Positions 1 to 64,000 of a DNA stretch of 64,000 bases are shown piece after piece. Made by a program: the position numbers and the translations under genes. Numbering within the stretch: the stretch's first letter is position 1; every line of letters starts with the position of its first letter. The stretch is from a gamma proteobacterium symbiont of Ctena orbiculata (GTDB taxonomy: Bacteria; Pseudomonadota; Gammaproteobacteria; Chromatiales; Chromatiaceae): positions 124,001 through 188,000 of the forward strand of contig QBVD01000049.1 of NCBI GenBank assembly GCA_003058525.1. Direction: 5' to 3'. The notes below the pieces were generated by a model. The model was not told the DNA's origin. It saw only the letters and a program-made list of their open reading frames with translations, and made no database searches.

Positions 1-184
1 ACAGAACCGTTTCCAATTCACGCTCAAGTGCCTGGATCTGCAGTGAAACTGTCGGCTGACTCAAATAGAGTCTCTCCGCTGCCTCACTGATCGACCCTGT
101 CTGTGCCGCATGGCAAAAGGCACGCAGTTGCTTCAACCGGTTTTGCTTATAATGAATCTGTGGTGTTCCAGCCATGTCAGCCAT
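1..184 (-). CDS. LysR-family regulator, N-terminal fragment
   Basis: Partial gene running off the left edge. Reading the minus strand from ATG at 184 (or the in-frame ATG at 175) gives a winged helix-turn-helix start containing RLKQLRAFCHAAQTG and the typical LysR recognition stretch SEAAERLYLSQPTVSLQIQ. The ligand-binding domain lies outside the window, so its signal cannot be inferred. The wording is closest to CysB-like LysR regulators, but this is only an impression from about 60 residues. It is divergent from the pentapeptide-repeat gene at 364, with about 180 bp between them. Confidence 0.85.
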   Translation of the reverse strand, partial: MADMAGTPQIHYKQNRLKQLRAFCHAAQTGSISEAAERLYLSQPTVSLQIQALERELETVL

Positions 185-363
185 CCAGTAGTATTAAGTA
201 AATCAATACTAGATGTAAGAGCTACCAATGGCAATAATAAATAAATAGCGCTATTTATCGGATCGACTCGCAATATGACCCGAGATTTCGCTATTCTTAA
301 CCGCTGGACCGGAATGGAAAGATTGTTCCAACACTATCTACAGGTAAATAGACAGAGGTATCC

Positions 364-702
364 ATGCAGAAGCCCCAGCTGAAACAGGACCCCATGTATC
401 AACTTCTTAAAGAGGGGAAAGTCCAGGAGTTCAATCAACGACGAGCCGCCGGTGAGACGTGCGACCTGCGGAATGCCGATTTAAGAGGCATCGATTTAAG
501 GGACATGGATGCGCGAGACCTGGATATGTCCGGCGCCTATCTGCGCCATGCAGACCTGCGGGGACTTAATCTCAGCGAAACCAATCTTGAAGGTGCAAGC
601 ATAAACAGCGCAAAGATTTCGGGCACCTATTTCGCATCGACACTCTCTGCCGAGGAGATCACACTTTCACTGGTGCACGGTACGCGCCTGCGCAATCGTT
701 GA
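364..702 (+). CDS. Small pentapeptide-repeat protein
   Basis: A 112-residue protein. Residues about 35-90 carry consecutive A(D/N)LxX pentapeptides (for example NADLRGIDLRDMDARDLDM and HADLRGLNL). Such repeats fold as a right-handed quadrilateral beta-helix. There is no signal peptide or membrane segment, so it is probably cytoplasmic. The array is too short to compare with the gyrase-protecting Qnr/MfpA proteins, so no function is assigned. The ATG at 364 follows an AGAGGTATCC stretch that can serve as ribosome-binding site. It is divergent from the truncated LysR gene, which might regulate it. Confidence 0.8.
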   Translation: MQKPQLKQDPMYQLLKEGKVQEFNQRRAAGETCDLRNADLRGIDLRDMDARDLDMSGAYLRHADLRGLNLSETNLEGASINSAKISGTYFASTLSAEEITLSLVHGTRLRNR

Positions 703-778
703 TCCGCCAATTATCAAGCCGGATTCTTGGCTGAGTCACTCTGAATCGAGAACCGGAAAGCGGACGATCAACGGGCAG

Positions 779-1903
779 TCAGTGGTCTGAGTCGATTTGG
801 GCAAGGATGTTCCTTGCCACCAGGCGTTGATCCGCATTACCCTCCTCAAGTAGTTCATACAGCAGTTCCCTGGCCTTTTCCACTTCCCCGCTGTCTCTGT
901 ATTCCTGCACTTGCCGGAGTTTACTCTCGCCACTGTCGATCTCTGTCTCGGCCTCTTCCTGTTCATCCGTCTCGATGGCGTCCAGCTCTGCCTCCATCTC
1001 CTCATCGGTAAGGGGCACGAAACGGTCCGGATCCACATAGTCGCCTGCGGGATCGATATCCCTGCCGACCACATCATCCTGCTGCTTCCCGTGATACTCC
1101 TCCCCGTCTGGTGCGGCCGATGCGGCCACCGCCTCATCAGGCAGATTATCGGTGTGCTCCTTGGGACGGTTGACAAAACCTTTAGAAAAGATGAGGCCCA
1201 ATTCGAACAATACCCACATGGGCAGGGCCAGCAAGGTCTGTGAGATGACATCCGGCGGAGTCAGAAACATACCGACCACAAAGGCCCCAACGATCACAAA
1301 TGGGCGTTTGTGGCGCAGCTTTTCCGGTGTGGTGATGCCCATCCAGACAAGAATAATGGTTGCAATCGGTACCTCGAATGCGACCCCGAAGGCAAAGAAG
1401 AGGGTCATCACAAAATCGAGATAACTACCCATATCGGTCGCCACTTCGACGCCATCGGGCGCGGTGCCGGCCAAAAACGTAAATACCAAAGGAAAGACGA
1501 CAAAATAGGCAAAGGCCATTCCGAGGTAGAAGAGCAAAGTGCTGGAGACCAGTAGCGGCATGACCAGCTTCTTTTCATGGCGATAGAGACCAGGGGCCAC
1601 AAAGGCCCAAAACTGATAGAGGATAAAGGGTACCGCAATGAATATCGCCAGCTGCAGACTCAATTTAAAGGGTATCAGAAAGGGATCGATGGGCTTGGTG
1701 GAGATCATCGTACTGCCTTCCGGCAGTGCTGCGCGCATCGGACCCGCGATGGCGCTGTAGAGGTCATTGGCGAAAGGGAACAGCACCAGGAATACTGCCA
1801 GCACGACCAGCACCATGCGCAACACACGATCGCGCAATTCGATCAGATGGGAGACCAGGGGCTGTTCCTTGGTTGTGGTATCGGGGGTGTTCTGCGCCGA
1901 CAT
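779..1903 (-). CDS. tatC: Twin-arginine translocase subunit TatC with C-terminal extension
   Basis: TatC is the multispanning receptor of the Tat pathway and exports folded, often cofactor-bearing proteins. Residues about 15-245 are canonical: the [11 protein letters not shown] entry motif, six hydrophobic spans, and the FxPGLYxHEKK loop. The protein is 374 residues, about 120 longer than a usual TatC. The extra part is an acidic, soluble tail that ends in [17 protein letters not shown] and [11 protein letters not shown]. This resembles the small TPR-like motif at the C-terminus of FimV-family proteins. It is the last gene of hisBHAFIE-tatABC, 9 bp after tatB. Confidence 0.95.
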
Positions 1904-1912
1904 CTCTATTGC

Positions 1913-2251
1913 TTAGCTTTTATTGTCGGACTCTTGTTGGCTTTCGAGAGCATCCTGACTCTGTTTTACCTGCGTGGCTGTTTCTTGTTTGATCTCATTG
2001 AGATCCTTCCGGGTCTCCTCAACGATCTCATGGACCGGATTGGCGAGGGTTGCCTGTTTCTCGATGACCTCCCGCAGCTCTTCCGCCTTGATCTCTTTAT
2101 CGATATCAGCCTTCACATTGGCAATGAACCGGCGCCCACGGCCAAGCCACAAACCCGCCGTGCGGGCAACCTTGGGCAGACGTTCAGGACCGATCACTAT
2201 CAATGCCACAAGGGCGATGATTGTCAGTTCCCAGAAACCAACGTCAAACAT
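1913..2251 (-). CDS. tatB: Twin-arginine translocase subunit TatB
   Basis: A 112-residue Tat component with one N-terminal membrane anchor (MFDVGFWELTIIALVALIVI). The conserved GPERLPKVART hinge and an amphipathic helix follow, and then a long charged coiled-coil-like tail. The MFDVGFWEL start and the GPERLP motif distinguish TatB from TatA. TatB and TatC form the signal-peptide receptor in the inner membrane. It lies between tatA and tatC on the same strand and is presumably co-transcribed with them. Confidence 0.95.
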   Translation of the reverse strand: MFDVGFWELTIIALVALIVIGPERLPKVARTAGLWLGRGRRFIANVKADIDKEIKAEELREVIEKQATLANPVHEIVEETRKDLNEIKQETATQVKQSQDALESQQESDNKS

Positions 2252-2289
2252 GGTATTTTCTCATCAATCCAGAGTGCGAAACCGGGTTT

Positions 2290-2535
2290 TCAGCTCTTGT
2301 CACTCTCCTTGGAGGTGACTTCACCATCGACTACTGTGCCCGACTCCGATTTCTCAATCTGCTCATTGGCCTTATTCTCTTCCTGTTTTTCACCGTCCTT
2401 CATCGCGCCTTTGAATCCCTTGATGGCCCCGCCCAGGTCGGAACCGATATTTTTCAACCGCTTGGTGCCGAACAACAGCAGGACTATGGCAAGAACAATC
2501 AACAGTTGCCAGATACTGATACCACCAAAACCCAT
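2290..2535 (-). CDS. tatA: Twin-arginine translocase subunit TatA
   Basis: An 81-residue pore-forming Tat subunit: [27 protein letters not shown] contains the single membrane span and the [10 protein letters not shown] hinge. An amphipathic helix and a charged, low-complexity tail follow. I place the start at the ATG at 2535 because a GGAG ribosome-binding site lies just upstream of it. The frame could open four codons earlier at a GTG (2547), but that GTG overlaps the GGAG. The residues cited here are split: membrane span [15 protein letters not shown], hinge GTKRLKNIG. It is the first of the tat genes, about 155 bp downstream of hisE. Confidence 0.93.
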
Positions 2536-2689
2536 AATCTTCTCCACTCACCGGCATTGCCGGCATATAATTTAAACCCGAATCAAGGCTTCAGGTTGTT
2601 ATGTGTTCATCATATCCGCCCTCAGGGGCGATATATTGTCTGATCAAGACTGGGATCATACCCCAGATAACGACCTTCTGTCTCCAGAG

Positions 2690-3007
2690 CTATTCGACCC
2701 GTTGCGCCTTCTCCTCAAGCCCCGAAAGACCGAAACGACGCTCAAGCTCCTGCAGCACATGCGCTGGACTCAATCCCTGGTGAGCCAGTAACACCAGGGT
2801 ATGAAACCAAAGATCGGCGGTCTCATAGACAATCTTCTCCGGGTCACCGTCCTTGGCCGCCATGACTGTTTCGGTCGCCTCTTCGCCGACCTTCTTCAGG
2901 ATGGCATCGAGCCCTTTGGCATACAATTTCGCCACATAGGAGCTGTCGGGCTCGGCCTGCTTTCGCTGTTCCAGAATCTCAGCCAACTGTTGCAGTACGT
3001 CACTCAT
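2690..3007 (-). CDS. hisE: Phosphoribosyl-ATP pyrophosphatase (HisE)
   Basis: Catalyses step 2 of histidine biosynthesis: it hydrolyses PR-ATP to PR-AMP and pyrophosphate. The 105-residue all-helical MazG-like fold shows the family signature [18 protein letters not shown], followed by [16 protein letters not shown], which includes the metal-binding acidic residues. HisE is a separate protein here, not fused to HisI as in enterobacteria. That is usual for many other Gammaproteobacteria. It is 17 bp downstream of hisI. Confidence 0.95.
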
Positions 3008-3024
3008 GAAACACCCTCATACGA

Positions 3025-3405
3025 TTAATCATATATTTCACGGGGATCTTTGAGTATCGGTTCCACCTCCACCCAGACATCATCCTGAAGTTCGCGATAA
3101 AAACAGTTATGCCTGCCAGTATGACAAGCAATACCGCCTTTCTGCTCCACTTCCAGCAGAATCACATCGCCATCGCAATCGATTCGGATCGCCTGCACTC
3201 TCTGTTGATGCCCGGACTCTTCGCCCTTGTGCCAAAGCTTCTTCCGGGAGCGGGACCAATAGACGGCATGTCCGCTCTCCTTGGTGAGTCGCAATGCCTC
3301 GGCGTTCATCCAGGCCATCATCAGCAGCTTGCCGCTACCGACTTCCTGCGCGATTGCCGGCACCAGACCGTCACGATCCCATTTCACCGCGTCCAGCCAA
3401 CTCAT
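3025..3405 (-). CDS. hisI: Phosphoribosyl-AMP cyclohydrolase (HisI)
   Basis: Step 3 of histidine synthesis: opens the purine ring of PR-AMP. The 126-residue protein has the zinc- and magnesium-binding elements of the family: [18 protein letters not shown], then [15 protein letters not shown], then [13 protein letters not shown]. The C-x(n)-CHTGR..C cysteines that hold zinc are all present. Its start overlaps the end of hisF by 4 bp (ATGA type), indicating translational coupling. Confidence 0.95.
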
Positions 3406-4172
3406 AACCTCACCTCAATGGCTTGATCCCGCATATACCGTTTGGCCTCGCCGACCGAGTATTCGGCAAAGTGAAAGATGCTGGCCGCCAATACGGCATC
3501 CGCCCCTCCCTGTTTTACGCCATCCACCAGATGTTGCAGATTGCCGACACCGCCTGACGCGATCACCGGAATCGGCACGCTATCGACAATCGCCCTCGTC
3601 AGTGCATTGTCAAAACCGATCTTGGTGCCATCCCGATCCATACTGGTCAATAGAATTTCTCCGGCACCATAGTCACTCATGCGTTGCGCCCATTCAATGG
3701 CATCGAGCCCGGTCGGTTTGCGCCCGCCATGGGTGAAGATCTCCCATTTCAGGGGTTCACCCTCGCCACTCACCTGCTTGGCGTCGATCGCCACCACGAT
3801 ACATTGCGATCCGAATCGCTCGGTGGCCTCTTTGACGAACTCTGGATTGAATACCGCTGCGGTATTGATGGCCACCTTATCGGCACCCGCATTGAGCATG
3901 CGCCGGATATCGTCCGCACAGCGAATCCCACCACCGACGGTCAAAGGAATGAAGACTTCGCTGGCCACCTGTTCGACAACGTGCACAATGGTCTCGCGAT
4001 CGTCTGAGCTGGCGGTAATGTCGAGAAAGGTGATCTCGTCGGCACCCTCCTCGTTATAACGTCGCGCCACCTCGACCGGATCACCGGCATCGCGGATATC
4101 GACAAATTTCACGCCCTTGACCACACGGCCGGCATCCACGTCGAGGCAGGGGATGATACGTTTGGCTAACAT
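3402..4172 (-). CDS. hisF: Imidazole glycerol phosphate synthase cyclase subunit (HisF)
   Basis: TIM-barrel synthase half of IGP synthase; it uses ammonia made by HisH to form imidazole glycerol phosphate and AICAR. The 256-residue protein begins [20 protein letters not shown] (catalytic Asp in CLDVD). The second catalytic Asp is in [15 protein letters not shown]. The phosphate-binding loops LTVGGGIR and [10 protein letters not shown] are intact. It lies between hisA and hisI in the his operon. Confidence 0.97.
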
Positions 4173-4199
4173 GATGTCTCTAATTTTGAATAGTGAATT

Positions 4200-4934
4200 T
4201 TACGATAGTTCATCCGCCAGCTTTTGGCCGGTCACCAGATCGAGTGTGCCCTCGTAGATTGCCCGACCGGTGATTGCCCCCATGATATTTGTCGTATCTG
4301 CCTTGCAAAGCGCCTCGATATCACCAATATGAGTGATTCCTCCTGAAGCAATCACCGGTATGGTAATCGCATTCGCCAGCGCAGCTGTTGCTTCGATATT
4401 GGGCCCTGACAGCATACCGTCGCGGCCGATATCGGTGTAAACAATGGCGGAGACACCGGCATCCTGAAAACGCCGGGCAAGGTCAGTCACTTCCTGATCG
4501 GTGACTTCGGCCCATCCATTGATGGCGGCCATGCCGGAAATGGCATCGATTCCGACGATCACGTGCCCTGGGAAGGCCTTACAGGCGCGGTCCACAAATT
4601 CCGGCTCCTTCACGGCCTGGGTGCCGATAATACAATAACTGACTCCGGCCCCAAGATAGGCCTCGATCGTGGCTTCGTCGCGAATCCCGCCACCCACCTG
4701 AATCGGTAGCTCAGGATAGACGTTGACGATGGAGCGGATCGCACTCCCGTTTACCGGTTCACCGGCAAAGGCACCGTTGAGATCGACCAGATGCAGACGG
4801 CGAGCGCCCTCTTCAACCCAGCGCGTCGCCATCTCCAGGGGATTGTCCGAAAACACGGTATCATCTTCCATGCGACCCTGGCGCAGCCTGACACATTGGC
4901 CATCCTTCAGATCAATAGCGGGTATTAACAGCAC
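4200..4934 (-). CDS. hisA: ProFAR isomerase (HisA)
   Basis: TIM-barrel isomerase of histidine synthesis, paralogous to HisF. Conserved elements seen: [16 protein letters not shown] (catalytic Asp), [30 protein letters not shown] (second catalytic Asp) and PVIASGGI. I place the start at the GTG at 4934, giving a 244-residue protein of normal family length. The open frame extends to an ATG at 4973, but those extra codons lie inside a REP-like palindrome (4959-5014) and match nothing in the family. A GGGA stretch a few bases upstream of the GTG can act as ribosome-binding site. Confidence 0.95.
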
Positions 4935-4958
4935 GATTTCATTCCCATGTCTTTTGGA

Positions 4959-5014
4959 TGCGGCAAACCGCACCCTACATATAATTTATTAGGTCGGGTG
5001 CGGCTTGCCGCACT
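4959..5014. repeat. REP-like palindromic unit between hisH and hisA
   Basis: Two 16-bp arms (4960-4975 and 4996-5011) are inverted copies with one mismatch. The right arm also forms its own hairpin GTGCGGC-TT-GCCGCAC (4998-5013). Related GGTGCGGCAAGC half-units occur near 32609 and 59001. The unit separates hisH from hisA and could stabilise mRNA or modulate translation within the his operon, but this is inference. Confidence 0.7.
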
Positions 5015-5060
5015 ATGAATCCCTGGTTAGCATGAGATTCAGTTACAACCCCCAAACCCA

Positions 5061-5705
5061 TCATGTCGGATTCCATCCGATGAAGTTGCGCAACAGTTGC
5101 AATCCTGCATCCGCACTCTTTTCCGGATGAAACTGTACCGCGAAAAGATTTCTGTCAGCGATGGCGCTGGCAAAGCGGACACCGTAATCCGTGGTCGCCG
5201 CCACCAGCGCCTGTTGTTCAGGATCGACATAGTAACTGTGTACGAAATAGAAGCGGCTATCCTGCCCGATGCCGGTCCAAAGGGGATGATCATAGCCCTG
5301 ATGCACCTGATTCCATCCCATATGCGGTATCTTCAATGCCTCGCCGTCAGGCGCAGTGCCCCCGGGGAAACGCCGCACCCGTCCCTCTATCAGACCCATC
5401 AGCTCGGTGCCGTTATTCTCTTCACTGAATTCCAGCAGCACCTGCTGCCCCATACAGATTCCAAGGAAGGGTTTGCTCTGGGCGGCATCCAGTACGGCCC
5501 GGTTGAGGTGATGATCGGAGATTGCCGCCATACAATCTCTGGCCGCACCCTGTCCCGGAAATACTACCCGGTCGGATGCGAGGATCAGTTCCGGATCGTC
5601 AGTGACCAAAATCTCGTCATTGCCTGCCGCTACATGTTCAACCGCCTTGGCGACAGAACGCAGATTGCCCATACCGTAGTCGATCACGGTGATACGTTGT
5701 GTCAT
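5061..5705 (-). CDS. hisH: Imidazole glycerol phosphate synthase glutaminase subunit (HisH)
   Basis: Class I glutamine amidotransferase that supplies ammonia to HisF. The 214-residue protein has the P-loop-like IDYGMGNLRSVAKA start and the nucleophile elbow FLGICMGQQVLLE (catalytic Cys). The His and Glu of the triad are in FAVQFHPEKS. It follows hisB by 18 bp and precedes hisA, from which it is separated by a REP-like palindrome. Confidence 0.96.
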   Translation of the reverse strand: MTQRITVIDYGMGNLRSVAKAVEHVAAGNDEILVTDDPELILASDRVVFPGQGAARDCMAAISDHHLNRAVLDAAQSKPFLGICMGQQVLLEFSEENNGTELMGLIEGRVRRFPGGTAPDGEALKIPHMGWNQVHQGYDHPLWTGIGQDSRFYFVHSYYVDPEQQALVAATTDYGVRFASAIADRNLFAVQFHPEKSADAGLQLLRNFIGWNPT

Positions 5706-5723
5706 CGTTACACCTGTGAACCG

Positions 5724-6314
5724 CTATAGACTACCCTTTGTAGAGGGTATTCGTTGCGCCATCCGGCGATCTGTCTCCAGCGCCATGCGCAGGGCCCGGC
5801 CGAACGCCTTGAACACAGTTTCAGCCTGATGGTGGGCATTGCTGCCACGCAGGTTGTCGATGTGCAGGGTCACACCGGCATGATTCACCAGTCCCTGAAA
5901 AAACTCCTGAAACAGATCGACGTCGAACTCACCGATGCGTGCCCTTGAGAACGCGAGATTGTAGACCAGGCCAGGTCTCCCGGAAAAATCGATCACCACC
6001 CGAGACAGTGCCTCGTCCAAAGGCACATAGGCGTGACCGTAACGATAGATACCCTTTTTGTCACCAACCGCTTTGGCCAGGGCCTGTCCCAGGGAGATAC
6101 CCACATCCTCCACCGTGTGATGGGCGTCGATGTGCAGATCACCCTTCGCTGTAATGCTGAGATCGATCAGTCCGTGACGGGCAACCTGATCCAGCATGTG
6201 ATCGAGAAAAGGGACGCCAGTATCAAAAGAGGCTTCACCCGTTCCATCCAGATTGAGTAAAACAGTAATCTGGGTTTCCAAGGTATTGCGCTCAATCTGC
6301 GCGGTACGCTGCAT
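5724..6314 (-). CDS. hisB: Imidazoleglycerol-phosphate dehydratase (HisB)
   Basis: Dehydrates imidazole glycerol phosphate to imidazole acetol phosphate. It is a monofunctional, 196-residue HisB without the N-terminal phosphatase domain found in enterobacteria. The manganese-binding repeats are visible: [28 protein letters not shown] and [15 protein letters not shown]. It is the first gene of the his-tat operon. The 276 bp upstream (6315-6590) should carry the promoter, but I could not identify a convincing one. Confidence 0.96.
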
Positions 6315-6559
6315 TATAATGACTCCGGTATTGTCCGATCAGAAATATTAACAAAGCTGTGGCTGTCACTTGTATCCACCCGACACAGCCTTACGACAGA
6401 TCAGAGGCCAACGGCACACAGTCGAGAGCCTCGCACACATGAGCCCACACTCATAAGAAACCGCTTATTTTAGTGGAAAACTTCTGAAAAGACAGCGCCG
6501 GTTTATCGGCTTCCACACAAATGCCGGTGAATGGGTCTGTCTGAGGCAGCCAAACGGCA

Positions 6560-6594
6560 CTAGGGCCTGTCAACACTAACCCGATCGGTCCTAG
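6560..6594. repeat. Short copy of the CTAGGG...CCTAG dispersed repeat
   Basis: A 35-bp unit beginning CTAGGGCCTGTCAACACTAA and ending GGTCCTAG. Its end reads into the metallo-hydrolase gene, and the CTA at 6591-6593 is that gene's TAG stop. Related copies lie at 25805-25978, 46279-46310 and 58053-58072. Confidence 0.7.
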
Positions 6595-7550
6595 AAGAGT
6601 TCAGCCTCGACTTCCAGGTAAGCAAGACTGATATGCCGTCCGACGTTTCGCTGAAAATCGACCCAGTCGTGGAAGTCATGCAACGATTCAATAATCAGAG
6701 GATTCATCTCAAAATCACTAAGACCCTCTTCATAGTGCTTTGCGACCTCACTTTTCAGGGTGTCTAAATAGCTGAGATAGGTCTCCGGTACCTCACGGCC
6801 ACCTGTCTTGCCGTGACCGGGAACAAAGACCTCGGCCCGGGTCCCCAAGGCACGCTCGATAGCGGCGATATTACCTGTGAAGGTGGCGTGATCCATTCGA
6901 CCCATACGTTTGCTCAGGACATTGTCACCGAGAAAAAGCACCTTGTGTCGCGGTAATTCAATCATGATATCCGAGTGGCTGTGTGCCTTTGCTTCATAAT
7001 GGATGCGCAAGGTCACACCGCCAAGGGCCATCTCATCACCGTGTGCTGTGGAACGGTCGGGCGGCACCTCGACCGTGCCTGCAACCGCACCTTCCGTCAT
7101 ACGCATCAGGGTGGCGAGAAAGGCCTTGCCATCGCCCTTTTCCACCAACCGGCGCATCTCTTCATGACCATAGATCGCCACATCGGGAAATGCCTCGCGT
7201 ATTGCCTGATTGGCAAACCAATGATCGCCGTGGATATGGGTATTGAATACTGCAACCACAGGAAGATCGCTCAATTTACTGATCTGTCGCAGTACCATCT
7301 CCCCCGTCTGGACGCTCGATCCCGGATCGATGACGACCACCCCCTTGTCACCTATCACAAAACCCGGGTTATTCATGAAACCCTGATTCTCCACCGATGG
7401 CACACCCAGCGGGCCATGTATGACATAAACTCCGTCCGCTATCCTGTCCGCGGGGTAATCAGGGACTGCGGGACCGCGCTCATCGGCGATGGCGTATGAA
7501 GAGAGCAGGATTGAGATAAACAATAATTGGGGGAGGTACCTGATCAGCAT
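6591..7550 (-). CDS. Exported MBL-fold metallo-hydrolase
   Basis: A 319-residue metallo-beta-lactamase-fold protein with an N-terminal signal peptide (hydrophobic to about residue 22, ending SSYAIA). It is therefore predicted to be periplasmic. Metal-binding motifs are complete: FNTHIHGDHWFANQ (HxHxDH), KAHSHSDIMIELP and FVPGHGKTGG. The overall pattern resembles the SoxH / quinoprotein-relay-type hydrolases found in sulfur and methylotrophic bacteria, but the substrate cannot be told. The stop codon is supplied by a dispersed repeat (6560-6594). No partner genes for sulfur oxidation are adjacent. Confidence 0.85.
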   Translation of the reverse strand: MLIRYLPQLLFISILLSSYAIADERGPAVPDYPADRIADGVYVIHGPLGVPSVENQGFMNNPGFVIGDKGVVVIDPGSSVQTGEMVLRQISKLSDLPVVAVFNTHIHGDHWFANQAIREAFPDVAIYGHEEMRRLVEKGDGKAFLATLMRMTEGAVAGTVEVPPDRSTAHGDEMALGGVTLRIHYEAKAHSHSDIMIELPRHKVLFLGDNVLSKRMGRMDHATFTGNIAAIERALGTRAEVFVPGHGKTGGREVPETYLSYLDTLKSEVAKHYEEGLSDFEMNPLIIESLHDFHDWVDFQRNVGRHISLAYLEVEAELF

Positions 7551-7603
7551 AATTTTGAGTTCACCTGTTTGCCACTGTTAAAGACACTATAGAAATCAAC
7601 AAC

Positions 7604-8041
7604 TCAACATTCCAGCCAAAACGTCACCGGACCATTATTGATGAGGGCCACCTGCATATCAGCGCCAAAAATACCACAGGCCACCGGTTGGTGCAGTGCT
7701 TGCGCGCGCTCAGTCAAATAGGAAAATAGACGTTTTCCCATTTCCGGATCGGCGGCGCTGGAAAACCCCGGTCGCATACCCTTTTTGGTATCGGCCGCCA
7801 GGGTAAACTGAGGAATCAGCAGCAAACCACCCTGAATATCCCTCAGGCTCAAGTTCATACGGCCGGTCTCATCGTTGAAGACACGGTACCCCAGCAATCG
7901 TTCAAGCAGGCGATCGGCTTTGCCGCTATCATCGTTTTTCTGAATCCCTACCAGCACGGCCAGTCCCCGGTCGATCTCAGCGACCGGCTCACCGTCGATA
8001 TGCACGCTTGCCTCATTCACCCGCTGCAGCAGCCCGATCAC
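7604..8041 (-). CDS. dtd: D-aminoacyl-tRNA deacylase
   Basis: Removes D-amino acids (and glycine) mischarged on tRNAs. The 145-residue protein matches the family over its full length: MIGLLQRVNEASVHIDGE start, the SLRDIQGGLLLIPQFTLAADT segment containing the Ser-Gln motif of the active site, and NNGPVTFWLE at the C-terminus (NxGPVT motif). It overlaps the prolyl iminopeptidase gene by 4 bp and is therefore probably translated together with it. Confidence 0.95.
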   Translation of the reverse strand: MIGLLQRVNEASVHIDGEPVAEIDRGLAVLVGIQKNDDSGKADRLLERLLGYRVFNDETGRMNLSLRDIQGGLLLIPQFTLAADTKKGMRPGFSSAADPEMGKRLFSYLTERAQALHQPVACGIFGADMQVALINNGPVTFWLEC

Positions 8042-8991
8042 GGCAACTCCTTTGCGAATCTGTCCGTTGCCTCGATCAAGGCAGTGCGGATACCGGGTTC
8101 CGCCGCGGAGTGGCCGGCATCCCCGATTACTTTCAGTTCACTGCCCGGCCAGGCGCGATGGAGATCCCAAGCGGAGGCCATTGGGCAGATAAGATCATAG
8201 CGCCCTTGCACAATGACACCCGGTATACCCGCCAGCCTATCGCTCTCCAGCAACAATTGATTGGGGCGCAGGAAGGCATGATTGACAAAATAGTGGCACT
8301 CGATACGGGCCAGACTCAAGGCTGTGTGAGGATCTGAAAAAAAACTGACCACAGCAGGATTTGGATGGAGACTGGCAGTGCGGCCTTCCCATACCGACCA
8401 CGCTTTGGCAGCCGCCATTCGATCAATATCGTTCTCGCCGCTAAGGCGGCGGTGATAGGCGTGTAACAGGTCGTCCCGTTCCTGTTGCGGGATTGGGGCG
8501 ATGAAATCTTCCCAATAATCCGGAAAGACACGGCTTGCCCCATGCTGATAGAACCAACGGATCTCCTCATCACGGCAGAGAAAGATGCCCCTGAGGATCA
8601 TCCCTGTGGTCCTTTGCGGGTGGGATTGAGCATAGGCAAGTGCGAGTGTCGATCCCCAGGAACCGCCGAACAATAACCATTGCTCGATGTTCAGCTGCTG
8701 ACGAATCCTTTCGATATCACCAACCAGGTCCCAGGTGGTGTTGGCTTCCAGCGAGGCGTGCGGTGTGGAGTGGCCACAGCCACGTTGATCGAAGAGCACG
8801 ACCCGATAGTGATCGGGATCGAAAAAACGGCGATGATAGTGTTCACAGCCGGCCCCCGGGCCACCATGGAGAAACAGCACCGGAATCCCATCCGGCTTGC
8901 CAACCTGCTCAACGTAGAGTCGATGGCCGTTACCCACAGGCAGCATTTGGGATGAGAACGGTTCAATGGCTGGATAGAGGTCTTTCATCAA
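8038..8991 (-). CDS. pip: Prolyl iminopeptidase
   Basis: Alpha/beta-hydrolase (S33) that removes N-terminal proline from peptides in the cytoplasm. The 317-residue protein has the oxyanion HGGPGAGC motif, the nucleophile elbow GGSWGSTLAL, the acid Asp in VQGRYDLICP and the catalytic His in GDAGHSA. No signal peptide is seen. It is in a two-gene unit with dtd. The region upstream of its start (9000-9300) holds a probable small RNA on the opposite strand. Confidence 0.93.
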   Translation of the reverse strand: MMKDLYPAIEPFSSQMLPVGNGHRLYVEQVGKPDGIPVLFLHGGPGAGCEHYHRRFFDPDHYRVVLFDQRGCGHSTPHASLEANTTWDLVGDIERIRQQLNIEQWLLFGGSWGSTLALAYAQSHPQRTTGMILRGIFLCRDEEIRWFYQHGASRVFPDYWEDFIAPIPQQERDDLLHAYHRRLSGENDIDRMAAAKAWSVWEGRTASLHPNPAVVSFFSDPHTALSLARIECHYFVNHAFLRPNQLLLESDRLAGIPGVIVQGRYDLICPMASAWDLHRAWPGSELKVIGDAGHSAAEPGIRTALIEATDRFAKELP

Positions 8992-9005
8992 TATTCAGGT
9001 CGCCA

Positions 9006-9045
9006 TGTAGGAAAAATCCTACATCGATTAGAGAAAAATCTCACA
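9006..9045 (+). promoter_or_regulatory. Tandem GacA/UvrY-box-like sites
   Basis: 9006-9023 reads TGTAGG-AAAAAT-CCTACA, a perfect 6-bp inverted repeat with a 6-nt spacer. It closely matches the GacA upstream activating sequence TGTAAG-N6-CTTACA. A second, weaker copy, TTAGAG-AAAAAT-CTCACA, lies at 9028-9045. It has the same spacer and its centre is 22 bp away, about two helical turns. Both precede a probable CsrA-binding small RNA. The GacA box is established for rsmY/rsmZ/csrB promoters; its assignment here is by resemblance. Confidence 0.7.
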
Positions 9046-9087
9046 AACAATGTGTGCAGAATCCCACAGTAAAAGTTAAATATTGTG

Positions 9088-9223
9088 TCATTATTAAGTT
9101 GTCGTCATCAGGGATGTACACCAAGGACATAGAGCTCAGGAGAGCACAGGGACGATAAGCTTAGCCAACCAAGCCGACGACTATAAGCCCAACTGCAAGG
9201 AATGCGGTTGGGCTTCTTCTTTT
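9088..9223 (+). ncRNA. Probable RsmY/RsmZ/CsrB-type CsrA-sequestering small RNA
   Basis: A gene-free stretch of about 135 nt ends in a strong intrinsic terminator and contains five GGA sites: CAGGGATG (9110s), CAAGGACA (9122-9129), CAGGAGAG, CAGGGACG and AAGGAAT in the terminator loop. Several lie in hairpin loops: GCTC-AGGA-GAGC (9134-9145), CATC-AGG-GATG (9106-9116) and the AGGAA loop at 9198-9202. Tandem GacA-box-like sites lie 45-80 nt upstream. Size, GGA-in-loop pattern, terminator and upstream box all match RsmY/RsmZ-type RNAs that titrate CsrA/RsmA. The transcription start (about 9088) is an estimate from an AT-rich -10-like stretch near 9076-9086. There is no protein similarity or open frame. 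Confidence 0.72.
9185..9223 (+). terminator. Intrinsic terminator of the small RNA
   Basis: Arms 9185-9197 and 9203-9215 pair over 13 bp with one G-T pair; the loop is AGGAA, followed by TCTTCTTTT. The T-tract is on the plus strand only, so it terminates plus-strand transcription and does not serve typA or pip, which are on the minus strand. Confidence 0.85.
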
Positions 9224-9309
9224 ATACATGACTGACATTACCTCAGACCCGCCATTCTGCCAAACCGGAAATTAATAAACGTATCCGATCCAGGATCTGT
9301 TGCCTTGCC

Positions 9310-11124
9310 CTACAGCTCCCGTGATGCACGTTTGCGCTCATGCTCCCTGAGGTGCTTTTTGCGCAACCTGATGGCACCCGGAGTGACTTCCACCAGTTCG
9401 TCATCCTCAATGAACTCCAACGCCTGCTCGAGGCTATATTGCAGCGGGGGCGTCAGAATGATTGAGTCGTCCTTTCCGGCGGCCCGAATGTTGGTTAATT
9501 GCTTGCCTTTCAGAGGATTAACCACCAGATCGTTTTCCCGGGAGTTGATACCCACTATCTGCCCCTCATAGACATCATCACCCGGCGAGGCGAAAAGCCT
9601 GCCTCGCTCCTGGAGGTTAAATAGGGCATATCCAAGCACCTTACCCTGGCCATTGGCGATTAATACGCCGTTTTTCCTCGCGGCTATCCCCCCTTGCTGG
9701 GTGGGACCATAGTGATCGAAAACATGGTAGATCAACCCGGTGCCTGAAGTGGTGGTCATAAATTCGGTCTGAAAACCGATCAATCCCCGGGAGGGTATGA
9801 TGTAGTCGAGTCGGACTCTTCCTTTGCCATCCGGCACAATATCCTTGAGTTCACCCTTGCGCGCACCCAGTGCCTCCATGATGCTGCCCTGATCCTTCTC
9901 CTCCACATCCACGGTCAACTGCTCGTAAGGCTCGCACACCTCTCCCTCGACTTCGCGAAAGATGACCTCCGGCCGGGATACGGCCAGTTCATAACCCTCA
10001 CGGCGCATGTTCTCGATCAAGACCGAAAGATGCAGTTCACCCCGCCCGGAAACCTTGAACTTCTCCGGGTCTGTCCCTTCCTCGACCCGCAGTGCCACAT
10101 TGTGTATCAGCTCTCGCTCGAGGCGCTCTTTAAGTTGTCTGGAGGTGAGATATTTACCTTCCAGTCCGGCAAAGGGCGAGGTATTGACCTGAAAGGTCAT
10201 TGAGACGGTGGGCTCATCCACGGACAGTGGAGGCATCGCTTCTACATGCTCCGGATCGCAGAGGGTGTCGGAGACATTGGGCGCCTCCAGTCCGCTGATG
10301 GCAATGATGTCTCCGGCGCTGGCCTGGTCGACCTCGAAGCGCTCCAGACCGAGGTAACCGTAGACTATCCCTATCTTGCCGCGGTGCTGTTCTCCATCAT
10401 ATTTCACCACGGTGACCTGTTGATTGGGTTTCACCGTACCGCGGGTCACTCTACCCACCGCGATCGCCCCGACATAGCTGTTGTAGTCCAGATTGGAGAT
10501 CTGCATCTGGAAGGGGCCGTCCGGATCGACTTCAGGCGCCGGGCAGTGATTGACAATCGTTTCGAACAGCGGCCGCATGTCGCCCTGATTCACATGACTC
10601 TCCAGACCTGCGTAACCATTGACCGCCGAGGCGTAGATGATTGGGAAATCGAGCTGCTCGTCAGTTGCACCGAGACGGTCGAACAACTCAAATACCTGAT
10701 CGATAACCCAGTCGGGTCTCGCCCCCGGTTTATCGATCTTGTTCACCACCACAATGGGTCGCAGGCCGTGCTTGAACGCCTTCTGGGTGACGAACCGGGT
10801 CTGTGGCATGGGGCCTTCCTGGGCATCCACCAACAATAGTACTGAATCGACCATTGACAGCACACGCTCCACCTCACCACCGAAATCGGCATGTCCAGGT
10901 GTATCGACAATATTGATACGATATTCCCTCCAGCGGATGGCCGTGTTCTTAGACAGGATAGTGATACCCCGTTCCCTCTCCTGATCGTTGGAGTCCATGA
11001 CGCGCTCGACATTGCCAAAACGCTCACCCAGGGTTCCAGACTGTTTCAACAGTTCATCCACAAGCGTGGTCTTGCCATGATCGACATGCGCGATAATGGC
11101 GATATTTCTTAGGTTCTCGATCAC
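9310..11124 (-). CDS. typA: Ribosome-associated GTPase TypA/BipA
   Basis: A 604-residue translational GTPase of the EF-G/LepA superfamily, involved in ribosome assembly and stress or low-temperature growth. G-domain motifs: [15 protein letters not shown] (P-loop), the RERGITI switch, [14 protein letters not shown] and [15 protein letters not shown]-like domains follow, then the BipA-specific C-terminal part ([28 protein letters not shown]). The length is normal for the family. It appears monocistronic, with a 727-bp AT-rich region upstream. Confidence 0.97.
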
Positions 11125-11851
11125 TGAAACAGCCCGTCCGGTGTAAAAAAAGATGGCGGATTATACCCTTATCACGAAAATTATCTTTTTATTTTTTATA
11201 ATATATTTTATTTCAATGAGTTACAGAGCATTCTGAAGAGTAATAGTTATCTTCTATCGACAACCCCTTTTCATTTCATAACTTTCAGAATTACCCACAA
11301 GTTCTGTGGGTAACATTGTTGATAAATCCTGAAAACCACCCTCAAAGGCAGATAAAACGGGGGGATTCATTAAATCGTAAAAAAAATGAACAATTTGTTG
11401 TTAGCCTTTTAAAAACATAGAGTTAGATTGATATATAGGGCCCGTGCCCAACCTTGGTTCAGGTAAATGTCTGAGTCAATCCCTCAACCTTTCCCAATGT
11501 GCACAGTTTATTTTTATGATCTCGGCAAAAGCCTGTCTTTGGGCAATGTGGAAGCTCCTCTAGCAAAATGCGATCACGACTCCAGCTACTTCCGTGTAGA
11601 TATAACCTGCAATGCGATTATCCAGGTCATGCTGCTTACTCCTCGTTACTCCACGATTGGCTCTTTTTCAGACACGACGGTAAGAATCACAAGAAAAATA
11701 ACAGGTGCTAGTTAAACAGTTACTAATAATCAAATAGATTGGACTTCTTCTAAAGCTTGCACTCTGGGACGAATATGGACAGGATAGAGCGAGACGCAAC
11801 CTGAGCAAAAAATAAAGCCGGGGTTGGAATTTCAACACCAATACCTACGAG
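11125..11851. other. AT-rich gene-poor intergenic region between typA and moxR
   Basis: These 727 bp separate the divergent typA and moxR genes and must hold both promoters. A perfect 9-bp inverted repeat TTACCCACA-AGTTC-TGTGGGTAA lies at 11291-11313. Each arm is one base away from the DnaA-box consensus TTATNCACA. The stretch 11160-11215 is almost pure A/T. An 82-codon open frame at 11467-11715 has no recognisable features and I do not call it a gene. Confidence 0.6.
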
Positions 11852-11893
11852 TTGCGCGACTTAAAACAAGCAGAAAATGAAGTAGAACCATCC

Positions 11894-12850
11894 ATGAACT
11901 CATCCGACCTTGCTCCGCTCCGTGAACATTTGGCTTCGCGTGTCATCGGCCAGACCAGTTTTATCGAAAGTATGTTGATCTGTCTTCTCAGTGACGGTCA
12001 TCTACTCATCGAGGGTTTGCCCGGCCTTGCTAAAACCACTGCCGTAAAGGCTCTGGCGGAGGCCATTGAAGGCGATTTTCACCGTGTCCAGTTTACACCT
12101 GATCTTCTGCCGTCCGACCTCATCGGTACCGATATCTATCGCCATGAAAAGGGTGAATTCGAATTCCGCCAGGGGCCGCTGTTCCACAATATCCTGCTTG
12201 CGGACGAGGTCAACCGGGCACCGGCTAAGGTACAGTCGGCGTTACTGGAGGCGATGGGAGAACAACAGATCACGGTAGGTCAGACAACCTACCCGCTGCC
12301 CTCATTCTTTATGGTACTGGCAACCCAGAACCCGGTTGAACAGGAAGGCACCTATCACCTGCCGGAGGCCCAACTCGATCGCTTTCTGATGCAGGCCAAT
12401 GTGGATTACCCGAATCGGGCAGAGGAGCTTGAGATTCTGGACTTGGACAGTGCCCAGCAAAAACAGAAACCGACACCACCAGACAAACCATTGACGCAAA
12501 AGAAGTTGACATCAATTCGCCAACAGGTGGCCGAACTCTACCTCGATCCGAAGCTCAACAGCTATATCGTCGACCTGGTCCAGGCAAGCCGGGATCCCAA
12601 GGCCTATGATAAGGACCTGGCCCGCTGGTGTCGCTTCGGCGCTTCGCCTCGCGCCAGTATCGCATTGGCAAGATGTGCACGCGCCAAGGCCTGGCTGGAC
12701 GACGAAGAATTCGTCGCTCCCCACCACATTCAAGCCGTTGCCCCGGCCATTCTTCGACACCGCATCCTGCTGACCTTCGAAGCGGAGGCCGAAGGCATCA
12801 CTACTGACGATTTTCTCTCCCGCCTGTTGGATATGGTTGCCATTCCCTAG
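11894..12850 (+). CDS. MoxR-family AAA+ ATPase
   Basis: Chaperone-like ATPase usually paired with VWA proteins. The 318-residue protein has Walker A (EGLPGLAKTTAVKAL), Walker B (NILLADEVNRAPAKVQ), the sensor LATQNPVEQEGTYHLPEAQLDRF and a C-terminal lid domain. I start at the ATG at 11894; the frame extends 14 codons to a TTG, but the family start aligns with SDLAPLREHLASRVIGQ. It opens the operon moxR-DUF58-DUF4381-VWA-VWA-TPR-batD, the Bat (aerotolerance-type) arrangement. In this family the ATPase is thought to remodel or insert metal in a VWA-presented client; here the client is unknown. Confidence 0.93.
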   Translation: MNSSDLAPLREHLASRVIGQTSFIESMLICLLSDGHLLIEGLPGLAKTTAVKALAEAIEGDFHRVQFTPDLLPSDLIGTDIYRHEKGEFEFRQGPLFHNILLADEVNRAPAKVQSALLEAMGEQQITVGQTTYPLPSFFMVLATQNPVEQEGTYHLPEAQLDRFLMQANVDYPNRAEELEILDLDSAQQKQKPTPPDKPLTQKKLTSIRQQVAELYLDPKLNSYIVDLVQASRDPKAYDKDLARWCRFGASPRASIALARCARAKAWLDDEEFVAPHHIQAVAPAILRHRILLTFEAEAEGITTDDFLSRLLDMVAIP

Positions 12851-12871
12851 CCTGCAGGGCGCCGTATCGCT

Positions 12872-13783
12872 ATGAGCCTCTATCCCCATATCGATGATCT
12901 GCTGGAACTACGCCATCAGGCCCATACCCTGGGACTGGCCTCGCACCATCTGGTGAATACCAGCTTCAGCGGTCTCTATGCTTCCGTGTTCCGTGGCACC
13001 GGTCTCGATTTCGAAGAGGTGAGGGAGTACCGCGAAGGCGATGATATACGCAACATGGAATGGAATGTCACCGCACGCACCAACGTACCCCATTTAAAGA
13101 TCTTTCGCGAAGAGCGGGAGCGTAGCGTTGTTCTCTGTATCGACAGAGGCCCGCATATGAGCTTCGGCACGCGGGGTACTTTTAAATCGATACAGGCCGC
13201 CAAAGCGGCCGCCCTGCTCGGCTGGGCCGCATCCAAGCTGCATGACAGGGTTGGGGGCATGCTGTTTGGCGATAATCGCCTGGGGATGCAGTACTTCCGT
13301 CCCACCAAGGACCGCCGGGCACTATGGCGCCTGCTGCACGCCCTCACAAAAGAGGGCACCACTCAGCAACCGCATATCGATTGCCTCTCTGAAGCCTTGC
13401 AACGGGCCGACCGGGGTACGGCAACCGGATCTCTGATCTTTGTGATAGCCGACATGAACCGTGAGATCCAGGACCTGAAGCAAACCCTGGGTCGACTTTG
13501 CCAACACCATACCCTGGTGCTGGTACCGGTTGATGATCCAGCGGACAGGGAGCTACCCGATATGGGACAGGTCACCTTTGTCGGTCCTGACGGTAACGCG
13601 CTGGAGATCGATACCCGCGACCACCAGGCCAGAGAGCGTTATACGCAAACCTGGCATATGCGCCGGCACACACTGATCCAGTTGACCAACGTCCTGGGTA
13701 TACCTTTGATGCCGATTGCCACCAATGAAGAGATCCACCTGGCCTTGTCTCATGGCTTGGCGAAGCATTTTGGCAGGCGCTGA
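12872..13783 (+). CDS. DUF58 domain protein of the Bat operon
   Basis: A 303-residue protein with the DUF58 hallmark EVREYREGDDIRNMEWNVTAR, then a VWA-like fold (SVVLCIDRGPHMSFG). The usual MIDAS motif DxSxS is not intact (DRGPHMS), as in many DUF58 proteins. There is no signal peptide or clear membrane span, so it is probably cytosolic and membrane-associated through its partners. It starts 21 bp after moxR and ends 1 bp before the DUF4381 gene. Confidence 0.92.
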   Translation: MSLYPHIDDLLELRHQAHTLGLASHHLVNTSFSGLYASVFRGTGLDFEEVREYREGDDIRNMEWNVTARTNVPHLKIFREERERSVVLCIDRGPHMSFGTRGTFKSIQAAKAAALLGWAASKLHDRVGGMLFGDNRLGMQYFRPTKDRRALWRLLHALTKEGTTQQPHIDCLSEALQRADRGTATGSLIFVIADMNREIQDLKQTLGRLCQHHTLVLVPVDDPADRELPDMGQVTFVGPDGNALEIDTRDHQARERYTQTWHMRRHTLIQLTNVLGIPLMPIATNEEIHLALSHGLAKHFGRR

Positions 13784-14263
13784 ATGGACCCGTTGCGCGA
13801 TATTCGAGGTATTGACCCAGCCCCCTGGTGGCCACCCGCCCCCGGATGGTGGTTGCTGCTGGCACTGCTCCTACTGTTGGCGCTGTTGATCTGGCTATTC
13901 ATCAGGTGGCGCCGGCTCTATCCGTTAGGACGATGGCAACAGGACGCGCGACGCCACCTGCTCGCCTTACGGCGGCGCATGAAACGCGAGCCGGCGAAAC
14001 AGGTGGCAAGTGAGCTCTCCGAACTGCTGAGGCGTATCGCTATAGCCCGTTGCGGCCGGGAGGAGACCGCCGCCCTTACCGATGAGAACTGGCTCGACTG
14101 GTTGCAGAGCAACGACTCAAGCGGTTTTCTATGGCGTGAAAAAGGCCGGATACTGCTGGTACTCCCCTATGCCCCACCTGATCGCGATGCCGACAAGAGT
14201 GATCTGGCGCAACTGATCGATGCCGCCATCCACTGGGTCAGCGAGGAAGCCTGTCATGTTTGA
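13784..14263 (+). CDS. DUF4381 membrane protein of the Bat operon
   Basis: A 159-residue protein typical of the third position in proteobacterial Bat operons. A short N-terminal DPAPWWPPAPGWW segment is followed by one transmembrane helix (WLLLALLLLLALLIWLFI region, residues about 24-44). A basic, helical cytoplasmic part with LLRRIAIARCGREETAALT and ENWLDWL follows. It starts at the base after the DUF58 stop codon, and its end overlaps the next gene by 8 bp, so translation is probably coupled. Confidence 0.88.
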   Translation: MDPLRDIRGIDPAPWWPPAPGWWLLLALLLLLALLIWLFIRWRRLYPLGRWQQDARRHLLALRRRMKREPAKQVASELSELLRRIAIARCGREETAALTDENWLDWLQSNDSSGFLWREKGRILLVLPYAPPDRDADKSDLAQLIDAAIHWVSEEACHV

Positions 14264-15296
14264 GTTTCATTGGCCCTGGATGGCGCTCTTACTGCTGCTC
14301 CCGCTATTGATCCGACTCTTTTGGTCGCGCCCGCCGAATAGACAGCATGAATCGGTGGAGGGGATGCAAACCACCCTGCTGCATCCAAGCCTGACCCACC
14401 TGCAGGACGCCTTTCACACACACCAACCGCGCCAGCCCCTGAGTGCCCGCCTGTATAGCTGGCTGCTCCATCTCTTATGGCTGGCGCTGGTGTTGGCATT
14501 GATGCGCCCCCAATGGCTTGAACCCTATACCGAAAATCGCACCGCGGGATATGACCTGATGCTGGCTGTGGATGCCTCCCATTCCATGAATGCCCTCGAT
14601 TTCACCCTGAATGATGAACAGGTCAGTCGAATGCAGGTGGTGAAGGGGGTGGTTGCCAAGTTCATCGAGGGGCGACAGGGAGACCGCATCGGTCTGGTGG
14701 TGTTTGGCAGCAAGGCCTACGTACTCTCCCCCCTCACCTATGATCGCAATGCAGTCAACAGCCTTCTGAGTGAAGTGATCCCCCGTATCGCCGGTGACGG
14801 GACCGCCATAGGTGATGCCTTGGGCCTGGGCGTAAAGAAACTCAGAGAGCGACCGCAGGGATCCAGGGTCTTGTTGCTGATTGCCGACGGCGAGAATACA
14901 GCGGGTACCATACCGCCCCTGAAAGCCGCCCAACTGGCTGCAGAGGAAGGAATTCGAATCTACAGCATAGGCGTTGGCAGCGATAAGAAGCGTGTACCGA
15001 TCATGGAGAATGGCCGCATCATTACCCGCACCGACCTGGGATTCAATGAAGCGGTCATGCGTGAGATAGCGGAGACCGCAGACGGCGCCTATTTTCGCGC
15101 CACCGACACCGCGGCACTGGAAAAGATCTATCTGCACATCGATGAGCTGGAAAAGACCGAGGCCGAATCCCGCACCGTATTCATCCCCCAACCTCTCTAC
15201 TACTGGCCACTCAGCGCTGCACTGCTGCTGTTGTTGCTTCTGGGGATCTATCCAGAAGGCAGGCAAAGGCGGCTGAGAGGGGGCGGTTATGCCTGA
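14256..15296 (+). CDS. BatA-type VWA membrane protein
   Basis: A 346-residue inner-membrane protein. It has two N-terminal membrane spans (residues about 5-20 and 70-90), a von Willebrand A domain with an intact metal-ion site (MLAVDASHSMNALDFT, TYDRNAVNSLL, IADGENTAGT) and a C-terminal span (YWPLSAALLLLLLLGIYP). I choose the ATG at 14256 because GAGGA lies upstream and the product begins directly with the first span. The frame extends 12 codons further into the DUF4381 gene. It probably presents its VWA domain on the periplasmic side, next to the second VWA protein. Confidence 0.93.
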   Translation: MFEFHWPWMALLLLLPLLIRLFWSRPPNRQHESVEGMQTTLLHPSLTHLQDAFHTHQPRQPLSARLYSWLLHLLWLALVLALMRPQWLEPYTENRTAGYDLMLAVDASHSMNALDFTLNDEQVSRMQVVKGVVAKFIEGRQGDRIGLVVFGSKAYVLSPLTYDRNAVNSLLSEVIPRIAGDGTAIGDALGLGVKKLRERPQGSRVLLLIADGENTAGTIPPLKAAQLAAEEGIRIYSIGVGSDKKRVPIMENGRIITRTDLGFNEAVMREIAETADGAYFRATDTAALEKIYLHIDELEKTEAESRTVFIPQPLYYWPLSAALLLLLLLGIYPEGRQRRLRGGGYA

Positions 15297-16317
15297 ATCG
15301 CTGTTTCACTTTGCCCGTCCGGAATGGCTGTTCGCCCTGCTCGGCCTGATTCCGGTCCTTGGGTGGCTGATCTACAGTGTAGTACGTCCTGCTAAAGGTC
15401 CTCTTCACCGCTATGCCGACGAACACCTGCTGCCACACCTGACGGGGGTGAGGGAACTGAGTGTGGACGAGCGCTGGAGTCGATTCACACGCTGGGGTCT
15501 GTTATGGATTCTGCTGGTATTGGCATTGGCTGGTCCACGCTGGGACTACACCGATATCGATGCCTTCTCGCCAGCCAGTGATCTGGTCATTTTGATGGAC
15601 ATCTCCCGTTCTATGAACGTAGCTGATGTACCGCCATCCCGCCTGGCTCGGGCGCGCCAGGAGGTGCAGGATCTGGTTGCGCTGAACAGGGAAGTGCGTA
15701 TCGGCATGATCGCCTTTGCAACCGTGCCCCATGTGGTGGCTCCGATTACCGAAGACACTCAAAGCATCCTCAACGCATTGCCGGCAGTCTCTTCCGACCT
15801 GGCCAATCTCCAGGGCAGCCGCCTGATCGCCGCATTGGAACGTACTCAGCAACTGCTCGGTAGTGAAGGCACCAAGAGTTCAAGCAGTATCCTGTTGATC
15901 AGTGATGGAGATTTTGACGAGCCAGGACTCTTGCAGCGAATCGAGGATCTCGCGGAACAGGGCATCGTCTTGCACACCATGGGTATAGGCACAACGGGGG
16001 GTGGTCCCGTGCCTGCCCGCGTTGGCCAGAGTGAGTTGATGAGAGAGCGGAGCGGCAAGATCATTGAATCCCGACTCAACGAATCCCTGTTGCAACAACT
16101 CGCACAGGCAGGGGGCGGTCATTATCAGCGTGCTGACTTTCGAGACCAGGACAGCCGCAATATTCTGAAACTTGCCATCGGCGATGTCGGTAGACCGACC
16201 CCCACAGAGGAGAAGACCCGGGTTTGGAATGAGCGCTTCTACTGGTTGATTTTCCCCTTACTGCTATTCCTGCTATCCCGTTTCAGGGTGAGACGACCGG
16301 GAGAGACCCAGGCATGA
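15289..16317 (+). CDS. BatB-type VWA membrane protein
   Basis: A 342-residue second VWA protein of the operon, overlapping the first by 8 bp. N-terminal spans are at residues about 10-27 and 60-80. The VWA domain has the MIDAS motif VILMDISRSMNVADVP. A closing membrane span (FYWLIFPLLLFLLSRF) precedes a basic tail. The alignment with BatB rests on gene order and the DISRSM motif. The end overlaps the TPR gene by 4 bp. Confidence 0.93.
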   Translation: MPESLFHFARPEWLFALLGLIPVLGWLIYSVVRPAKGPLHRYADEHLLPHLTGVRELSVDERWSRFTRWGLLWILLVLALAGPRWDYTDIDAFSPASDLVILMDISRSMNVADVPPSRLARARQEVQDLVALNREVRIGMIAFATVPHVVAPITEDTQSILNALPAVSSDLANLQGSRLIAALERTQQLLGSEGTKSSSSILLISDGDFDEPGLLQRIEDLAEQGIVLHTMGIGTTGGGPVPARVGQSELMRERSGKIIESRLNESLLQQLAQAGGGHYQRADFRDQDSRNILKLAIGDVGRPTPTEEKTRVWNERFYWLIFPLLLFLLSRFRVRRPGETQA

Positions 16318-17741
16318 AGATCCTCTATCTCTCCGCAACACTCCTCCTGTCTGCCTCACTGTCAGAAGCCAACTGGTTTCTGAATCAGGAGCAACAGGCA
16401 GCAGAGAACTACAACCAAGGTCACTATGAGGAGGCGGCGAAGGAATTCGAGGACCCCTATCGCCGAGGGGTCGCTCACTACCGCACCGGCGACTACCAGG
16501 CTGCCAGCGAGGATTTCAGCAAGGTAGAGCGGGAGGAGGTCAAACTGGATGCCCGTTACAACCAGGGTAACAGCCGCTACAAACTGGAGGACTACCAGGG
16601 CGCCATCGAAGCCTATGAACAGGTACTGGAAAGCGATCCGGACCATACCGATGCACGCCACAATCTGGCCCTGGCGAGAGAAAAACTGGCACAGCAACCC
16701 AAAGACGAGGAAGAGGAAATAGAGGAGGAACAGGAATCCGAGACGGAGGAAAAAGAGTCTGAGTCGAGTGAGGAGCAACAGGAGCAGGAGCAGCAGTCCG
16801 GCGAAGAGCAACAGGAGCAACAGCAGTCTGGCGAAGAGCAACAGGAGCAACAGCAGTCCGGCGAAGAGCAACAGGAGCAGCAGCAATCCGGCGAAGAGCA
16901 ACAGGAGCAGCAGCAGTCCGGCGAAGAGCAACAGGAGCAGCAGCAGTCCGGCGAGCAACAACAGGAGCAGCAGCAATCCGGCGAGCAACAACAGGAGCAA
17001 CAGCAGTCCGGCGAGCAACAACAGGAGCAGCAGCAATCCGGCGAGCAACAACAGGAGCAACAGCAGTCCGGCGAGCAACAACAGGAGCAGCAGCAATCCG
17101 GCGAGCAGCAAGGAGAAGCGCAACAAACCGGCCAACGACAACAGGAAAAACCCTCGGAGGATGGCAAAAAACAGCAGGATGAAGAGCAGGAATCCGGCGA
17201 TCGGAAGGAGAGCGAAGAGCAGCAGGATGGCAGCGAGACATCGGCAGAGCAGCAAGAGATGAGTGGGGAGCAGGAACGGCAGCAGGATAAGAGTGACGGT
17301 GAGGCATTCAGGGAAGAGCAACAGACCGAATCAGGCGAGGAAGAGCCGCAGGATCAACCACGCGAGGGCGAACAAGCTGATGAAAAGTCTGCTAATCTCG
17401 ATGCAAAGGGAGATGAGGAGGAGAAACAGGCACCTGGATCACAACGGCGCGACGAACTGGGTCGGGATACCGGTGAACGCCATGTCCGCCCGGAAGATGA
17501 GGCCCGTTCCGAGGCAGTGGATCAGGTGGATCAAAGCGATCAGCCCCAGGAAAGTGAGCAACAAGCTGATGGGGAGGGTATTAAAAAGACCCGTTTAAGC
17601 GGTGCAAACGCATTGATGGAACAATGGCTGGATCAAGTTGAGGGAGACCCGGCCCAACTGATGCAACAGCAGTTCAGATTGGAAGAGTATAAATACCTTC
17701 GTAGCCGAGGCGGCCGCGATACGGAGACAAGACCCTGGTGA
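16314..17741 (+). CDS. BatC-type TPR protein with expanded Gln/Glu repeat tract
   Basis: A 475-residue protein with a signal peptide (MKILYLSATLLLSASLSEA) and two or three tetratricopeptide units to about residue 125 (YEEAAKEFEDPYRRGVAHYR, YNQGNSRYKLEDYQGAIEAY). Most of the rest is a highly acidic, glutamine-rich low-complexity region. Its core is ten or more copies of a ten-residue unit (GEEQQEQQQS / GEQQQEQQQS) encoded by an exact 30-bp tandem repeat (16801-17100). BatC proteins usually have a TPR part and a shorter acidic linker, so the repeat is an expansion. The C-terminal part LSGANALMEQWLDQVEGDP and LMQQQFRLEEYKYLR is the conserved end. It overlaps batD by 4 bp. Confidence 0.9.
   Translation: MKILYLSATLLLSASLSEANWFLNQEQQAAENYNQGHYEEAAKEFEDPYRRGVAHYRTGDYQAASEDFSKVEREEVKLDARYNQGNSRYKLEDYQGAIEAYEQVLESDPDHTDARHNLALAREKLAQQPKDEEEEIEEEQESETEEKESESSEEQQEQEQQSGEEQQEQQQSGEEQQEQQQSGEEQQEQQQSGEEQQEQQQSGEEQQEQQQSGEQQQEQQQSGEQQQEQQQSGEQQQEQQQSGEQQQEQQQSGEQQQEQQQSGEQQGEAQQTGQRQQEKPSEDGKKQQDEEQESGDRKESEEQQDGSETSAEQQEMSGEQERQQDKSDGEAFREEQQTESGEEEPQDQPREGEQADEKSANLDAKGDEEEKQAPGSQRRDELGRDTGERHVRPEDEARSEAVDQVDQSDQPQESEQQADGEGIKKTRLSGANALMEQWLDQVEGDPAQLMQQQFRLEEYKYLRSRGGRDTETRPW
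16801..17100 (+). repeat. 30-bp tandem repeat, ten units, inside the BatC-like gene
   Basis: Ten contiguous 30-bp units. The first seven or so begin GCGAAGAGCAACAGGAG and the later ones GCGAGCAACAACAGGAG. The 60-bp blocks 16981-17040 and 17041-17100 are identical, indicating a recent duplication of a two-unit block. A divergent unit precedes the array at about 16770-16800. The unit length is a multiple of three, so gain or loss keeps the frame. Confidence 0.95.
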
Positions 17742-19471
17742 CATATCTACCTTCCAGACGATGGGAAAGCATGGGTTCGACAGGACTTGTGTTGATCACG
17801 CTGATCCTGTTGTCCGTTCATTGCCCTGCCACGGCCAATCCGTTTCCGGGCAACTCTCCTTGGCAAGGGATGCCGCCAGGGCAGTGGAACTTCGCCCCAC
17901 CCGATCGACGCCAATCCAACACGCCTACAACAAGTCAGCCGACCGCTACGGCCCAATCACCCTATGCGGGTTGGCCTGGCCGCCAATACCCCGGATATTC
18001 ACCACAGAACTACTATTCAACACCGACCCAGGCACCTCAGATTGAAACCAAGCTTTCGATACAGAGCCCCTATGTGCAACAGAACGTAATTCTCAAAATC
18101 AGTGTCATCAGCCAAAACAACCTGCGTACTGCAACGCCGCACATTCCATCGAGTGACCACTTCATCCTGCAGCAGCTTGAGGATCCTGTTACCTACTCCC
18201 GCACCCGTAATGGTAAAAGGCAGATCATAAACGATTTCTATTTCACCCTGACCCCGCTTAAGGCGGGCCTGTATCAGCTACCCAAACTGAGCATCACGGG
18301 AGAGGAGGAGCAACTAACCACATATAGCCGGGGCAACAGGCCATTCGATGTATCGATGAACAGCCCGCCACAGCTTGAAATTAGAGAGACCGACCCAGAC
18401 AGTACGCCATGGCTGCCCGTGGAACAGCTCGATCTGAAAATCAAATTGCCTGGCAAGCTCAAAGCTGCCGCCGGCAAGCCCTTCACCCTGGTAACCGAAA
18501 TCAATGCCGTGGGCATTGCTGGTGAACAACTCCCCAGCCTTGAACAACAGCTCAAATCCGATGCATTCCGTATCTACCGGGAACAGAGTCGGGTGGAGAC
18601 CAACCTGAACAAGAGTACCGATAAGCTCGTCAGCCGCCGCCTGGAGACTTTTACCCTGGTACCTCAATATGGTGGTGATCTGAAACTACCCCAGTTGAGC
18701 GTTAGCTGGTGGAATACACGAATACACGTTCCACAACGGGCCTCTATCCCCCTGCAGCCGATCGCTGTCAGCGGTACCCGTAAAGCAAACGGTTTTTTCA
18801 ACGTCGACGAAGAGAGTACCCTGTTTCCTGCAGGTACCTCCTCCGCATTCTGGATTCCTCTCTCTGTGGTGTTCGGTGTTATTTTCGGGTACTGGATGGC
18901 AATCTGGATCTCCCACCGCAGAAAGGGAGACACACAACATTCCCCATTGGCGCCATTGGTCGCATTTCTACAACGCCCGATGCAACAGATGGCACCGGCC
19001 TTTTCACCACTCAAGGCGAAGCTCCGCACCACTACCGCCGTCCTCAATCCCGCCGCCCATTGGCAACGCTGGCGTCGCAATTTGGTAGGCCTGCTGCCTC
19101 TATCGGTGCGTTTCTACTTTTGTGTCCGCTTCGTGGATGAAGAGACGGATCCGGAGGTGTGGGGCTACACCCTGAGGTTTCTCGCCAACAAACATCTCAG
19201 TCTGCCGCCTAATGTACCCTTCAGTGTCATTGGCAAGCATATCATCGACTTCCACCCCAAGGCACAGGAAGAGAAGATCCATACCCTCATACACGAGCTG
19301 GAACAGGCGATCTACGGTCACAGCAACCTTGATTTCGATCGCTGGAAAGAGGCCTTCAAACATGAAATTCGGCCCAGCATAAGATTATGGCCCCGCCGAT
19401 CCAGAGTAAAAAGCACACCCTCCGGAACCCTATTACCAAACCTCAATCCTGACAAGGCCACCAGTGGCTGA
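17738..19471 (+). CDS. BatD-like oxygen-tolerance protein
   Basis: A 577-residue product closing the Bat operon. GTG start at 17738 overlapping the previous stop. The N-terminal signal segment (STGLVLITLILLSVH, ATA cleavage region) is followed by a proline/glutamine-rich linker. Beta-sandwich repeats typical of BatD follow (IQSPYVQQNVILKISVIS, PLKAGLYQLPKLSITGEE, FTLVPQYGGDLKLPQLSVSW). A single membrane span lies at about 370-390 (WIPLSVVFGVIFGYWMAIW), and a cytoplasmic helical tail ends the protein. Most of it is therefore periplasmic. It may act with the VWA pair as a periplasmic sensor or scaffold. Oxygen tolerance is a historical name, not demonstrated here. Confidence 0.88.
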   Translation: MTYLPSRRWESMGSTGLVLITLILLSVHCPATANPFPGNSPWQGMPPGQWNFAPPDRRQSNTPTTSQPTATAQSPYAGWPGRQYPGYSPQNYYSTPTQAPQIETKLSIQSPYVQQNVILKISVISQNNLRTATPHIPSSDHFILQQLEDPVTYSRTRNGKRQIINDFYFTLTPLKAGLYQLPKLSITGEEEQLTTYSRGNRPFDVSMNSPPQLEIRETDPDSTPWLPVEQLDLKIKLPGKLKAAAGKPFTLVTEINAVGIAGEQLPSLEQQLKSDAFRIYREQSRVETNLNKSTDKLVSRRLETFTLVPQYGGDLKLPQLSVSWWNTRIHVPQRASIPLQPIAVSGTRKANGFFNVDEESTLFPAGTSSAFWIPLSVVFGVIFGYWMAIWISHRRKGDTQHSPLAPLVAFLQRPMQQMAPAFSPLKAKLRTTTAVLNPAAHWQRWRRNLVGLLPLSVRFYFCVRFVDEETDPEVWGYTLRFLANKHLSLPPNVPFSVIGKHIIDFHPKAQEEKIHTLIHELEQAIYGHSNLDFDRWKEAFKHEIRPSIRLWPRRSRVKSTPSGTLLPNLNPDKATSG

Positions 19472-19492
19472 TTCTTGACAGCGCTGTGACTT

Positions 19493-21763
19493 TTATTCAC
19501 GGGCCAACAGGGATACCAATTGGGTATGCCCCTGCTGTGCAGCCAGATCAGTGCTTGTTTCTCCATCGTGGCTGATCAGCGAAATATCAGCACCGTGGCG
19601 GATCAGAAGTCGTGCTATATCGATGTGGCCCTCGAGGGCGGCAAACATGAGAGGCGACCAGCCGTCATGGTTATTCCAATTAGGATCCACACCTTGATTC
19701 AGTAACAATTCTGCAACTTGTGTGTGTCCATTCCAGGCAGCCGCCATCAAGGGAGTATTTCCATCCAGATCGGCCAAATTCACTTTCGCCCCGCTTTTCA
19801 GCAGGGAGCTGACAATTTGATGATGACCTCTCACAGCAGCATAAAACAGGGCTGTCCACCCCTCCTGGCTCTGCTGGTTGATTTGTGGCGCCTTGCTGAT
19901 TAACAGATCAACGAGATCCAGGCGCCCCGCCCAGGCTGCCTTCATGAGGGCGGTTTCGCCACTACTGCTGACACTATCGACAGGGGCGCCTGCAAGCAGA
20001 AGCTGCAGGACTTCCTGTCGATCACCATTGTTAATTGCAGTTATCAAATCATCGCTTGTGGGCCGGTTGACAGCCTGTGATCCGATTCCGTGTATTGGTT
20101 TAGTTTCTGACATCTTTGTGGTTGTTTCTTCAAACGCTGCGATTGTTGACCTCTTTTCGATCGCTGTAACCGGCTTCTGAATCTGGGGAACGGCAAGGTA
20201 TACTTTGTCTTTCAATCGACTATTCGAGGCCGTTTCCGCCAGCGTCTCGTTAACCTGGAGGTCGATTATCGAGGATTCGGCTTCGGTCTGCTCTGACTGA
20301 ACCGGTTTCAGATGTGCCTGATCTGTGTGCGATCGTTCGTCTTCCGGGAGAGACACGGGGGTCGGCGTTGATGACAATTGTCTTTCAATCCTGCTGTCAG
20401 TTTCACTCATTAGCGGCTTTTCCAATGCCAGATCGAGTTGTGACACGGTGACGACCTTCTCGGCCCTTCTCTGTCGTATCGTTTCACCCTGGTTCGTCAA
20501 AGTGTGCTGATCCGCTTTATCCAGACTCGCTTTTTCGCTTACCCCTGATTGCTTATCGCTGTCGGACAGCATTGGGCCGGGACGATCGGCAGCAAGGGTC
20601 TGTTTATCGATCTGCTCGATGATTGATTCAGTCTCTTCTGGGGATTCGGCTTGAACAATATCGGTTAAGCCTGCCCCCTGTGTCGATTCGGAAGACAGAG
20701 ATGTCATATCATCTTCCACATCGACAGCCTGTGATCCAGATAGTGCAACCTGAGACGGCAGCCTGTTGGATTCCACCGGACTCTCTTGCAGCCAAAACAT
20801 CCATACACAGACTAAAATAATAACTGCCAGCAGACCATCCCTCAGCCATTCAATAACGGGATGGCGTTTCATCGAATGCCGAGGTATTACCGGCATGTCG
20901 GAATCCGTTGACTGAGGTAACGGCTCAGTCTCGGTACCGAACTGGATACTCGTATCTTCATCCAGCAATATGAACCTGGAAACCTCTTCGACGACTTCCC
21001 TGGTTACCTGCCGCTTGCTCAGATTTGCGGCGCAAAACAGGCATAGATCGCAAATATGATTAATGACCCGTGGAACACCTTCGGATAGCGCGAAGATCGA
21101 TTTCAACGCCTGACTGTCGAATAGGCCTGGGGCTTCGTGTCCGGCGATTTTCAGACAATGGGCAATCACGGCGCACATATCCTGATGATCGAATGGCTCC
21201 AGGGTAATGTGTTCACCCCAAGGAGGAGTAAAAAGCACGTGCTCCATATCACCGATCTTTTGCACCAGTTGTGGAAGTCCTGCCAAAATCAAGGTGCAGG
21301 AGACGCCCTGAATTCGGTTTGAGGCATGCCAATCAAGTAGTTCCTCCAGGGTATCGTCAGCGAGATGATCGGCCTCATCGAGAATTATGACAGGATGCAC
21401 ACCCTGACCTTCAAGTGCTGTCATTCGGTTCCTGATTTGCACGTTATATTCATCGGAGAGAGTACTCTTTAGCGGGACGCCAAATGCATCTCCAATCAAC
21501 ATCAGCAAATCGTCTGCGCGCAATTGTGGCTTATCGATGAACACCCATTGAATGTTACCCTCATCATGAACCAACAGGTGCTTCAGGAACGCCGTCTTAC
21601 CCGTACCTGGTGCACCGCTAAGCAATATCACAGGTGCCTGTTGCAGAATCGCAGAGTATATACGGTCACGGGATTGTCGCACCGGCAATGTCAGGTAATA
21701 AAATGCCGGATCGGGTGTAATATTGAACGGCCGCCGCCTCAATTTGAAGTATTCCTGGTACAT
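19493..21763 (-). CDS. ExeA/GspA-like ATPase fused to ankyrin repeats
   Basis: A 756-residue protein with unusual architecture. Residues 1-270 are an ExeA/GspA-type AAA ATPase: start MYQEYFKLRRRPFNITPDPAF, Walker A GAPGTGKT (50-57), Walker B VIILDEAD (125-132). A transmembrane helix follows at about 309-325. A long Ser/Thr/Glu-rich, apparently disordered stretch runs to about 570. The end holds six ankyrin units, the first and last incomplete (GETALMKAAWAGRLDLVDLL, GNTPLMAAAWNGHTQVAELL). ExeA normally carries a peptidoglycan-binding domain after its membrane helix; here ankyrins take that place. The topology puts the ATPase in the cytoplasm and the ankyrins in the periplasm. No type II secretion genes are adjacent; an OmpA-like lipoprotein gene lies immediately upstream. 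Confidence 0.9.
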   Translation of the reverse strand: MYQEYFKLRRRPFNITPDPAFYYLTLPVRQSRDRIYSAILQQAPVILLSGAPGTGKTAFLKHLLVHDEGNIQWVFIDKPQLRADDLLMLIGDAFGVPLKSTLSDEYNVQIRNRMTALEGQGVHPVIILDEADHLADDTLEELLDWHASNRIQGVSCTLILAGLPQLVQKIGDMEHVLFTPPWGEHITLEPFDHQDMCAVIAHCLKIAGHEAPGLFDSQALKSIFALSEGVPRVINHICDLCLFCAANLSKRQVTREVVEEVSRFILLDEDTSIQFGTETEPLPQSTDSDMPVIPRHSMKRHPVIEWLRDGLLAVIILVCVWMFWLQESPVESNRLPSQVALSGSQAVDVEDDMTSLSSESTQGAGLTDIVQAESPEETESIIEQIDKQTLAADRPGPMLSDSDKQSGVSEKASLDKADQHTLTNQGETIRQRRAEKVVTVSQLDLALEKPLMSETDSRIERQLSSTPTPVSLPEDERSHTDQAHLKPVQSEQTEAESSIIDLQVNETLAETASNSRLKDKVYLAVPQIQKPVTAIEKRSTIAAFEETTTKMSETKPIHGIGSQAVNRPTSDDLITAINNGDRQEVLQLLLAGAPVDSVSSSGETALMKAAWAGRLDLVDLLISKAPQINQQSQEGWTALFYAAVRGHHQIVSSLLKSGAKVNLADLDGNTPLMAAAWNGHTQVAELLLNQGVDPNWNNHDGWSPLMFAALEGHIDIARLLIRHGADISLISHDGETSTDLAAQQGHTQLVSLLARE

Positions 21764-21831
21764 TTGAAGCAGATCTACGACCTAGGAAATTGCCGAGTGA
21801 GAATTCATGTCCATGACACTCCGTATACGCT

Positions 21832-22332
21832 CTAGTTTTCGATAATGACTTCCACTCGCCTGTTTCGCTTGCGTCCTTGAGGGTTATCGGAACCGTCTGG
21901 ATTGGTATTGGGGACAATGGGTCTGCTTTTGCCAAACCAGGCAATCACAATTCGTTCTTTGAGTACACCGCTGAACACCAGCGCACGGGCCACACTTTGC
22001 GCACGGCGCTTTGAAAGCGCAAGATTGAAATCCTCTCCACCGATGGCGTCGGCATGGCCTTCTACAGCAATATTTCTCGGAGCATATTGGGTATGGTTTA
22101 TCACCTCTGCAATCTTATGCAACTTTGTCTTGGCTTCCGGTTTCAATCGATCACTGTTGTACTCGAAAAGCAATACTTCAGGGAAGATGATCTCCACACC
22201 CCGGTCGATTTGCTTAACCTCTACTTCGAATTCCTCAATTTCCTTTACCAAGATTTGGTTTTCCAGATTGGCACAACCAGACAGCAGAAATAGGCCGCAG
22301 AACAGAAAAACTGTTTTATTGCTCTTATTCAT
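21832..22332 (-). CDS. OmpA-family peptidoglycan-binding lipoprotein
   Basis: About 166 residues from the ATG at 22332 (MNKSNKTVFLFCGLFLLSGC). The signal peptide ends in a lipobox LLSGC, so it is an outer-membrane lipoprotein candidate. The C-terminal OmpA domain has the usual motifs: LFEYNSDRLKPEAKTKL, VEGHADAIGGEDFNLALSKR and GRKRNRRVEVII. It would tether the outer membrane to peptidoglycan. The frame extends nine codons upstream (22359), but those precede the signal peptide. It is 68 bp upstream of the ATPase-ankyrin gene on the same strand, so the two may act together at the cell wall. Confidence 0.9.
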   Translation of the reverse strand: MNKSNKTVFLFCGLFLLSGCANLENQILVKEIEEFEVEVKQIDRGVEIIFPEVLLFEYNSDRLKPEAKTKLHKIAEVINHTQYAPRNIAVEGHADAIGGEDFNLALSKRRAQSVARALVFSGVLKERIVIAWFGKSRPIVPNTNPDGSDNPQGRKRNRRVEVIIEN

Positions 22333-22359
22333 AGATAACCCTCTGGGGTTCACAGACAC

Positions 22360-22891
22360 GTCAGTAGCATAAACTGGCGACCGGACGACTCACTCCATGC
22401 CTCAATAATAGACTGAATAAAACTACATTATTAGCCGTTCCTCCTTACTTGGCCACAGAAGTCATCGCACAACAATTGAATCTTGAATTTTTGTAAATTA
22501 ATCAGCTCGGGCACTTGTCGTTCAGGCAAATATTTGTTGATGCCTAACTCGTGACATCTGATAGAAACACACATAAAACGGGGTTTAAGTCTGAGTTCCA
22601 TTGCAATATATGCCTTCCTCATACCCAGATACTCACAAACTCTCCATTCACCGAAAGCAACATAATAAGGTTTATGGTAAGTCCCCTTGATATTGACGGT
22701 TGATCAATGGATCTTAAAAAATGTAATTTTTCGTAAACACTGACAGCCAATAATACCCACAAGACAAAACACAATTGGCACTTCGAAACAATTACAGAGT
22801 TGGGTACCGCTCAGTACAGTAGTCACAATCTGCTGGCGACATAACACCGATAGACACTAAATCACTCCAAGGGCTGTATAATCAACCTGCT
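22360..22891. other. Intergenic region without a convincing gene
   Basis: Separates the divergent OmpA-like and YgiQ genes (532 bp). It contains a 63-codon open frame on the minus strand (22431-22622) with no recognisable motif, signal peptide or good ribosome-binding site, which I do not call. The part nearer ygiQ is AT-rich and presumably holds promoters. Confidence 0.5.
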
Positions 22892-25015
22892 ATGCCGCAG
22901 CCAAAAAACATCTTCTCTTATCGCCCCTACTGGGCCGCCCGTTTCGGCATCTCTCCGGTGCTACCCATGAGCAGGGCGGAAATGGATGATCTCGGCTGGG
23001 ACAGCTGCGACATCATCATCGTCACCGGCGACGCCTATGTGGATCATCCCAGCTTCGGGATGGCCCTGGTGGGGCGGCTGCTGGAGGCGCAGGGCTTTCG
23101 CGTCGGCATCATTGCCCAGCCCGACTGGCAGAATGGCGAAGCCTTCCGCAGACTAGGAAAGCCAAACCTCTTTTTCGGTATCACCGCCGGCAATATGGAC
23201 TCCATGGTCAATCGCTACACTGCCGATCGCCGTATCCGTAGCGATGATGCCTATACGCCCAATGGGGAAGCGGGCAAACGACCGGATCGTTCGGTAATCG
23301 TCTATGCACAACGTGCCCGGGAGGCATACAAAGGCGTACCTGTCGTTATCGGCGGTATCGAGGCAAGTCTGCGCCGGATAGCCCACTACGATTACTGGTC
23401 AGACAAGGTACGACGATCGATTCTGCCCGACTCAAAGGCCGATCTGCTGCTGTACGGCAATGCCGAGCGGGCCCTGGTCGAACTCGCACACCGTCTGGCG
23501 GCTGGTGAGGGGATCGATCAGATTCGGGATATTCGGGGCACTGCCTTCATGCACCGGGGTGCGGTGGATGGATGGATCGAGGTCGACTCCACTCAGCTTG
23601 ACGAACCCGGCATCAAAGCCGATCATCCCGACCCTTATCTGGCAGAACCCGAATGCGGCAAGGCTGTCAGGATCACACCCCATACCAGACCACGGCAACA
23701 CCCGCGTGAGCGTACCGTGATACGTCTCCCTTCTTACGATCAGGTTGTGCGGGATGAGGTCATCTACGCCCATGCCTCGCGGGTTTTCCATCTGGAGACC
23801 AATCCGGGCAATGCACGCGCCCTGACCCAACAGCATGGAAAGCGGGATGTCTGGCTCAATCCACCGCCGATCCCGCTCACCACAGAGGAGCTGGACAGGA
23901 TTTATGAACTCCCCTATACCCGCAAGCCCCATCCCAGCTACGGAGAAGCGCGCAACCCGGCCTGGGAGATGATCCGGCATTCCGTCAACATCATGCGTGG
24001 CTGTTTCGGGGGCTGTACCTTTTGCTCCATCACCGAACATGAGGGCCGGATTATTCAGAGCCGTTCGGAGGATTCGGTGGTGCGTGAAGTGGAGACCATC
24101 CGCGACCAAGTCCCCGGATTCACCGGCAACATCTCGGATCTCGGCGGACCGACCGCCAATATGTACCGTTTGGCCTGTCAGGACAAATCCATCGAGTCTG
24201 CCTGTCGGCGCCTCTCCTGTGTCTATCCCGATATCTGTGGCAATCTCGATACCAACCATCAACCACTGATCGATCTCTACCGGCGAAACCGCAAACTCCC
24301 GGGGGTCAAGCGTATCTTCATCGCCTCAGGACTCCGCTACGACCTGGCGATACGCTCTCCCGAATATATCCGCGAGCTGGTCACCCATCATGTGGGTGGA
24401 TATTTGAAAATCGCCCCGGAACATACCGAATCCTCTCCCTTGAGCATGATGATGAAACCGGGGATCGGGAGCTATGAGCGCTTCAAAAAACTGTTTGATA
24501 AATACTCAGCCCAGGCCGGCAAGGAGCAATACCTGATCCCCTACTTTATCGCTGCCCACCCCGGCAGCAGTGATCTAGACATGCTGAATCTTGCCCTATG
24601 GTTGAAAGCCAACAACTTCAGACCGGATCAGGTTCAAGCCTTTCTGCCCACACCCCTGGCAATCGCCTCAGCCATGTACTACACCGGTAAGAATCCACTG
24701 CGGAAGCTCTCGCGACACAGCGCAAACGTGAATGTGGTAAGGGGACTGAAACAGCGCCGGCTGCACAAGGCGTTTCTGCGTTATCACGACCCAAAAAACT
24801 GGCCTTTGATACGTGATGCCCTGACCCGCATGGGACGCAACGACCTGATCGGCAATGGTAAGCGGCATCTCGTCCCCAAATGGCAGCCAAAACCGGAACA
24901 TGGCGCATCGGAACCTAAGCGACAAAACCGGCCGGGGCACGCCAACCGGTCAATAGGCATGAAGGGCAAAAACAGAATTATCGGCCAAAGAAAGGCCCGA
25001 CAAAGACGCAATTGA
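22892..25015 (+). CDS. YgiQ-family radical SAM protein
   Basis: A 707-residue cytoplasmic protein of the YgiQ (UPF0313) family. The N-terminal B12-binding-like region ([40 protein letters not shown]) is followed by the radical SAM core. The cluster motif is [16 protein letters not shown] (CxxxCxxC). The C-terminal region continues past [17 protein letters not shown] to a basic tail. The family is widespread, but its substrate is not established. It stands alone, 240 bp upstream of the hsp20 gene. Confidence 0.93.
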
Positions 25016-25190
25016 AAACACTATAGCGTCAGGCCCATGTAGAGGTGTGCGGTAACAAGCAAGTAGTGTTCAGCAGCTGCCTCATCGCCATGACCCAGCT
25101 CCGCTACAGCGGGTTTCGATGTCATTTTTTTATATATTTTACAATATGTTAAATACATACTAACAGAGTAACAATTTACTCCATAACCGG

Positions 25191-25219
25191 CTTGAAAAAA
25201 GCGGCTGACAGGACCATAT
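25191..25219 (+). promoter_or_regulatory. Probable sigma-32 (heat-shock) promoter of hsp20
   Basis: CTTGAAA at 25191-25197 and GACCATAT at 25212-25219, separated by 14 nt, fit the RpoH consensus CTTGAAA-N11-16-CCCCATNT except for two bases of the -10 element. The start codon of the small heat-shock gene follows 38 bp downstream, behind a near-perfect Shine-Dalgarno TAAGGAGGT (25244-25252). Confidence 0.75.
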
Positions 25220-25257
25220 TCATAGTAGGGACGGGTAGTTTTTTAAGGAGGTAAATC

Positions 25258-25701
25258 ATGAACATCACACGTTATGACCCATGGCGCACAATGGAAGATT
25301 GGCGTCAGGAATTAGACCGTGCGTTCCACCCGCTCCTGCAACGAGATGACGATACCTCTCGCGTAGTAGGAGGCGATTGGGCACCTGCGGTTGATATCAA
25401 GGAAGAGGATAACAGGTATGTCATTCGAGCCGATATTCCGGGTGTTAAACCGGAGGATATCGAGGTCACCATGGAGAATGGTGTATTGACGATCCGCGGC
25501 GAGCGTAAGTTTGAAGAGACCGAAGAGCGAGAGAACTTCAGACGTATCGAACGCTCCCACGGTATCTTCTATCGTCGTTTCTCACTGCCGGATAACACCG
25601 ACGCAGAGGCTGTTGAGGCAAGTGGCAAGGATGGTGTGATCGAGGTCATCATCCCGAAAACCCAGGAAAAACAGCCAAAACGTATCGAGGTGACCCATTA
25701 A
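25258..25701 (+). CDS. Small heat-shock protein (Hsp20/alpha-crystallin)
   Basis: A 147-residue ATP-independent holdase. The short N-terminal arm (DPWRTMEDWRQELDRAF) is followed by the alpha-crystallin domain at about 38-140: PAVDIKEEDNRYVIRADIPG, NGVLTIRGERKFEETEE, HGIFYRRFSLPDNTD and GKDGVIEVIIPK. The C-terminal IxV-type motif is RIEVTH. The very strong ribosome-binding site and the sigma-32-like promoter suggest high, heat-inducible expression. It is monocistronic, with an intrinsic terminator at 25739. Confidence 0.95.
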   Translation: MNITRYDPWRTMEDWRQELDRAFHPLLQRDDDTSRVVGGDWAPAVDIKEEDNRYVIRADIPGVKPEDIEVTMENGVLTIRGERKFEETEERENFRRIERSHGIFYRRFSLPDNTDAEAVEASGKDGVIEVIIPKTQEKQPKRIEVTH

Positions 25702-25738
25702 GGCATTGAGTCTTTGTAAACGGCGCAGTTAATCTAAT

Positions 25739-25768
25739 ACCCTCTCTCAACAGAGAGGGTTTTTTATA
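25739..25768 (+). terminator. Intrinsic terminator of hsp20
   Basis: A perfect 8-bp stem ACCCTCTC / GAGAGGGT (25739-25746, 25753-25760) with a TCAACA loop, followed by TTTTTTAT. It lies 38 bp after the hsp20 stop codon. Confidence 0.9.
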
Positions 25769-25804
25769 GCCTGTAAAAAGTGCTATCCACGGATACGGTG
25801 GTTA

Positions 25805-25978
25805 CTAGGGCCTGTTAACACTAATCCAATGCACCCTTCGGGGCGCAAGGAGAGAAGTTTGGTTATTCCAAATGAATGACGAGCAACGCCGAGTGGCGCT
25901 TTTTCAGGCATACCCCAAGGGCACTTCCTTCGGGGCGCAACCCGAAGGGCGTATTGGATTAGTGTTAACAGGCCCTAG
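25805..25978. mobile_element. MITE-like element with 26-bp perfect terminal inverted repeats
   Basis: A 174-bp element whose ends 25805-25830 and 25953-25978 are perfect inverted copies over 26 bp, starting CTAGGGCCTGTTAACACTAA. It has no transposase. A short in-frame run inside it begins MNDEQRRVALFQAYPKG, but it has no real coding evidence. The outer TA or CTAG could be the target site of a Tc1/IS630-type transposase acting in trans. Shorter relatives with the same ends lie at 6560, 46279 and 58053. Confidence 0.8.
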
Positions 25979-25998
25979 GATGGTCAGGACGGCAAAGG

Positions 25999-26619
25999 TC
26001 AGAAGCTGAAGATCAAACCCAGATTGGTTTCGAACTGCGGAAAGGCATCACCCTCGATCTGCAGATTACAGCCGGGATCGCAGAACAGGCTCTCGTTGGA
26101 GTCGATCAGGGTACTGTAGCCGCGCATCTCGAAACGGATGCCAAGCCGCTCAGTGGGATACCATTTCAGGCCACCGCCTACACTGAGAGAGAAACGGGTT
26201 TCGTCATCATAACCCCTGTGAGAGGGATTCATGAAGGTCATCCCGAGGCCACCGGTGATATAGGGGGTGATCTTCTCCTCGTAATAGTCGAGGGAATAGA
26301 CATCCACCGTACCTCCCAGGTGTACATAATGGATATCCAGCCCGAAGGCGTTATCCGGGTCGGTGGTGTCGGCCAGCGACGAATCCTGGTGGCTGTAGAG
26401 AAATTCGTAACGGGTTGAATCGGAGGCAGCCCGACTGATGGTAAAACCCCAATCTGTGGTGTTATCGATATCCAGCCGGTTGTTGTGATTGTCGAGTTCA
26501 AAGGATCCGCCAAAGCGGTGTCCGGTGAAGGGTGTGAACTCAAGACCACTGGCGGCCAGCAGACTCGAAGGACTGGCGACCAACAGCAACCAAACTGTTA
26601 AAAATGAGACTCTGTACAT
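25999..26619 (-). CDS. Outer-membrane beta-barrel protein
   Basis: A 206-residue protein with a signal peptide (VSFLTVWLLLVASPSSLLAA). Amphipathic beta-strand alternation follows throughout, for example LEFTPFTGHRFGGSFELD, ITPYITGGLGMTFM and FSLSVGGGLKWYPTERLGIRF. It ends in a C-terminal Phe (NLGLIFSF) typical of barrel assembly substrates. This suggests an 8-strand OmpW/opacity-like barrel. Two cysteines near the end (CDPGC) could form a loop disulfide. The function is unknown. Confidence 0.85.
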   Translation of the reverse strand: MYRVSFLTVWLLLVASPSSLLAASGLEFTPFTGHRFGGSFELDNHNNRLDIDNTTDWGFTISRAASDSTRYEFLYSHQDSSLADTTDPDNAFGLDIHYVHLGGTVDVYSLDYYEEKITPYITGGLGMTFMNPSHRGYDDETRFSLSVGGGLKWYPTERLGIRFEMRGYSTLIDSNESLFCDPGCNLQIEGDAFPQFETNLGLIFSF

Positions 26620-26700
26620 GGTGACAAGATTAAGGTTAGACGTTTCACACAGATAATTATTGTTAAGAAACGTGAAAATTACCTGGTATCACATCACAAG

Positions 26701-27543
26701 TTAGCCGCCTGAAATCTTAAGTGCTTGTTTATAAAGAATATTTTTTTTGATGCCTGATACCCTGGATGCTAATGAGACGGCCTGTTTGAGAGGTAGTTCC
26801 GCCATCAGTGTGATCAGCATTTGCTCAATATCAACCTCAATACGCTCCCCGGCCCCGCCTGTGGCGCCCCTGATCAGGATGACAAATTCCCCTTTTTGCT
26901 GATCCCTATCCTGCTGCAGCTGCTCTAAAAGACTCTCCAGACTGCCCCTGAGAATGGTTTCATGCAGTTTGGTCAATTCCCGGGCAATGACCCCTTCCCT
27001 GACGGTTCCGAACACCTCGCACATAGCGGTGACTGAATCGACCACACGGTGACTCGATTCGTAAAACACCAGGGTGGAAACCTCGTCCGCAAAGGTTTGC
27101 AGCCAAGCGAGCCTTTGGCGGGTCTGCCGTGGTGGAAAACCGAGAAACATAAACCGGTCGGTGGGAAGACCGGAGGCCGAGAGTGCACAGATCAGCGCAC
27201 TTGCGCCCGGCACTGGAACAACACGACCACCTCGCTGTATCAGTTCCCTGACCAATGGGAAGCCGGGATCACTGATCAACGGTGTACCCGCATCGGAGAC
27301 CAGTGCAATCGACTGACCGGCATCGAGAATCTGTAACATCATCTCCAGCTTGGCGTGTTCATTGTATTGATGAAAGGCGCGTAGCGGCGTATTGATGCCG
27401 TAGTGCTTCAGCAACGGCCGCGTATGTCGTGTATCCTCTGCGGCAATGAAGTCGACTTGCTTGAGCGTTTCCAGCGCACGCTGTGAAATATCCTCAATAT
27501 TGCCGATTGGTGTGGCAACAACGTAAAGTACGCCCTTTGACAC
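26701..27543 (-). CDS. rsmI: 16S rRNA 2'-O-ribose C1402 methyltransferase RsmI
   Basis: SAM-dependent tetrapyrrole-methylase-fold enzyme that modifies C1402 of 16S rRNA. Motifs: GVLYVVATPIGNIEDIS, AEDTRHTRPLLKHYGI, ALVSDAGTPLISDPGF, VPVPGASALICALSASGLP, YESSHRVVD and ARELTKLHETI. I choose the GTG at 27543 (280 residues) because a GGAA site precedes it and the family starts at SKGVLYVVATPIGN. The longer frame to 27618 would run into the divergent lpoA start. The head-to-head pair with lpoA is a conserved gammaproteobacterial arrangement. Confidence 0.95.
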   Translation of the reverse strand: MSKGVLYVVATPIGNIEDISQRALETLKQVDFIAAEDTRHTRPLLKHYGINTPLRAFHQYNEHAKLEMMLQILDAGQSIALVSDAGTPLISDPGFPLVRELIQRGGRVVPVPGASALICALSASGLPTDRFMFLGFPPRQTRQRLAWLQTFADEVSTLVFYESSHRVVDSVTAMCEVFGTVREGVIARELTKLHETILRGSLESLLEQLQQDRDQQKGEFVILIRGATGGAGERIEVDIEQMLITLMAELPLKQAVSLASRVSGIKKNILYKQALKISGG

Positions 27544-27594
27544 AACTGTTCCTGATGTAGAATGGTCACACCATCCTGCCACAGATATCAAACC

Positions 27595-29574
27595 ATGCAA
27601 ATTGATCGACTCATTCAACTGCTGCCTGTCGTATTGCTCCTCGTGCTTCAGGGGTGCACCACCGCACCCAAAATCACACCCTCCGAGCCCCTGGAGCTAC
27701 CGGCACATGTCAGGCTTCAGATCGACCTGATGTTGGAGAGCGGTGATTTTGCCGGTGCCGCGCAACAACTGGAATCCTTGGCTGATGAAAGCGTCTCACC
27801 CCAGCGTGAATGGCTGTTGCTGGAAGCGGCTGACTACTGGCTCAAGGCTGACGACAAGGCCAGGAGCCATATATTGGTTGAGCAGCTTGAATCCTTTGAT
27901 GGGGACCCGGACTTTGTCCTCAAATGGCGCATGCTGCGCACCGAGATCGCCGTATCCGAGGGGGATATCGAAACCGCACTCGACCTGATGGAGCCGGCGC
28001 CGGAGGAGGATGCGCCCCTTATTCTGCGTCAGCACTATCATAAAAATATGGCCGAGATTTTTCGTCTGTCGGGAAACCTGCTTGAAAGCGCGAGCGAACT
28101 CGATGTGCTCGACCTGCTGTTGGAGCAGGACGAAGAGGCCCGTCTGGCATCTCAGCAGCTGTTGGTGCAAACCCTGTCGAGCATGACCGACACTGCGCTC
28201 AGCATGCTGCAGCCTCAGCCTCCTGCCACGTTGATCGGGTGGATGGAACTGGCCAAGATCATCAAACTGCAGACAACCGATCCAACAGAACTGAGCGCTC
28301 ATTTGGCGGCATGGCGTGATCGCTTTCCCCAACATCCAGCATTGCAGTCCCTGCTCGCCGGATACCTGGAGCAACAGGGTTTGAGCAGTGAAGACCATAT
28401 AGCCATTCTGCTGCCCCGCAGCGGACCCTATGCCAAGGTGGCGGCGGCCGTTCGAGATGGTTTTATGGCGGCCTGGTATCAGCAGCCAGCACTGCAAAGA
28501 CCCAGTTTGCAGTTCTATGACAGCAGTGAGTTGAAAGATACCCTTCACATCTATCAGCAGGCCATTTTGCAAGGTGCGAAAATTATCGTCGGCCCCCTCA
28601 ACAAGGATGCTGTCAAGATGTTACTGAGTCTGGAGTATCTGGATTACCCCGTATTGGCGCTTAATCAAGTCGATGATCCGGAACTCAGCCACACCAACCT
28701 GTTTCAGTTCGGTCTTGCGCCCGAAGATGAGGCCCGACAGGCTGCTGAGCGTGCCTGGCTGGAAGGTCACAGGACAGCCCTTGTACTGACACCGGGCGGA
28801 CAATGGGGTGATCGCATCGCCAGGAGTTTCCGTGAGCGCTGGTCAGCCCTGGGCGGACAGGTGATGGAACAACAACAATACAATGCTAAAGAGAACGACT
28901 TTTCCGTTCCTATTCGAATGCTACTCAATATCAATGAGAGTGAAGCTCGAACCCATGCCCTGAAAAAGCTGCTGGGGCGTCAACTGGAATCCGAATCCCG
29001 CGCACGAAAGGACGCTGACTTTATCTTTCTCGCCGCTCGCCCGCAGAAAGCCAGACAGATACGCCCTCAACTCAGATTCTTTCATGCCGGCAACCTGCCG
29101 ATCCTATCCACATCCCATATCTACACCGGTGTGACTCAGACGGAACTCGATATGGATCTGGGTAAAATCAGTTTTGTCGATACGCCATGGTTATTTGATG
29201 AGGACCAGGGTGGGCCGCTATCCCGAAACAATCTGAAAAAACTCATGCCTGGTGTCAAGGGACGCTATGCCAGACTTTTTGCGATGGGCATAGACAGCTA
29301 CAACCTATTGACTCAACTACAACATCTACAGACTCAACCGGGGCGGATGTTCAGCGGTAAAAGTGGGACACTCTATCTGGATCAGGGAAACCGGCTTCAC
29401 AGACTTCTCGCATGGGCGGACATGGAAGGGGGCTTGGCGAAAATCAGCGGCTACGCCCCTCGCATGGACCGATACAACAGCGGCAGCCAAGCCACGCTTG
29501 ATTCTCCTCCAACTGATAATACACTGCCGCCGGTCACCGATTACAGCCTGTCCCCGCCAGGCAGTCAGCAATGA
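27595..29574 (+). CDS. lpoA: LpoA/LppC-family penicillin-binding protein activator
   Basis: An outer-membrane lipoprotein that activates the class A peptidoglycan synthase PBP1A across the periplasm. From the ATG at 27595 it has about 659 residues and starts MQIDRLIQLLPVVLLLVLQGC, with lipobox LQGC. An N-terminal TPR-like helical region is followed by a periplasmic-binding-protein-like LppC domain (HIAILLPRSGPYAKVAAAV, ILQGAKIIVGPLNKDAVK, MGIDSYNLLTQL). It overlaps yraN by 4 bp and heads the series lpoA-yraN-diaA-dolP. Confidence 0.93.
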   Translation: MQIDRLIQLLPVVLLLVLQGCTTAPKITPSEPLELPAHVRLQIDLMLESGDFAGAAQQLESLADESVSPQREWLLLEAADYWLKADDKARSHILVEQLESFDGDPDFVLKWRMLRTEIAVSEGDIETALDLMEPAPEEDAPLILRQHYHKNMAEIFRLSGNLLESASELDVLDLLLEQDEEARLASQQLLVQTLSSMTDTALSMLQPQPPATLIGWMELAKIIKLQTTDPTELSAHLAAWRDRFPQHPALQSLLAGYLEQQGLSSEDHIAILLPRSGPYAKVAAAVRDGFMAAWYQQPALQRPSLQFYDSSELKDTLHIYQQAILQGAKIIVGPLNKDAVKMLLSLEYLDYPVLALNQVDDPELSHTNLFQFGLAPEDEARQAAERAWLEGHRTALVLTPGGQWGDRIARSFRERWSALGGQVMEQQQYNAKENDFSVPIRMLLNINESEARTHALKKLLGRQLESESRARKDADFIFLAARPQKARQIRPQLRFFHAGNLPILSTSHIYTGVTQTELDMDLGKISFVDTPWLFDEDQGGPLSRNNLKKLMPGVKGRYARLFAMGIDSYNLLTQLQHLQTQPGRMFSGKSGTLYLDQGNRLHRLLAWADMEGGLAKISGYAPRMDRYNSGSQATLDSPPTDNTLPPVTDYSLSPPGSQQ

Positions 29575-29933
29575 TTGCCAAACATTTGGAATATGGACAG
29601 CAGGCGGAACAGCAGGCGCTTGATTTCCTGCAAAGTCGGGGACTTAGACTTCAGGAGCGTAACTTTCGCTGTAAAACAGGCGAGATCGACCTGGTAATGC
29701 GTGATGCCGGGACATTGGTCTTCGTGGAAGTCCGCTTTCGCCAATCTAACGATTTTGGTCGCGCATTGGAGACAGTGACAGCCAACAAACAGCGTAAATT
29801 ACTCGCCACTGCGAACCGTTATCTTCAGATGAAGCGCATAGACAGCGCCTGCCGCTTTGACATTGTCGCGCTCAACGGTTCGGGATCCACATCTATGGAA
29901 TGGATCAAAAATGCGATTCAGATAGCCTGGTAG
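29571..29933 (+). CDS. yraN: YraN family nuclease-fold protein (UPF0102)
   Basis: A 120-residue member of the UPF0102 family with an endonuclease-like fold: LEYGQQAEQQALDFLQSRGL, RNFRCKTGEIDLVMRD (GEIDL motif) and LVFVEVRFRQSNDFG (the VEVR/K pair resembling a PD-(D/E)XK site), then CRFDIVAL. The cellular role is not established. It is translationally coupled to lpoA by a 4-bp overlap. Confidence 0.93.
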   Translation: MIAKHLEYGQQAEQQALDFLQSRGLRLQERNFRCKTGEIDLVMRDAGTLVFVEVRFRQSNDFGRALETVTANKQRKLLATANRYLQMKRIDSACRFDIVALNGSGSTSMEWIKNAIQIAW

Positions 29934-29956
29934 CCATATAAGGTGCAGCCAAATAG

Positions 29957-30544
<588 letters not shown>

Positions 30545-30590
30545 TGTACAACAAACCACATGTTCAGCTTTTCACACACAGAGGAAGGTC

Positions 30591-31172
30591 ATGTATAAAA
30601 ATTTCGTTTCACTGCTCACTATCTGCATCACCGTACTGATTCTGCAGGGCTGTGCCGCAGCCGTTGTGGGAGGGGCCGCCGCCACTGCAGCGGTCGCCCA
30701 TGACAGACGCACCACGGGGACCATTGTCGAGGACCAAAGTATCGAGCTTAAGATCTACGATCTGATGTCCAAGGATTCGAGATTCAAACAGCAGAGCAGC
30801 ATCCATGTCACCAGCTATAACCTGGTTGTACTCCTGACAGGCCAGGCAGCAGATCAAGCGCTTCGAAGCAAAGCCGAACAGATGGCATCGAGTGTCGATC
30901 GGGTTCGCCGGGTAGTAAACGAAATAGAGATCGGCAGCACATCGACCCTGGTCGAGAACAGCCGAGACGCCGCCCTGACCACTGAGGTTAAAGTCAGGCT
31001 TGCAAAGGTCCAGATTCCAGGTTTCGATCCACTCAGAGTCAAAGTGGTCACGGAACGGGGAGCGGTGTTTCTGCTGGGTCTGATCACCAAAAAAGAGGCG
31101 GATGCGGTCACGGACGTGGTTCGTCATATCAGCGGCGTTCGTCGCGTGGTGCGTGTTTTCGAGTATATCTGA
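30591..31172 (+). CDS. dolP: BON-domain lipoprotein DolP (YraP)
   Basis: An outer-membrane lipoprotein of about 193 residues with two BON domains, which in E. coli supports envelope integrity at the division site. The signal peptide MYKNFVSLLTICITVLILQG is followed by the lipobox Cys and a small Gly/Ala segment. The two BON units are around IELKIYDLMSKDSRFKQQSS and EVKVRLAKVQIPGFDPLRVK. The ATG at 30591 is chosen because AGGAAGG precedes it and the signal peptide begins there. Confidence 0.92.
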   Translation: MYKNFVSLLTICITVLILQGCAAAVVGGAAATAAVAHDRRTTGTIVEDQSIELKIYDLMSKDSRFKQQSSIHVTSYNLVVLLTGQAADQALRSKAEQMASSVDRVRRVVNEIEIGSTSTLVENSRDAALTTEVKVRLAKVQIPGFDPLRVKVVTERGAVFLLGLITKKEADAVTDVVRHISGVRRVVRVFEYI

Positions 31173-31175
31173 CCC

Positions 31176-32573
31176 TTGAAACCCCATCTCGACAACAGCC
31201 TGATAAGGCAATTAAAGGCGATCGTCGGTGATAACGGGATTTTCACCGACCCCGGCGACTGCCTGCCTTATGGCTATGACAACAGCCGTCTTCAGGCGAC
31301 TCCGGAAGCGGTGCTGTTTGCCGTGGAACATGATCAGGTTGCCGCCATCACAAAGCTATGCCATCAACAGCGGATTCCGCTGATCCCAAGGGGTAAGGGA
31401 ACCGGTACAACCGGAGCCACTGTGCCCCAGCTGGGTGGCGTTGTCCTCTCTCTCGAGCGCATGAACCGCATCCTTGAGTTGGACGTGGACAACAGGCTGG
31501 TAAGGGTTGAGCCCGGCGTAACCAACAGGCAGTTACAGGAGCACGTCGGTGCAGAGGGCTTTTTCTGGCCACCCGATCCGACCAGTGCGGCCGTCTGTAC
31601 CGTCGGCGGCAATCTGGCGTATAACTCTGCCGGGCCTCGGGCAGTAAAGTACGGCACGCCGAGGGAAAATACCCTTGGCCTGAAGGCTGTGACCGGCAGT
31701 GGAGATACAATCACTACCGGAGTCAGAACCACCAAAGGGGTGGTCGGCTATGACCTTACCCGCCTGTTGATCGGTTCGGAAGGCACACTGGCAATCATTA
31801 CCGAGGCGATTCTCAAACTGACACCAAAACCACAGACCAAATCCACCCTGCAGGCCAGCTACAGGGATATTTACAGTGCAGCGAATGCAGTCTCTTCGAT
31901 CATGCGTCAACCGGTGACGCCCTGCGCATTGGAATTTATGGATGGAGCCGCACTGGCGATGGTCAGGGAGTTCTCGGATCTGCATCTCGACAGCCGGGTC
32001 GGCGCACTATTGATGATTGAGGTCGACGGTGCGGAACACAATATCAAACAGGAAGCCGCCAAACTGGCCAAAGCGGCAAGTGTGGAGGGCCTGCTGGAAA
32101 TTCATACCGCAGAAACCCAACAGGAGATAGCACGTCTATGGAAGACCCGCAAGGCCCTATCACCCGCACTGCGTAATATCGCCCCCAAAAAGATCAATGA
32201 AGATGTGGTTGTACCCGTCTCTCGTATTCCGGAGCTTGTCGAGTCGCTGCAGAATCTCTCAGAAGAGAGTGGAATCACCATTGTCAACTTCGGTCATGCC
32301 GGGAACGGGAATATCCACGTCAATCTGCTGTTGGATCCGGATGATCCGCAACAACTCACGGCGGGCGAACACTGCCTCAAATCCCTTTTCGATCTGGTCC
32401 TGAACTTGGGCGGAACGCTGTCCGGTGAGCATGGCATCGGGATTGTGAAACGGCAGTTTGTGGATCGGGAGATCGACTCCGCCTCGCTAGATCTGATGCG
32501 TGCCATCAAACGTCAATTCGATCCACATCAGATACTCAGCCCCGGTGTAGGTTTCCCTGTTTCTGAAACATAG
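31176..32573 (+). CDS. FAD-binding oxidase, GlcD/D-2-hydroxyacid dehydrogenase family
   Basis: A 465-residue flavoprotein of the GlcD/D-lactate dehydrogenase family. The FAD_binding_4 domain contains IPLIPRGKGTGTTGATVPQ, RVEPGVTNRQLQ, FWPPDPTSAAVCTVGGNLAY and LLIGSEGTLAIITEAI. The oxidase C-terminal domain contains NFGHAGNGNIHVNLL and LSGEHGIGIVKRQFVD. Partner subunits GlcE/GlcF are absent here, so glycolate is only one candidate substrate. A GlcD is of interest next to RuBisCO because oxygenation produces glycolate. The start is a TTG, 3 bp after dolP. Confidence 0.88.
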   Translation: MKPHLDNSLIRQLKAIVGDNGIFTDPGDCLPYGYDNSRLQATPEAVLFAVEHDQVAAITKLCHQQRIPLIPRGKGTGTTGATVPQLGGVVLSLERMNRILELDVDNRLVRVEPGVTNRQLQEHVGAEGFFWPPDPTSAAVCTVGGNLAYNSAGPRAVKYGTPRENTLGLKAVTGSGDTITTGVRTTKGVVGYDLTRLLIGSEGTLAIITEAILKLTPKPQTKSTLQASYRDIYSAANAVSSIMRQPVTPCALEFMDGAALAMVREFSDLHLDSRVGALLMIEVDGAEHNIKQEAAKLAKAASVEGLLEIHTAETQQEIARLWKTRKALSPALRNIAPKKINEDVVVPVSRIPELVESLQNLSEESGITIVNFGHAGNGNIHVNLLLDPDDPQQLTAGEHCLKSLFDLVLNLGGTLSGEHGIGIVKRQFVDREIDSASLDLMRAIKRQFDPHQILSPGVGFPVSET

Positions 32574-32690
32574 CGGGTTTACCAAAACCAACTATATTCG
32601 CCCAATCCCCTGTAGGGTGCGGCAAGCTAGCGCCTTTCTGATTACCCGCAATACTCAGCCACCGATCGGGTGATTGTGAATTTTAGAAGC

Positions 32691-32928
32691 AAGCCGCAAA
32701 TGCTCGCAAATAGACGCATATGATGAATAGTCCGCAAATGGATGCGAATAAGTGCCATTTTAGCGGTTTAAACTAAAAGTTACGGTGAGACAATCCCCAC
32801 TAGTGTCGTATTGCACAAGCTGTAGGATAGTGTCCATCCAATCTACCCTAGTGGTGAGCTAATAAACAGATTTGCGTTTATTCGCGTTCATTTGCGAATT
32901 TATAACTATTTGCGAGCATTTGCGGCTT
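32691..32928. mobile_element. MITE-like element of the CGCAAATG family, with perfect 23-bp ends
   Basis: Ends 32691-32713 and 32906-32928 are perfect inverted repeats (starting AAGCCGCAAATGCTCGCAAA). Inner sub-repeats of the type CGCAAATGGATGCGAATAA and TTGCGTTTATTCGCGTTCA are also inverted. No open frame. Related elements lie at 55141-55382 and 58951-59120. Together with a partial GGTGCGGCAAGC unit near 32609, it accounts for most of the gene-free stretch 32574-33070. Confidence 0.8.
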
Positions 32929-33070
32929 ACATTCATAACGCCTTCTGTGAGGGTGAAGCAGGCTAAAGCAGACGGCTGAGAATGGCGGGTAATCAGGGAA
33001 GGTTTTACGGATAGCGTTAGATGCTTCGGCATTACATCCGGATTGTAACCACGCTTTATCGTTAAAGAGT

Positions 33071-33105
33071 AAAAAAAAACACTCTCCGCGTGTCACGGAG
33101 AGTGC
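33071..33105 (-). terminator. Intrinsic terminator of the C25 protease gene
   Basis: On the minus strand a 9-bp stem CACTCTCCG / CGGAGAGTG (33096-33104 and 33080-33088) is followed by nine T residues. It lies 35-70 bp after the stop codon of the minus-strand protease gene. Confidence 0.92.
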
Positions 33106-33138
33106 TACCCAAAGTGAAGGCCGAGTTATTTTTTTGGT

Positions 33139-35286
33139 CTATTTAACAACCTGTACTGTATCGAAAACAGCGTTGCCATATTCATCTTCGACCGAGTAGA
33201 AGAGCTCTCCCTCAGTCAACGCGATGTAAGGAAGCGACACATATCCGTTGTGGTCGGTATAGCCGTTTACCCATGTCTCACCCGGCTGGTTCGGCCGATC
33301 TTTTGATCCGGGTTTCCATAGTCCGACCAAGGCGTTACTGACCGGATTGCCCTTTATGTCGAAGACTTGTATCGGCAGTTCGCAGAGCTTGCAAATCTCG
33401 ATCAATTCAGGAATCTTCAATTCAAACCGATAGGGGTTCTTGGTACGAATCTTCATGTCGGGATCACCCAGCAGAAGATACATCCAAGCGTTATCCGATC
33501 CACTTAAAGCCGCCATTTGCGCCTCTCCCCGTTCGATGGCATGGGATTGGGTCAACAATCCCTCATCATAGACGGCCTTGAACATCCACTCATCCAGAAC
33601 ATGGTTTTGAGAAGTGTACGAGGTTCGAGTGGCGCCGTAATAGGAGGAGGCACCGGCATTGGCCAATTCCATCCACTCCTCAGCGACGGCATCACTGGTA
33701 TCCAGCTTGGAATTGGTACAGGCGAATGACCACACCACAGGTGAGCGAGACAAGGGATTCGACAAAGTGTTGACATCACCGCCATTAAAATACTGACTGG
33801 TCTGATTCCAACTGGTAGCGGTGGCATCTTTACTGCCATGGCCACGATAAGCCATCAGACCCACTCCATTGTCGACACGGTTCGCCACATCCGAATCGGT
33901 CACACCCGCCTGGGAACCGTAGAATGTTTCAAAGATGGGTGCATCCGAATAGGCGAATGTCCTTACCGCTTCATGGGCACCCTCGTATTTTCCGGGTGCA
34001 TTCTCTTTGTGCGCCCACAGGCCGACACGGTCAAAACAGCAGAACAGACTGGGAGAGTCTTCATAGGTGAGGATTTTATTCACCTGATTGGCCAGATCCG
34101 TTTCGCTGTCTATCGACAACCTGCCCAAATAGATCTCTTCATTCAGATCATCGCCATCAGTGGAGGCATACAGATCATCGGTCTGATCGCCCCCGGGCGA
34201 TGTGCAGTGGGGTATCGTATCGGTATCGCCCACCAGCAATGTATAGGCATCACGCCAACCCGGTATGGCCGCCTCCCAGGAATTGATGGCGTTGCGGATA
34301 TCATTGCAGGTTGAGGCACCGATATCATCCGCGACATTCATTTCCGTCACTTTAAAGCCTCGGGCCTTTTTCTGATCCACCAGCGGCTTCAACTCGTCGG
34401 CATAGGAACTGTCCGGATAAATGAAGAGAAAATCAGCAGTATAAAACCGGAAATTCGGAACGAATATTTCTTCAAGGTATTGCCAATTGAGAAAGGTTTT
34501 CGATGCCATCAGGTCCCTCTCCTGGGTGATGGGTTCGAACTCTTCCACGCGGCCATCATGTTCCACTCTATAAGTGATACGACTTGCCACCTGCAACTCC
34601 CGGGTGGCGGGGTTCCACTGTACCGGCCAGGCCTCACCCTGAATAGCGGGTATGCCTCTCAATGCTCTGCCGATCCGATAGCTTTCCTGGGCAAAACCCG
34701 CAGGCCATGCGTTGCTGAGTGCATAGACCTTTTCATCCATGATGAACTGTTCAGGAGTTCCTGTCTCCTTTTCCCCATCAAGTTCAGGAACCGGTTGTGG
34801 CCATACCAGGATATCATCAAATCGATGTACATCCCGTGGTTTGCCAACCATTCGAACCTCCCCTTCGCGATAGGGTACAGCCAGACTGAAACGGTAGGAA
34901 GGCAGATCAGGGGAACCCAACTGATTATGGCTGCCAATACCCGGAATTTCGATCTTCTGATACGCCTTGCCATCAGGCCCCTGTTTGGTGATCATCCAGA
35001 ATCCGGGAATGGTGAGATCAAAAACCGTTTGCCCGGTATTCGACTCTCGTTCATCGGTACGTATCTGTGCTGACGCGCCAGGCTTCTGACTCTCATCCAA
35101 AGCGATCCAGCGGCGTTCCTCCGTCTGACGTTTCTGTTCAACCGATGCCAATTGTGCAATCGGTTTAATCAGTGAAACATCCGCCACCCTTGTAAGTTCG
35201 GCAGAAACCTGATTGGAAAAAAGGCCTACCGCTAATCCTATAGCGATATTCAAACTCATCTGTTGCATCTCCTTACTCCTTATCAT
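33139..35286 (-). CDS. Secreted gingipain-like cysteine protease (peptidase C25)
   Basis: A 715-residue exported protein. The signal peptide (SLNIAIGLAVGLFSNQVSA) is followed by an N-terminal propeptide-like beta region (LPSYRFSLAVPYREGEVRM). The C25 domain begins with LFIYPDSSYADELKPLVDQK and YTLLVGDTDTIPH. Catalytic His is in GLMAYRGHGSKD and Cys in VVWSFACTNSKLD. A small Ig-like C-terminal domain follows (IQVFDIKGNPVSNALVGLW, HNGYVSLPYIAL). Gingipains are best known from Bacteroidetes, and related C25 enzymes are scattered in other phyla. No Por secretion-type C-terminal domain is evident, so export is at least to the periplasm. A TGTGA-N5-TCACA site lies 59-73 bp upstream of the start. 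Confidence 0.88.
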   Translation of the reverse strand: MIRSKEMQQMSLNIAIGLAVGLFSNQVSAELTRVADVSLIKPIAQLASVEQKRQTEERRWIALDESQKPGASAQIRTDERESNTGQTVFDLTIPGFWMITKQGPDGKAYQKIEIPGIGSHNQLGSPDLPSYRFSLAVPYREGEVRMVGKPRDVHRFDDILVWPQPVPELDGEKETGTPEQFIMDEKVYALSNAWPAGFAQESYRIGRALRGIPAIQGEAWPVQWNPATRELQVASRITYRVEHDGRVEEFEPITQERDLMASKTFLNWQYLEEIFVPNFRFYTADFLFIYPDSSYADELKPLVDQKKARGFKVTEMNVADDIGASTCNDIRNAINSWEAAIPGWRDAYTLLVGDTDTIPHCTSPGGDQTDDLYASTDGDDLNEEIYLGRLSIDSETDLANQVNKILTYEDSPSLFCCFDRVGLWAHKENAPGKYEGAHEAVRTFAYSDAPIFETFYGSQAGVTDSDVANRVDNGVGLMAYRGHGSKDATATSWNQTSQYFNGGDVNTLSNPLSRSPVVWSFACTNSKLDTSDAVAEEWMELANAGASSYYGATRTSYTSQNHVLDEWMFKAVYDEGLLTQSHAIERGEAQMAALSGSDNAWMYLLLGDPDMKIRTKNPYRFELKIPELIEICKLCELPIQVFDIKGNPVSNALVGLWKPGSKDRPNQPGETWVNGYTDHNGYVSLPYIALTEGELFYSVEDEYGNAVFDTVQVVK

Positions 35287-35344
35287 TTATTGTTGAGAAT
35301 AAGCACTCAACTCCGATAGGTTAAGGATCGCTCATCACATTAGC

Positions 35345-35359
35345 TGTGAAATATTCACA
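35345..35359. promoter_or_regulatory. Crp/Fnr-like inverted site upstream of the C25 protease
   Basis: TGTGA-AATAT-TCACA: a perfect 5-bp inverted repeat with a 5-nt spacer. It is one base shorter than the classical CRP site (TGTGA-N6-TCACA). It lies between the protease start and the end of the Crp-like regulator gene. A similar site occurs at 40824-40838. Confidence 0.5.
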
Positions 35360-35445
35360 CCCATGCTGTGACCTATTTATCCAAACAGGGAAGACCGTTA
35401 TTAGTGCCAGTGATTGGAGTCAAAGAGTAAAGACAGGAGTACGCC

Positions 35446-36090
35446 TCAGTAGCGTGCGGGCAGCTGCTTATTGATGGTGAACTGATTGGAACCGGTGGTG
35501 ATATATCCACCTTTCACCAGATCCTTGAAGATGCGGCAGACCATTTCCCGTGAAGCGCCAATCCGGTTTGCCAGTTCCTGTTGGGTGACATGACCTTCGA
35601 TAACCAATATACCATCCCGTTCTGTTGCCAGGCTCAAAAGGGTTTTGCTTAGCCGTCCATAGACATCCGATAACGCCAGGCTCTTGACCTCATTGGTCAA
35701 TGTCCTCACCCTGTGCACCATATCCTTCAACAGATGAATGGCGATATCCGGATTGCTCTTCATGACTTGGTGGAATGCTTGTTTGGACATAATCGCCATG
35801 GTTGACTTGACCATGGTCATGATTGAAGCTGATCGTTTGTAATCATCTATCAGGGAGAGTTCCCCGAAATACTCGCCGGCTTCCTGATAGTTGATGATCG
35901 CCTCTTTGCCGTTTTCGTCATTGAGATAAACTTTCACTCTACCACTCAGAATGACGTAGAGTGAATCACTATTATCCCCTTCAGAAAGAATAATGGTATT
36001 TCTTGGGTAGGTCCGGCGAACCATGCGCTGTTCTATCAATGCCAGATCGCTTGGAGCCATACCTTCAAAAATGGAGACGTTCTCAATCAT
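35446..36090 (-). CDS. Crp/Fnr-family transcriptional regulator
   Basis: A 214-residue regulator with an N-terminal cyclic-nucleotide-binding beta-barrel (NTIILSEGDNSDSLYVILSG, EYFGELSLIDDYKRSASI) and a C-terminal winged HTH (VTQQELANRIGASREMVCRI, then FKDLVKGGYI). The cysteine set that binds an Fe-S cluster in FNR is missing; only one Cys is present, in the HTH. The GELSL loop, with Ser-Ala-Ser instead of Arg-Thr-Ala, is not a perfect cAMP pocket. It is divergent from a class III cyclase gene, which suggests a local cyclic-nucleotide circuit. Confidence 0.92.
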   Translation of the reverse strand: MIENVSIFEGMAPSDLALIEQRMVRRTYPRNTIILSEGDNSDSLYVILSGRVKVYLNDENGKEAIINYQEAGEYFGELSLIDDYKRSASIMTMVKSTMAIMSKQAFHQVMKSNPDIAIHLLKDMVHRVRTLTNEVKSLALSDVYGRLSKTLLSLATERDGILVIEGHVTQQELANRIGASREMVCRIFKDLVKGGYITTGSNQFTINKQLPARY

Positions 36091-36320
36091 AATCGTATTA
36101 TATACTCTCTATTCTGAAACAGTTGCAGGCACAAACGCTCAATAAACACCCTACTACAATATATTGTGCAATCGCTCTTTATCCTTACATGACAATCGCA
36201 AAGCACATCGAGAAACACCTTATAAGACTTTAACAGAAAAAATGCCACATACCAGTTCGAAATCGACGCGAAGCTCCTCCAAACTGGTGATGACGGTCTC
36301 ATCAAACCAGGGAAAACCAA

Positions 36321-38474
36321 ATGCATAGGGAAGTGCTCCTACGCTCAACTGCCTTCGGCATGATCATCGGCATGCTTGGTATTGCCATCAATTTTTTGCC
36401 GGGCAGTGCCACTTGGGAGGAGAATTTTGGCTTAAGCCTGTTATTTGAGATGCGTGGACAACGCCCAGCCCCGGAGCAGGTCGTGATTATCTCGATCAAT
36501 GGCCAGACCGCAGAACAGCTGGGATTGGGTGAGGAGATTCCGGACTGGCCCCGCTCTCTGCATGCCCAGTTGATCGAACGGTTGACGGAAGCCGGTGTCG
36601 CGGTGATCGCTTACGACATCTTCTTTAAGAAATCACGTGATACAGGTCACGATGAGGCGATGGTCAAGGCTATAAAACGTGCCGGAAATGTCCTATTGGT
36701 GGCCTACCTGGAGCAGCAGCGAGTCTTAGACGAGCAATTGAATGTGCATATTGAAAGGCTGATACCGCCAACCGAAAGATTTGCCGAGTCTGCTGTCGGT
36801 ATCGCCCCTTTTGTCCTGCCTAAAATACCGGTCAGAGTCAGTCGGTTTTGGACATTCACCGGAGAAAACAGACTGATTTCACTGCCAGCTGCGGCACTGC
36901 AGCTGTTCGTTGACCCGGATGGCAGCCAGTTGAATAAATTACTGCAGTCCATAGGTGAAGCATCGGATCCGCCAGACAGCTGGCTGTCGCACACTTACCT
37001 TGTTAGCCGGATTCGCGACGATACCACCCTGCAAGCCAACCTGCTTGATGCCTTCCCTTACGGGCGGCAGTTGCAGTTGCCAAACCTTCAGCGACAGCGA
37101 CTCGAGGCGTTACTGAATCTCTATACAGGCGATGCCCATCCCTATCTAAATTTCTACGGTCCTCCGGGGAGTATTCAAACCATTCCGATACACGATGCGC
37201 TTTCCGCCTCACAGAAGGAACTTGCAAAACTCCGGGATAAGGTTGTTTTCATCGGCTATGCGGGCACCTATCAGCCAAGACAAAAGGATGGTTTCTATAC
37301 CGTCTTCTCGCAACCGAATGGACTCGACCTGAGTGGCGTGGAGATCGCCGCCACTGCCTATGCCAACCTGCTTTCATCCGAGACACTCGCACCATTGAAC
37401 AATGGTGGCCTGGTGCTGTTGTTGCTAGGCTATGGATTGGGTATCACACTGTTATTCCGCTGGTTGCCAGGGATACGCGGCATTCTCGCAGGCATATTCA
37501 TCTCCATTCTCTATCTCACCCTGGTCTACAATCTCTTCAGCCAACAACATATCTGGCTTCCCTGGTTTGTTCCGCTAGTCATTCAAACCCCAATATCGCT
37601 CATCCTGAGCCAGACATGGCACTATCGCCAGATGAGAAGCAGCCGGGAGCGCTTGCGCGAGCTGTTTGGATACTATCTGCCCGGGGATGTCATTGATCAC
37701 CTGGCACAGCAAAAAATGGAACCGATGACAGCAGCCAGTTCCGCTTTTGGCGTCTGCCTGGCAACCGATGCGCGGAACTACACTCAGTTTGCGGAAAAAA
37801 TGGAACCCGTTGATCTGCAGACTTATCTCAATCGCTATTACGAAATCCTGTTCAAACCGGTGAGAGCCAGAAATGGTGTGGTTTCAGATGTGGTGGGTGA
37901 CGCGATGCTGGCGATCTGGCCCTCGACCGAACCTGATCTGTCACAGCATCAAATGGCTTGCGAAGCAGCATTGGCGATCAATCACTCCCTGCAACAGTCA
38001 GACCTGGAACCAAAGCTCTTCACCCGCATAGGTCTGCACGCCGGTGAACTGGTCATGAGTCATGTAGGCGCCATCGACCACTTCGAATACAGGGCTGTAG
38101 GCGATATGGTGAACACGACATCACGTATCGAAAATCTCAACAAGCTGTTGGGTACGGCAATCCTCGCTTCAAGCGAGGTAGTGAATGGCCTCAAGGGTAT
38201 TGAAACCCGTGAAGTGGGGCAATTCTCGGTCGCCGGCAAACAGCATTCCATCACTATCCATGAGGTTTCCACGATGAGTGCGGAAGCCACACCCAGGTTA
38301 CGTCAGTTGCATAAAGATTTCGCCGAAGCACTGGCTGAATGGATGCATGGTGAACGGGGTACGGCTTATGAAAAATTCAAGCTGATCCTGAACGACCACC
38401 CCGATGACGGGCCAACTATGTACTACGTACAGCAGTACCGGGAACGCAGGAAATCACGAAAAAACCTTGTTTAG
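36321..38474 (+). CDS. CHASE2-domain class III adenylate/guanylate cyclase
   Basis: A 717-residue membrane receptor cyclase. It has one N-terminal span (STAFGMIIGMLGIAINFL), an extracytoplasmic CHASE2 sensor to about residue 345 (IISINGQTAEQLGLGEEIPD, VAVIAYDIFFKKSRDT), three closely packed spans at about 350-425 and a cytoplasmic cyclase domain at about 470-650. Catalytic-domain landmarks: CLATDARNYTQFAEKM and SDVVGDAMLAIWP (metal-binding Asp residues), IGLHAGELVMSHVG and VGDMVNTTSRIENLNKLLG. A TPR-like tail follows. It is divergent from the Crp-like gene 230 bp away. The ligand of CHASE2 is unknown. Confidence 0.93.
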   Translation: MHREVLLRSTAFGMIIGMLGIAINFLPGSATWEENFGLSLLFEMRGQRPAPEQVVIISINGQTAEQLGLGEEIPDWPRSLHAQLIERLTEAGVAVIAYDIFFKKSRDTGHDEAMVKAIKRAGNVLLVAYLEQQRVLDEQLNVHIERLIPPTERFAESAVGIAPFVLPKIPVRVSRFWTFTGENRLISLPAAALQLFVDPDGSQLNKLLQSIGEASDPPDSWLSHTYLVSRIRDDTTLQANLLDAFPYGRQLQLPNLQRQRLEALLNLYTGDAHPYLNFYGPPGSIQTIPIHDALSASQKELAKLRDKVVFIGYAGTYQPRQKDGFYTVFSQPNGLDLSGVEIAATAYANLLSSETLAPLNNGGLVLLLLGYGLGITLLFRWLPGIRGILAGIFISILYLTLVYNLFSQQHIWLPWFVPLVIQTPISLILSQTWHYRQMRSSRERLRELFGYYLPGDVIDHLAQQKMEPMTAASSAFGVCLATDARNYTQFAEKMEPVDLQTYLNRYYEILFKPVRARNGVVSDVVGDAMLAIWPSTEPDLSQHQMACEAALAINHSLQQSDLEPKLFTRIGLHAGELVMSHVGAIDHFEYRAVGDMVNTTSRIENLNKLLGTAILASSEVVNGLKGIETREVGQFSVAGKQHSITIHEVSTMSAEATPRLRQLHKDFAEALAEWMHGERGTAYEKFKLILNDHPDDGPTMYYVQQYRERRKSRKNLV

Positions 38475-38523
38475 CTACACGCCAGGCAGCTTAACAGAAT
38501 AAAATGTGCGGGGGCGGATACCG

Positions 38524-38970
38524 TTAATGCACCCAGCCACCTACCTGCCTGTTCATGGAGTTGGTCCATTCATATCGGGCATGATAGCCATCATTGGAAT
38601 CCTGTTTTTTCCCATTTGCAGCGGAACAGATTGCGGAATGGTTTTTCCTGCCAACTTCGACCACTACATTCTCATACCCGGCAACCGACAGCACATTAGC
38701 AGCCATGATTCCCTGGTGATACGATGAGGCCATGAGACTGACAATGGTGCTCCTGTTCAATCCACGCTCTATCACCAGTTCATCAACACGCAACAGAAAT
38801 GCGCTGTTTGACTGGCTTCTGTAGGACTTCATGAATTCACTCCACTCATCCACATCTATAGCTATATAGGGGATATGTGCGTCTACCGTCTCCAGGGAGC
38901 CCAATAATAGAACCTCTACACTCCTGCGTACATCGATACACAATGACCTGTTACTCGATTTCCACATCAC
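38524..38970 (-). CDS. Rhodanese-like protein lacking the catalytic cysteine
   Basis: A 148-residue protein with a rhodanese-like pattern: LCIDVRRSVEVLLLGSLETV, then AHIPYIAIDVDEW, a loop where the catalytic Cys is expected reading VSLMASSYHQGIMAANVL, then SVAGYENVVVEVG. The usual C-R-S-G-x-R active-site loop is replaced by M-A-S-S-Y-H. The fold assignment is therefore likely, but sulfurtransferase activity is not. Such inactive rhodaneses may serve as binding modules. The neighbours (cyclase, sugar transferase) give no clear role. Confidence 0.6.
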   Translation of the reverse strand: MMWKSSNRSLCIDVRRSVEVLLLGSLETVDAHIPYIAIDVDEWSEFMKSYRSQSNSAFLLRVDELVIERGLNRSTIVSLMASSYHQGIMAANVLSVAGYENVVVEVGRKNHSAICSAANGKKQDSNDGYHARYEWTNSMNRQVGGWVH

Positions 38971-39069
38971 TAATGACCTCTATTTAGTCATCAAAGCCCA
39001 TCAATCCGGGATTGTCGGGAAAACTGCGAATACATCAGAGCTTTCTCAGCAGTCAGTTACCGTCAGCCA

Positions 39070-39816
39070 CTAGCGTGCTCCATGCCCGGTCAATACCACA
39101 GGAATGGTTTGAAAAAGAATCAGGATATCCATCCACAGACTGTTACGACGAATGTAACTGAGGTCGTAATAGAGCTTGTTCGCAGCGTCATCGACTGTCT
39201 CACCATAGGGATATCGTACTTGGGCCCAGCCGGTGATACCCGGTTTTACCTGATGCCTGAGTGCATAACCGTTGATCTGTTTTTGAAAACGCGAAACAAA
39301 CTCGGGTCTCTCCGGCCGAGGTCCAACCAGACTCATCTCGCCTTTCAACACATTCAACAGTTGCGGCAGCTCATCAATGCGCGTGCTGCGCAATACCCGA
39401 CCGATACGTGTTACGCGCACATCGTTAACGCTCGCCATCTGTGGTCCTGACTTCTCCGCATCGACCCGCATGCTCCTGAATTTCAGAATATAGAATTCGC
39501 GTCCCCTGTAACCAACACGAAGCTGACGATAGAAGACAGGTTCACGCCCTAATGTGCTCAGCCAAATCAGCGTCATGGTGGTAAGCATGACCGGACTCAT
39601 GAGCACAAGCATCAGTACACTCATGACGATATCGAACTGTCTTTTTCCGGGTATCTCGTGCGTCGCAGCCCTGGAAACGACCAATTGATTGAAAACCAGA
39701 TAATCCCTGATCGAAGCCAGTGGGTTGATAACACCCAGCGAATCGGTAGTACTGATATGGTCCAGTTGATAGTCGTTGTTGAAGTCACTGGAAACAGAGT
39801 CATATTCTCCGCTCAT
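39070..39816 (-). CDS. Exopolysaccharide-type initiating sugar transferase (phosphoglycosyltransferase)
   Basis: A protein of about 248 residues from the ATG at 39816, chosen because GAGGAG lies just upstream. It belongs to the bacterial sugar transferase (WcaJ/EpsE/PglC-like) family, which loads the first sugar phosphate onto undecaprenyl phosphate. Landmarks: the membrane-embedded re-entrant helix [87 protein letters not shown] and [16 protein letters not shown]. Only the catalytic half is present, without the four-helix N-terminal domain of WcaJ. No other polysaccharide genes are adjacent. Confidence 0.93.
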
Positions 39817-39990
39817 AGTCGTTCTCCTCACTCCTAGTTATTCTGTTATTGATCTTCTTCGCAGCCCGGCCACTATCTCCATTACTCAGTAATTTGAAGG
39901 CCTATCGATAACGGGCGGCACGAAGATCTTGTATGGGAATATGATTTCAGATACTGACTGCTTGTAAGTATCGAAAGGAGCACGTGGAAT

Positions 39991-40014
39991 ATGTGACTTT
40001 TTTACTTGTCACAT
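39991..40014. promoter_or_regulatory. Inverted repeat upstream of the sugar transferase
   Basis: ATGTGAC (39991-39997) and GTCACAT (40008-40014) are perfect 7-bp inverted arms with a 10-nt spacer, 175 bp upstream of the sugar transferase start. The half-site equals that of CRP-like sites, but the spacing is too wide for a simple CRP box. It may be an operator; the factor is unknown. Confidence 0.4.
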
Positions 40015-40070
40015 CGATGCATTGTTTGTATTAGTCTGGAGATATCATGGAATTGGGCAGGGATTTACGC

Positions 40071-40733
40071 TCACTGGACACCCGCTGCTTGAGCGTACGG
40101 TTGCCTGGATCCTAAGTGCAACATGGCTTTTTCCGACAGATCCTCGGCAATGCTGAACAGCGAGGTCAACTCTTGATCGGAGTCGATGCTGATATGTGAA
40201 TCGACCTGGTTACCGAATACAGGTATAAATTCAGCATCCAGGTCTGGTACTTGGTTCCATGACAGCACAGCCCTCACTCTAGGCTGAGCACCATGTCTGA
40301 TGGCACGGTTGTAGCGAGCGGTCTCGAATCCACAGGAGACAAGATGATAGACCGGAAGCTGCCGCTTGATCCCCTCATCAATCGCGTCGCACACTTTGAA
40401 GTGGCTCAGCCCAGCCACCTGCAGCCCATCTCCATCGCCCCAATCGATAAAAAACCTGACATATTCGATTGAGCCGTGACGCCGCAGTATCCCGCTGTAG
40501 CCATCCGACTGACGAATACTGACCACTGCCATCAGCCGTGAATCACTCGGGTTGAACGCCACACACAGCAACTCCTCCCAGTGGGTGACGGTTGAATATC
40601 TCCTAGCAACCCGCAATACCTCTCTGGGTGCCAGTTTGCCGGCAAAAAGGTTTGCCAAAAGGACATTTCTTGTCAATATCAGCTCATTTAAGCTGTTTTC
40701 TCCGCAGGCATCTTTCGGCTCCATGTGATCCAT
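40071..40733 (-). CDS. Conserved-looking protein of unknown function
   Basis: A protein of about 220 residues (ATG at 40733 after GAGGA; the frame extends nine codons to a GTG at 40760). There is no signal peptide or membrane span. The central part EYVRFFIDWGDGDGLQVAGL and the later PRVRAVLSWNQVPDLD and FIPVFGNQVDSHISI have the look of a compact beta-domain with a conserved PRVRAxLSWN motif. I have seen this kind of pattern in unannotated bacterial proteins, but I cannot name the family. A TGTGA-N5-TCACT site lies 91 bp upstream. It is real by length and composition; its function is not known. Confidence 0.65.
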   Translation of the reverse strand: MDHMEPKDACGENSLNELILTRNVLLANLFAGKLAPREVLRVARRYSTVTHWEELLCVAFNPSDSRLMAVVSIRQSDGYSGILRRHGSIEYVRFFIDWGDGDGLQVAGLSHFKVCDAIDEGIKRQLPVYHLVSCGFETARYNRAIRHGAQPRVRAVLSWNQVPDLDAEFIPVFGNQVDSHISIDSDQELTSLFSIAEDLSEKAMLHLGSRQPYAQAAGVQ

Positions 40734-40823
40734 CAGCAGGTCCTCAATCCGACACTTCACCCTCTGCGGAACACTATTTCACTTCTTAAACGGCTTCTCA
40801 TATGACATGACACCACCACAGGG

Positions 40824-40838
40824 TGTGACTTATTCACT
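40824..40838. promoter_or_regulatory. Crp/Fnr-like site upstream of the unknown 220-residue protein
   Basis: TGTGA-CTTAT-TCACT, with the same 5-nt spacing as the site at 35345-35359, 64-91 bp upstream of the candidate starts. The match covers nine of ten arm positions. Confidence 0.45.
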
Positions 40839-41035
40839 TGACAATCGTCCGGTCCATTTCAGCTCCTTCCTGGAAAAACACGACGGAGCCAATCAAAGCA
40901 GGCAAATTTATATTGGATTTGGCATATTTATGCCCATCTGCAAGGGAAACAGTTGACCCGCCAGCGGCCATCACAGAGAATTCGAGGTTTGTGACAAATA
41001 GCGGCCGACAATAATCAAATATTTGGGGTGCATCA

Positions 41036-42511
41036 GTGAGACTTATCGCAACCGTACTTATCTCCCTTCTCCTGCCATCCGCTGCATTCGCTGCGGCATC
41101 ATCCGGAGGGGATCGTTTCGACCTGACCAACCACTGGGTCGGTTTTACCGCTATCGGTATTTTTACAGTTGCTTACCTGCTGGTGATGGCGGAGGAGTTC
41201 ACACATCTAAGGAAATCCAAACCGGTAATCCTGGCCGCCGGCTTGATCTGGGGATTGATTGCCTGGTACTACAACACACACGGCCTCCCCCACGCGGCGG
41301 AAGAGATGGTACGCCATAATCTTCTTGAATATGCAGAACTGATGCTTTTCCTATTGGTGGCAATGACCTACATAAACGCCATGGACGAGCGGAATGTATT
41401 CGAAAAACTGCGTTCCTGGCTGGTCAGTAAAGGCTTCGGTTTCCGTAAACTCTTTTGGATAACCGGTGTGCTCGCCTTTTTTATATCCCCTGTTGCCGAC
41501 AACCTCACCACCGCCCTGCTGATGTGCGCGGTAGTTCTTGCGGTGGGCGGTAGTAACACGAAATTCGTGCTCCTGGCCTGCATCAACATCGTGGTCGCGG
41601 CGAATGCCGGTGGCGCCTTCAGCCCATTTGGCGACATCACCACCCTGATGGTATGGCAGAAATCGGTCACCACCCCCCAGGGTCCCGTCGATTTCTGGGC
41701 ATTCTTCGCCCTGTTTGTTCCGTCACTGGTAAACTGGCTGGTACCGGCCGCTATCATGCAATTTGCGGTACCTGATGAGAAACCCCAGGGCGATGGCGAA
41801 GATGTCGAGATGAAGCGCGGCGCCAAGCGTATCATGGTCTTTTTCCTGGCAACCATCGTTACCGCGGTCAGCTTTCACAACTTCCTCGGCATGCCGCCCG
41901 TGATCGGTATGTTGACCGGCTTGGCCTACCTCCAGTTCTTCGGCTTCTACCTGAAAAAGACCTTTCACCTGGATCATCCGCAATTGAGCACAGAGGACCG
42001 CATCGAGATGGAGCATGACGGACAGATGGGCGACATGGTCTCGTTCGATGTCTTCAATAAGGTGGCCCGCGCCGAATGGGATACCCTGCTCTTTTTCTAT
42101 GGCGTGGTACTTTGTGTGGGCGGTCTTGGCTTTATCGGCTATCTCGCGGTAGTTTCCGAAATGATGTATACCCAGTGGGGTGCGGCAATGGATCTGACCC
42201 CGGCGATGAATGCAACACCAGCAAACATTATGGTCGGCATACTCTCAGCAATTGTCGACAATATCCCGGTAATGTTCGCGGTTCTGACCATGATGCCCGA
42301 TATGTCCATGGGTCAGTGGCTGCTGGTAACACTCACCGCGGGCGTAGGCGGATCGATGCTCTCGATCGGCTCTGCTGCCGGTGTCGCCCTGATGGGGCAG
42401 GCACGTGGAAAGTACACCTTTTTCGGCCATCTTAAATGGGCACCGGTAATTGCGCTCGGATATGCCGCCAGCATTGTGGTCCATCTGTGGATCAACTCGG
42501 GTAGCTTCTGA
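41036..42511 (+). CDS. nhaD: NhaD-type Na+/H+ antiporter (first copy)
   Basis: A 491-residue inner-membrane antiporter of the NhaD / ion-transporter superfamily. It has an N-terminal signal-like helix (LIATVLISLLLPSAAFAA) and about a dozen further spans. Family signatures: YAELMLFLLVAMTYINAM, SPVADNLTTALLMCAVVL, GGAFSPFGDITTLMVWQ and DNIPVMFAVLTM. GTG start at 41036 behind GGGG. It exports Na+ at alkaline pH or builds sodium homeostasis, fitting a marine or brackish organism. A paralog follows 109 bp downstream. Confidence 0.94.
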   Translation: MRLIATVLISLLLPSAAFAAASSGGDRFDLTNHWVGFTAIGIFTVAYLLVMAEEFTHLRKSKPVILAAGLIWGLIAWYYNTHGLPHAAEEMVRHNLLEYAELMLFLLVAMTYINAMDERNVFEKLRSWLVSKGFGFRKLFWITGVLAFFISPVADNLTTALLMCAVVLAVGGSNTKFVLLACINIVVAANAGGAFSPFGDITTLMVWQKSVTTPQGPVDFWAFFALFVPSLVNWLVPAAIMQFAVPDEKPQGDGEDVEMKRGAKRIMVFFLATIVTAVSFHNFLGMPPVIGMLTGLAYLQFFGFYLKKTFHLDHPQLSTEDRIEMEHDGQMGDMVSFDVFNKVARAEWDTLLFFYGVVLCVGGLGFIGYLAVVSEMMYTQWGAAMDLTPAMNATPANIMVGILSAIVDNIPVMFAVLTMMPDMSMGQWLLVTLTAGVGGSMLSIGSAAGVALMGQARGKYTFFGHLKWAPVIALGYAASIVVHLWINSGSF

Positions 42512-42620
42512 ATCAGACACGACGGCTGTCAGTCCCAACATAACAATCAGCTTGGATAGCGCAAAACGGCTTGAAAAAGGTAGTACCGCTTAATCAATAG
42601 ATCGTAGTCCAAAAGCATAC

Positions 42621-44060
42621 ATGAAGAGACTGACAGTTTCGCTAGCCCTTTTCTGCGCTCTCCCCGGTCTGGCGCTGGCGGATCACACGTCGGCCAGTGG
42701 CTACAGTATGAGCACCCACTGGGTGGGATATCTCAGTCTGGCGGTCTTTGTGCTTGCCCTGATAGCGGTCACCCTTGAAGAGTTCATAGAGCTGCGCAAG
42801 TCGAAACCCATGCTGTTTGCCGCAGGGATTATCTGGGGCATGATCGGCTGGTATTCCCATCAACATACCGGCGGGCATGCCGCCGAACATGCACTCAGGC
42901 ATAGTCTTCTGCAGTATTTCGAGTTAATGCTGTTCATTCTGGTGGTGATGACCTATATCAACGCCCTGGCTGAACGACGCGTATTTCTGGCACTGCGCAC
43001 CTGGGTCGCCAACCGCAAATACAGCTATAAACATCTCTTCTGGACGATCGGTATCACTACCTTTTTCCTGTCCCCCTTTCTCGACAACCTGTCAACTGCA
43101 TTGCTGATGGGCGCTGTGGTTCTGAATATGGAGCGGGACAACCAACGATTTGTGACACTTTCCTGCATCAATATCGTGATCGCCTCCAATTCGGGTGGCG
43201 CCTTCAGCCCATTTGGCGACATCACCACCCTGATGGTATGGCAGCAGGATATTATCAGCACTAGCGGACGGGTGGACTTTTTTTCATTCTTCTCGCTGTT
43301 TTTACCCTCCCTGGTGAGCTACCTCGTACCTGCGGCGATCATGCATTTCGCACTCCCCGAAGGCCACCTCTCAAGCAGTCAGGAACAGATACCCATGCGA
43401 CGTGGGGCAAAACGCATCATGGGGTTATTCCTGTTGACGATCGCAACCGCAGTCTTTTTCCAGGGCCAACTGTTGCTTCCCGCCACTATCGGTGTGATGA
43501 CCGGGCTCTCCTATCTGCAGTTTTTCGGCTACTTTCTCAAAAAAACCCATCAACCCAGTGAAGAGAGGATCACGACCACTGAATCACCCGATTTCTCCAT
43601 AGTCGTCGAGAGCAGGCAGCCCTTCGATGTATTTTTACGCGTCGCCAGATCAGAATGGGACACACTGCTTTTTCTATGTGGCGTCATTCTCTGTGTCAGC
43701 GGCCTTGGCTATCTCGGTTATCTGACGCTGGTCTCCGAATTGCTCTATATACAGTGGGGCGCCACGATGGCCAACATCTCCATTGGTATCGCCTCGTCCG
43801 TGCTCGAAAACATCCCCACCATGTCAATAGTACTCAACATGCGACCGGAAATGTCGCTCGGTCAATGGCTACTGGTCACACTCACCGCCGGTATCGGTGG
43901 CAGTCTGCTGTCGATTGGATCAGCGGCCGGGGTAGCCTTAATGGGTCAGGCAAAGGGGAAATACACCTTTTTCACCCACCTGCGCTGGACTCCGGCAATC
44001 GCACTGGGTTTTTTCGCCGGTATCCTGGTTCACCTCTGGCTCAATGCCAATATGTTCTGA
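42621..44060 (+). CDS. nhaD: NhaD-type Na+/H+ antiporter (second copy)
   Basis: A 479-residue paralog of the preceding antiporter, with the same architecture: an N-terminal cleavable-type helix (LTVSLALFCALPGLALA), then SPFLDNLSTALLMGAVVL, GGAFSPFGDITTLMVWQ, ENIPTMSIVLNM and GIGGSLLSIGSAAGVALMGQ. Some intramembrane charged or polar positions differ from copy 1 (for example DNIPVM versus ENIPTM, VADN versus FLDN), so the two may differ in affinity or pH range. The same orientation and short gap suggest a tandem duplication and probably one operon. Confidence 0.94.
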   Translation: MKRLTVSLALFCALPGLALADHTSASGYSMSTHWVGYLSLAVFVLALIAVTLEEFIELRKSKPMLFAAGIIWGMIGWYSHQHTGGHAAEHALRHSLLQYFELMLFILVVMTYINALAERRVFLALRTWVANRKYSYKHLFWTIGITTFFLSPFLDNLSTALLMGAVVLNMERDNQRFVTLSCINIVIASNSGGAFSPFGDITTLMVWQQDIISTSGRVDFFSFFSLFLPSLVSYLVPAAIMHFALPEGHLSSSQEQIPMRRGAKRIMGLFLLTIATAVFFQGQLLLPATIGVMTGLSYLQFFGYFLKKTHQPSEERITTTESPDFSIVVESRQPFDVFLRVARSEWDTLLFLCGVILCVSGLGYLGYLTLVSELLYIQWGATMANISIGIASSVLENIPTMSIVLNMRPEMSLGQWLLVTLTAGIGGSLLSIGSAAGVALMGQAKGKYTFFTHLRWTPAIALGFFAGILVHLWLNANMF

Positions 44061-44506
44061 AAGGTTATGATATTCCGTCCCCATTGCGCCGCTGAGGAAG
44101 CCGTTTCAGGCTGCGAAAAAAGAAACTACAAAAGGGGCATCGATGAAAACCAACCGATCCAAAATAGTTTAATATTTATTTGATTTTAAGAGCTATTTTA
44201 CATCTGTCCCAGCAACCGCCCGAGATCACCAACCATCCCTGACCAAGTAGCTGTTCGTGCCATACCCGCATCTGCGTAATTGCGCAATGCAGCATACTGT
44301 GCAGGTGAAACAGAATCCGGTCAGCCGGCCCTCCCTGTTGTGCCGATGATTCGAAATGCGGGATCCATTGTCACTGGAAATCGGACATCTCCGTGTTATA
44401 GTTGGCACCAATTTTTTACTCATAACCTAGTCCGAAGAGAACAAAACAGCCTCTTTAGGGGCCTACCGGACAGCACAATATAATGAATTAGATAAGGGAG
44501 AAGCTT
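44061..44506. other. Intergenic region upstream of phosphoribulokinase, with a possible gene remnant
   Basis: These 446 bp separate nhaD from prk. On the minus strand, a stretch of about 40 codons at roughly 44210-44330 reads VSPAQYAALRNYADAGMART and then ATWSGMVGDLGRLLGQM before a stop. It has protein-like composition but no start codon and an in-frame stop just upstream. It may be the end of a decayed gene. The last 100 bp before prk are presumably its promoter. Confidence 0.35.
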
Positions 44507-45379
44507 ATGTCTAAAAAGCATCCTGTGGTCGCAGTAACCGGCTCATCCGGCGCCGGTACAACCACTGTCAAACGCGCCTTCGAGCATATCTTCTATCGCG
44601 ACGGCTTCAAGTCTGCGGTGGTAGAGGGCGACAGTTTCCACCGGTACACGCGTGTGGAAATGCGAGAAAAAATGGCACAAGGTTTGAGCCATTTTGGTCC
44701 CGAAGCTAACCATTTCGACAAGATTGCCGAACTGTTTAAATCCTATGGTGAGACCGGAGGCGGACAAAAACGCTACTATCTGCATAGCCCGGAAGAGGCC
44801 GCCGAACACAATGCCCGACTCGGTTGTGATCAGCAGCCTGGTGAGTTCACCCCTTGGGAAACCATCGATGAGGGTACTGACCTGCTATTTTATGAAGGCC
44901 TTCACGGCATGGTCGTGGATGGTAATGTGGATGTTGCCAAGTATGTGGACTTGGGGGTCGGCGTGGTTCCGATCGTCAACCTGGAATGGATCCAGAAGAT
45001 CTTCCGCGATAATGCCGAGCGCGGTTACAGCGAAGAGGCAATCGTCGACACAATCATGCGTCGCATGCCTGACTATATCAACCACATCACACCGCAGTTC
45101 TCCCGCACCGACATCAACTTCCAACGGGTGCCTACGGTGGATACCTCCAATCCCTTCATCGCCCGCGACATACCGACACCGGATGAGAGCTTTGTGGTTA
45201 TCCGCTTCAGCGATCCCAAGAAGTTCGATATCGACTTCCCCTATCTCCTGTCGATGATCGACGGCTCATTCATGTCCCGCCGTAACAGCATCGTCGTACC
45301 CGGCGGCAAGATGGGTTTTTCCATGGAGATTGTCCTGCAACCCATCATCGAACGCATGATGGATGCCCGTAACGTTTAA
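44507..45379 (+). CDS. prk: Phosphoribulokinase (class I, proteobacterial)
   Basis: Makes ribulose-1,5-bisphosphate from ribulose-5-phosphate and ATP, the substrate for both RuBisCOs in this window. The 290-residue protein has the P-loop GSSGAGTTT (residues about 12-20), VVEGDSFHRYTRVEMREKM, LLFYEGLHGMVVDGNVDV and the C-terminal region PNPFIARDIPTP-type segment (TSNPFIARDIPTPDESFVVI). The length is that of the bacterial octameric type. The ribosome-binding site is GGGAG. It is 4 kb upstream of cbbL, separated by gloB and dxs on the other strand. Confidence 0.97.
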   Translation: MSKKHPVVAVTGSSGAGTTTVKRAFEHIFYRDGFKSAVVEGDSFHRYTRVEMREKMAQGLSHFGPEANHFDKIAELFKSYGETGGGQKRYYLHSPEEAAEHNARLGCDQQPGEFTPWETIDEGTDLLFYEGLHGMVVDGNVDVAKYVDLGVGVVPIVNLEWIQKIFRDNAERGYSEEAIVDTIMRRMPDYINHITPQFSRTDINFQRVPTVDTSNPFIARDIPTPDESFVVIRFSDPKKFDIDFPYLLSMIDGSFMSRRNSIVVPGGKMGFSMEIVLQPIIERMMDARNV

Positions 45380-45393
45380 CATCTCCAGTGAGC

Positions 45394-45428
45394 GGCCGCA
45401 TAGCCATTAGGTTATGCGGCCCCCTTTA
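45394..45428 (+). terminator. Probable terminator of prk
   Basis: A 9-bp perfect stem GGCCGCATA / TATGCGGCC (45394-45402, 45413-45421) with a 10-nt loop, followed by CCCTTTAT. The T-tract is short, so efficiency is uncertain. Confidence 0.55.
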
Positions 45429-45470
45429 TCCTTCAATCCGTGAAACCAGATAGTTCCTTGCGAATCGCGG

Positions 45471-46250
45471 CTAGTCGTACTCAGTATCCTTCCACTTGCG
45501 CAATGCGGTAAACACCTCGCGGTGTGAGGAGAGGGTATGGCCTAAAGCCTGTTCCGCAGCCTTTACCACCGATTGCACCGAGGTACGCATGAAGGGATTC
45601 GTCATTAACTCCTCAGCAAGGTCTGAAGGCACAGTTGGAATGCCCGCCTGCCGTTTTTCCCGCGCTCGCTTGATTCGAATAGCCAGTTCCGGATTCTCCG
45701 GCTCCACCCACGCTGCAAAACCCAAATTGGCAAGGGTATATTCATGGGCACAATAGATGCTGGTATCTCCCGGCAGTGCTGCGATACGTTGCAGCGAATC
45801 CGATAACTGCTCGAAAGTGCCGCTGAAAACCCGGCCGCAGCCAGCCGTGAACAGGGTATCGCCGCAAAACAGTGCCCCTTCGCCGAAATAGGCGATATGT
45901 CCCTGGGTATGGCCCGGTACCTCCAACACCTGGAGGTTTGCATTCAGACCGGCGATACGGGGCCTGTCACCCTCCTCGAGGGGATGGGTCACACCCCGAA
46001 TGGACTCATTGGCCGGACCATAGACTTCGATGTCAGGATAGGCCTCCCGCAGTTCAGCGATGCCGCCAACATGATCATAATGGTGATGTGTGATAAGGAT
46101 TGCGCTGAGATTGTAATCCTGCTGCTCCAGCCAGGACAGTACCGGAGTCTCGTCTCCGGGATCCACTGCGACGACTTGGGTTGATGCGGGATTTTTTACC
46201 ATCCATATATAATTGTCTTCGAAGGCAGTAACGCCAGTGATCTCAATCAT
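45471..46250 (-). CDS. gloB: Hydroxyacylglutathione hydrolase (glyoxalase II)
   Basis: A binuclear metallo-hydrolase that releases D-lactate from S-lactoylglutathione. About 259 residues from the ATG at 46250 (start MIEITGVTAFEDNYIWMV, as usual in the family). Metal motif THHHYDHVGG, then VPGHTQGHIAYFGEGALFCG and FTAGCGRVFSGT. The C-terminal glutathione-binding part is IYCAHEYTLANLGFA and IPTVPSDLAEELMTNPFMR. The frame extends six codons upstream, but the internal ATG has the better ribosome-binding site (GGGA). Confidence 0.95.
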   Translation of the reverse strand: MIEITGVTAFEDNYIWMVKNPASTQVVAVDPGDETPVLSWLEQQDYNLSAILITHHHYDHVGGIAELREAYPDIEVYGPANESIRGVTHPLEEGDRPRIAGLNANLQVLEVPGHTQGHIAYFGEGALFCGDTLFTAGCGRVFSGTFEQLSDSLQRIAALPGDTSIYCAHEYTLANLGFAAWVEPENPELAIRIKRAREKRQAGIPTVPSDLAEELMTNPFMRTSVQSVVKAAEQALGHTLSSHREVFTALRKWKDTEYD

Positions 46251-46278
46251 TGGATTCCCATCAACCATAAGATTTGGT

Positions 46279-46310
46279 TAGGCCTGTAAATACTAATCCA
46301 ATCGGCCCTG
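46279..46310. repeat. Short copy of the CTAGGG...CCCTAG dispersed repeat at the dxs stop
   Basis: TAGGCCTGTAAATACTAATC followed by CAATCGGCCCTG: a degenerate short copy of the family at 25805. On the minus strand it encodes the last residues and the TAG stop of dxs. Confidence 0.65.
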
Positions 46311-48221
46311 GACAACCTGCAGTTTCGTCTCCCTGTTGACTCGTTCGATGGCACTGTGGATAGCCTCGAAATCGAGACCGGCCTCGACCAACTGCTCCTG
46401 ATGACTGGCATGATCCAGGTAGTGGTCGGGCAAACCTAGGTTGAGGACCCTTACCTGACTTCCGCAGGATGCCAGATACTCATTCACTGCAGACCCGGCG
46501 CCACCCATTACAACGTTCTCTTCAAGGGTAACCAGGATCTGATGTGTGCTGGCCAGTCGATCGATCAACTTCTCGTCCAGCGGCTTGATGAACCGCATGT
46601 TGGCCAGGGTTGCGTCGATACGTTCAGCAACCTGTTGTGCTGTTGAAAGCAGGCTACCGAACGCCAGGATTGCCACATGACTGCCGTTGCGCCGGATTTC
46701 ACCCTCGCCTATCGGTAACCGGATTGGTAGAGATGCCTCCACTTCGACACCCGGACCACTCCCCCGTGGATAACGCACCAGGGCAGGTCCAGGGTAGTCA
46801 TAGGCCGTCTGTAACAATCGACTGCACTCCTGTTCATCTCCCGGAGCCATGATCACCATATTCGGAATTGATCGCGCATAGCTCAAATCAAAGCTGCCCG
46901 CATGGGTTGCTCCGTCTGCGCCAACCTGGCCTGCACGATCCACCGCCAGTGTCACATCGAGATTCTGTAACGCCACATCGTGGATCAGTTGATCGTAGGC
47001 ACGCTGAAGAAAAGTCGAGTAGATTGCCACCACCGGCTTCAAACCTTCACAGGCCAAACCGGCAGCAAAAGTCAGGGCATGCTGTTCTGCGATCCCCACA
47101 TCGAAATAGCGTTTAGGGTACTGGTTGGCATATTGCATCATCCCCGATCCCTCACACATAGCCGGTGTGATCGCCACCAGCCGATCATCCTGCTTCGCGG
47201 TGGCGCACAGCCAGTCGCCAAATACCTGGGTGTAGGTCTTGCTTTTGCTGTGCTTCTCCATCTTGCCCGTATCGGGATCGAATGGAGTGACGCCATGGTA
47301 GACACAGGGGTCATTCTCCGCGTGCACATAACCCCGTCCTTTCTGGGTCACCACATGCAGCAGCCTGGGCCCGGACATGTTGCGCATATTTCGCAGTGTC
47401 GCCACCAGGGTTTCGAAATCGTGGCCGTCAGTCGGTCCGATGTAATTGAATCCCATCTCCTCGAACAGTGTGCCCGGCATCACCATCCCTTTCATATGCT
47501 CTTCCCAGCGGCCGACAAGGTCACTCACCTGATGAGGTAGGTGGCTCAACGCCGATTTACCGCCTTCGCGCATGCTGGTGTAAACCTTGCCGGAGAGCAG
47601 GCGTGCAAGATGGTTGCTGAAACCGCCAACCGGCTTTGAAATCGACATGTCGTTGTCATTCAGGATTACCAGTAGGTCCTGATCCAGGGCACCTGCCTGG
47701 TTGAGGGCCTCGAAAGCCATCCCCGCGCCCATGGCGCCATCCCCGATAATTGCAACGACATTACGCTTTTCACCCTTCTGTTTTGCTGCCACGGCCATCC
47801 CAAGCGCCGCACCGATAGAGGTACTGGAGTGGCCGGTGCCGAAGCTGTCATATTCGCTTTCACTGCGTTTAGGAAACCCCGAAACACCCCCTTTTTGCCG
47901 CAGACTCCACATCTGCCGCCCTCTTCCGGTAAGTATCTTGTGAGGATAGGCCTGATGTCCCACATCCCACACCAGGCGGTCGTAGGGTGTGTTGAAGACG
48001 TAGTGTAATGCGATCGTCAATTCCACTACGCCAAGTCCGGCTGCCAAATGGCCGCCTGTCTGTGAGACGGAGTCGATGAGAAAGCGCCGCATCTCGCTCG
48101 CCAGCGGTCTGAGCTTTTGCTGATCCAGCTGGCGTAAATCCCTCGGCAGCTTGACCTTGCCGAGAAGCGGGTAAGCTTCCAGTCTGTTCGGGCGCTGTTC
48201 AGGATTGCCCTTATCTGCCAT
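46293..48221 (-). CDS. dxs: 1-deoxy-D-xylulose-5-phosphate synthase
   Basis: A thiamine-diphosphate enzyme opening the MEP isoprenoid pathway (pyruvate + glyceraldehyde-3-phosphate). The 642-residue protein has the typical start [39 protein letters not shown], the ThDP motif [18 protein letters not shown], the transketolase central part [20 protein letters not shown] (catalytic Glu) and [19 protein letters not shown]. Its last residues and stop codon are encoded by a dispersed repeat (46279-46310). It probably forms a minus-strand pair with gloB. Confidence 0.96.
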
Positions 48222-48435
48222 TGTTTGCAGGCCTCACAAGCGTGATTAGTTGATGCTGAATGGTTAGCTATGACAACAGTTGAGCTGAATAGTTAATTCT
48301 AACTCAACCAGGAACCCCGTGCATGTTGGGCGAGAAGCTTTCTCGCCATCCGTACTACCTATCCCAGACAGTAAAAACACGCAGCCCTAGAGCCAATCGG
48401 TTTCCACAGGCCTGGAATCGAGTAGCTCGGGTGAT

Positions 48436-49344
48436 TTACACAGGATCCTCTTTGATTTGCAGGGCCTCCTTCAGCACAAAGTCATGAAAGGCCTTTGCCG
48501 GCGGCGAGAGCCTTTTACCCTTGCGATAGACCATGTACCAGTGGCGCTGCAGGGGGAAACCCACCACATCGAGTACGACCAGACGACCGGTCTCCACCTC
48601 CAGCTCAATGGTATGGCTGGAGACCACGCCCAACCCCATGCCGGCGCGTACCGCCTGCTTTATGGCCTCGTTTCGGGTCATCTGCATGCCGGTACTGAGG
48701 GGTATCGACTGTTCGGTAAAAAACCGCTCCATGGCGAGCCGGGTACCCGAACCCTCCTCGCGCATGATAAAGACCTCCTCAGCCAGGCGCTCAGCCGGGA
48801 TCTTCTTCTTTTGCTGCAACGGATGTCCCGGTGGTGCGATCACCACCAACGGATTCTCCATGAAGGGTTCGTACACGAGCTCGATATCCTCCGGAGGAAG
48901 CCCCATGAGGACGATATCGATCTCGTTATCCTTGAGCAAGCCCATCAGCCGTTCGCGGTTGGTGACATCTAGGCTCAGATCGATACCCGGATATTGTCGG
49001 CTGAACGCCGCAAGCAATCGGGGAGCAAAATAGTTGACCGTACTCGCCACGGCGATATTGATATGCCCGGTATCCAGCCCCTTCATGGCATCCAGGACCT
49101 CCTCCATCTCCTCAAACGTCTGGAAGATGGTCCGCACATACTGGTACATCTCTCTGCCGGCCTCGGTGAGCTGGATCTTTTTACCGGTATGTTCAAACAG
49201 CGGCAGACCCACCGACTCCTCGAGTTGTTTGACCTGCATCGATACCGCCGGTTGGCTGAGATGGAGCTCCTGAGCCGCCCGAGTGTAGTTCAGGCGCCTG
49301 GCCACGGTGGTGAAGACTCGCATCTGTCGCAGTGTTGTATGCAT
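48436..49344 (-). CDS. cbbR: LysR-type regulator of RuBisCO genes (CbbR)
   Basis: A 302-residue LysR regulator with the HTH at residues about 10-60 (LRQMRVFTTVARRLNYTRAA, QELHLSQPAVSMQVKQLEES) and a ligand-binding domain (LDTGHINIAVASTVNYFAPR, FIMREEGSGTRLAMERFF). Divergent transcription from cbbL across about 300 bp is the classical CbbR arrangement, and the sequence agrees with CbbR. A T-N11-A inverted repeat (49442-49466) lies in the shared region. It is expected to respond to Calvin-cycle metabolites and to activate cbbLSQO and possibly cbbM. Confidence 0.92.
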   Translation of the reverse strand: MHTTLRQMRVFTTVARRLNYTRAAQELHLSQPAVSMQVKQLEESVGLPLFEHTGKKIQLTEAGREMYQYVRTIFQTFEEMEEVLDAMKGLDTGHINIAVASTVNYFAPRLLAAFSRQYPGIDLSLDVTNRERLMGLLKDNEIDIVLMGLPPEDIELVYEPFMENPLVVIAPPGHPLQQKKKIPAERLAEEVFIMREEGSGTRLAMERFFTEQSIPLSTGMQMTRNEAIKQAVRAGMGLGVVSSHTIELEVETGRLVVLDVVGFPLQRHWYMVYRKGKRLSPPAKAFHDFVLKEALQIKEDPV

Positions 49345-49441
49345 GGATACACTCCCGCATTTCTCAATCGGTCAAAAACCGGCTCCCACACAGAGATCTC
49401 TCTCGATATCGATTTTTCTCTAGAAGCCAAATATCAGTAAA

Positions 49442-49466
49442 TATACCACAATTCTCATATGGTATA
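49442..49466. promoter_or_regulatory. Probable CbbR operator between cbbR and cbbL
   Basis: TATACCA (49442-49448) and TGGTATA (49460-49466) are perfect 7-bp inverted arms 11 nt apart, the geometry of LysR-type sites (T-N11-A). It lies about 100 bp upstream of the cbbR start and 180 bp upstream of cbbL. An AT-rich stretch (49467-49500) follows. Confidence 0.6.
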
Positions 49467-49647
49467 AGTATTATATTATGATTTTAATTAAAAGATCTGA
49501 CTTCACTTAATCGCCTGCCTTCCTATACTAGCTCCACCTTACACGAGGTAATTACTGAACGATTTTTACACTGACAGCACGGAAATATTTATTTCCAGAG
49601 GCTGCATTTCAAGGCAACGCAATCCTAAATCAGGAGGAATCGCTAAA

Positions 49648-51066
49648 ATGGCCAAGAAATATGATGCGGGCGTAAAAGAGTACCGCGAAACATACTGGAT
49701 GCCCGATTACACACCAAAGGAGACTGACATCCTGGCGTGCTTCAAAGTCACCCCTCAGCCGGGTGTACCGCGCGAAGAGGTTGCAGCCGCTGTTGCCGCT
49801 GAGTCCTCCACCGGTACCTGGACCACCGTGTGGACCGACCTGCTGACCGACCTGGATTACTACAAGGGCCGCGCCTATGCCATCGAAGACGTACCTGGCG
49901 ACGACTCCTGCTTCTATGCCTTCGTTGCCTACCCGATCGACCTGTTCGAGGAAGGTTCCGTGGTCAACGTGATGACCTCCCTGGTTGGTAACGTTTTCGG
50001 CTTCAAGGCCCTGCGTGCACTGCGCCTTGAAGACATCCGCTTCCCGCTGGCTTATGTCATGACCTGTAATGGTCCGCCCCAGGGCATCCAGGTAGAACGC
50101 GACATGCTGAACAAGTACGGTCGTCCGCTGCTGGGCTGCACCATCAAACCCAAGCTGGGTCTGTCCGCCAAGAACTACGGCCGTGCCTGCTACGAAGGCC
50201 TGCGTGGCGGTCTGGACTTCACTAAGGACGACGAGAACGTCAACTCCCAGCCGTTCATGCGCTGGAAGCATCGTTTCGATTTCGTCATGGAAGCTATCCT
50301 GAAGGCCGAAGCCGAAACCGGTGAGCGTAAAGGTCACTACCTGAACGTAACTGCGCCTACCGCTGATGAGATGATGAAACGAGCCGAGTACGCCAAAGAG
50401 ATCGGCGCTCCCATCATCATGCACGACTACCTGACCGGTGGTTGGTCAGCCAACACCCAGCTGGCGCAATGGTGTCAGGACAACGGCATGCTGCTGCACA
50501 TCCACCGCGCCATGCACGCCGTACTCGACCGTAACCCTCACCACGGAATCCACTTCCGCGTACTGACCAAGATCCTGCGTCTATCCGGTGGTGACCATCT
50601 GCACTCAGGTACCGTTGTCGGTAAGCTGGAAGGCGACCGTGACGCGACCCTGGGCTGGATCGACATCATGCGCGACTCCTACATCAAGGAAGACCGCTCA
50701 CGCGGTATCTTCTTCGATCAGGACTGGGGCGCCATGCCCGGCGTACTGCCTGTTGCTTCCGGTGGTATCCATGTATGGCACATGCCTGCACTGGTTAGCA
50801 TCTTTGGTGATGACTCTGTACTCCAGTTCGGTGGCGGCACGCTGGGTCACCCGTGGGGCAACGCCGCTGGCGCAGCTGCTAACCGTGTTGCAGTTGAGGC
50901 CTGTGTCGAGGCTCGTAACCAGGGCCGTGAGCTGGAGAAGGAAGGTAAGGACATCCTCACCAACGCTGCTGCTTCCAGCCCCGAGCTGAAGGCCGCCATG
51001 GAGACCTGGAAAGAGATCAAGTTCGAATTCGACACCGTCGACAAGCTGGACGTTTCTCACAAGTAA
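49648..51066 (+). CDS. cbbL: RuBisCO form I large subunit (IAq type)
   Basis: A 472-residue catalytic subunit fixing CO2 onto ribulose-1,5-bisphosphate. Active-site landmarks: TIKPKLGLS (residues about 165-173), [13 protein letters not shown] with the carbamylated Lys193 and metal ligands Asp195 and Glu196, and [20 protein letters not shown]. It is followed by cbbS, cbbQ and cbbO, without carboxysome genes. This gene order defines the non-carboxysomal IAq type. The ribosome-binding site is AGGAGG. The codon choice is strongly biased, as expected for an abundant enzyme. Confidence 0.98.
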
Positions 51067-51145
51067 TGACCAGTTCACTGGTGGTCGGTACCCGACCACC
51101 GGATGAACGACTCAATCAAATTCGAACAGTTAGAGGTATATACCA

Positions 51146-51502
51146 ATGAGTGAAATGCAAGACTACAAGTCAAGCCTTGGCAACGCAGAAAGCCGCAAGT
51201 TCGAGACTTTCTCCTACCTGCCTTCTATGAATGCAGACCAGATCCGCACCCAGATCGAGTTCATCGTATCCAAGGGCTGGAATCCATCTATCGAGCACAC
51301 CGAGCCAGAGAATGCCAGCGGCAGCTACTGGTACATGTGGAAACTGCCCATGTTCGGCGAAACCGACGTCGACGCTATCCTGGCTGAGTGTGAAGCTTGC
51401 CACAAGGCTCACCCGAAGAACCACGTACGCCTACTGGGCCTGGACAACTATGCCCAGTGCGCAGGCGCATCAATGGTTATCTACCGTGGTGAGACTGTCT
51501 AA
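51146..51502 (+). CDS. cbbS: RuBisCO form I small subunit
   Basis: A 118-residue small subunit of the L8S8 enzyme. It begins [20 protein letters not shown] and contains [34 protein letters not shown] and [20 protein letters not shown]. It lies 79 bp after cbbL and is followed by a strong GC-rich terminator. cbbL and cbbS may therefore be made in excess over the downstream activase genes, by partial read-through. Confidence 0.98.
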
Positions 51503-51530
51503 GGTCTGATTTCAGGACCATGGACGAAGG

Positions 51531-51567
51531 GCCCCGCCCCCCAAACCTGGGCGGCGGGGCTTTTTCT
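51531..51567 (+). terminator. GC-rich intrinsic terminator/attenuator after cbbS
   Basis: GCCCCGCC (51531-51538) pairs with GGCGGGGC (51553-51560), extended inwards by CCC/GGG, and is followed by TTTTTCTTT. Lying between cbbS and cbbQ in the same operon direction, it can set the RuBisCO-to-activase ratio. Confidence 0.88.
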
Positions 51568-51703
51568 TTAAACAACTGATCAAAGTCAGCTGGTTTTCCA
51601 AAACCCCACGTTAGGGTTTCGGAAAACCTGCTTTCAACTATTACCCCGCGGTGCCTTCGGCATCCTGGTGGTTATCAACCTGATTACAAAAAGGTAGGAA
51701 ATC

Positions 51704-52510
51704 ATGAGCGACATCAACGCAGACCAGTATCTGATCCAGGAAGAGCCTTACTACCGCTCCGTAGGTAATGAGGTCGAAATGTACCATGCAGCCTACGATG
51801 CGCGCATGCCGGTGATGCTCAAGGGCCCTACCGGTTGTGGTAAATCGCGGTTCGTTGAATATATGGCGTACAAGCTAAACAAGCCGTTGATCACCGTTGC
51901 CTGTAACGAAGATATGACTGCCTCCGATCTGGTTGGACGTTTCCTGCTCGACATCAACGGCACCAGGTGGCAGGACGGCCCGCTGACCGTCGCTGCGCGA
52001 ATCGGCGCCATCTGCTACCTTGACGAAGTCGTCGAGGCCCGTCAGGACACCACGGTGGTCATTCACCCGCTGACCGACCATCGTCGTGAACTGCCGCTGG
52101 AAAAGAAAGGCGAACTGGTCAAGGCACATCCTGATTTCCAGATTGTAATATCCTACAACCCCGGTTATCAATCGTTGATGAAGGACCTTAAACAGTCCAC
52201 CAAGCAACGTTTCGGAGGCATGGACTTCGATTATCCGGAGACCAATATCGAGACCGAGATCGTACAGCATGAAGGCGGCGTAAACGCCGAAACTGCCGGC
52301 AAGCTTGTGCAAATCGCACAACGTTCTCGCAACCTCAAGGGCCATGGCCTGGATGAAGGCATGTCTACACGACTGCTGGTGTACGCGGCACAGCTGGTCT
52401 CCAAGGGCATCGACCCGATGTCGGCGTGTCAGATGGCCCTGGTCACCCCGCTTACCGATGATCCGGATATGCGCGACACCCTGAGTGCAGCGGTCAATAC
52501 CTACTTCTGA
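51704..52510 (+). CDS. cbbQ: RuBisCO activase AAA+ subunit CbbQ (form I module)
   Basis: A 268-residue MoxR-group AAA+ ATPase. Together with CbbO it removes inhibitory sugar phosphates from RuBisCO. Walker A GPTGCGKS (41-48), Walker [15 protein letters not shown] (103-116), sensor [20 protein letters not shown], and [18 protein letters not shown] in the lid. It lies 200 bp after cbbS behind a terminator, so a secondary promoter is possible in 51570-51700. A fold-back element separates it from cbbO. Confidence 0.96.
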
Positions 52511-52518
52511 TGCGCGTG

Positions 52519-52720
52519 GGACGCAGAGAGCGTAACGGAGCACAGACAACGCAGAGGGTTCAATCAATGGCTCGTGTCGCATACCGAATTGTAAGAGCGC
52601 CTTTCCAGGGCATAGGCGCATGGGCAGAAAGCCCCTTGCAATCAGCACGCACTGATCGACGCCCATCTGCAGCATCTGCTTGTTCAACGACCTCTGCGCT
52701 CCTCCGCGGACTCTGCGTCC
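52519..52720. mobile_element. MITE-like fold-back element between cbbQ and cbbO (form I module)
   Basis: A 202-bp stretch with inverted ends GGACGCAGAG (52519-52528) and CTCTGCGTCC (52711-52720). A second inverted pair lies inside: CGCAGAGG near 52550 and CCTCTGCG at 52691-52698. It is non-coding and fills the whole gap between cbbQ and the cbbO ribosome-binding site GGAGAG (52721). Confidence 0.7.
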
Positions 52721-52730
52721 GGAGAGAACC

Positions 52731-55112
52731 ATGAGCGTCGATTTTTCCGAATATATCACCTGCCTCGATGAGGGCGACCACGAGCACCTCGAAGCACTTG
52801 AGTCGTCCTACCATGAGGCACAACGGGTCATGTCTCCGCGTGGCCTGCAAAACTACCTGGAAGGTATGCGTGCCTTCTGTACTCTGGGTCGCGGCCAGGA
52901 CTTGGTGCTGACCTACGTACAGGAAATGCCCGGTGTCGCCAAAGAAGTGGGTGAGGACATCGTCCCAGATATCGTCGAGGCGATGATGAAATTGGCTTCG
53001 CACACCTCCGGCAGCGTTATCACCCTTATTGTGGCCAACCTGCCGCTTGCAGCCTCCCGCCTGGGCGATGCTGAGGTCATGCGCGGCTTCCTCAAGCTGT
53101 TACACCAGATGACCGGCAAGGCCCCGCGTGGCCTGCGCCCGATGATGGAGAACCTGGACGAGCTCCTCTCCAAACTGACCCTGGGCGGACTTCGCCGTTG
53201 GGTCATGTGGGGCGCACAGGCGCACCAACGAGACCTTGACGGTCAGCTGGCCTACTTTGGCCTACAGACTGAGTCGGCCCGCTCCATCCTCCAGTCCGAG
53301 AGACGTGGCACCCTGTTCATCGACAATCAACGCAAGCTCAACTTCTACTTGCGCGCACTCTGGGCACGGGCCTTTTTCATGCGCCCCACTGCAGGCGACT
53401 TCGAGTCCCGCCAGGGTATCCGTCCCTTTATCGAAAACTTTCAGATCCACGTGCCGGATGCCTTCGATCCATTCCGCGGTATCGATGGCATGGAGGTCTA
53501 CCGGGCAGCCGCAGCCCATGCCGCCGCGCACATGGTCTATACCCGCGAACCGATCTCCGCTGAGCAACTCTCACAGGCACAGATGCGTATGATCGAGCTG
53601 TTCGAGGATGCCCGTGTCGAGTACCTTGCCTACAGCACATTTCCCGGTCTGCGCAAACTCTGGCTGCAGTTCTTAACATCCGAGCCGGGTGAGAACGACG
53701 ATTTCGGCAAGCCGCACGAGACCATGGACCTGATGATGCGAACCACCCGTGCCATCATGGATCGCGATTATCGCGATGAGATTGATGTCATCAATCAGGT
53801 GGCCGATGATTTCGTGACCAAATTGGAAGAGGACCCTTACAATCCACACTTGTCCTGGATGGCCGGTGTCGATTTCTACAACAAAATCGTTGAAATCGCC
53901 AAGATCCCCAGTGTGCGCATCCTCTCCGAGTGGCCGATCCCTTATCGCGACGACAACCGCTATTTCTGGGATTTCTCAGAGAACATGTTCGAATCCCAGG
54001 GTATCGACTACCTGCCGACTTCGCAGAAGACGGTTCGCCGCTATGTCAGTCTGATGGAATTCGTCAACGACCTCGACTCGGAGATGACCCACGACAACCC
54101 GGACGAAATCCTGGTGCTATCCACTGAGCTGTTCCCCTACGAAGACATGGGAGTCAGTTACAACGAGATGGAGGGCGTGGAGCCGGTCTCCGACCCCTAC
54201 CACTACAATGAATGGGATTACCATGTACAGCTTGCTCGTCCCGATTGGGCCACTGTCATCGAGCGCAAGCAGGGCGTCGGTGATCCCGAGATGATGGATG
54301 AGATCCTGACCAAGCACAAACCAATCGCCTCGCGTATCCGCCATCTGATTGACGCACTGCAACCTCAGGGTATCGTGCGTCGCCGGGGCTACGAAGAAGG
54401 TGAGGAGCTGGATCTTAATGCGGCAGTACGGGCGATGATCGATATCCGTCGAGGTGTCATGCCGGATCCCCGGATCAACATCCGCATCACCCGCCATATC
54501 CGCGACCTTTCGATCGTGCTGCTGCTCGACCTCTCCGAATCGACCAACGAGAAGATCGGTGATATCGCAGAGGGTGAAGAGGGTTACGAGGACCAGGACA
54601 GCATCCTGGACCTGACCCGCGAATCGGCCGGCCTGCTCTCCTGGGCCATCGACTCCATCGGCGATAACTTCGCCGTACACGGCTTTGCCTCCGACGGCCG
54701 TCACGATGTGCAGTACTACCGCTTCAAGGATTTCGAACAGTCCTATGACGACGAAGCCAAATCCCGGATGGCCGGCATGAAGGGCGGCCTCTCCACCCGT
54801 ATGGGTGCGGCCCTGCGTCATGCCGGCTGGCACCTGACCCAGCAGAACGCACAGAAACGTCTTGTGTTACTGGTCACCGACGGCGAACCGGCCGATATCG
54901 ATGAACGGGATCCCCAGTATCTGCGCCACGACGCAAAGAAAGCGGTGGAAGACCTGGCCATGCAGGGTGTCTATACCTATTGCCTGACCCTGGATCCCAA
55001 TGCGGATCGTTACGTAGCCAGAATATTTGGCGAGAACGGCTACTCAATCGTGGACAATGTGGAGCGGCTACCGGAGAGATTGCCGAGTGTCTTTGCTGCG
55101 CTGACCGGATAG
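52731..55112 (+). CDS. cbbO: RuBisCO activase adaptor CbbO (form I module)
   Basis: A 793-residue adaptor that docks CbbQ onto RuBisCO. The N-terminal helical part is LQNYLEGMRAFCTLGRGQDL. The C-terminal VWA domain has an intact MIDAS motif (IVLLLDLSESTNEK), then FAVHGFASDGRHDVQYYRF, GLSTRMGAALRHAGWHL and LVTDGEPADIDERDPQYL. I start at the ATG at 52731 (GGAGAG upstream); the open frame extends to a TTG at 52680 within the repeat element. It pairs functionally with the preceding cbbQ. Confidence 0.95.
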   Translation: MSVDFSEYITCLDEGDHEHLEALESSYHEAQRVMSPRGLQNYLEGMRAFCTLGRGQDLVLTYVQEMPGVAKEVGEDIVPDIVEAMMKLASHTSGSVITLIVANLPLAASRLGDAEVMRGFLKLLHQMTGKAPRGLRPMMENLDELLSKLTLGGLRRWVMWGAQAHQRDLDGQLAYFGLQTESARSILQSERRGTLFIDNQRKLNFYLRALWARAFFMRPTAGDFESRQGIRPFIENFQIHVPDAFDPFRGIDGMEVYRAAAAHAAAHMVYTREPISAEQLSQAQMRMIELFEDARVEYLAYSTFPGLRKLWLQFLTSEPGENDDFGKPHETMDLMMRTTRAIMDRDYRDEIDVINQVADDFVTKLEEDPYNPHLSWMAGVDFYNKIVEIAKIPSVRILSEWPIPYRDDNRYFWDFSENMFESQGIDYLPTSQKTVRRYVSLMEFVNDLDSEMTHDNPDEILVLSTELFPYEDMGVSYNEMEGVEPVSDPYHYNEWDYHVQLARPDWATVIERKQGVGDPEMMDEILTKHKPIASRIRHLIDALQPQGIVRRRGYEEGEELDLNAAVRAMIDIRRGVMPDPRINIRITRHIRDLSIVLLLDLSESTNEKIGDIAEGEEGYEDQDSILDLTRESAGLLSWAIDSIGDNFAVHGFASDGRHDVQYYRFKDFEQSYDDEAKSRMAGMKGGLSTRMGAALRHAGWHLTQQNAQKRLVLLVTDGEPADIDERDPQYLRHDAKKAVEDLAMQGVYTYCLTLDPNADRYVARIFGENGYSIVDNVERLPERLPSVFAALTG

Positions 55113-55140
55113 TCATCCACAAGGCTTTTCAGATTATTGT

Positions 55141-55382
55141 CCGCAAATGAACGCCAATAAACGCAAAATTGCTTTTTTTGTGTTTAAACTCACACCCGAC
55201 AAGGAAGGTCGGGTAGAACGTTTCACTGGGTACCCCAGAACGTAAGATTCCGCTATTTATCTGTACATTCCTTCTCTTTCGAGACTGTAGATACATAGGG
55301 TGCTTGCCGTACCCAGTGCAATTGAGATATTGACTGGAATTAATTCAAGAAAAAATCATTTGCGTTTAGCGTTCATTTGCGG
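55141..55382. mobile_element. MITE-like element of the CGCAAATG family downstream of cbbO
   Basis: Inverted ends begin CCGCAAATGAACGCCAATAA at 55141 and end with TTCATTTGCGG at 55382. The arms match over about 25 bp with a small gap. No coding capacity. It fills the space between the converging cbbO gene and the minus-strand 149-codon gene. Relatives are at 32691-32928 and 58951-59120. Confidence 0.75.
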
Positions 55383-55387
55383 AATTT

Positions 55388-55837
55388 TTACTGTTTGGGA
55401 TGTGGTTTTGGAAACGGCAGTACACGTTTCACCCGCGCTTCACAGCCACTCTCTTTGAAGCGCGCCTCCATAATATCGAGAGCCTTTTTGAAGTCGCCGA
55501 TCAACCGTGTGTGCAGCTCGCGTGCCCGATCGTCATAATAGATCAAATCGATGGGGGCCGGCTCGGTAAGGCTGTCCCTACTCCGGTCACGGCGGAATTT
55601 CCAGGCCAGGCGGATCAGTTTGCCCCCTTCGCCAGCGCGAACGGCGTAGGCCTGATTGTCGACGAAGATCACCTCATCCTCATCGATCACCGCTTGGATC
55701 TGCATCGTCCGCACCGGGATGAAGACATGTTCGTACTGACAACGCGACAGCATCAGCCGACACTGATTATAGATCGGTGACGGAATGGTCAGGCGTTCAC
55801 AGGCAAGCTCCTCAGGACGAAAGAAGATTTCACTCAT
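55388..55837 (-). CDS. Unknown protein, RuBisCO-island associated (149 residues)
   Basis: A soluble 149-residue protein without signal peptide or membrane span. It starts MSEIFFRPEELACERLTIPS. A beta-rich middle (EHVFIPVRTMQIQAVIDEDE, VIFVDNQAYAVRAGEGGK) is followed by a basic helix (LIRLAWKFRRDRSRDSL) and an alpha-helical end (DFKKALDIMEARFKESG). I do not recognise the family. It follows the 100-codon gene by 8 bp on the same strand, so they form an operon placed between the two RuBisCO modules. This position suggests, but does not prove, a role in carbon fixation or its regulation. Confidence 0.75.
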   Translation of the reverse strand: MSEIFFRPEELACERLTIPSPIYNQCRLMLSRCQYEHVFIPVRTMQIQAVIDEDEVIFVDNQAYAVRAGEGGKLIRLAWKFRRDRSRDSLTEPAPIDLIYYDDRARELHTRLIGDFKKALDIMEARFKESGCEARVKRVLPFPKPHPKQ

Positions 55838-55845
55838 GCCACGAC

Positions 55846-56148
55846 TCAGTCATTTTCTCCCAGTTCCGGGTCCCACCCTTTAGCCTTGGCTTCCATAACC
55901 GCCTGCTGATAGATGCGACTGTGTCTCTCCGCCAGCTCCGGCGGGAGATTCGATACCAGATGTCCATATTTATCCCACTCTTTGGTGACTTTGTCATAGA
56001 GGGCGTCTATCCCCTGTACTGCCCACCCTTCGCAGGTCTCTGTCTCGGGAATCAAGCCGAACACCCAGGCATCGCGAATGACATTGCCGGTTGGATTCAT
56101 GGCGCCGGTGGGATCCTTATCTATACCCTGGTATCGCTTTTCTGCCAT
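55846..56148 (-). CDS. Unknown small protein, RuBisCO-island associated (100 residues)
   Basis: A 100-residue soluble protein starting MAEKRYQGIDKDPTGAMNPT. It contains NVIRDAWVFGLIPETETCEG, then WAVQGIDALYDKVTKEWDKY and a charged helical end. No domain is recognised. It is the first gene of a two-gene minus-strand unit and is divergent from cbbM across about 395 bp. The sites upstream of cbbM could therefore serve it as well. Confidence 0.75.
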   Translation of the reverse strand: MAEKRYQGIDKDPTGAMNPTGNVIRDAWVFGLIPETETCEGWAVQGIDALYDKVTKEWDKYGHLVSNLPPELAERHSRIYQQAVMEAKAKGWDPELGEND

Positions 56149-56409
56149 TTTTTATAACGTGCTCTTGTTGCTAGTTGCTGAGAATTATCGCCTATTTCAG
56201 GCTGAATTTGTTCTATTAAATATTATTATACCGGTTCGGTTTCAACGCTATAAACACACATTGACACAAGAAAGCAACCTTACAACCTGGCTTACGATCC
56301 GATTGGATTTAGCTGTTTTTCGCGTCTATGGTCATATCCACGACTGATCGTCGATGCTACAGATTCACAAGCCTATCGCTCAAACCTCAAATCATAAGCA
56401 TTTTATTAT

Positions 56410-56471
56410 TGTTTACATAAGAATATTTTAGGTTTACTTATAAACCCAATAATTGTAAGGTTTGCTTACAA
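56410..56471. promoter_or_regulatory. Cluster of inverted and direct repeats upstream of cbbM
   Basis: GGTTTACTTATAAACC (56431-56446) is a 6-bp inverted repeat with a CTTA loop. TTGTAAG-GTTTG-CTTACAA (56453-56471) is a perfect 7-bp inverted repeat. The decamers GGTTTACTTA and GGTTTGCTTA recur 28 bp apart, and a related GTTTACATAA lies at 56411. Such clustering 70-135 bp before the start codon suggests operator sites, CbbR being the obvious candidate. The rest of 56149-56543 is AT-rich, with no gene. Confidence 0.5.
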
Positions 56472-56543
56472 TTCCACATATGACTTGTGGTTTAAAGAGG
56501 TAAATCCTCTCAAACTGACAGATTCTAAAATTGGAGTAGACCA

Positions 56544-57929
56544 ATGGCTTTAGACCAATCATCCCGTTACTCGGACCTCAGCCTGAAAGAAGAGGATCTC
56601 ATTGCCGGCGGACAGCACATTCTGTGCGCCTATAAAATGAAGCCCGCCTCCGGCTATGGCTTCCTCGAGGTGGCCTCCCACTTCGCCGCCGAGTCCTCCA
56701 CCGGCACCAACGTCGAGGTCTGCACTACCGACGACTTCACCAAGGGTGTGGACGCGCTGGTCTACCACATCGACGAAGCCACCGAGGAGATGCGCATCGC
56801 CTACCCGATCGATCTGTTCGACCGTAACATGATCGACGGCCGTATGATGCTGGTCTCCTTCCTGACCCTGACCATCGGCAACAACCAGGGCATGGGCGAC
56901 TGCGAGTACGCCAAGATGTACGACTTCTTCATGCCGCCCCGCGCCATCCAGCTGTTCGACGGTCCGGCCAAGGATATCTCCGACCTGTGGCGCATGCTGG
57001 GTCGCCCGGTGGTCGATGGCGGCTACATCGCCGGGACCATCATCAAACCGAAACTGGGTCTGCGTCCCGAGCCTTTCGCCGAGGCTGCCTACCAGTTCTG
57101 GCTGGGCGGCGATTTCATCAAGAACGACGAGCCCCAGGGCAACCAGGTCTTCTGCCCCTCGAAGAAGGTCTATCCCCTGGTCTACGACGCCATGAAGCGC
57201 GCCATGGACGAAACCGGCGAAGCCAAGCTCTTCTCCGCCAACATCACTGCCGACGACCACGCCGAGATGATCGCCCGCGGCGAGTTTATCCTCGATGCCT
57301 TTGGCCCAGACGCCGACAAGGTCGCTTTCCTGGTCGACGGCTACGTGGGCGGCCCGGGCATGGTCACCACCGCCCGCCGCTACTTCCCCGGTCAGTACCT
57401 GCACTACCATCGTGCCGGTCACGGCGCAGTCACCTCCCCCAGCTCCAAGCGCGGCTACACCGCCTACGTACTGGCCAAGATGTCCCGTCTGCAGGGCGCC
57501 TCCGGTATCCACGTCGGCACCATGGGTTACGGCAAGATGGAGGGGTCCAAAGACGACCGCAACATCGCCTACATCATCGAGCGTGACGAGTACCAGGGTC
57601 CCGCCTACAACCAGAAATGGTACGGCATGAAACCCACCACCCCGATCATCTCCGGCGGTATGAACGCCCTGCGCCTGCCAGGCTTTTTCGAGAACCTGGG
57701 CCACGGCAACGTGATCAACACCGCCGGCGGCGGCTCCTATGGCCACATCGACAGCCCGGCTGCCGGTGCCACCTCCCTGCGTCAGGCCTATGAGTGCTGG
57801 AAGGCCGGCGCAGATCCCATCGAGTGGGCCAAGGAGCACAAAGAGTTCGCACGTGCTTTCGAATCCTTCCCGCACGATGCGGATGCGATCTTCCCAGGTT
57901 GGCGTGAAAAGCTGGGTGTGCACAAATAA
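56544..57929 (+). CDS. cbbM: RuBisCO form II
   Basis: A 461-residue form II RuBisCO, working without small subunits and suited to high CO2 and low O2. Landmarks: [33 protein letters not shown] (KPKLGL at 168-173), [13 protein letters not shown] with carbamylated Lys193 and ligands Asp195 and Glu196, and [20 protein letters not shown]. The codon choice is extreme: third positions are nearly all C or G. This marks high expression and creates long spurious open frames on the other strand. It is followed by its own terminator and then cbbQ-cbbO. Confidence 0.98.
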
Positions 57930-57960
57930 GCACTGCCCGGTGAGTCAACTGGCATTTCTA

Positions 57961-57985
57961 AGCCCCCGCAAGGGGGCTTTTTTTC
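57961..57985 (+). terminator. Intrinsic terminator of cbbM
   Basis: AGCCCCC (57961-57967) pairs with GGGGGCT (57972-57978) around a GCAA loop, then seven T. It lies 32 bp after the cbbM stop. As in the form I module, it separates RuBisCO from its activase genes. Confidence 0.92.
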
Positions 57986-58052
57986 GCCAGCGGTTTGATT
58001 AACCAAAATAAACACAAAGTAGAATAGGTGGGGTTGAGCCGCACCATTTGAT

Positions 58053-58072
58053 CTAGGGCCTGTTAACCCTAG
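58053..58072. repeat. Minimal copy of the CTAGGG...CCCTAG dispersed repeat
   Basis: CTAGGGCCTGTTAACCCTAG: a 20-bp remnant with the ends of the family at 25805 and almost no interior. It lies between the cbbM terminator and cbbQ of the form II module. Confidence 0.65.
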
Positions 58073-58131
58073 TTAATTAAGTAGAATATCGCAGAGATCA
58101 TCTGCCTTACTTCTTTGAATCTGGAGTCACC

Positions 58132-58938
58132 ATGAGTGCCGACACCGAGCAATACCTGGTCAAACAGGAACCCTACTACCAACCTCAGGAAGATGAGATC
58201 GAGCTCTATGAGGCTGCCTACGCCGAAAGACTCCCGGTGATGATCAAGGGACCGACCGGTTGCGGAAAGTCACGCTTCGTAGAACACATGGCCTGGCGGC
58301 TTGGCAAACCCCTGATCACGGTGGCCTGTAACGAGGACATGACCGCATCGGATCTTGTCGGTCGCTACCTGTTGGATTCCGAAGGCACACGCTGGCTGGA
58401 TGGACCACTGACTGTAGCCGCCCGCATCGGCGCCATCTGCTATCTCGATGAGGTGGTGGAGGCCAGACAGGACACCACCGTTGTGATCCACCCCCTGACA
58501 GATCATCGGCGCACCCTGCCTCTCGACAAAAAGGGCGAAGTGTTGGACGCCCATGAGAATTTCCAACTGGTGATCTCCTATAACCCGGGCTACCAGAGTT
58601 TGATGAAGGATCTGAAACAGTCAACCAAACAGCGCTTCTCTGCGCTCGATTTCGATTATGCACCATCAGCCCTGGAGGCCTCGATTATCGCCAAGGAGAC
58701 CGGTATCGACGAAGATGCAGCCGCAAAGCTGGTGAAGATCGGTGAGACAGCACGCAACCTGAAGGGACACGGTCTGGACGAAGGCATCTCGACCCGGTTG
58801 CTGGTCTATGCCGCGAGACTGGTAAAGCGTGGCATCAAACCCCGGGCTGCCTGCCGCATGGCCCTGGTCAGACCGATCACTGACGACAAGGACATTGTCG
58901 CAACCCTCGATCATGCGATTGAGGCTGTTTTTGGATAG
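58132..58938 (+). CDS. cbbQ: RuBisCO activase AAA+ subunit CbbQ (form II module)
   Basis: 268 residues, paralogous to the CbbQ at 51704 over the full length: YLVKQEPYYQPQEDEIELYE, Walker A GPTGCGKS (40-47), [34 protein letters not shown] and [19 protein letters not shown]. Association with cbbM and a second cbbO makes it the form II specific partner (inference from established CbbQO pairing). It starts after a gap of about 200 bp holding the cbbM terminator and a short repeat. Confidence 0.95.
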   Translation: MSADTEQYLVKQEPYYQPQEDEIELYEAAYAERLPVMIKGPTGCGKSRFVEHMAWRLGKPLITVACNEDMTASDLVGRYLLDSEGTRWLDGPLTVAARIGAICYLDEVVEARQDTTVVIHPLTDHRRTLPLDKKGEVLDAHENFQLVISYNPGYQSLMKDLKQSTKQRFSALDFDYAPSALEASIIAKETGIDEDAAAKLVKIGETARNLKGHGLDEGISTRLLVYAARLVKRGIKPRAACRMALVRPITDDKDIVATLDHAIEAVFG

Positions 58939-58950
58939 GGCTTTTTACAA

Positions 58951-59120
58951 GCCGCAAATGAACGCGAATCACCGCAAATTGACGCAAATGGGTATCTGGT
59001 GCGGCAAGCCACATCACACCCATGATCGAAGCGAAGGTTACGGCTTGCTGCATCGAGGCCGTCTTTCCCACGTAGTCAAAATGATATGTACATTTGCAAC
59101 CATTCGCGTTCATTTACGGC
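58951..59120. mobile_element. MITE-like element of the CGCAAATG family between cbbQ and cbbO (form II module)
   Basis: The left end GCCGCAAATGAACGCGAATC (58951) and the right end, which reads TTCGCGTTCATTTACGGC up to 59120, are inverted with few mismatches. Inside lie GGTGCGGCAAGCC (about 59000) and an inverted-like ACGGCTTGCTGCA (about 59040), recalling the REP-like unit of the his operon. It has no coding capacity and fills nearly the entire gap between cbbQ and cbbO. Confidence 0.75.
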
Positions 59121-59148
59121 CATCTTATAAACGGTATATTCAAGCCCA

Positions 59149-61383
59149 ATGACACAAGAGCGAGAGCAACTCAACTGCGGCTTCCGGGAGATCGACCCGG
59201 TCTTCGACGATTGCCTGGCCAACGCCCGCCGCCACATGAGTGACGCGGGGGTTGACGCTTTTCTGGAAGGGGCCTCCCTGACCTGCAAAATCGGCCGTGG
59301 CGTGGAACCGGTCATCGTGTTCCTCGAAGAGATGCCGGAGATCGCAGCCCGGGTGGGTGAGGCGGTTATTTCCAAGATCTCGCAAACCGTATGGAAGATC
59401 TCGCGCAGTCCCAACGGCAAGGCGATACTCCCTTTTCTGCAGATGCTGCCCGAGGCGAGCCGCAGGCTGGGCAGCGCGGAACTGATGGAGCGCTTTATCG
59501 ATCTGCTGCTGGAAATGATGGAGCAGACATCCGGTTCCATTCACGGTTTTCATACCACCATACCCAGTCCTTCCCTGCCGGATCTGTTGAAAAAAACCCC
59601 CTATCTGCTGAGCCAGCTATCCTGCGAGGGATTGCGTAACTGGGTCGACTACGGGATCCGCAACTACCGTACCCACCCACAGCGCCAGATCGACTACTTC
59701 AGCCTGCAGTCCGCCGACAGTCGGGCTATCCTGCAGCGTGAGCGGCACGGAACCCTGTTCGCCGACCACGAACGCAAACTCGATCTCTACCTGAAATCCC
59801 TGTGGCGCACCAAGGACCACTTCGTCCCCTACTCGGAAGGCTTCGACGAACTGCGCAAGCCCATGCCCTACTACGACTCACTGGGGGTACGCATACCCGA
59901 TGTGTATGACGATTTTCACGGTGTCGCCGGTATCGACCGCTACCGTGCGCTGTTGGCACATGTCGCCGGCCACAAACGCTGGACCGGTCATGTGGTCGCG
60001 GACAATTACAGCCCCTTTCAGCGTGTCGCCATCGAGACCTTCGAGGATGCCAGGGTCGATCTGCTCGTCACCCGGGAGTATCCCGGTTTGCGCAATACCC
60101 TCCTGAAACTGCATCCCGTACCCGGCGAGGAAGACTGTGATCCGGAAAAAGAGTCCTGCATCCGCCACCGGTTGGCGATGTTCTCCTACGCTGCCCTGAA
60201 TCCGGATCACGGCTACACCAATCCCGACCTGCTGGAGTTTCTGGACCGCTTCAGCTCAGCGCTGACCGACAGTGTATCGAGCACTCAGGAGATGGCCGGG
60301 CTTGCCATCTCCTATATCGCCCGCACCCGCCGTCAGGCGGATCTCTCCGCCAATGTCTATTTCACGGACACCGAAGTGAGCTACCGTGACGACAACCGCC
60401 ACATGTGGGTCTTCATTGAAGAGGGTGATGAGGAAGAGATGTTCGATGCGGAGCAAAAGCGCAAAACATCGGACGAGGAGGTTGAGGGTCTGCCACCCCG
60501 CCATTACCCGGAGTGGGACTACAAAAGCAAGACCTACAACCCGGACTGGGTCAGTCTGTATGAGAGCCTCCATCCCCAGGGAGATGCCGGTTTTATCGAT
60601 GCCCTGCTGCAAAAGCACCAGACCATGGCGAAACAGCTGAAACGCCTGCTGGATCTGCTCAAACCGCAACAGTACGTGCGTATACGCTACCAGGAGGAGG
60701 GTAGCGAACTCGATCTCGACGTGGCGATCCGGTCGTTAATCGAATACAAGAGCGGCCACAATCCCGATCCGCGGATCAATATGAGTCATCGCAACGATGG
60801 GCGGGATATTGCGGTAATGCTGCTGATCGACCTCTCCGAGTCTGTGGACCAGATCCCCGAGGGCTGCCAGCAATCGATACTGCAGCTCAGCCAGGAGGCG
60901 GTCTCCCTGTTGGGCTGGGCTATCGAACAGCTGGGTGACAGCTTCGCAATCGCCGGTTTCTCATCCAACACCCGGCATGAGGTCCGATACCAGCACATCA
61001 AAGGATATGCCGAACACTGGAACGACGCGGTCAAAGGGCGCCTGGCCGCTATGCAGGCAGGCTGGTCAACCCGCATGGGGGCCGCCATCCGCCATGCCTC
61101 AAACTATCTGGGCGCCAGGCAGGCAGATAAGAAGCTGATGCTGATACTAACCGATGGGGAACCCGCCGATATCGATGTCCACGATGACCGCCTGCTTATC
61201 GAGGACAGCCGCAAGGCCGTATTGGAAGCGGAACAGGAGGGCATCTATACCTATTGCATCAACCTTGATCCCCATGCCGATGACTACGTGAGAGATATTT
61301 TTGGTCACCAATTCACGATCATCGACCGGATCGAGCGGTTGCCGGAGCAGTTACCAAGATTGTTCATGGCCTTGACGAAATAG
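59149..61383 (+). CDS. cbbO: RuBisCO activase adaptor CbbO (form II module)
   Basis: 744 residues, about 50 shorter than the form I CbbO. It has the same layout: an N-terminal helical region (FLEGASLTCKIGRGVEPVIV), a central region, and a C-terminal VWA domain with MIDAS motif VMLLIDLSESVDQIPEG, then FAIAGFSSNTRHEVRYQHI, GWSTRMGAAIRHASNYL and ILTDGEPADIDVHDDRL. The start at 59149 lies 28 bp after the end of a repeat element. No strong Shine-Dalgarno is visible (ATTCAAGCCCA upstream), so translation may be weak. Confidence 0.94.
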   Translation: MTQEREQLNCGFREIDPVFDDCLANARRHMSDAGVDAFLEGASLTCKIGRGVEPVIVFLEEMPEIAARVGEAVISKISQTVWKISRSPNGKAILPFLQMLPEASRRLGSAELMERFIDLLLEMMEQTSGSIHGFHTTIPSPSLPDLLKKTPYLLSQLSCEGLRNWVDYGIRNYRTHPQRQIDYFSLQSADSRAILQRERHGTLFADHERKLDLYLKSLWRTKDHFVPYSEGFDELRKPMPYYDSLGVRIPDVYDDFHGVAGIDRYRALLAHVAGHKRWTGHVVADNYSPFQRVAIETFEDARVDLLVTREYPGLRNTLLKLHPVPGEEDCDPEKESCIRHRLAMFSYAALNPDHGYTNPDLLEFLDRFSSALTDSVSSTQEMAGLAISYIARTRRQADLSANVYFTDTEVSYRDDNRHMWVFIEEGDEEEMFDAEQKRKTSDEEVEGLPPRHYPEWDYKSKTYNPDWVSLYESLHPQGDAGFIDALLQKHQTMAKQLKRLLDLLKPQQYVRIRYQEEGSELDLDVAIRSLIEYKSGHNPDPRINMSHRNDGRDIAVMLLIDLSESVDQIPEGCQQSILQLSQEAVSLLGWAIEQLGDSFAIAGFSSNTRHEVRYQHIKGYAEHWNDAVKGRLAAMQAGWSTRMGAAIRHASNYLGARQADKKLMLILTDGEPADIDVHDDRLLIEDSRKAVLEAEQEGIYTYCINLDPHADDYVRDIFGHQFTIIDRIERLPEQLPRLFMALTK

Positions 61384-61556
61384 CTTAAATGCAGATCACT
61401 CCCCGCTTCGGATATCCCTTGCCAAAAACCATGCATTAACTACACCTTTTATGCTGTCTTTCGCGAATTATCATAATGCGACAGATCATTTATCGCCGAT
61501 TCATCCTATGCATGTATAATTACTTGTTTATTTGATCTGCATTTAAGCATCAACGC

Positions 61557-62621
61557 ATGAAACAGACAGACGATCTTCGCATCAAGGCAATCAAAGAACT
61601 GAGCCCCCCCGCTCAGATTCATCAAGAACTTCCCATCACGGAAAAGGCGGCCGATACTGTGTATTCGACACGGCAGCGGATACATCACATTTTGCATGAC
61701 GAAGATGACCGACTACTGGTTATTATCGGGCCCTGTTCGGTACATGACCCCGAAGCCGCCATGGAATATGCCCAGCGCTTACAGCCGGTGCGCAAACGGC
61801 TGAAGAATGATCTTGAAGTGGTGATGCGCGTCTATTTTGAAAAACCCAGGACTACCGTCGGCTGGAAGGGATTGATCAACGATCCGACCCTTGACGACAG
61901 ATTCGAGATCAATTCGGGTTTGCGCCTGGCCAGAAAACTCCTTCTGGATATCAATAATCTGGGGGTTCCAGCCGGTACGGAATACCTGGACCTGATCAGT
62001 CCGCAATATATCGCCGACCTGATCAGCTGGGGTGCGATTGGCGCCCGCACAACTGAAAGCCAGGCCCACCGTGAACTCGCATCGGGCCTCTCATGTCCGG
62101 TGGGATTCAAGAACGCAACCAACGGCAGTATGCGGGTCGCTCTCGATGCAATTCGTTCATCCTCCCGCCCGCACCATTTCCTGTCTGTCACCAAAGAGGG
62201 CAGGTCCGCTATCTTCTCAACACATGGCAACCAGGATTGCCACGTTATTCTTAGAGGCGGCAGCCGTCCCAACTATGACTCAGAGAGTATCAACATTGCA
62301 GCGGAGGAGATGGAAAGCAATGGTCTGAAACCCAGGGTGATGATCGATTTCAGCCATGCCAACAGCCGCAAGCAACATCCCCGACAACTCCTCGTCGGAC
62401 GCGATGTGGCCAGCCAGATTGCACGGGGAGACAAACGTATCATGGGAGCCATGATCGAAAGTTTCCTGATCGAGGGTAGACAGGACAGAATAGAGGGTGA
62501 GACCCTGGCCTATGGCCAGAGTATTACGGACGCCTGTATCAGTTGGGAAAACAGTGAGCCACTATTGGAAACCTTGGCCGATGCCGTCAGACAACGGCGT
62601 GAATTCGTTGCAGCGGCTTGA
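61557..62621 (+). CDS. 3-deoxy-7-phosphoheptulonate synthase (DAHP synthase, class I)
   Basis: Condenses phosphoenolpyruvate with erythrose-4-phosphate, the first step of aromatic amino-acid synthesis. The 354-residue protein matches the AroF/AroG/AroH type: DDRLLVIIGPCSVHDPEAAM, VVMRVYFEKPRTTVGWKGLI, GARTTESQAHRELASGLSCP, VGFKNATNGSMRVALDAI and IDFSHANSRKQHPRQL. Which feedback isozyme it is (Phe, Tyr or Trp) cannot be decided by eye. Erythrose-4-phosphate is also a Calvin-cycle intermediate, which links it loosely to the neighbouring island. Confidence 0.96.
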   Translation: MKQTDDLRIKAIKELSPPAQIHQELPITEKAADTVYSTRQRIHHILHDEDDRLLVIIGPCSVHDPEAAMEYAQRLQPVRKRLKNDLEVVMRVYFEKPRTTVGWKGLINDPTLDDRFEINSGLRLARKLLLDINNLGVPAGTEYLDLISPQYIADLISWGAIGARTTESQAHRELASGLSCPVGFKNATNGSMRVALDAIRSSSRPHHFLSVTKEGRSAIFSTHGNQDCHVILRGGSRPNYDSESINIAAEEMESNGLKPRVMIDFSHANSRKQHPRQLLVGRDVASQIARGDKRIMGAMIESFLIEGRQDRIEGETLAYGQSITDACISWENSEPLLETLADAVRQRREFVAAA

Positions 62622-62653
62622 TGCCATAAAGAAGAGAAATCGGATGATTCCAG

Positions 62654-64000
62654 ATGCCTGAAGAAGCAATTGAGTTATTGGTATTAGGTAACACCACACC
62701 TGAAGTTGAGGCCTATCTAGATGCCTTGCGTAACAATGGCAACCCGGCACACGCCACGCGCATCGAACATGATGCCGATCAGCTGGGCTCAGCACTGAAA
62801 GAGAAAAGATCACTGGATCTGTTGATCTACACCATAGAAAACGAAGCGCTGGACACGACACAGCTGTTTGCCATCATTGGCGCTATCAATCCTATCATTC
62901 CCGTTGTCGCCGTATGTGACACGTCCGATGAAGAGCTGCAGCTCAATCTGATGCGGCAGGGCGTCACAGACCTGGTGCAACGAAAAAATCATCCGCATCT
63001 TGTGCAGGTAATTCTTCGCGAACACAAGCATCTCAGTGGTATGCGCCGCTTGCAGCGGCTGGAGCGCCAGCTTGAAGAAGCCGAGGAGCGCTGTGATGCG
63101 CTTACGGAAAGCTCTAGAGATGCCATCGCTTATGTACATGAAGGTATGCATGTCACTGCCAACCGCGCCTATTTAGAGCTGTTTGGGCTCGCCGGGGAGG
63201 ATGAAATCGAGGGACTCCCCATACTGGACATGATTGCATCCTCCGAACATCAGACGTTTAAAAAACTGCTGCGCAAACTGAGTGCCGATAGCGACTATTC
63301 AAGTGAGGTGAAAACTACGTGCGTTCGCGACAACGGCACCGAATTCAGTGCAGAGCTCCATTTCACGCCCGCCAGTATAGATGGTGAAGCATGTACACAG
63401 GTCATCATCCGCGATCAATCGATCTCCAGGGAAGTCGAGGAAAAGCTGCGCCTGCTCAGTACCCAAGATGTACAGACGGGTCTCTACAACCGCCAATATT
63501 TCATTGGCCAACTGGACGAAGAAGCCAAACATCACTTTGATCGCGGTCAAAACCCACAGACGCTGCTTTACATCACTCTGGACAATTTCACCGAAATCCG
63601 CAGTAAAACCGGCATAAAAAAGAGCGACGCGCTGCTGCTGGAGATTGCGGGAGAGATTCGTAAAATTGTCTCGAAAAACGATCTTCTTGCACGTTTTGGC
63701 GATCATACCTTCACTATTCTCACTGCAAAGCAGGAGTTGGCGGCTACTGAAGAAAAAGCCCGTAAAATCTGTGACACCGTAGCCTCTCATACCTTTCAGG
63801 AAAGCGACAGCGACATCAATCCAAGCTGCAGCATTGGTGTGGTTTTCTCATCCGATGATGTACTCAGCGGTCACGATTTTATAACCCAAGCCTACCATGC
63901 CTGTGAGCAGGCCCGTTCCAATGGCGGTAACGATTTCTATATCACCGACAGCCAAATTCCGCAAGACGCGCAAACTACAGCCAGTGAGGCCAATCTCAGC
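62654..64000 (+). CDS. FimX-like PAS/GGDEF signalling protein, N-terminal part
   Basis: An open frame from the ATG at 62654 that reaches the window edge without a stop (449 codons seen). The N-terminal part (EAIELLVLGNTTPEVEAYLD, IGAINPIIPVVAVCDTSDEE) looks like a degenerate receiver domain. A coiled coil (LERQLEEAEERCDALTESS) leads into a PAS domain (AIAYVHEGMHVTANRAYLEL) and a GGDEF domain (QDVQTGLYNRQYFIGQLDEE). The active-site loop reads LARFGDHTFTIL instead of GGDEF, so diguanylate cyclase activity is unlikely. The order receiver-PAS-degenerate GGDEF is that of FimX, which has an EAL domain next and controls twitching motility. The EAL part would lie outside the window. Confidence 0.8.
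   Translation, partial: MPEEAIELLVLGNTTPEVEAYLDALRNNGNPAHATRIEHDADQLGSALKEKRSLDLLIYTIENEALDTTQLFAIIGAINPIIPVVAVCDTSDEELQLNLMRQGVTDLVQRKNHPHLVQVILREHKHLSGMRRLQRLERQLEEAEERCDALTESSRDAIAYVHEGMHVTANRAYLELFGLAGEDEIEGLPILDMIASSEHQTFKKLLRKLSADSDYSSEVKTTCVRDNGTEFSAELHFTPASIDGEACTQVIIRDQSISREVEEKLRLLSTQDVQTGLYNRQYFIGQLDEEAKHHFDRGQNPQTLLYITLDNFTEIRSKTGIKKSDALLLEIAGEIRKIVSKNDLLARFGDHTFTILTAKQELAATEEKARKICDTVASHTFQESDSDINPSCSIGVVFSSDDVLSGHDFITQAYHACEQARSNGGNDFYITDSQIPQDAQTTASEANLS

Follow-up and report, generated by a model that had tools for sequence, protein, structure and literature searches.

A probable CsrA-sequestering small RNA of a new sequence family, encoded between pip and typA in a bacterial symbiont of Ctena orbiculata

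The small RNAs RsmX, RsmY and RsmZ of Pseudomonas (RsmY, RF00195, and its relatives) are about 110-130 nt long and carry several GGA motifs, some of them in hairpin loops; their genes have an upstream GacA palindrome and an intrinsic terminator and occur as paralogues and tandem duplicates. The Escherichia coli RNAs CsrB and CsrC (RF00018; we take RF00084 to be CsrC) are GGA-rich CsrA decoys under the control of BarA/UvrY. The first prediction of Csr/Rsm-type RNAs is said to be that of Kulkarni in 2006. For Pseudomonas, tandem rsmX-1/rsmX-2 pairs and up to five rsmX genes are described in the available part of one account (PMC7911923), and for Vibrio csrB1-4 the available part of another describes an upstream site for VarA, a GacA-family protein, and a copy number rising by duplication (PMC6262261).

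A locus resembling these systems lies in a 64,000-nt stretch of DNA (hereafter, the window) from the genome of a sulfur-oxidising symbiont of Ctena orbiculata (assembly G000, 4.74 Mb in 112 contigs), whose pip protein shares 96% identity with its counterpart in the lucinid-clam symbiont Candidatus Thiodiazotropha endolucinida. It is an unannotated intergenic plus-strand unit, comprising boxes, an AT-rich stretch, a 124-nt element and a terminator, and it is situated between pip and typA, where the original prediction, made from the letters of the window, had placed it. The following features were recognised.

8038..8991, minus strand: pip, prolyl aminopeptidase, divergent neighbour (TIGR01249, 434.8 bits, cut-off 259.75)
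9006..9023, strand not assigned: GacA-type box 1, perfect TGTAGG-AAAAAT-CCTACA, starting 94 nt 5' of the RNA (sequence)
9028..9045, strand not assigned: box 2, degenerate TTAGAG-AAAAAT-CTCACA with four mismatches, starting 72 nt 5' of the RNA (sequence)
9051..9068, strand not assigned: third box-like site, TGTGTG-N6-CCCACA with three mismatches, starting 49 nt 5' of the RNA (box scan)
9089..9097, plus strand: AT-rich stretch, putatively -10-like (sequence)
9100..9223, plus strand: predicted small RNA gene of the Csr/Rsm type (full-length match to models R1 and R2)
9101..9106, plus strand: 5' arm of a long-range closing stem, pairing with 9176-9181 (fold, covariation)
9112..9114, plus strand: GGA site 1, within CAGGGATG (sequence)
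9125..9127, plus strand: GGA site 2 (sequence)
9134..9145, plus strand: GGA site 3, in the loop of hairpin GCUC-AGGA-GAGC (predicted fold)
9150..9152, plus strand: GGA site 4, within CAGGGACG (sequence)
9164..9174, plus strand: GCCAACCAAGC, conserved non-GGA motif (CCAACCA exact in 55 of 68 family members)
9176..9181, plus strand: 3' arm of the closing stem, pairing with 9101-9106 (fold, covariation)
9185..9215, plus strand: intrinsic terminator of 13 pairs with a T-rich tail, GGA site 5 (9199-9201) in its loop (fold, terminator scan)
9310..11124, minus strand: typA, ribosome-associated GTPase, convergent neighbour (TIGR01394, 948.2 bits, cut-off 757.3)

Judged from the sequence, 9100-9223 very probably encodes a GacA-activated, CsrA-sequestering RNA of the Csr/Rsm type, and the best reading is that it works like RsmX/Y/Z, but as a member of a new sequence family. 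The Csr/Rsm-type assignment of the original prediction is supported by conservation, covariation, boxes at fixed distances, GGA enrichment and hairpins, co-occurrence with GacA, and the presence of CsrA, GacA-like and BarA-like genes; the marks of the class found here are an intergenic non-coding gene with a terminator, GGA hairpins, a fixed-distance box, and genes for CsrA and GacA/BarA. From these features we infer that the RNA is transcribed, that GacA and CsrA bind, and which traits would be affected, including the motility, carbon storage and host traits named in the original prediction. The extent given in the original prediction was revised: the transcript is best assigned to 9100-9223, the interval to which R1 and R2 both align end to end (R2, 97 bits, E 1.8e-20 within the window), and the boxes upstream of 9100 are predicted promoter sites outside the RNA. 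At window positions 51496-51569 (plus strand), a weak R2 match (16.5 bits, E 0.027) is probably a terminator alone.

Comparison of the whole window with Rfam 15 found no family at the gathering threshold, and neither the models for RsmY, RsmZ/PrrB and CsrB, which had been proposed as a check, nor that for CsrC matched at gathering or at E ≤ 10. The three matches that 8850-9350 did give at E ≤ 10 (two snoRNAs and one plant-virus element, E 5.7-7.2) were attributed to chance. As a positive control for the library, E. coli csrB was found at 380.4 bits. Eighteen loci of relatives gave no credible Csr/Rsm match in Rfam; an RsmY line at one of them, L222 (17.3 bits, gathering 57, E 6.2), lay on the opposite strand and was dismissed as noise. 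Unlike the symbiont RNA, CsrB is 369 nt long, and R2 misses CsrB just as the Rfam CsrB model misses the symbiont RNA. The neighbouring genes of RsmX/Y/Z in Pseudomonas also differ from those found here. The symbiont RNA also carries GCCAACCAAGC, whose conservation was established among members of its own family. R2 supplies a covariance model for a family absent from Rfam 15.

The RNA is conserved throughout the genus Ca. Thiodiazotropha. Loss of the GGA motifs or boxes in close relatives, named beforehand as evidence that would count against the prediction, was not seen: blastn with 9000-9225 found the RNA in 20 of 20 same-genus genomes, and a box with at most two mismatches precedes 35 of 35 copies. 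Beyond the genus, blastn matches were mostly short and near chance, but covariance models did reach those genomes; a blastn search of plasmids gave no match. Alignment of 36 copies from 21 genus genomes (A1) yielded model R1, which at E ≤ 0.1 matched 93 of 210 family genomes. Seventy-two R1 matches were examined, of which 58, together with ten of the 36 genus copies, formed an alignment of 68 diverse members (A3) and, from it, model R2. Left out of A3 were bare terminators without GGA (L184, L185), more divergent loci of one genus (L188, L189, L192, L193), a locus with an internal expansion (L038), near-duplicates (L176, L177, L181, L183, L190, L191) and the second copy at L219. At E ≤ 0.001, R2 matched 22 of 22 genus genomes; in the family it matched 124 of 210 genomes, spread over 39 of 61 genera, and 99 of the 168 genomes of good quality. 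In an even draw across the class, 25 of 370 genomes matched at E ≤ 0.01; four belong to the symbiont's own family, and many of the other matches are weak. Matches near E 1e-3 are a mixture: L243, L244, L246 and L247 resemble bare terminators or coding DNA and were rejected, and others adjoin typA. The family and class-wide counts therefore indicate an RNA chiefly of family level, with scattered outliers.

The upstream region provides support that is independent of this search, because the covariance models exclude it. Direct reading bore out both the perfect TGTAGG-N6-CCTACA palindrome at 9006-9023 and the weaker copy 22 bp further on (9028-9045). The pattern TGTNRG-N6-CYNACA fits ten places in the symbiont's own genome, and TGTAGG-N6-CCTACA occurs only at 9006-9023. 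A box with at most three mismatches starts at -71 to -75 in 51 of the 68 members (22 perfect), against an expectation of 0.37 from shuffled upstream sequences. The window copy is among the 17 members lacking one there, its -72 site being degenerate and its perfect box standing at -94; outside the genus, the box of most relatives is found at about -72, the position of the window's degenerate box 2. Among genus copies (35 of the 36 were counted, the last being cut by a contig end), the best box is at -94 or -95 in 31 and at -73 in four others (G004, G013, G014, G018), always with at most two mismatches. By our count, 70 of 74 matches with at most three mismatches in the 68 members fall at -49 to -52, -72 to -75 or -93 to -95. 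The box-like sites at 9006-9068 and in the upstream regions of relatives are thus spaced by about 22 bp, i.e., two helical turns, and GacA dimers may line up next to one another along the same face of the helix. A consensus scan of the locus found no sigma-70 promoter.

Within the RNA, GGA was read directly at 9112, 9125, 9139, 9150 and 9199, in agreement with the five motifs claimed earlier; CAGGGATG and CAGGGACG match CANGGANG, as had been said of two sites, and the remaining three do not fit it. The 13-bp terminator stem was likewise recovered, at 9185-9215. Of the three GGA loops originally proposed, the minimum-energy fold retains the hairpin at 9134-9145 and the terminator loop but not the 9106-9116 hairpin, which competes with a closing stem, 9101-9106/9176-9181, that had been overlooked. 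The fold has an energy of -40 kcal/mol (z = -2.94), and 3 of 200 shuffles were equally stable. Covariation across relatives, another of the suggested checks, is evident in A3 as compensatory changes in both the closing and terminator stems: 91.3% of cells are paired, compared with 78.7% after shuffling, and 173 cells carry double changes, compared with 51.8 after shuffling and 24-37 when the alignment is slid by one to three columns. These counts lean towards the structure because A3 members were collected with R1, a model of the same structure. The variants of the closing stem are GTCGTC/GACGAC, GTCGCC/GGCGAC, GTCATC/GATGAC and GTCGCA/TGCGAC.

Might the palindrome, GGA motifs and terminator have come together by chance, or form part of a small coding gene? 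A plus-strand open reading frame (8640-9158) overlaps the RNA locus, and the GGA count of the window RNA alone, five, is within chance (shuffle mean 3.1; 13% of shuffles reach it). The reading frame, however, runs antisense through pip, and conservation of the locus extends over the genus and a large part of the family, where compensatory changes and indels of one or two bases are seen, so we regard this explanation as hardly conceivable. Over the 68 members, GGA occurs 5.69 times per RNA, compared with 3.48 in shuffled sequences (sd 0.16), and 31 of 36 genus copies carry five or six (array copy 1 has three). Internal GGA motifs lie in loops of stems of at least four pairs in 52 of 309 cases, against 17.9 with swapped flanks (sd 4.0; maximum 33 of 500), and 42 of the 68 RNAs have at least one such hairpin, a kind of element that R1 did not contain. 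An array copy has GCAA-AGGA-UUGC as the counterpart of the GGA site 3 hairpin. By predicted pairing in the 68 members, on the other hand, internal GGA is no more open than the interior average (0.49 vs 0.53).

The exact recurrence of CCAACCA in 55 of 68 members, and its being unpaired more often than the interior background (0.67 vs 0.53 by predicted pairing, 68 members), raise another explanation, namely that a GacA-activated small RNA pairs with mRNAs mainly through GCCAACCAAGC, the GGA motifs being secondary. There is a precedent in RgsA of Pseudomonas, which, in the available part of its description, is GacA-dependent, has a single RsmA motif and does not titrate RsmA (PMC2375449). Most members nevertheless have five to six GGA, and hairpin GGA exceed chance, both of which fit CsrA titration rather than base-pairing, and the succession of box, GGA hairpins and terminator is the order of RsmX/Y/Z; a mainly base-pairing RNA is accordingly judged quite improbable. 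It is unlikely, though not to the same degree, that the family has two functions, with GGA serving CsrA and the near-invariant, mostly unpaired GCCAACCAAGC binding an mRNA seed or a second protein, and with the array clade described below having raised dosage to five copies along with a second CsrA-like gene, tuning the CsrA pool. At L038 (1497-1693, minus strand, genome G029), the RNA extends to 197 nt with nine GGA, apparently by internal duplication of GGA and CCAACCA modules.

By our count, typA lies inside the fetched flank at 28 of 50 family loci (L034, L038, L168-L174 and L194-L234; the loci L175-L193, which are second loci or come from one genus and none of which adjoins typA, were left out) and at 5 of 21 class matches outside the family. 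A general linkage to typA, which had been expected, was rejected: among 60 typA 3' flanks from other families, drawn from the first 81 of a similarity-sorted list (138 class genomes have typA) and hence not a random sample, four have a perfect box and one a box with two mismatches, with many GGA. The same five flanks match R2 at E ≤ 0.01, two of them having already been matched in the class-wide draw; the typA flank L291 matches only at E 0.27. Such RNAs seem to have settled at the typA flank long ago and to have been lost from it often, but the sample cannot date this. Behind typA in other families, L282 (G250), L297 (G332) and L299 (G319) hold longer, GGA-rich, CsrB-like units, L282 apparently two in a row.

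This convergent position behind typA in many genomes, together with box 1 starting 15 nt from the pip start, would also suit a cis element of the neighbours, that is, a typA 3' UTR or terminator, or a pip regulatory region, with no separate RNA gene. Because of that short distance, GacA could act on pip too. The terminator, however, lies on the plus strand and typA on the other, and the family has members elsewhere. A second, separate R2 match occurs in each of 22 genus genomes; in the symbiont's own genome (L235; contig 2, 112402-112528; E 4e-14) it is preceded by TGTAAG-N6-CCTACG, and neither typA nor pip is found within its 3.1 kb. Since the same two protein genes flank it in all 11 loci compared, the second locus is an old paralogue. 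In addition, G002, G007, G010, G012 and G016 have four tandem copies at the pip/typA place (L123-L127), every one with its own terminator and its own box (at most two mismatches). Given these independent units, we consider a purely cis-acting element highly improbable, and a separate Csr/Rsm-type RNA gene is preferred.

The array copies cluster by array position and not by genome, and the array is therefore older than the divergence of those genomes. Its outermost copy, with three GGA and a two-mismatch box, may be decaying. An array may be present in G008 too, whose contig begins inside a copy's promoter. Tandem pairs also occur in G222, G065 and G073. Pseudomonas has tandem rsmX pairs, in contrast to four-copy rows in five symbiont genomes, and the csrB copies of Vibrio form separate synteny groups plus one adjacent pair, compared with up to four in a row in the symbionts; the available parts of these two accounts describe no four-copy row (PMC7911923; PMC6262261). 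Two further divergent Rsm-like loci were observed in the genus of G119 and G121 (L188, L189, L192, L193), with box-like sites 100-151 nt upstream, and there are therefore up to four loci per genome in that genus.

The genome also encodes the proteins that such an RNA would need. It has a canonical csrA, above the family cut-off and adjoining lysC (identified by eye), whose product shares, by our count, 51 of 60 residues with E. coli CsrA (1y00); PDB entries 2jpp and 2mf0-2mfh, presumably RsmE with RNA, are among its matches. A GacA orthologue, 50% identical to UvrY and two genes from uvrC (read by eye), scores 274.8 bits on NF007018, under the NCBIfam cut-off of 280, with the next family at 161, and a BarA-like kinase shows 36% identity across residues 5-888 of 918. 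For co-occurrence, GacA was defined by E ≤ 1e-60, a threshold of our choice that 129 of 210 genomes pass, only 28 of them above the curated cut-off. GacA and an R2 match were both present in 114 of the 210 family genomes and both absent from 71, with RNA alone in 10 and GacA alone in 15; the resulting odds ratio of 54 ignores shared ancestry and includes some incomplete genomes.

We propose that the BarA/GacS-like kinase would phosphorylate the GacA orthologue, which would then bind the box-like sites in 9006-9068 and turn on transcription of an RNA of about 120 nt, stopping at the terminator 9185-9215. The long closing stem would produce a multi-branched body showing about five GGA sites, at least two of them in hairpin loops, and these sites would sequester CsrA dimers, so that CsrA-repressed mRNAs would be freed while the Gac system is on. 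A second gene of the family lies on another contig of this genome, much as RsmY and RsmZ coexist in Pseudomonas.

In the available part of one study of Ca. T. endolucinida, which is closely related to the present symbiont, csrA heads a table of strongly transcribed symbiont genes common to three clam hosts, at 78,000-85,000 TPM, exceeded by rbcS in one host, with hypothetical proteins excluded from the table (PMC13137333, Table 1); csrA is also among the top symbiont transcripts in hosts according to the available part of PMC12172469. The main texts of both papers contain no mention of small RNA, sRNA or GacA, and among the matches listed in a search of the open-licence literature on the genus and order, no description of this RNA or of a CsrA-antagonist RNA was found. 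The proposed RNA, encoded at least twice in each genome, would supply the missing half of a CsrA switch in bacteria not easily manipulated, and existing gill RNA data could address whether CsrA is free or titrated in the host. RNAs of this kind are familiar, but within the open-licence literature searched this family, with its distribution and arrays, appears to be new; new here are the second locus in 22 of 22 genus genomes, the four-copy arrays in five, the 22-bp box series, the typA linkage and GCCAACCAAGC.

Variation was also observed in csrA itself. A second CsrA-like gene (about 62 bits) is found only in array-clade genomes (G002, G007, G008, G010, G016). We do not claim that the copy numbers of the array and of CsrA are connected, because the genomes form one clade and thus represent one event. 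No csrA was found in G012, an array genome, or in G005, and G010 has only the 62-bit gene. Other extra CsrA-like matches occur in G006, G001 and G000; a short CsrA-like open reading frame in the symbiont's own genome (L012, 1447-1629, minus strand, G000 contig 91) has, by eye, Gln at the position of Arg44, which we take to be an RNA-binding residue of CsrA.
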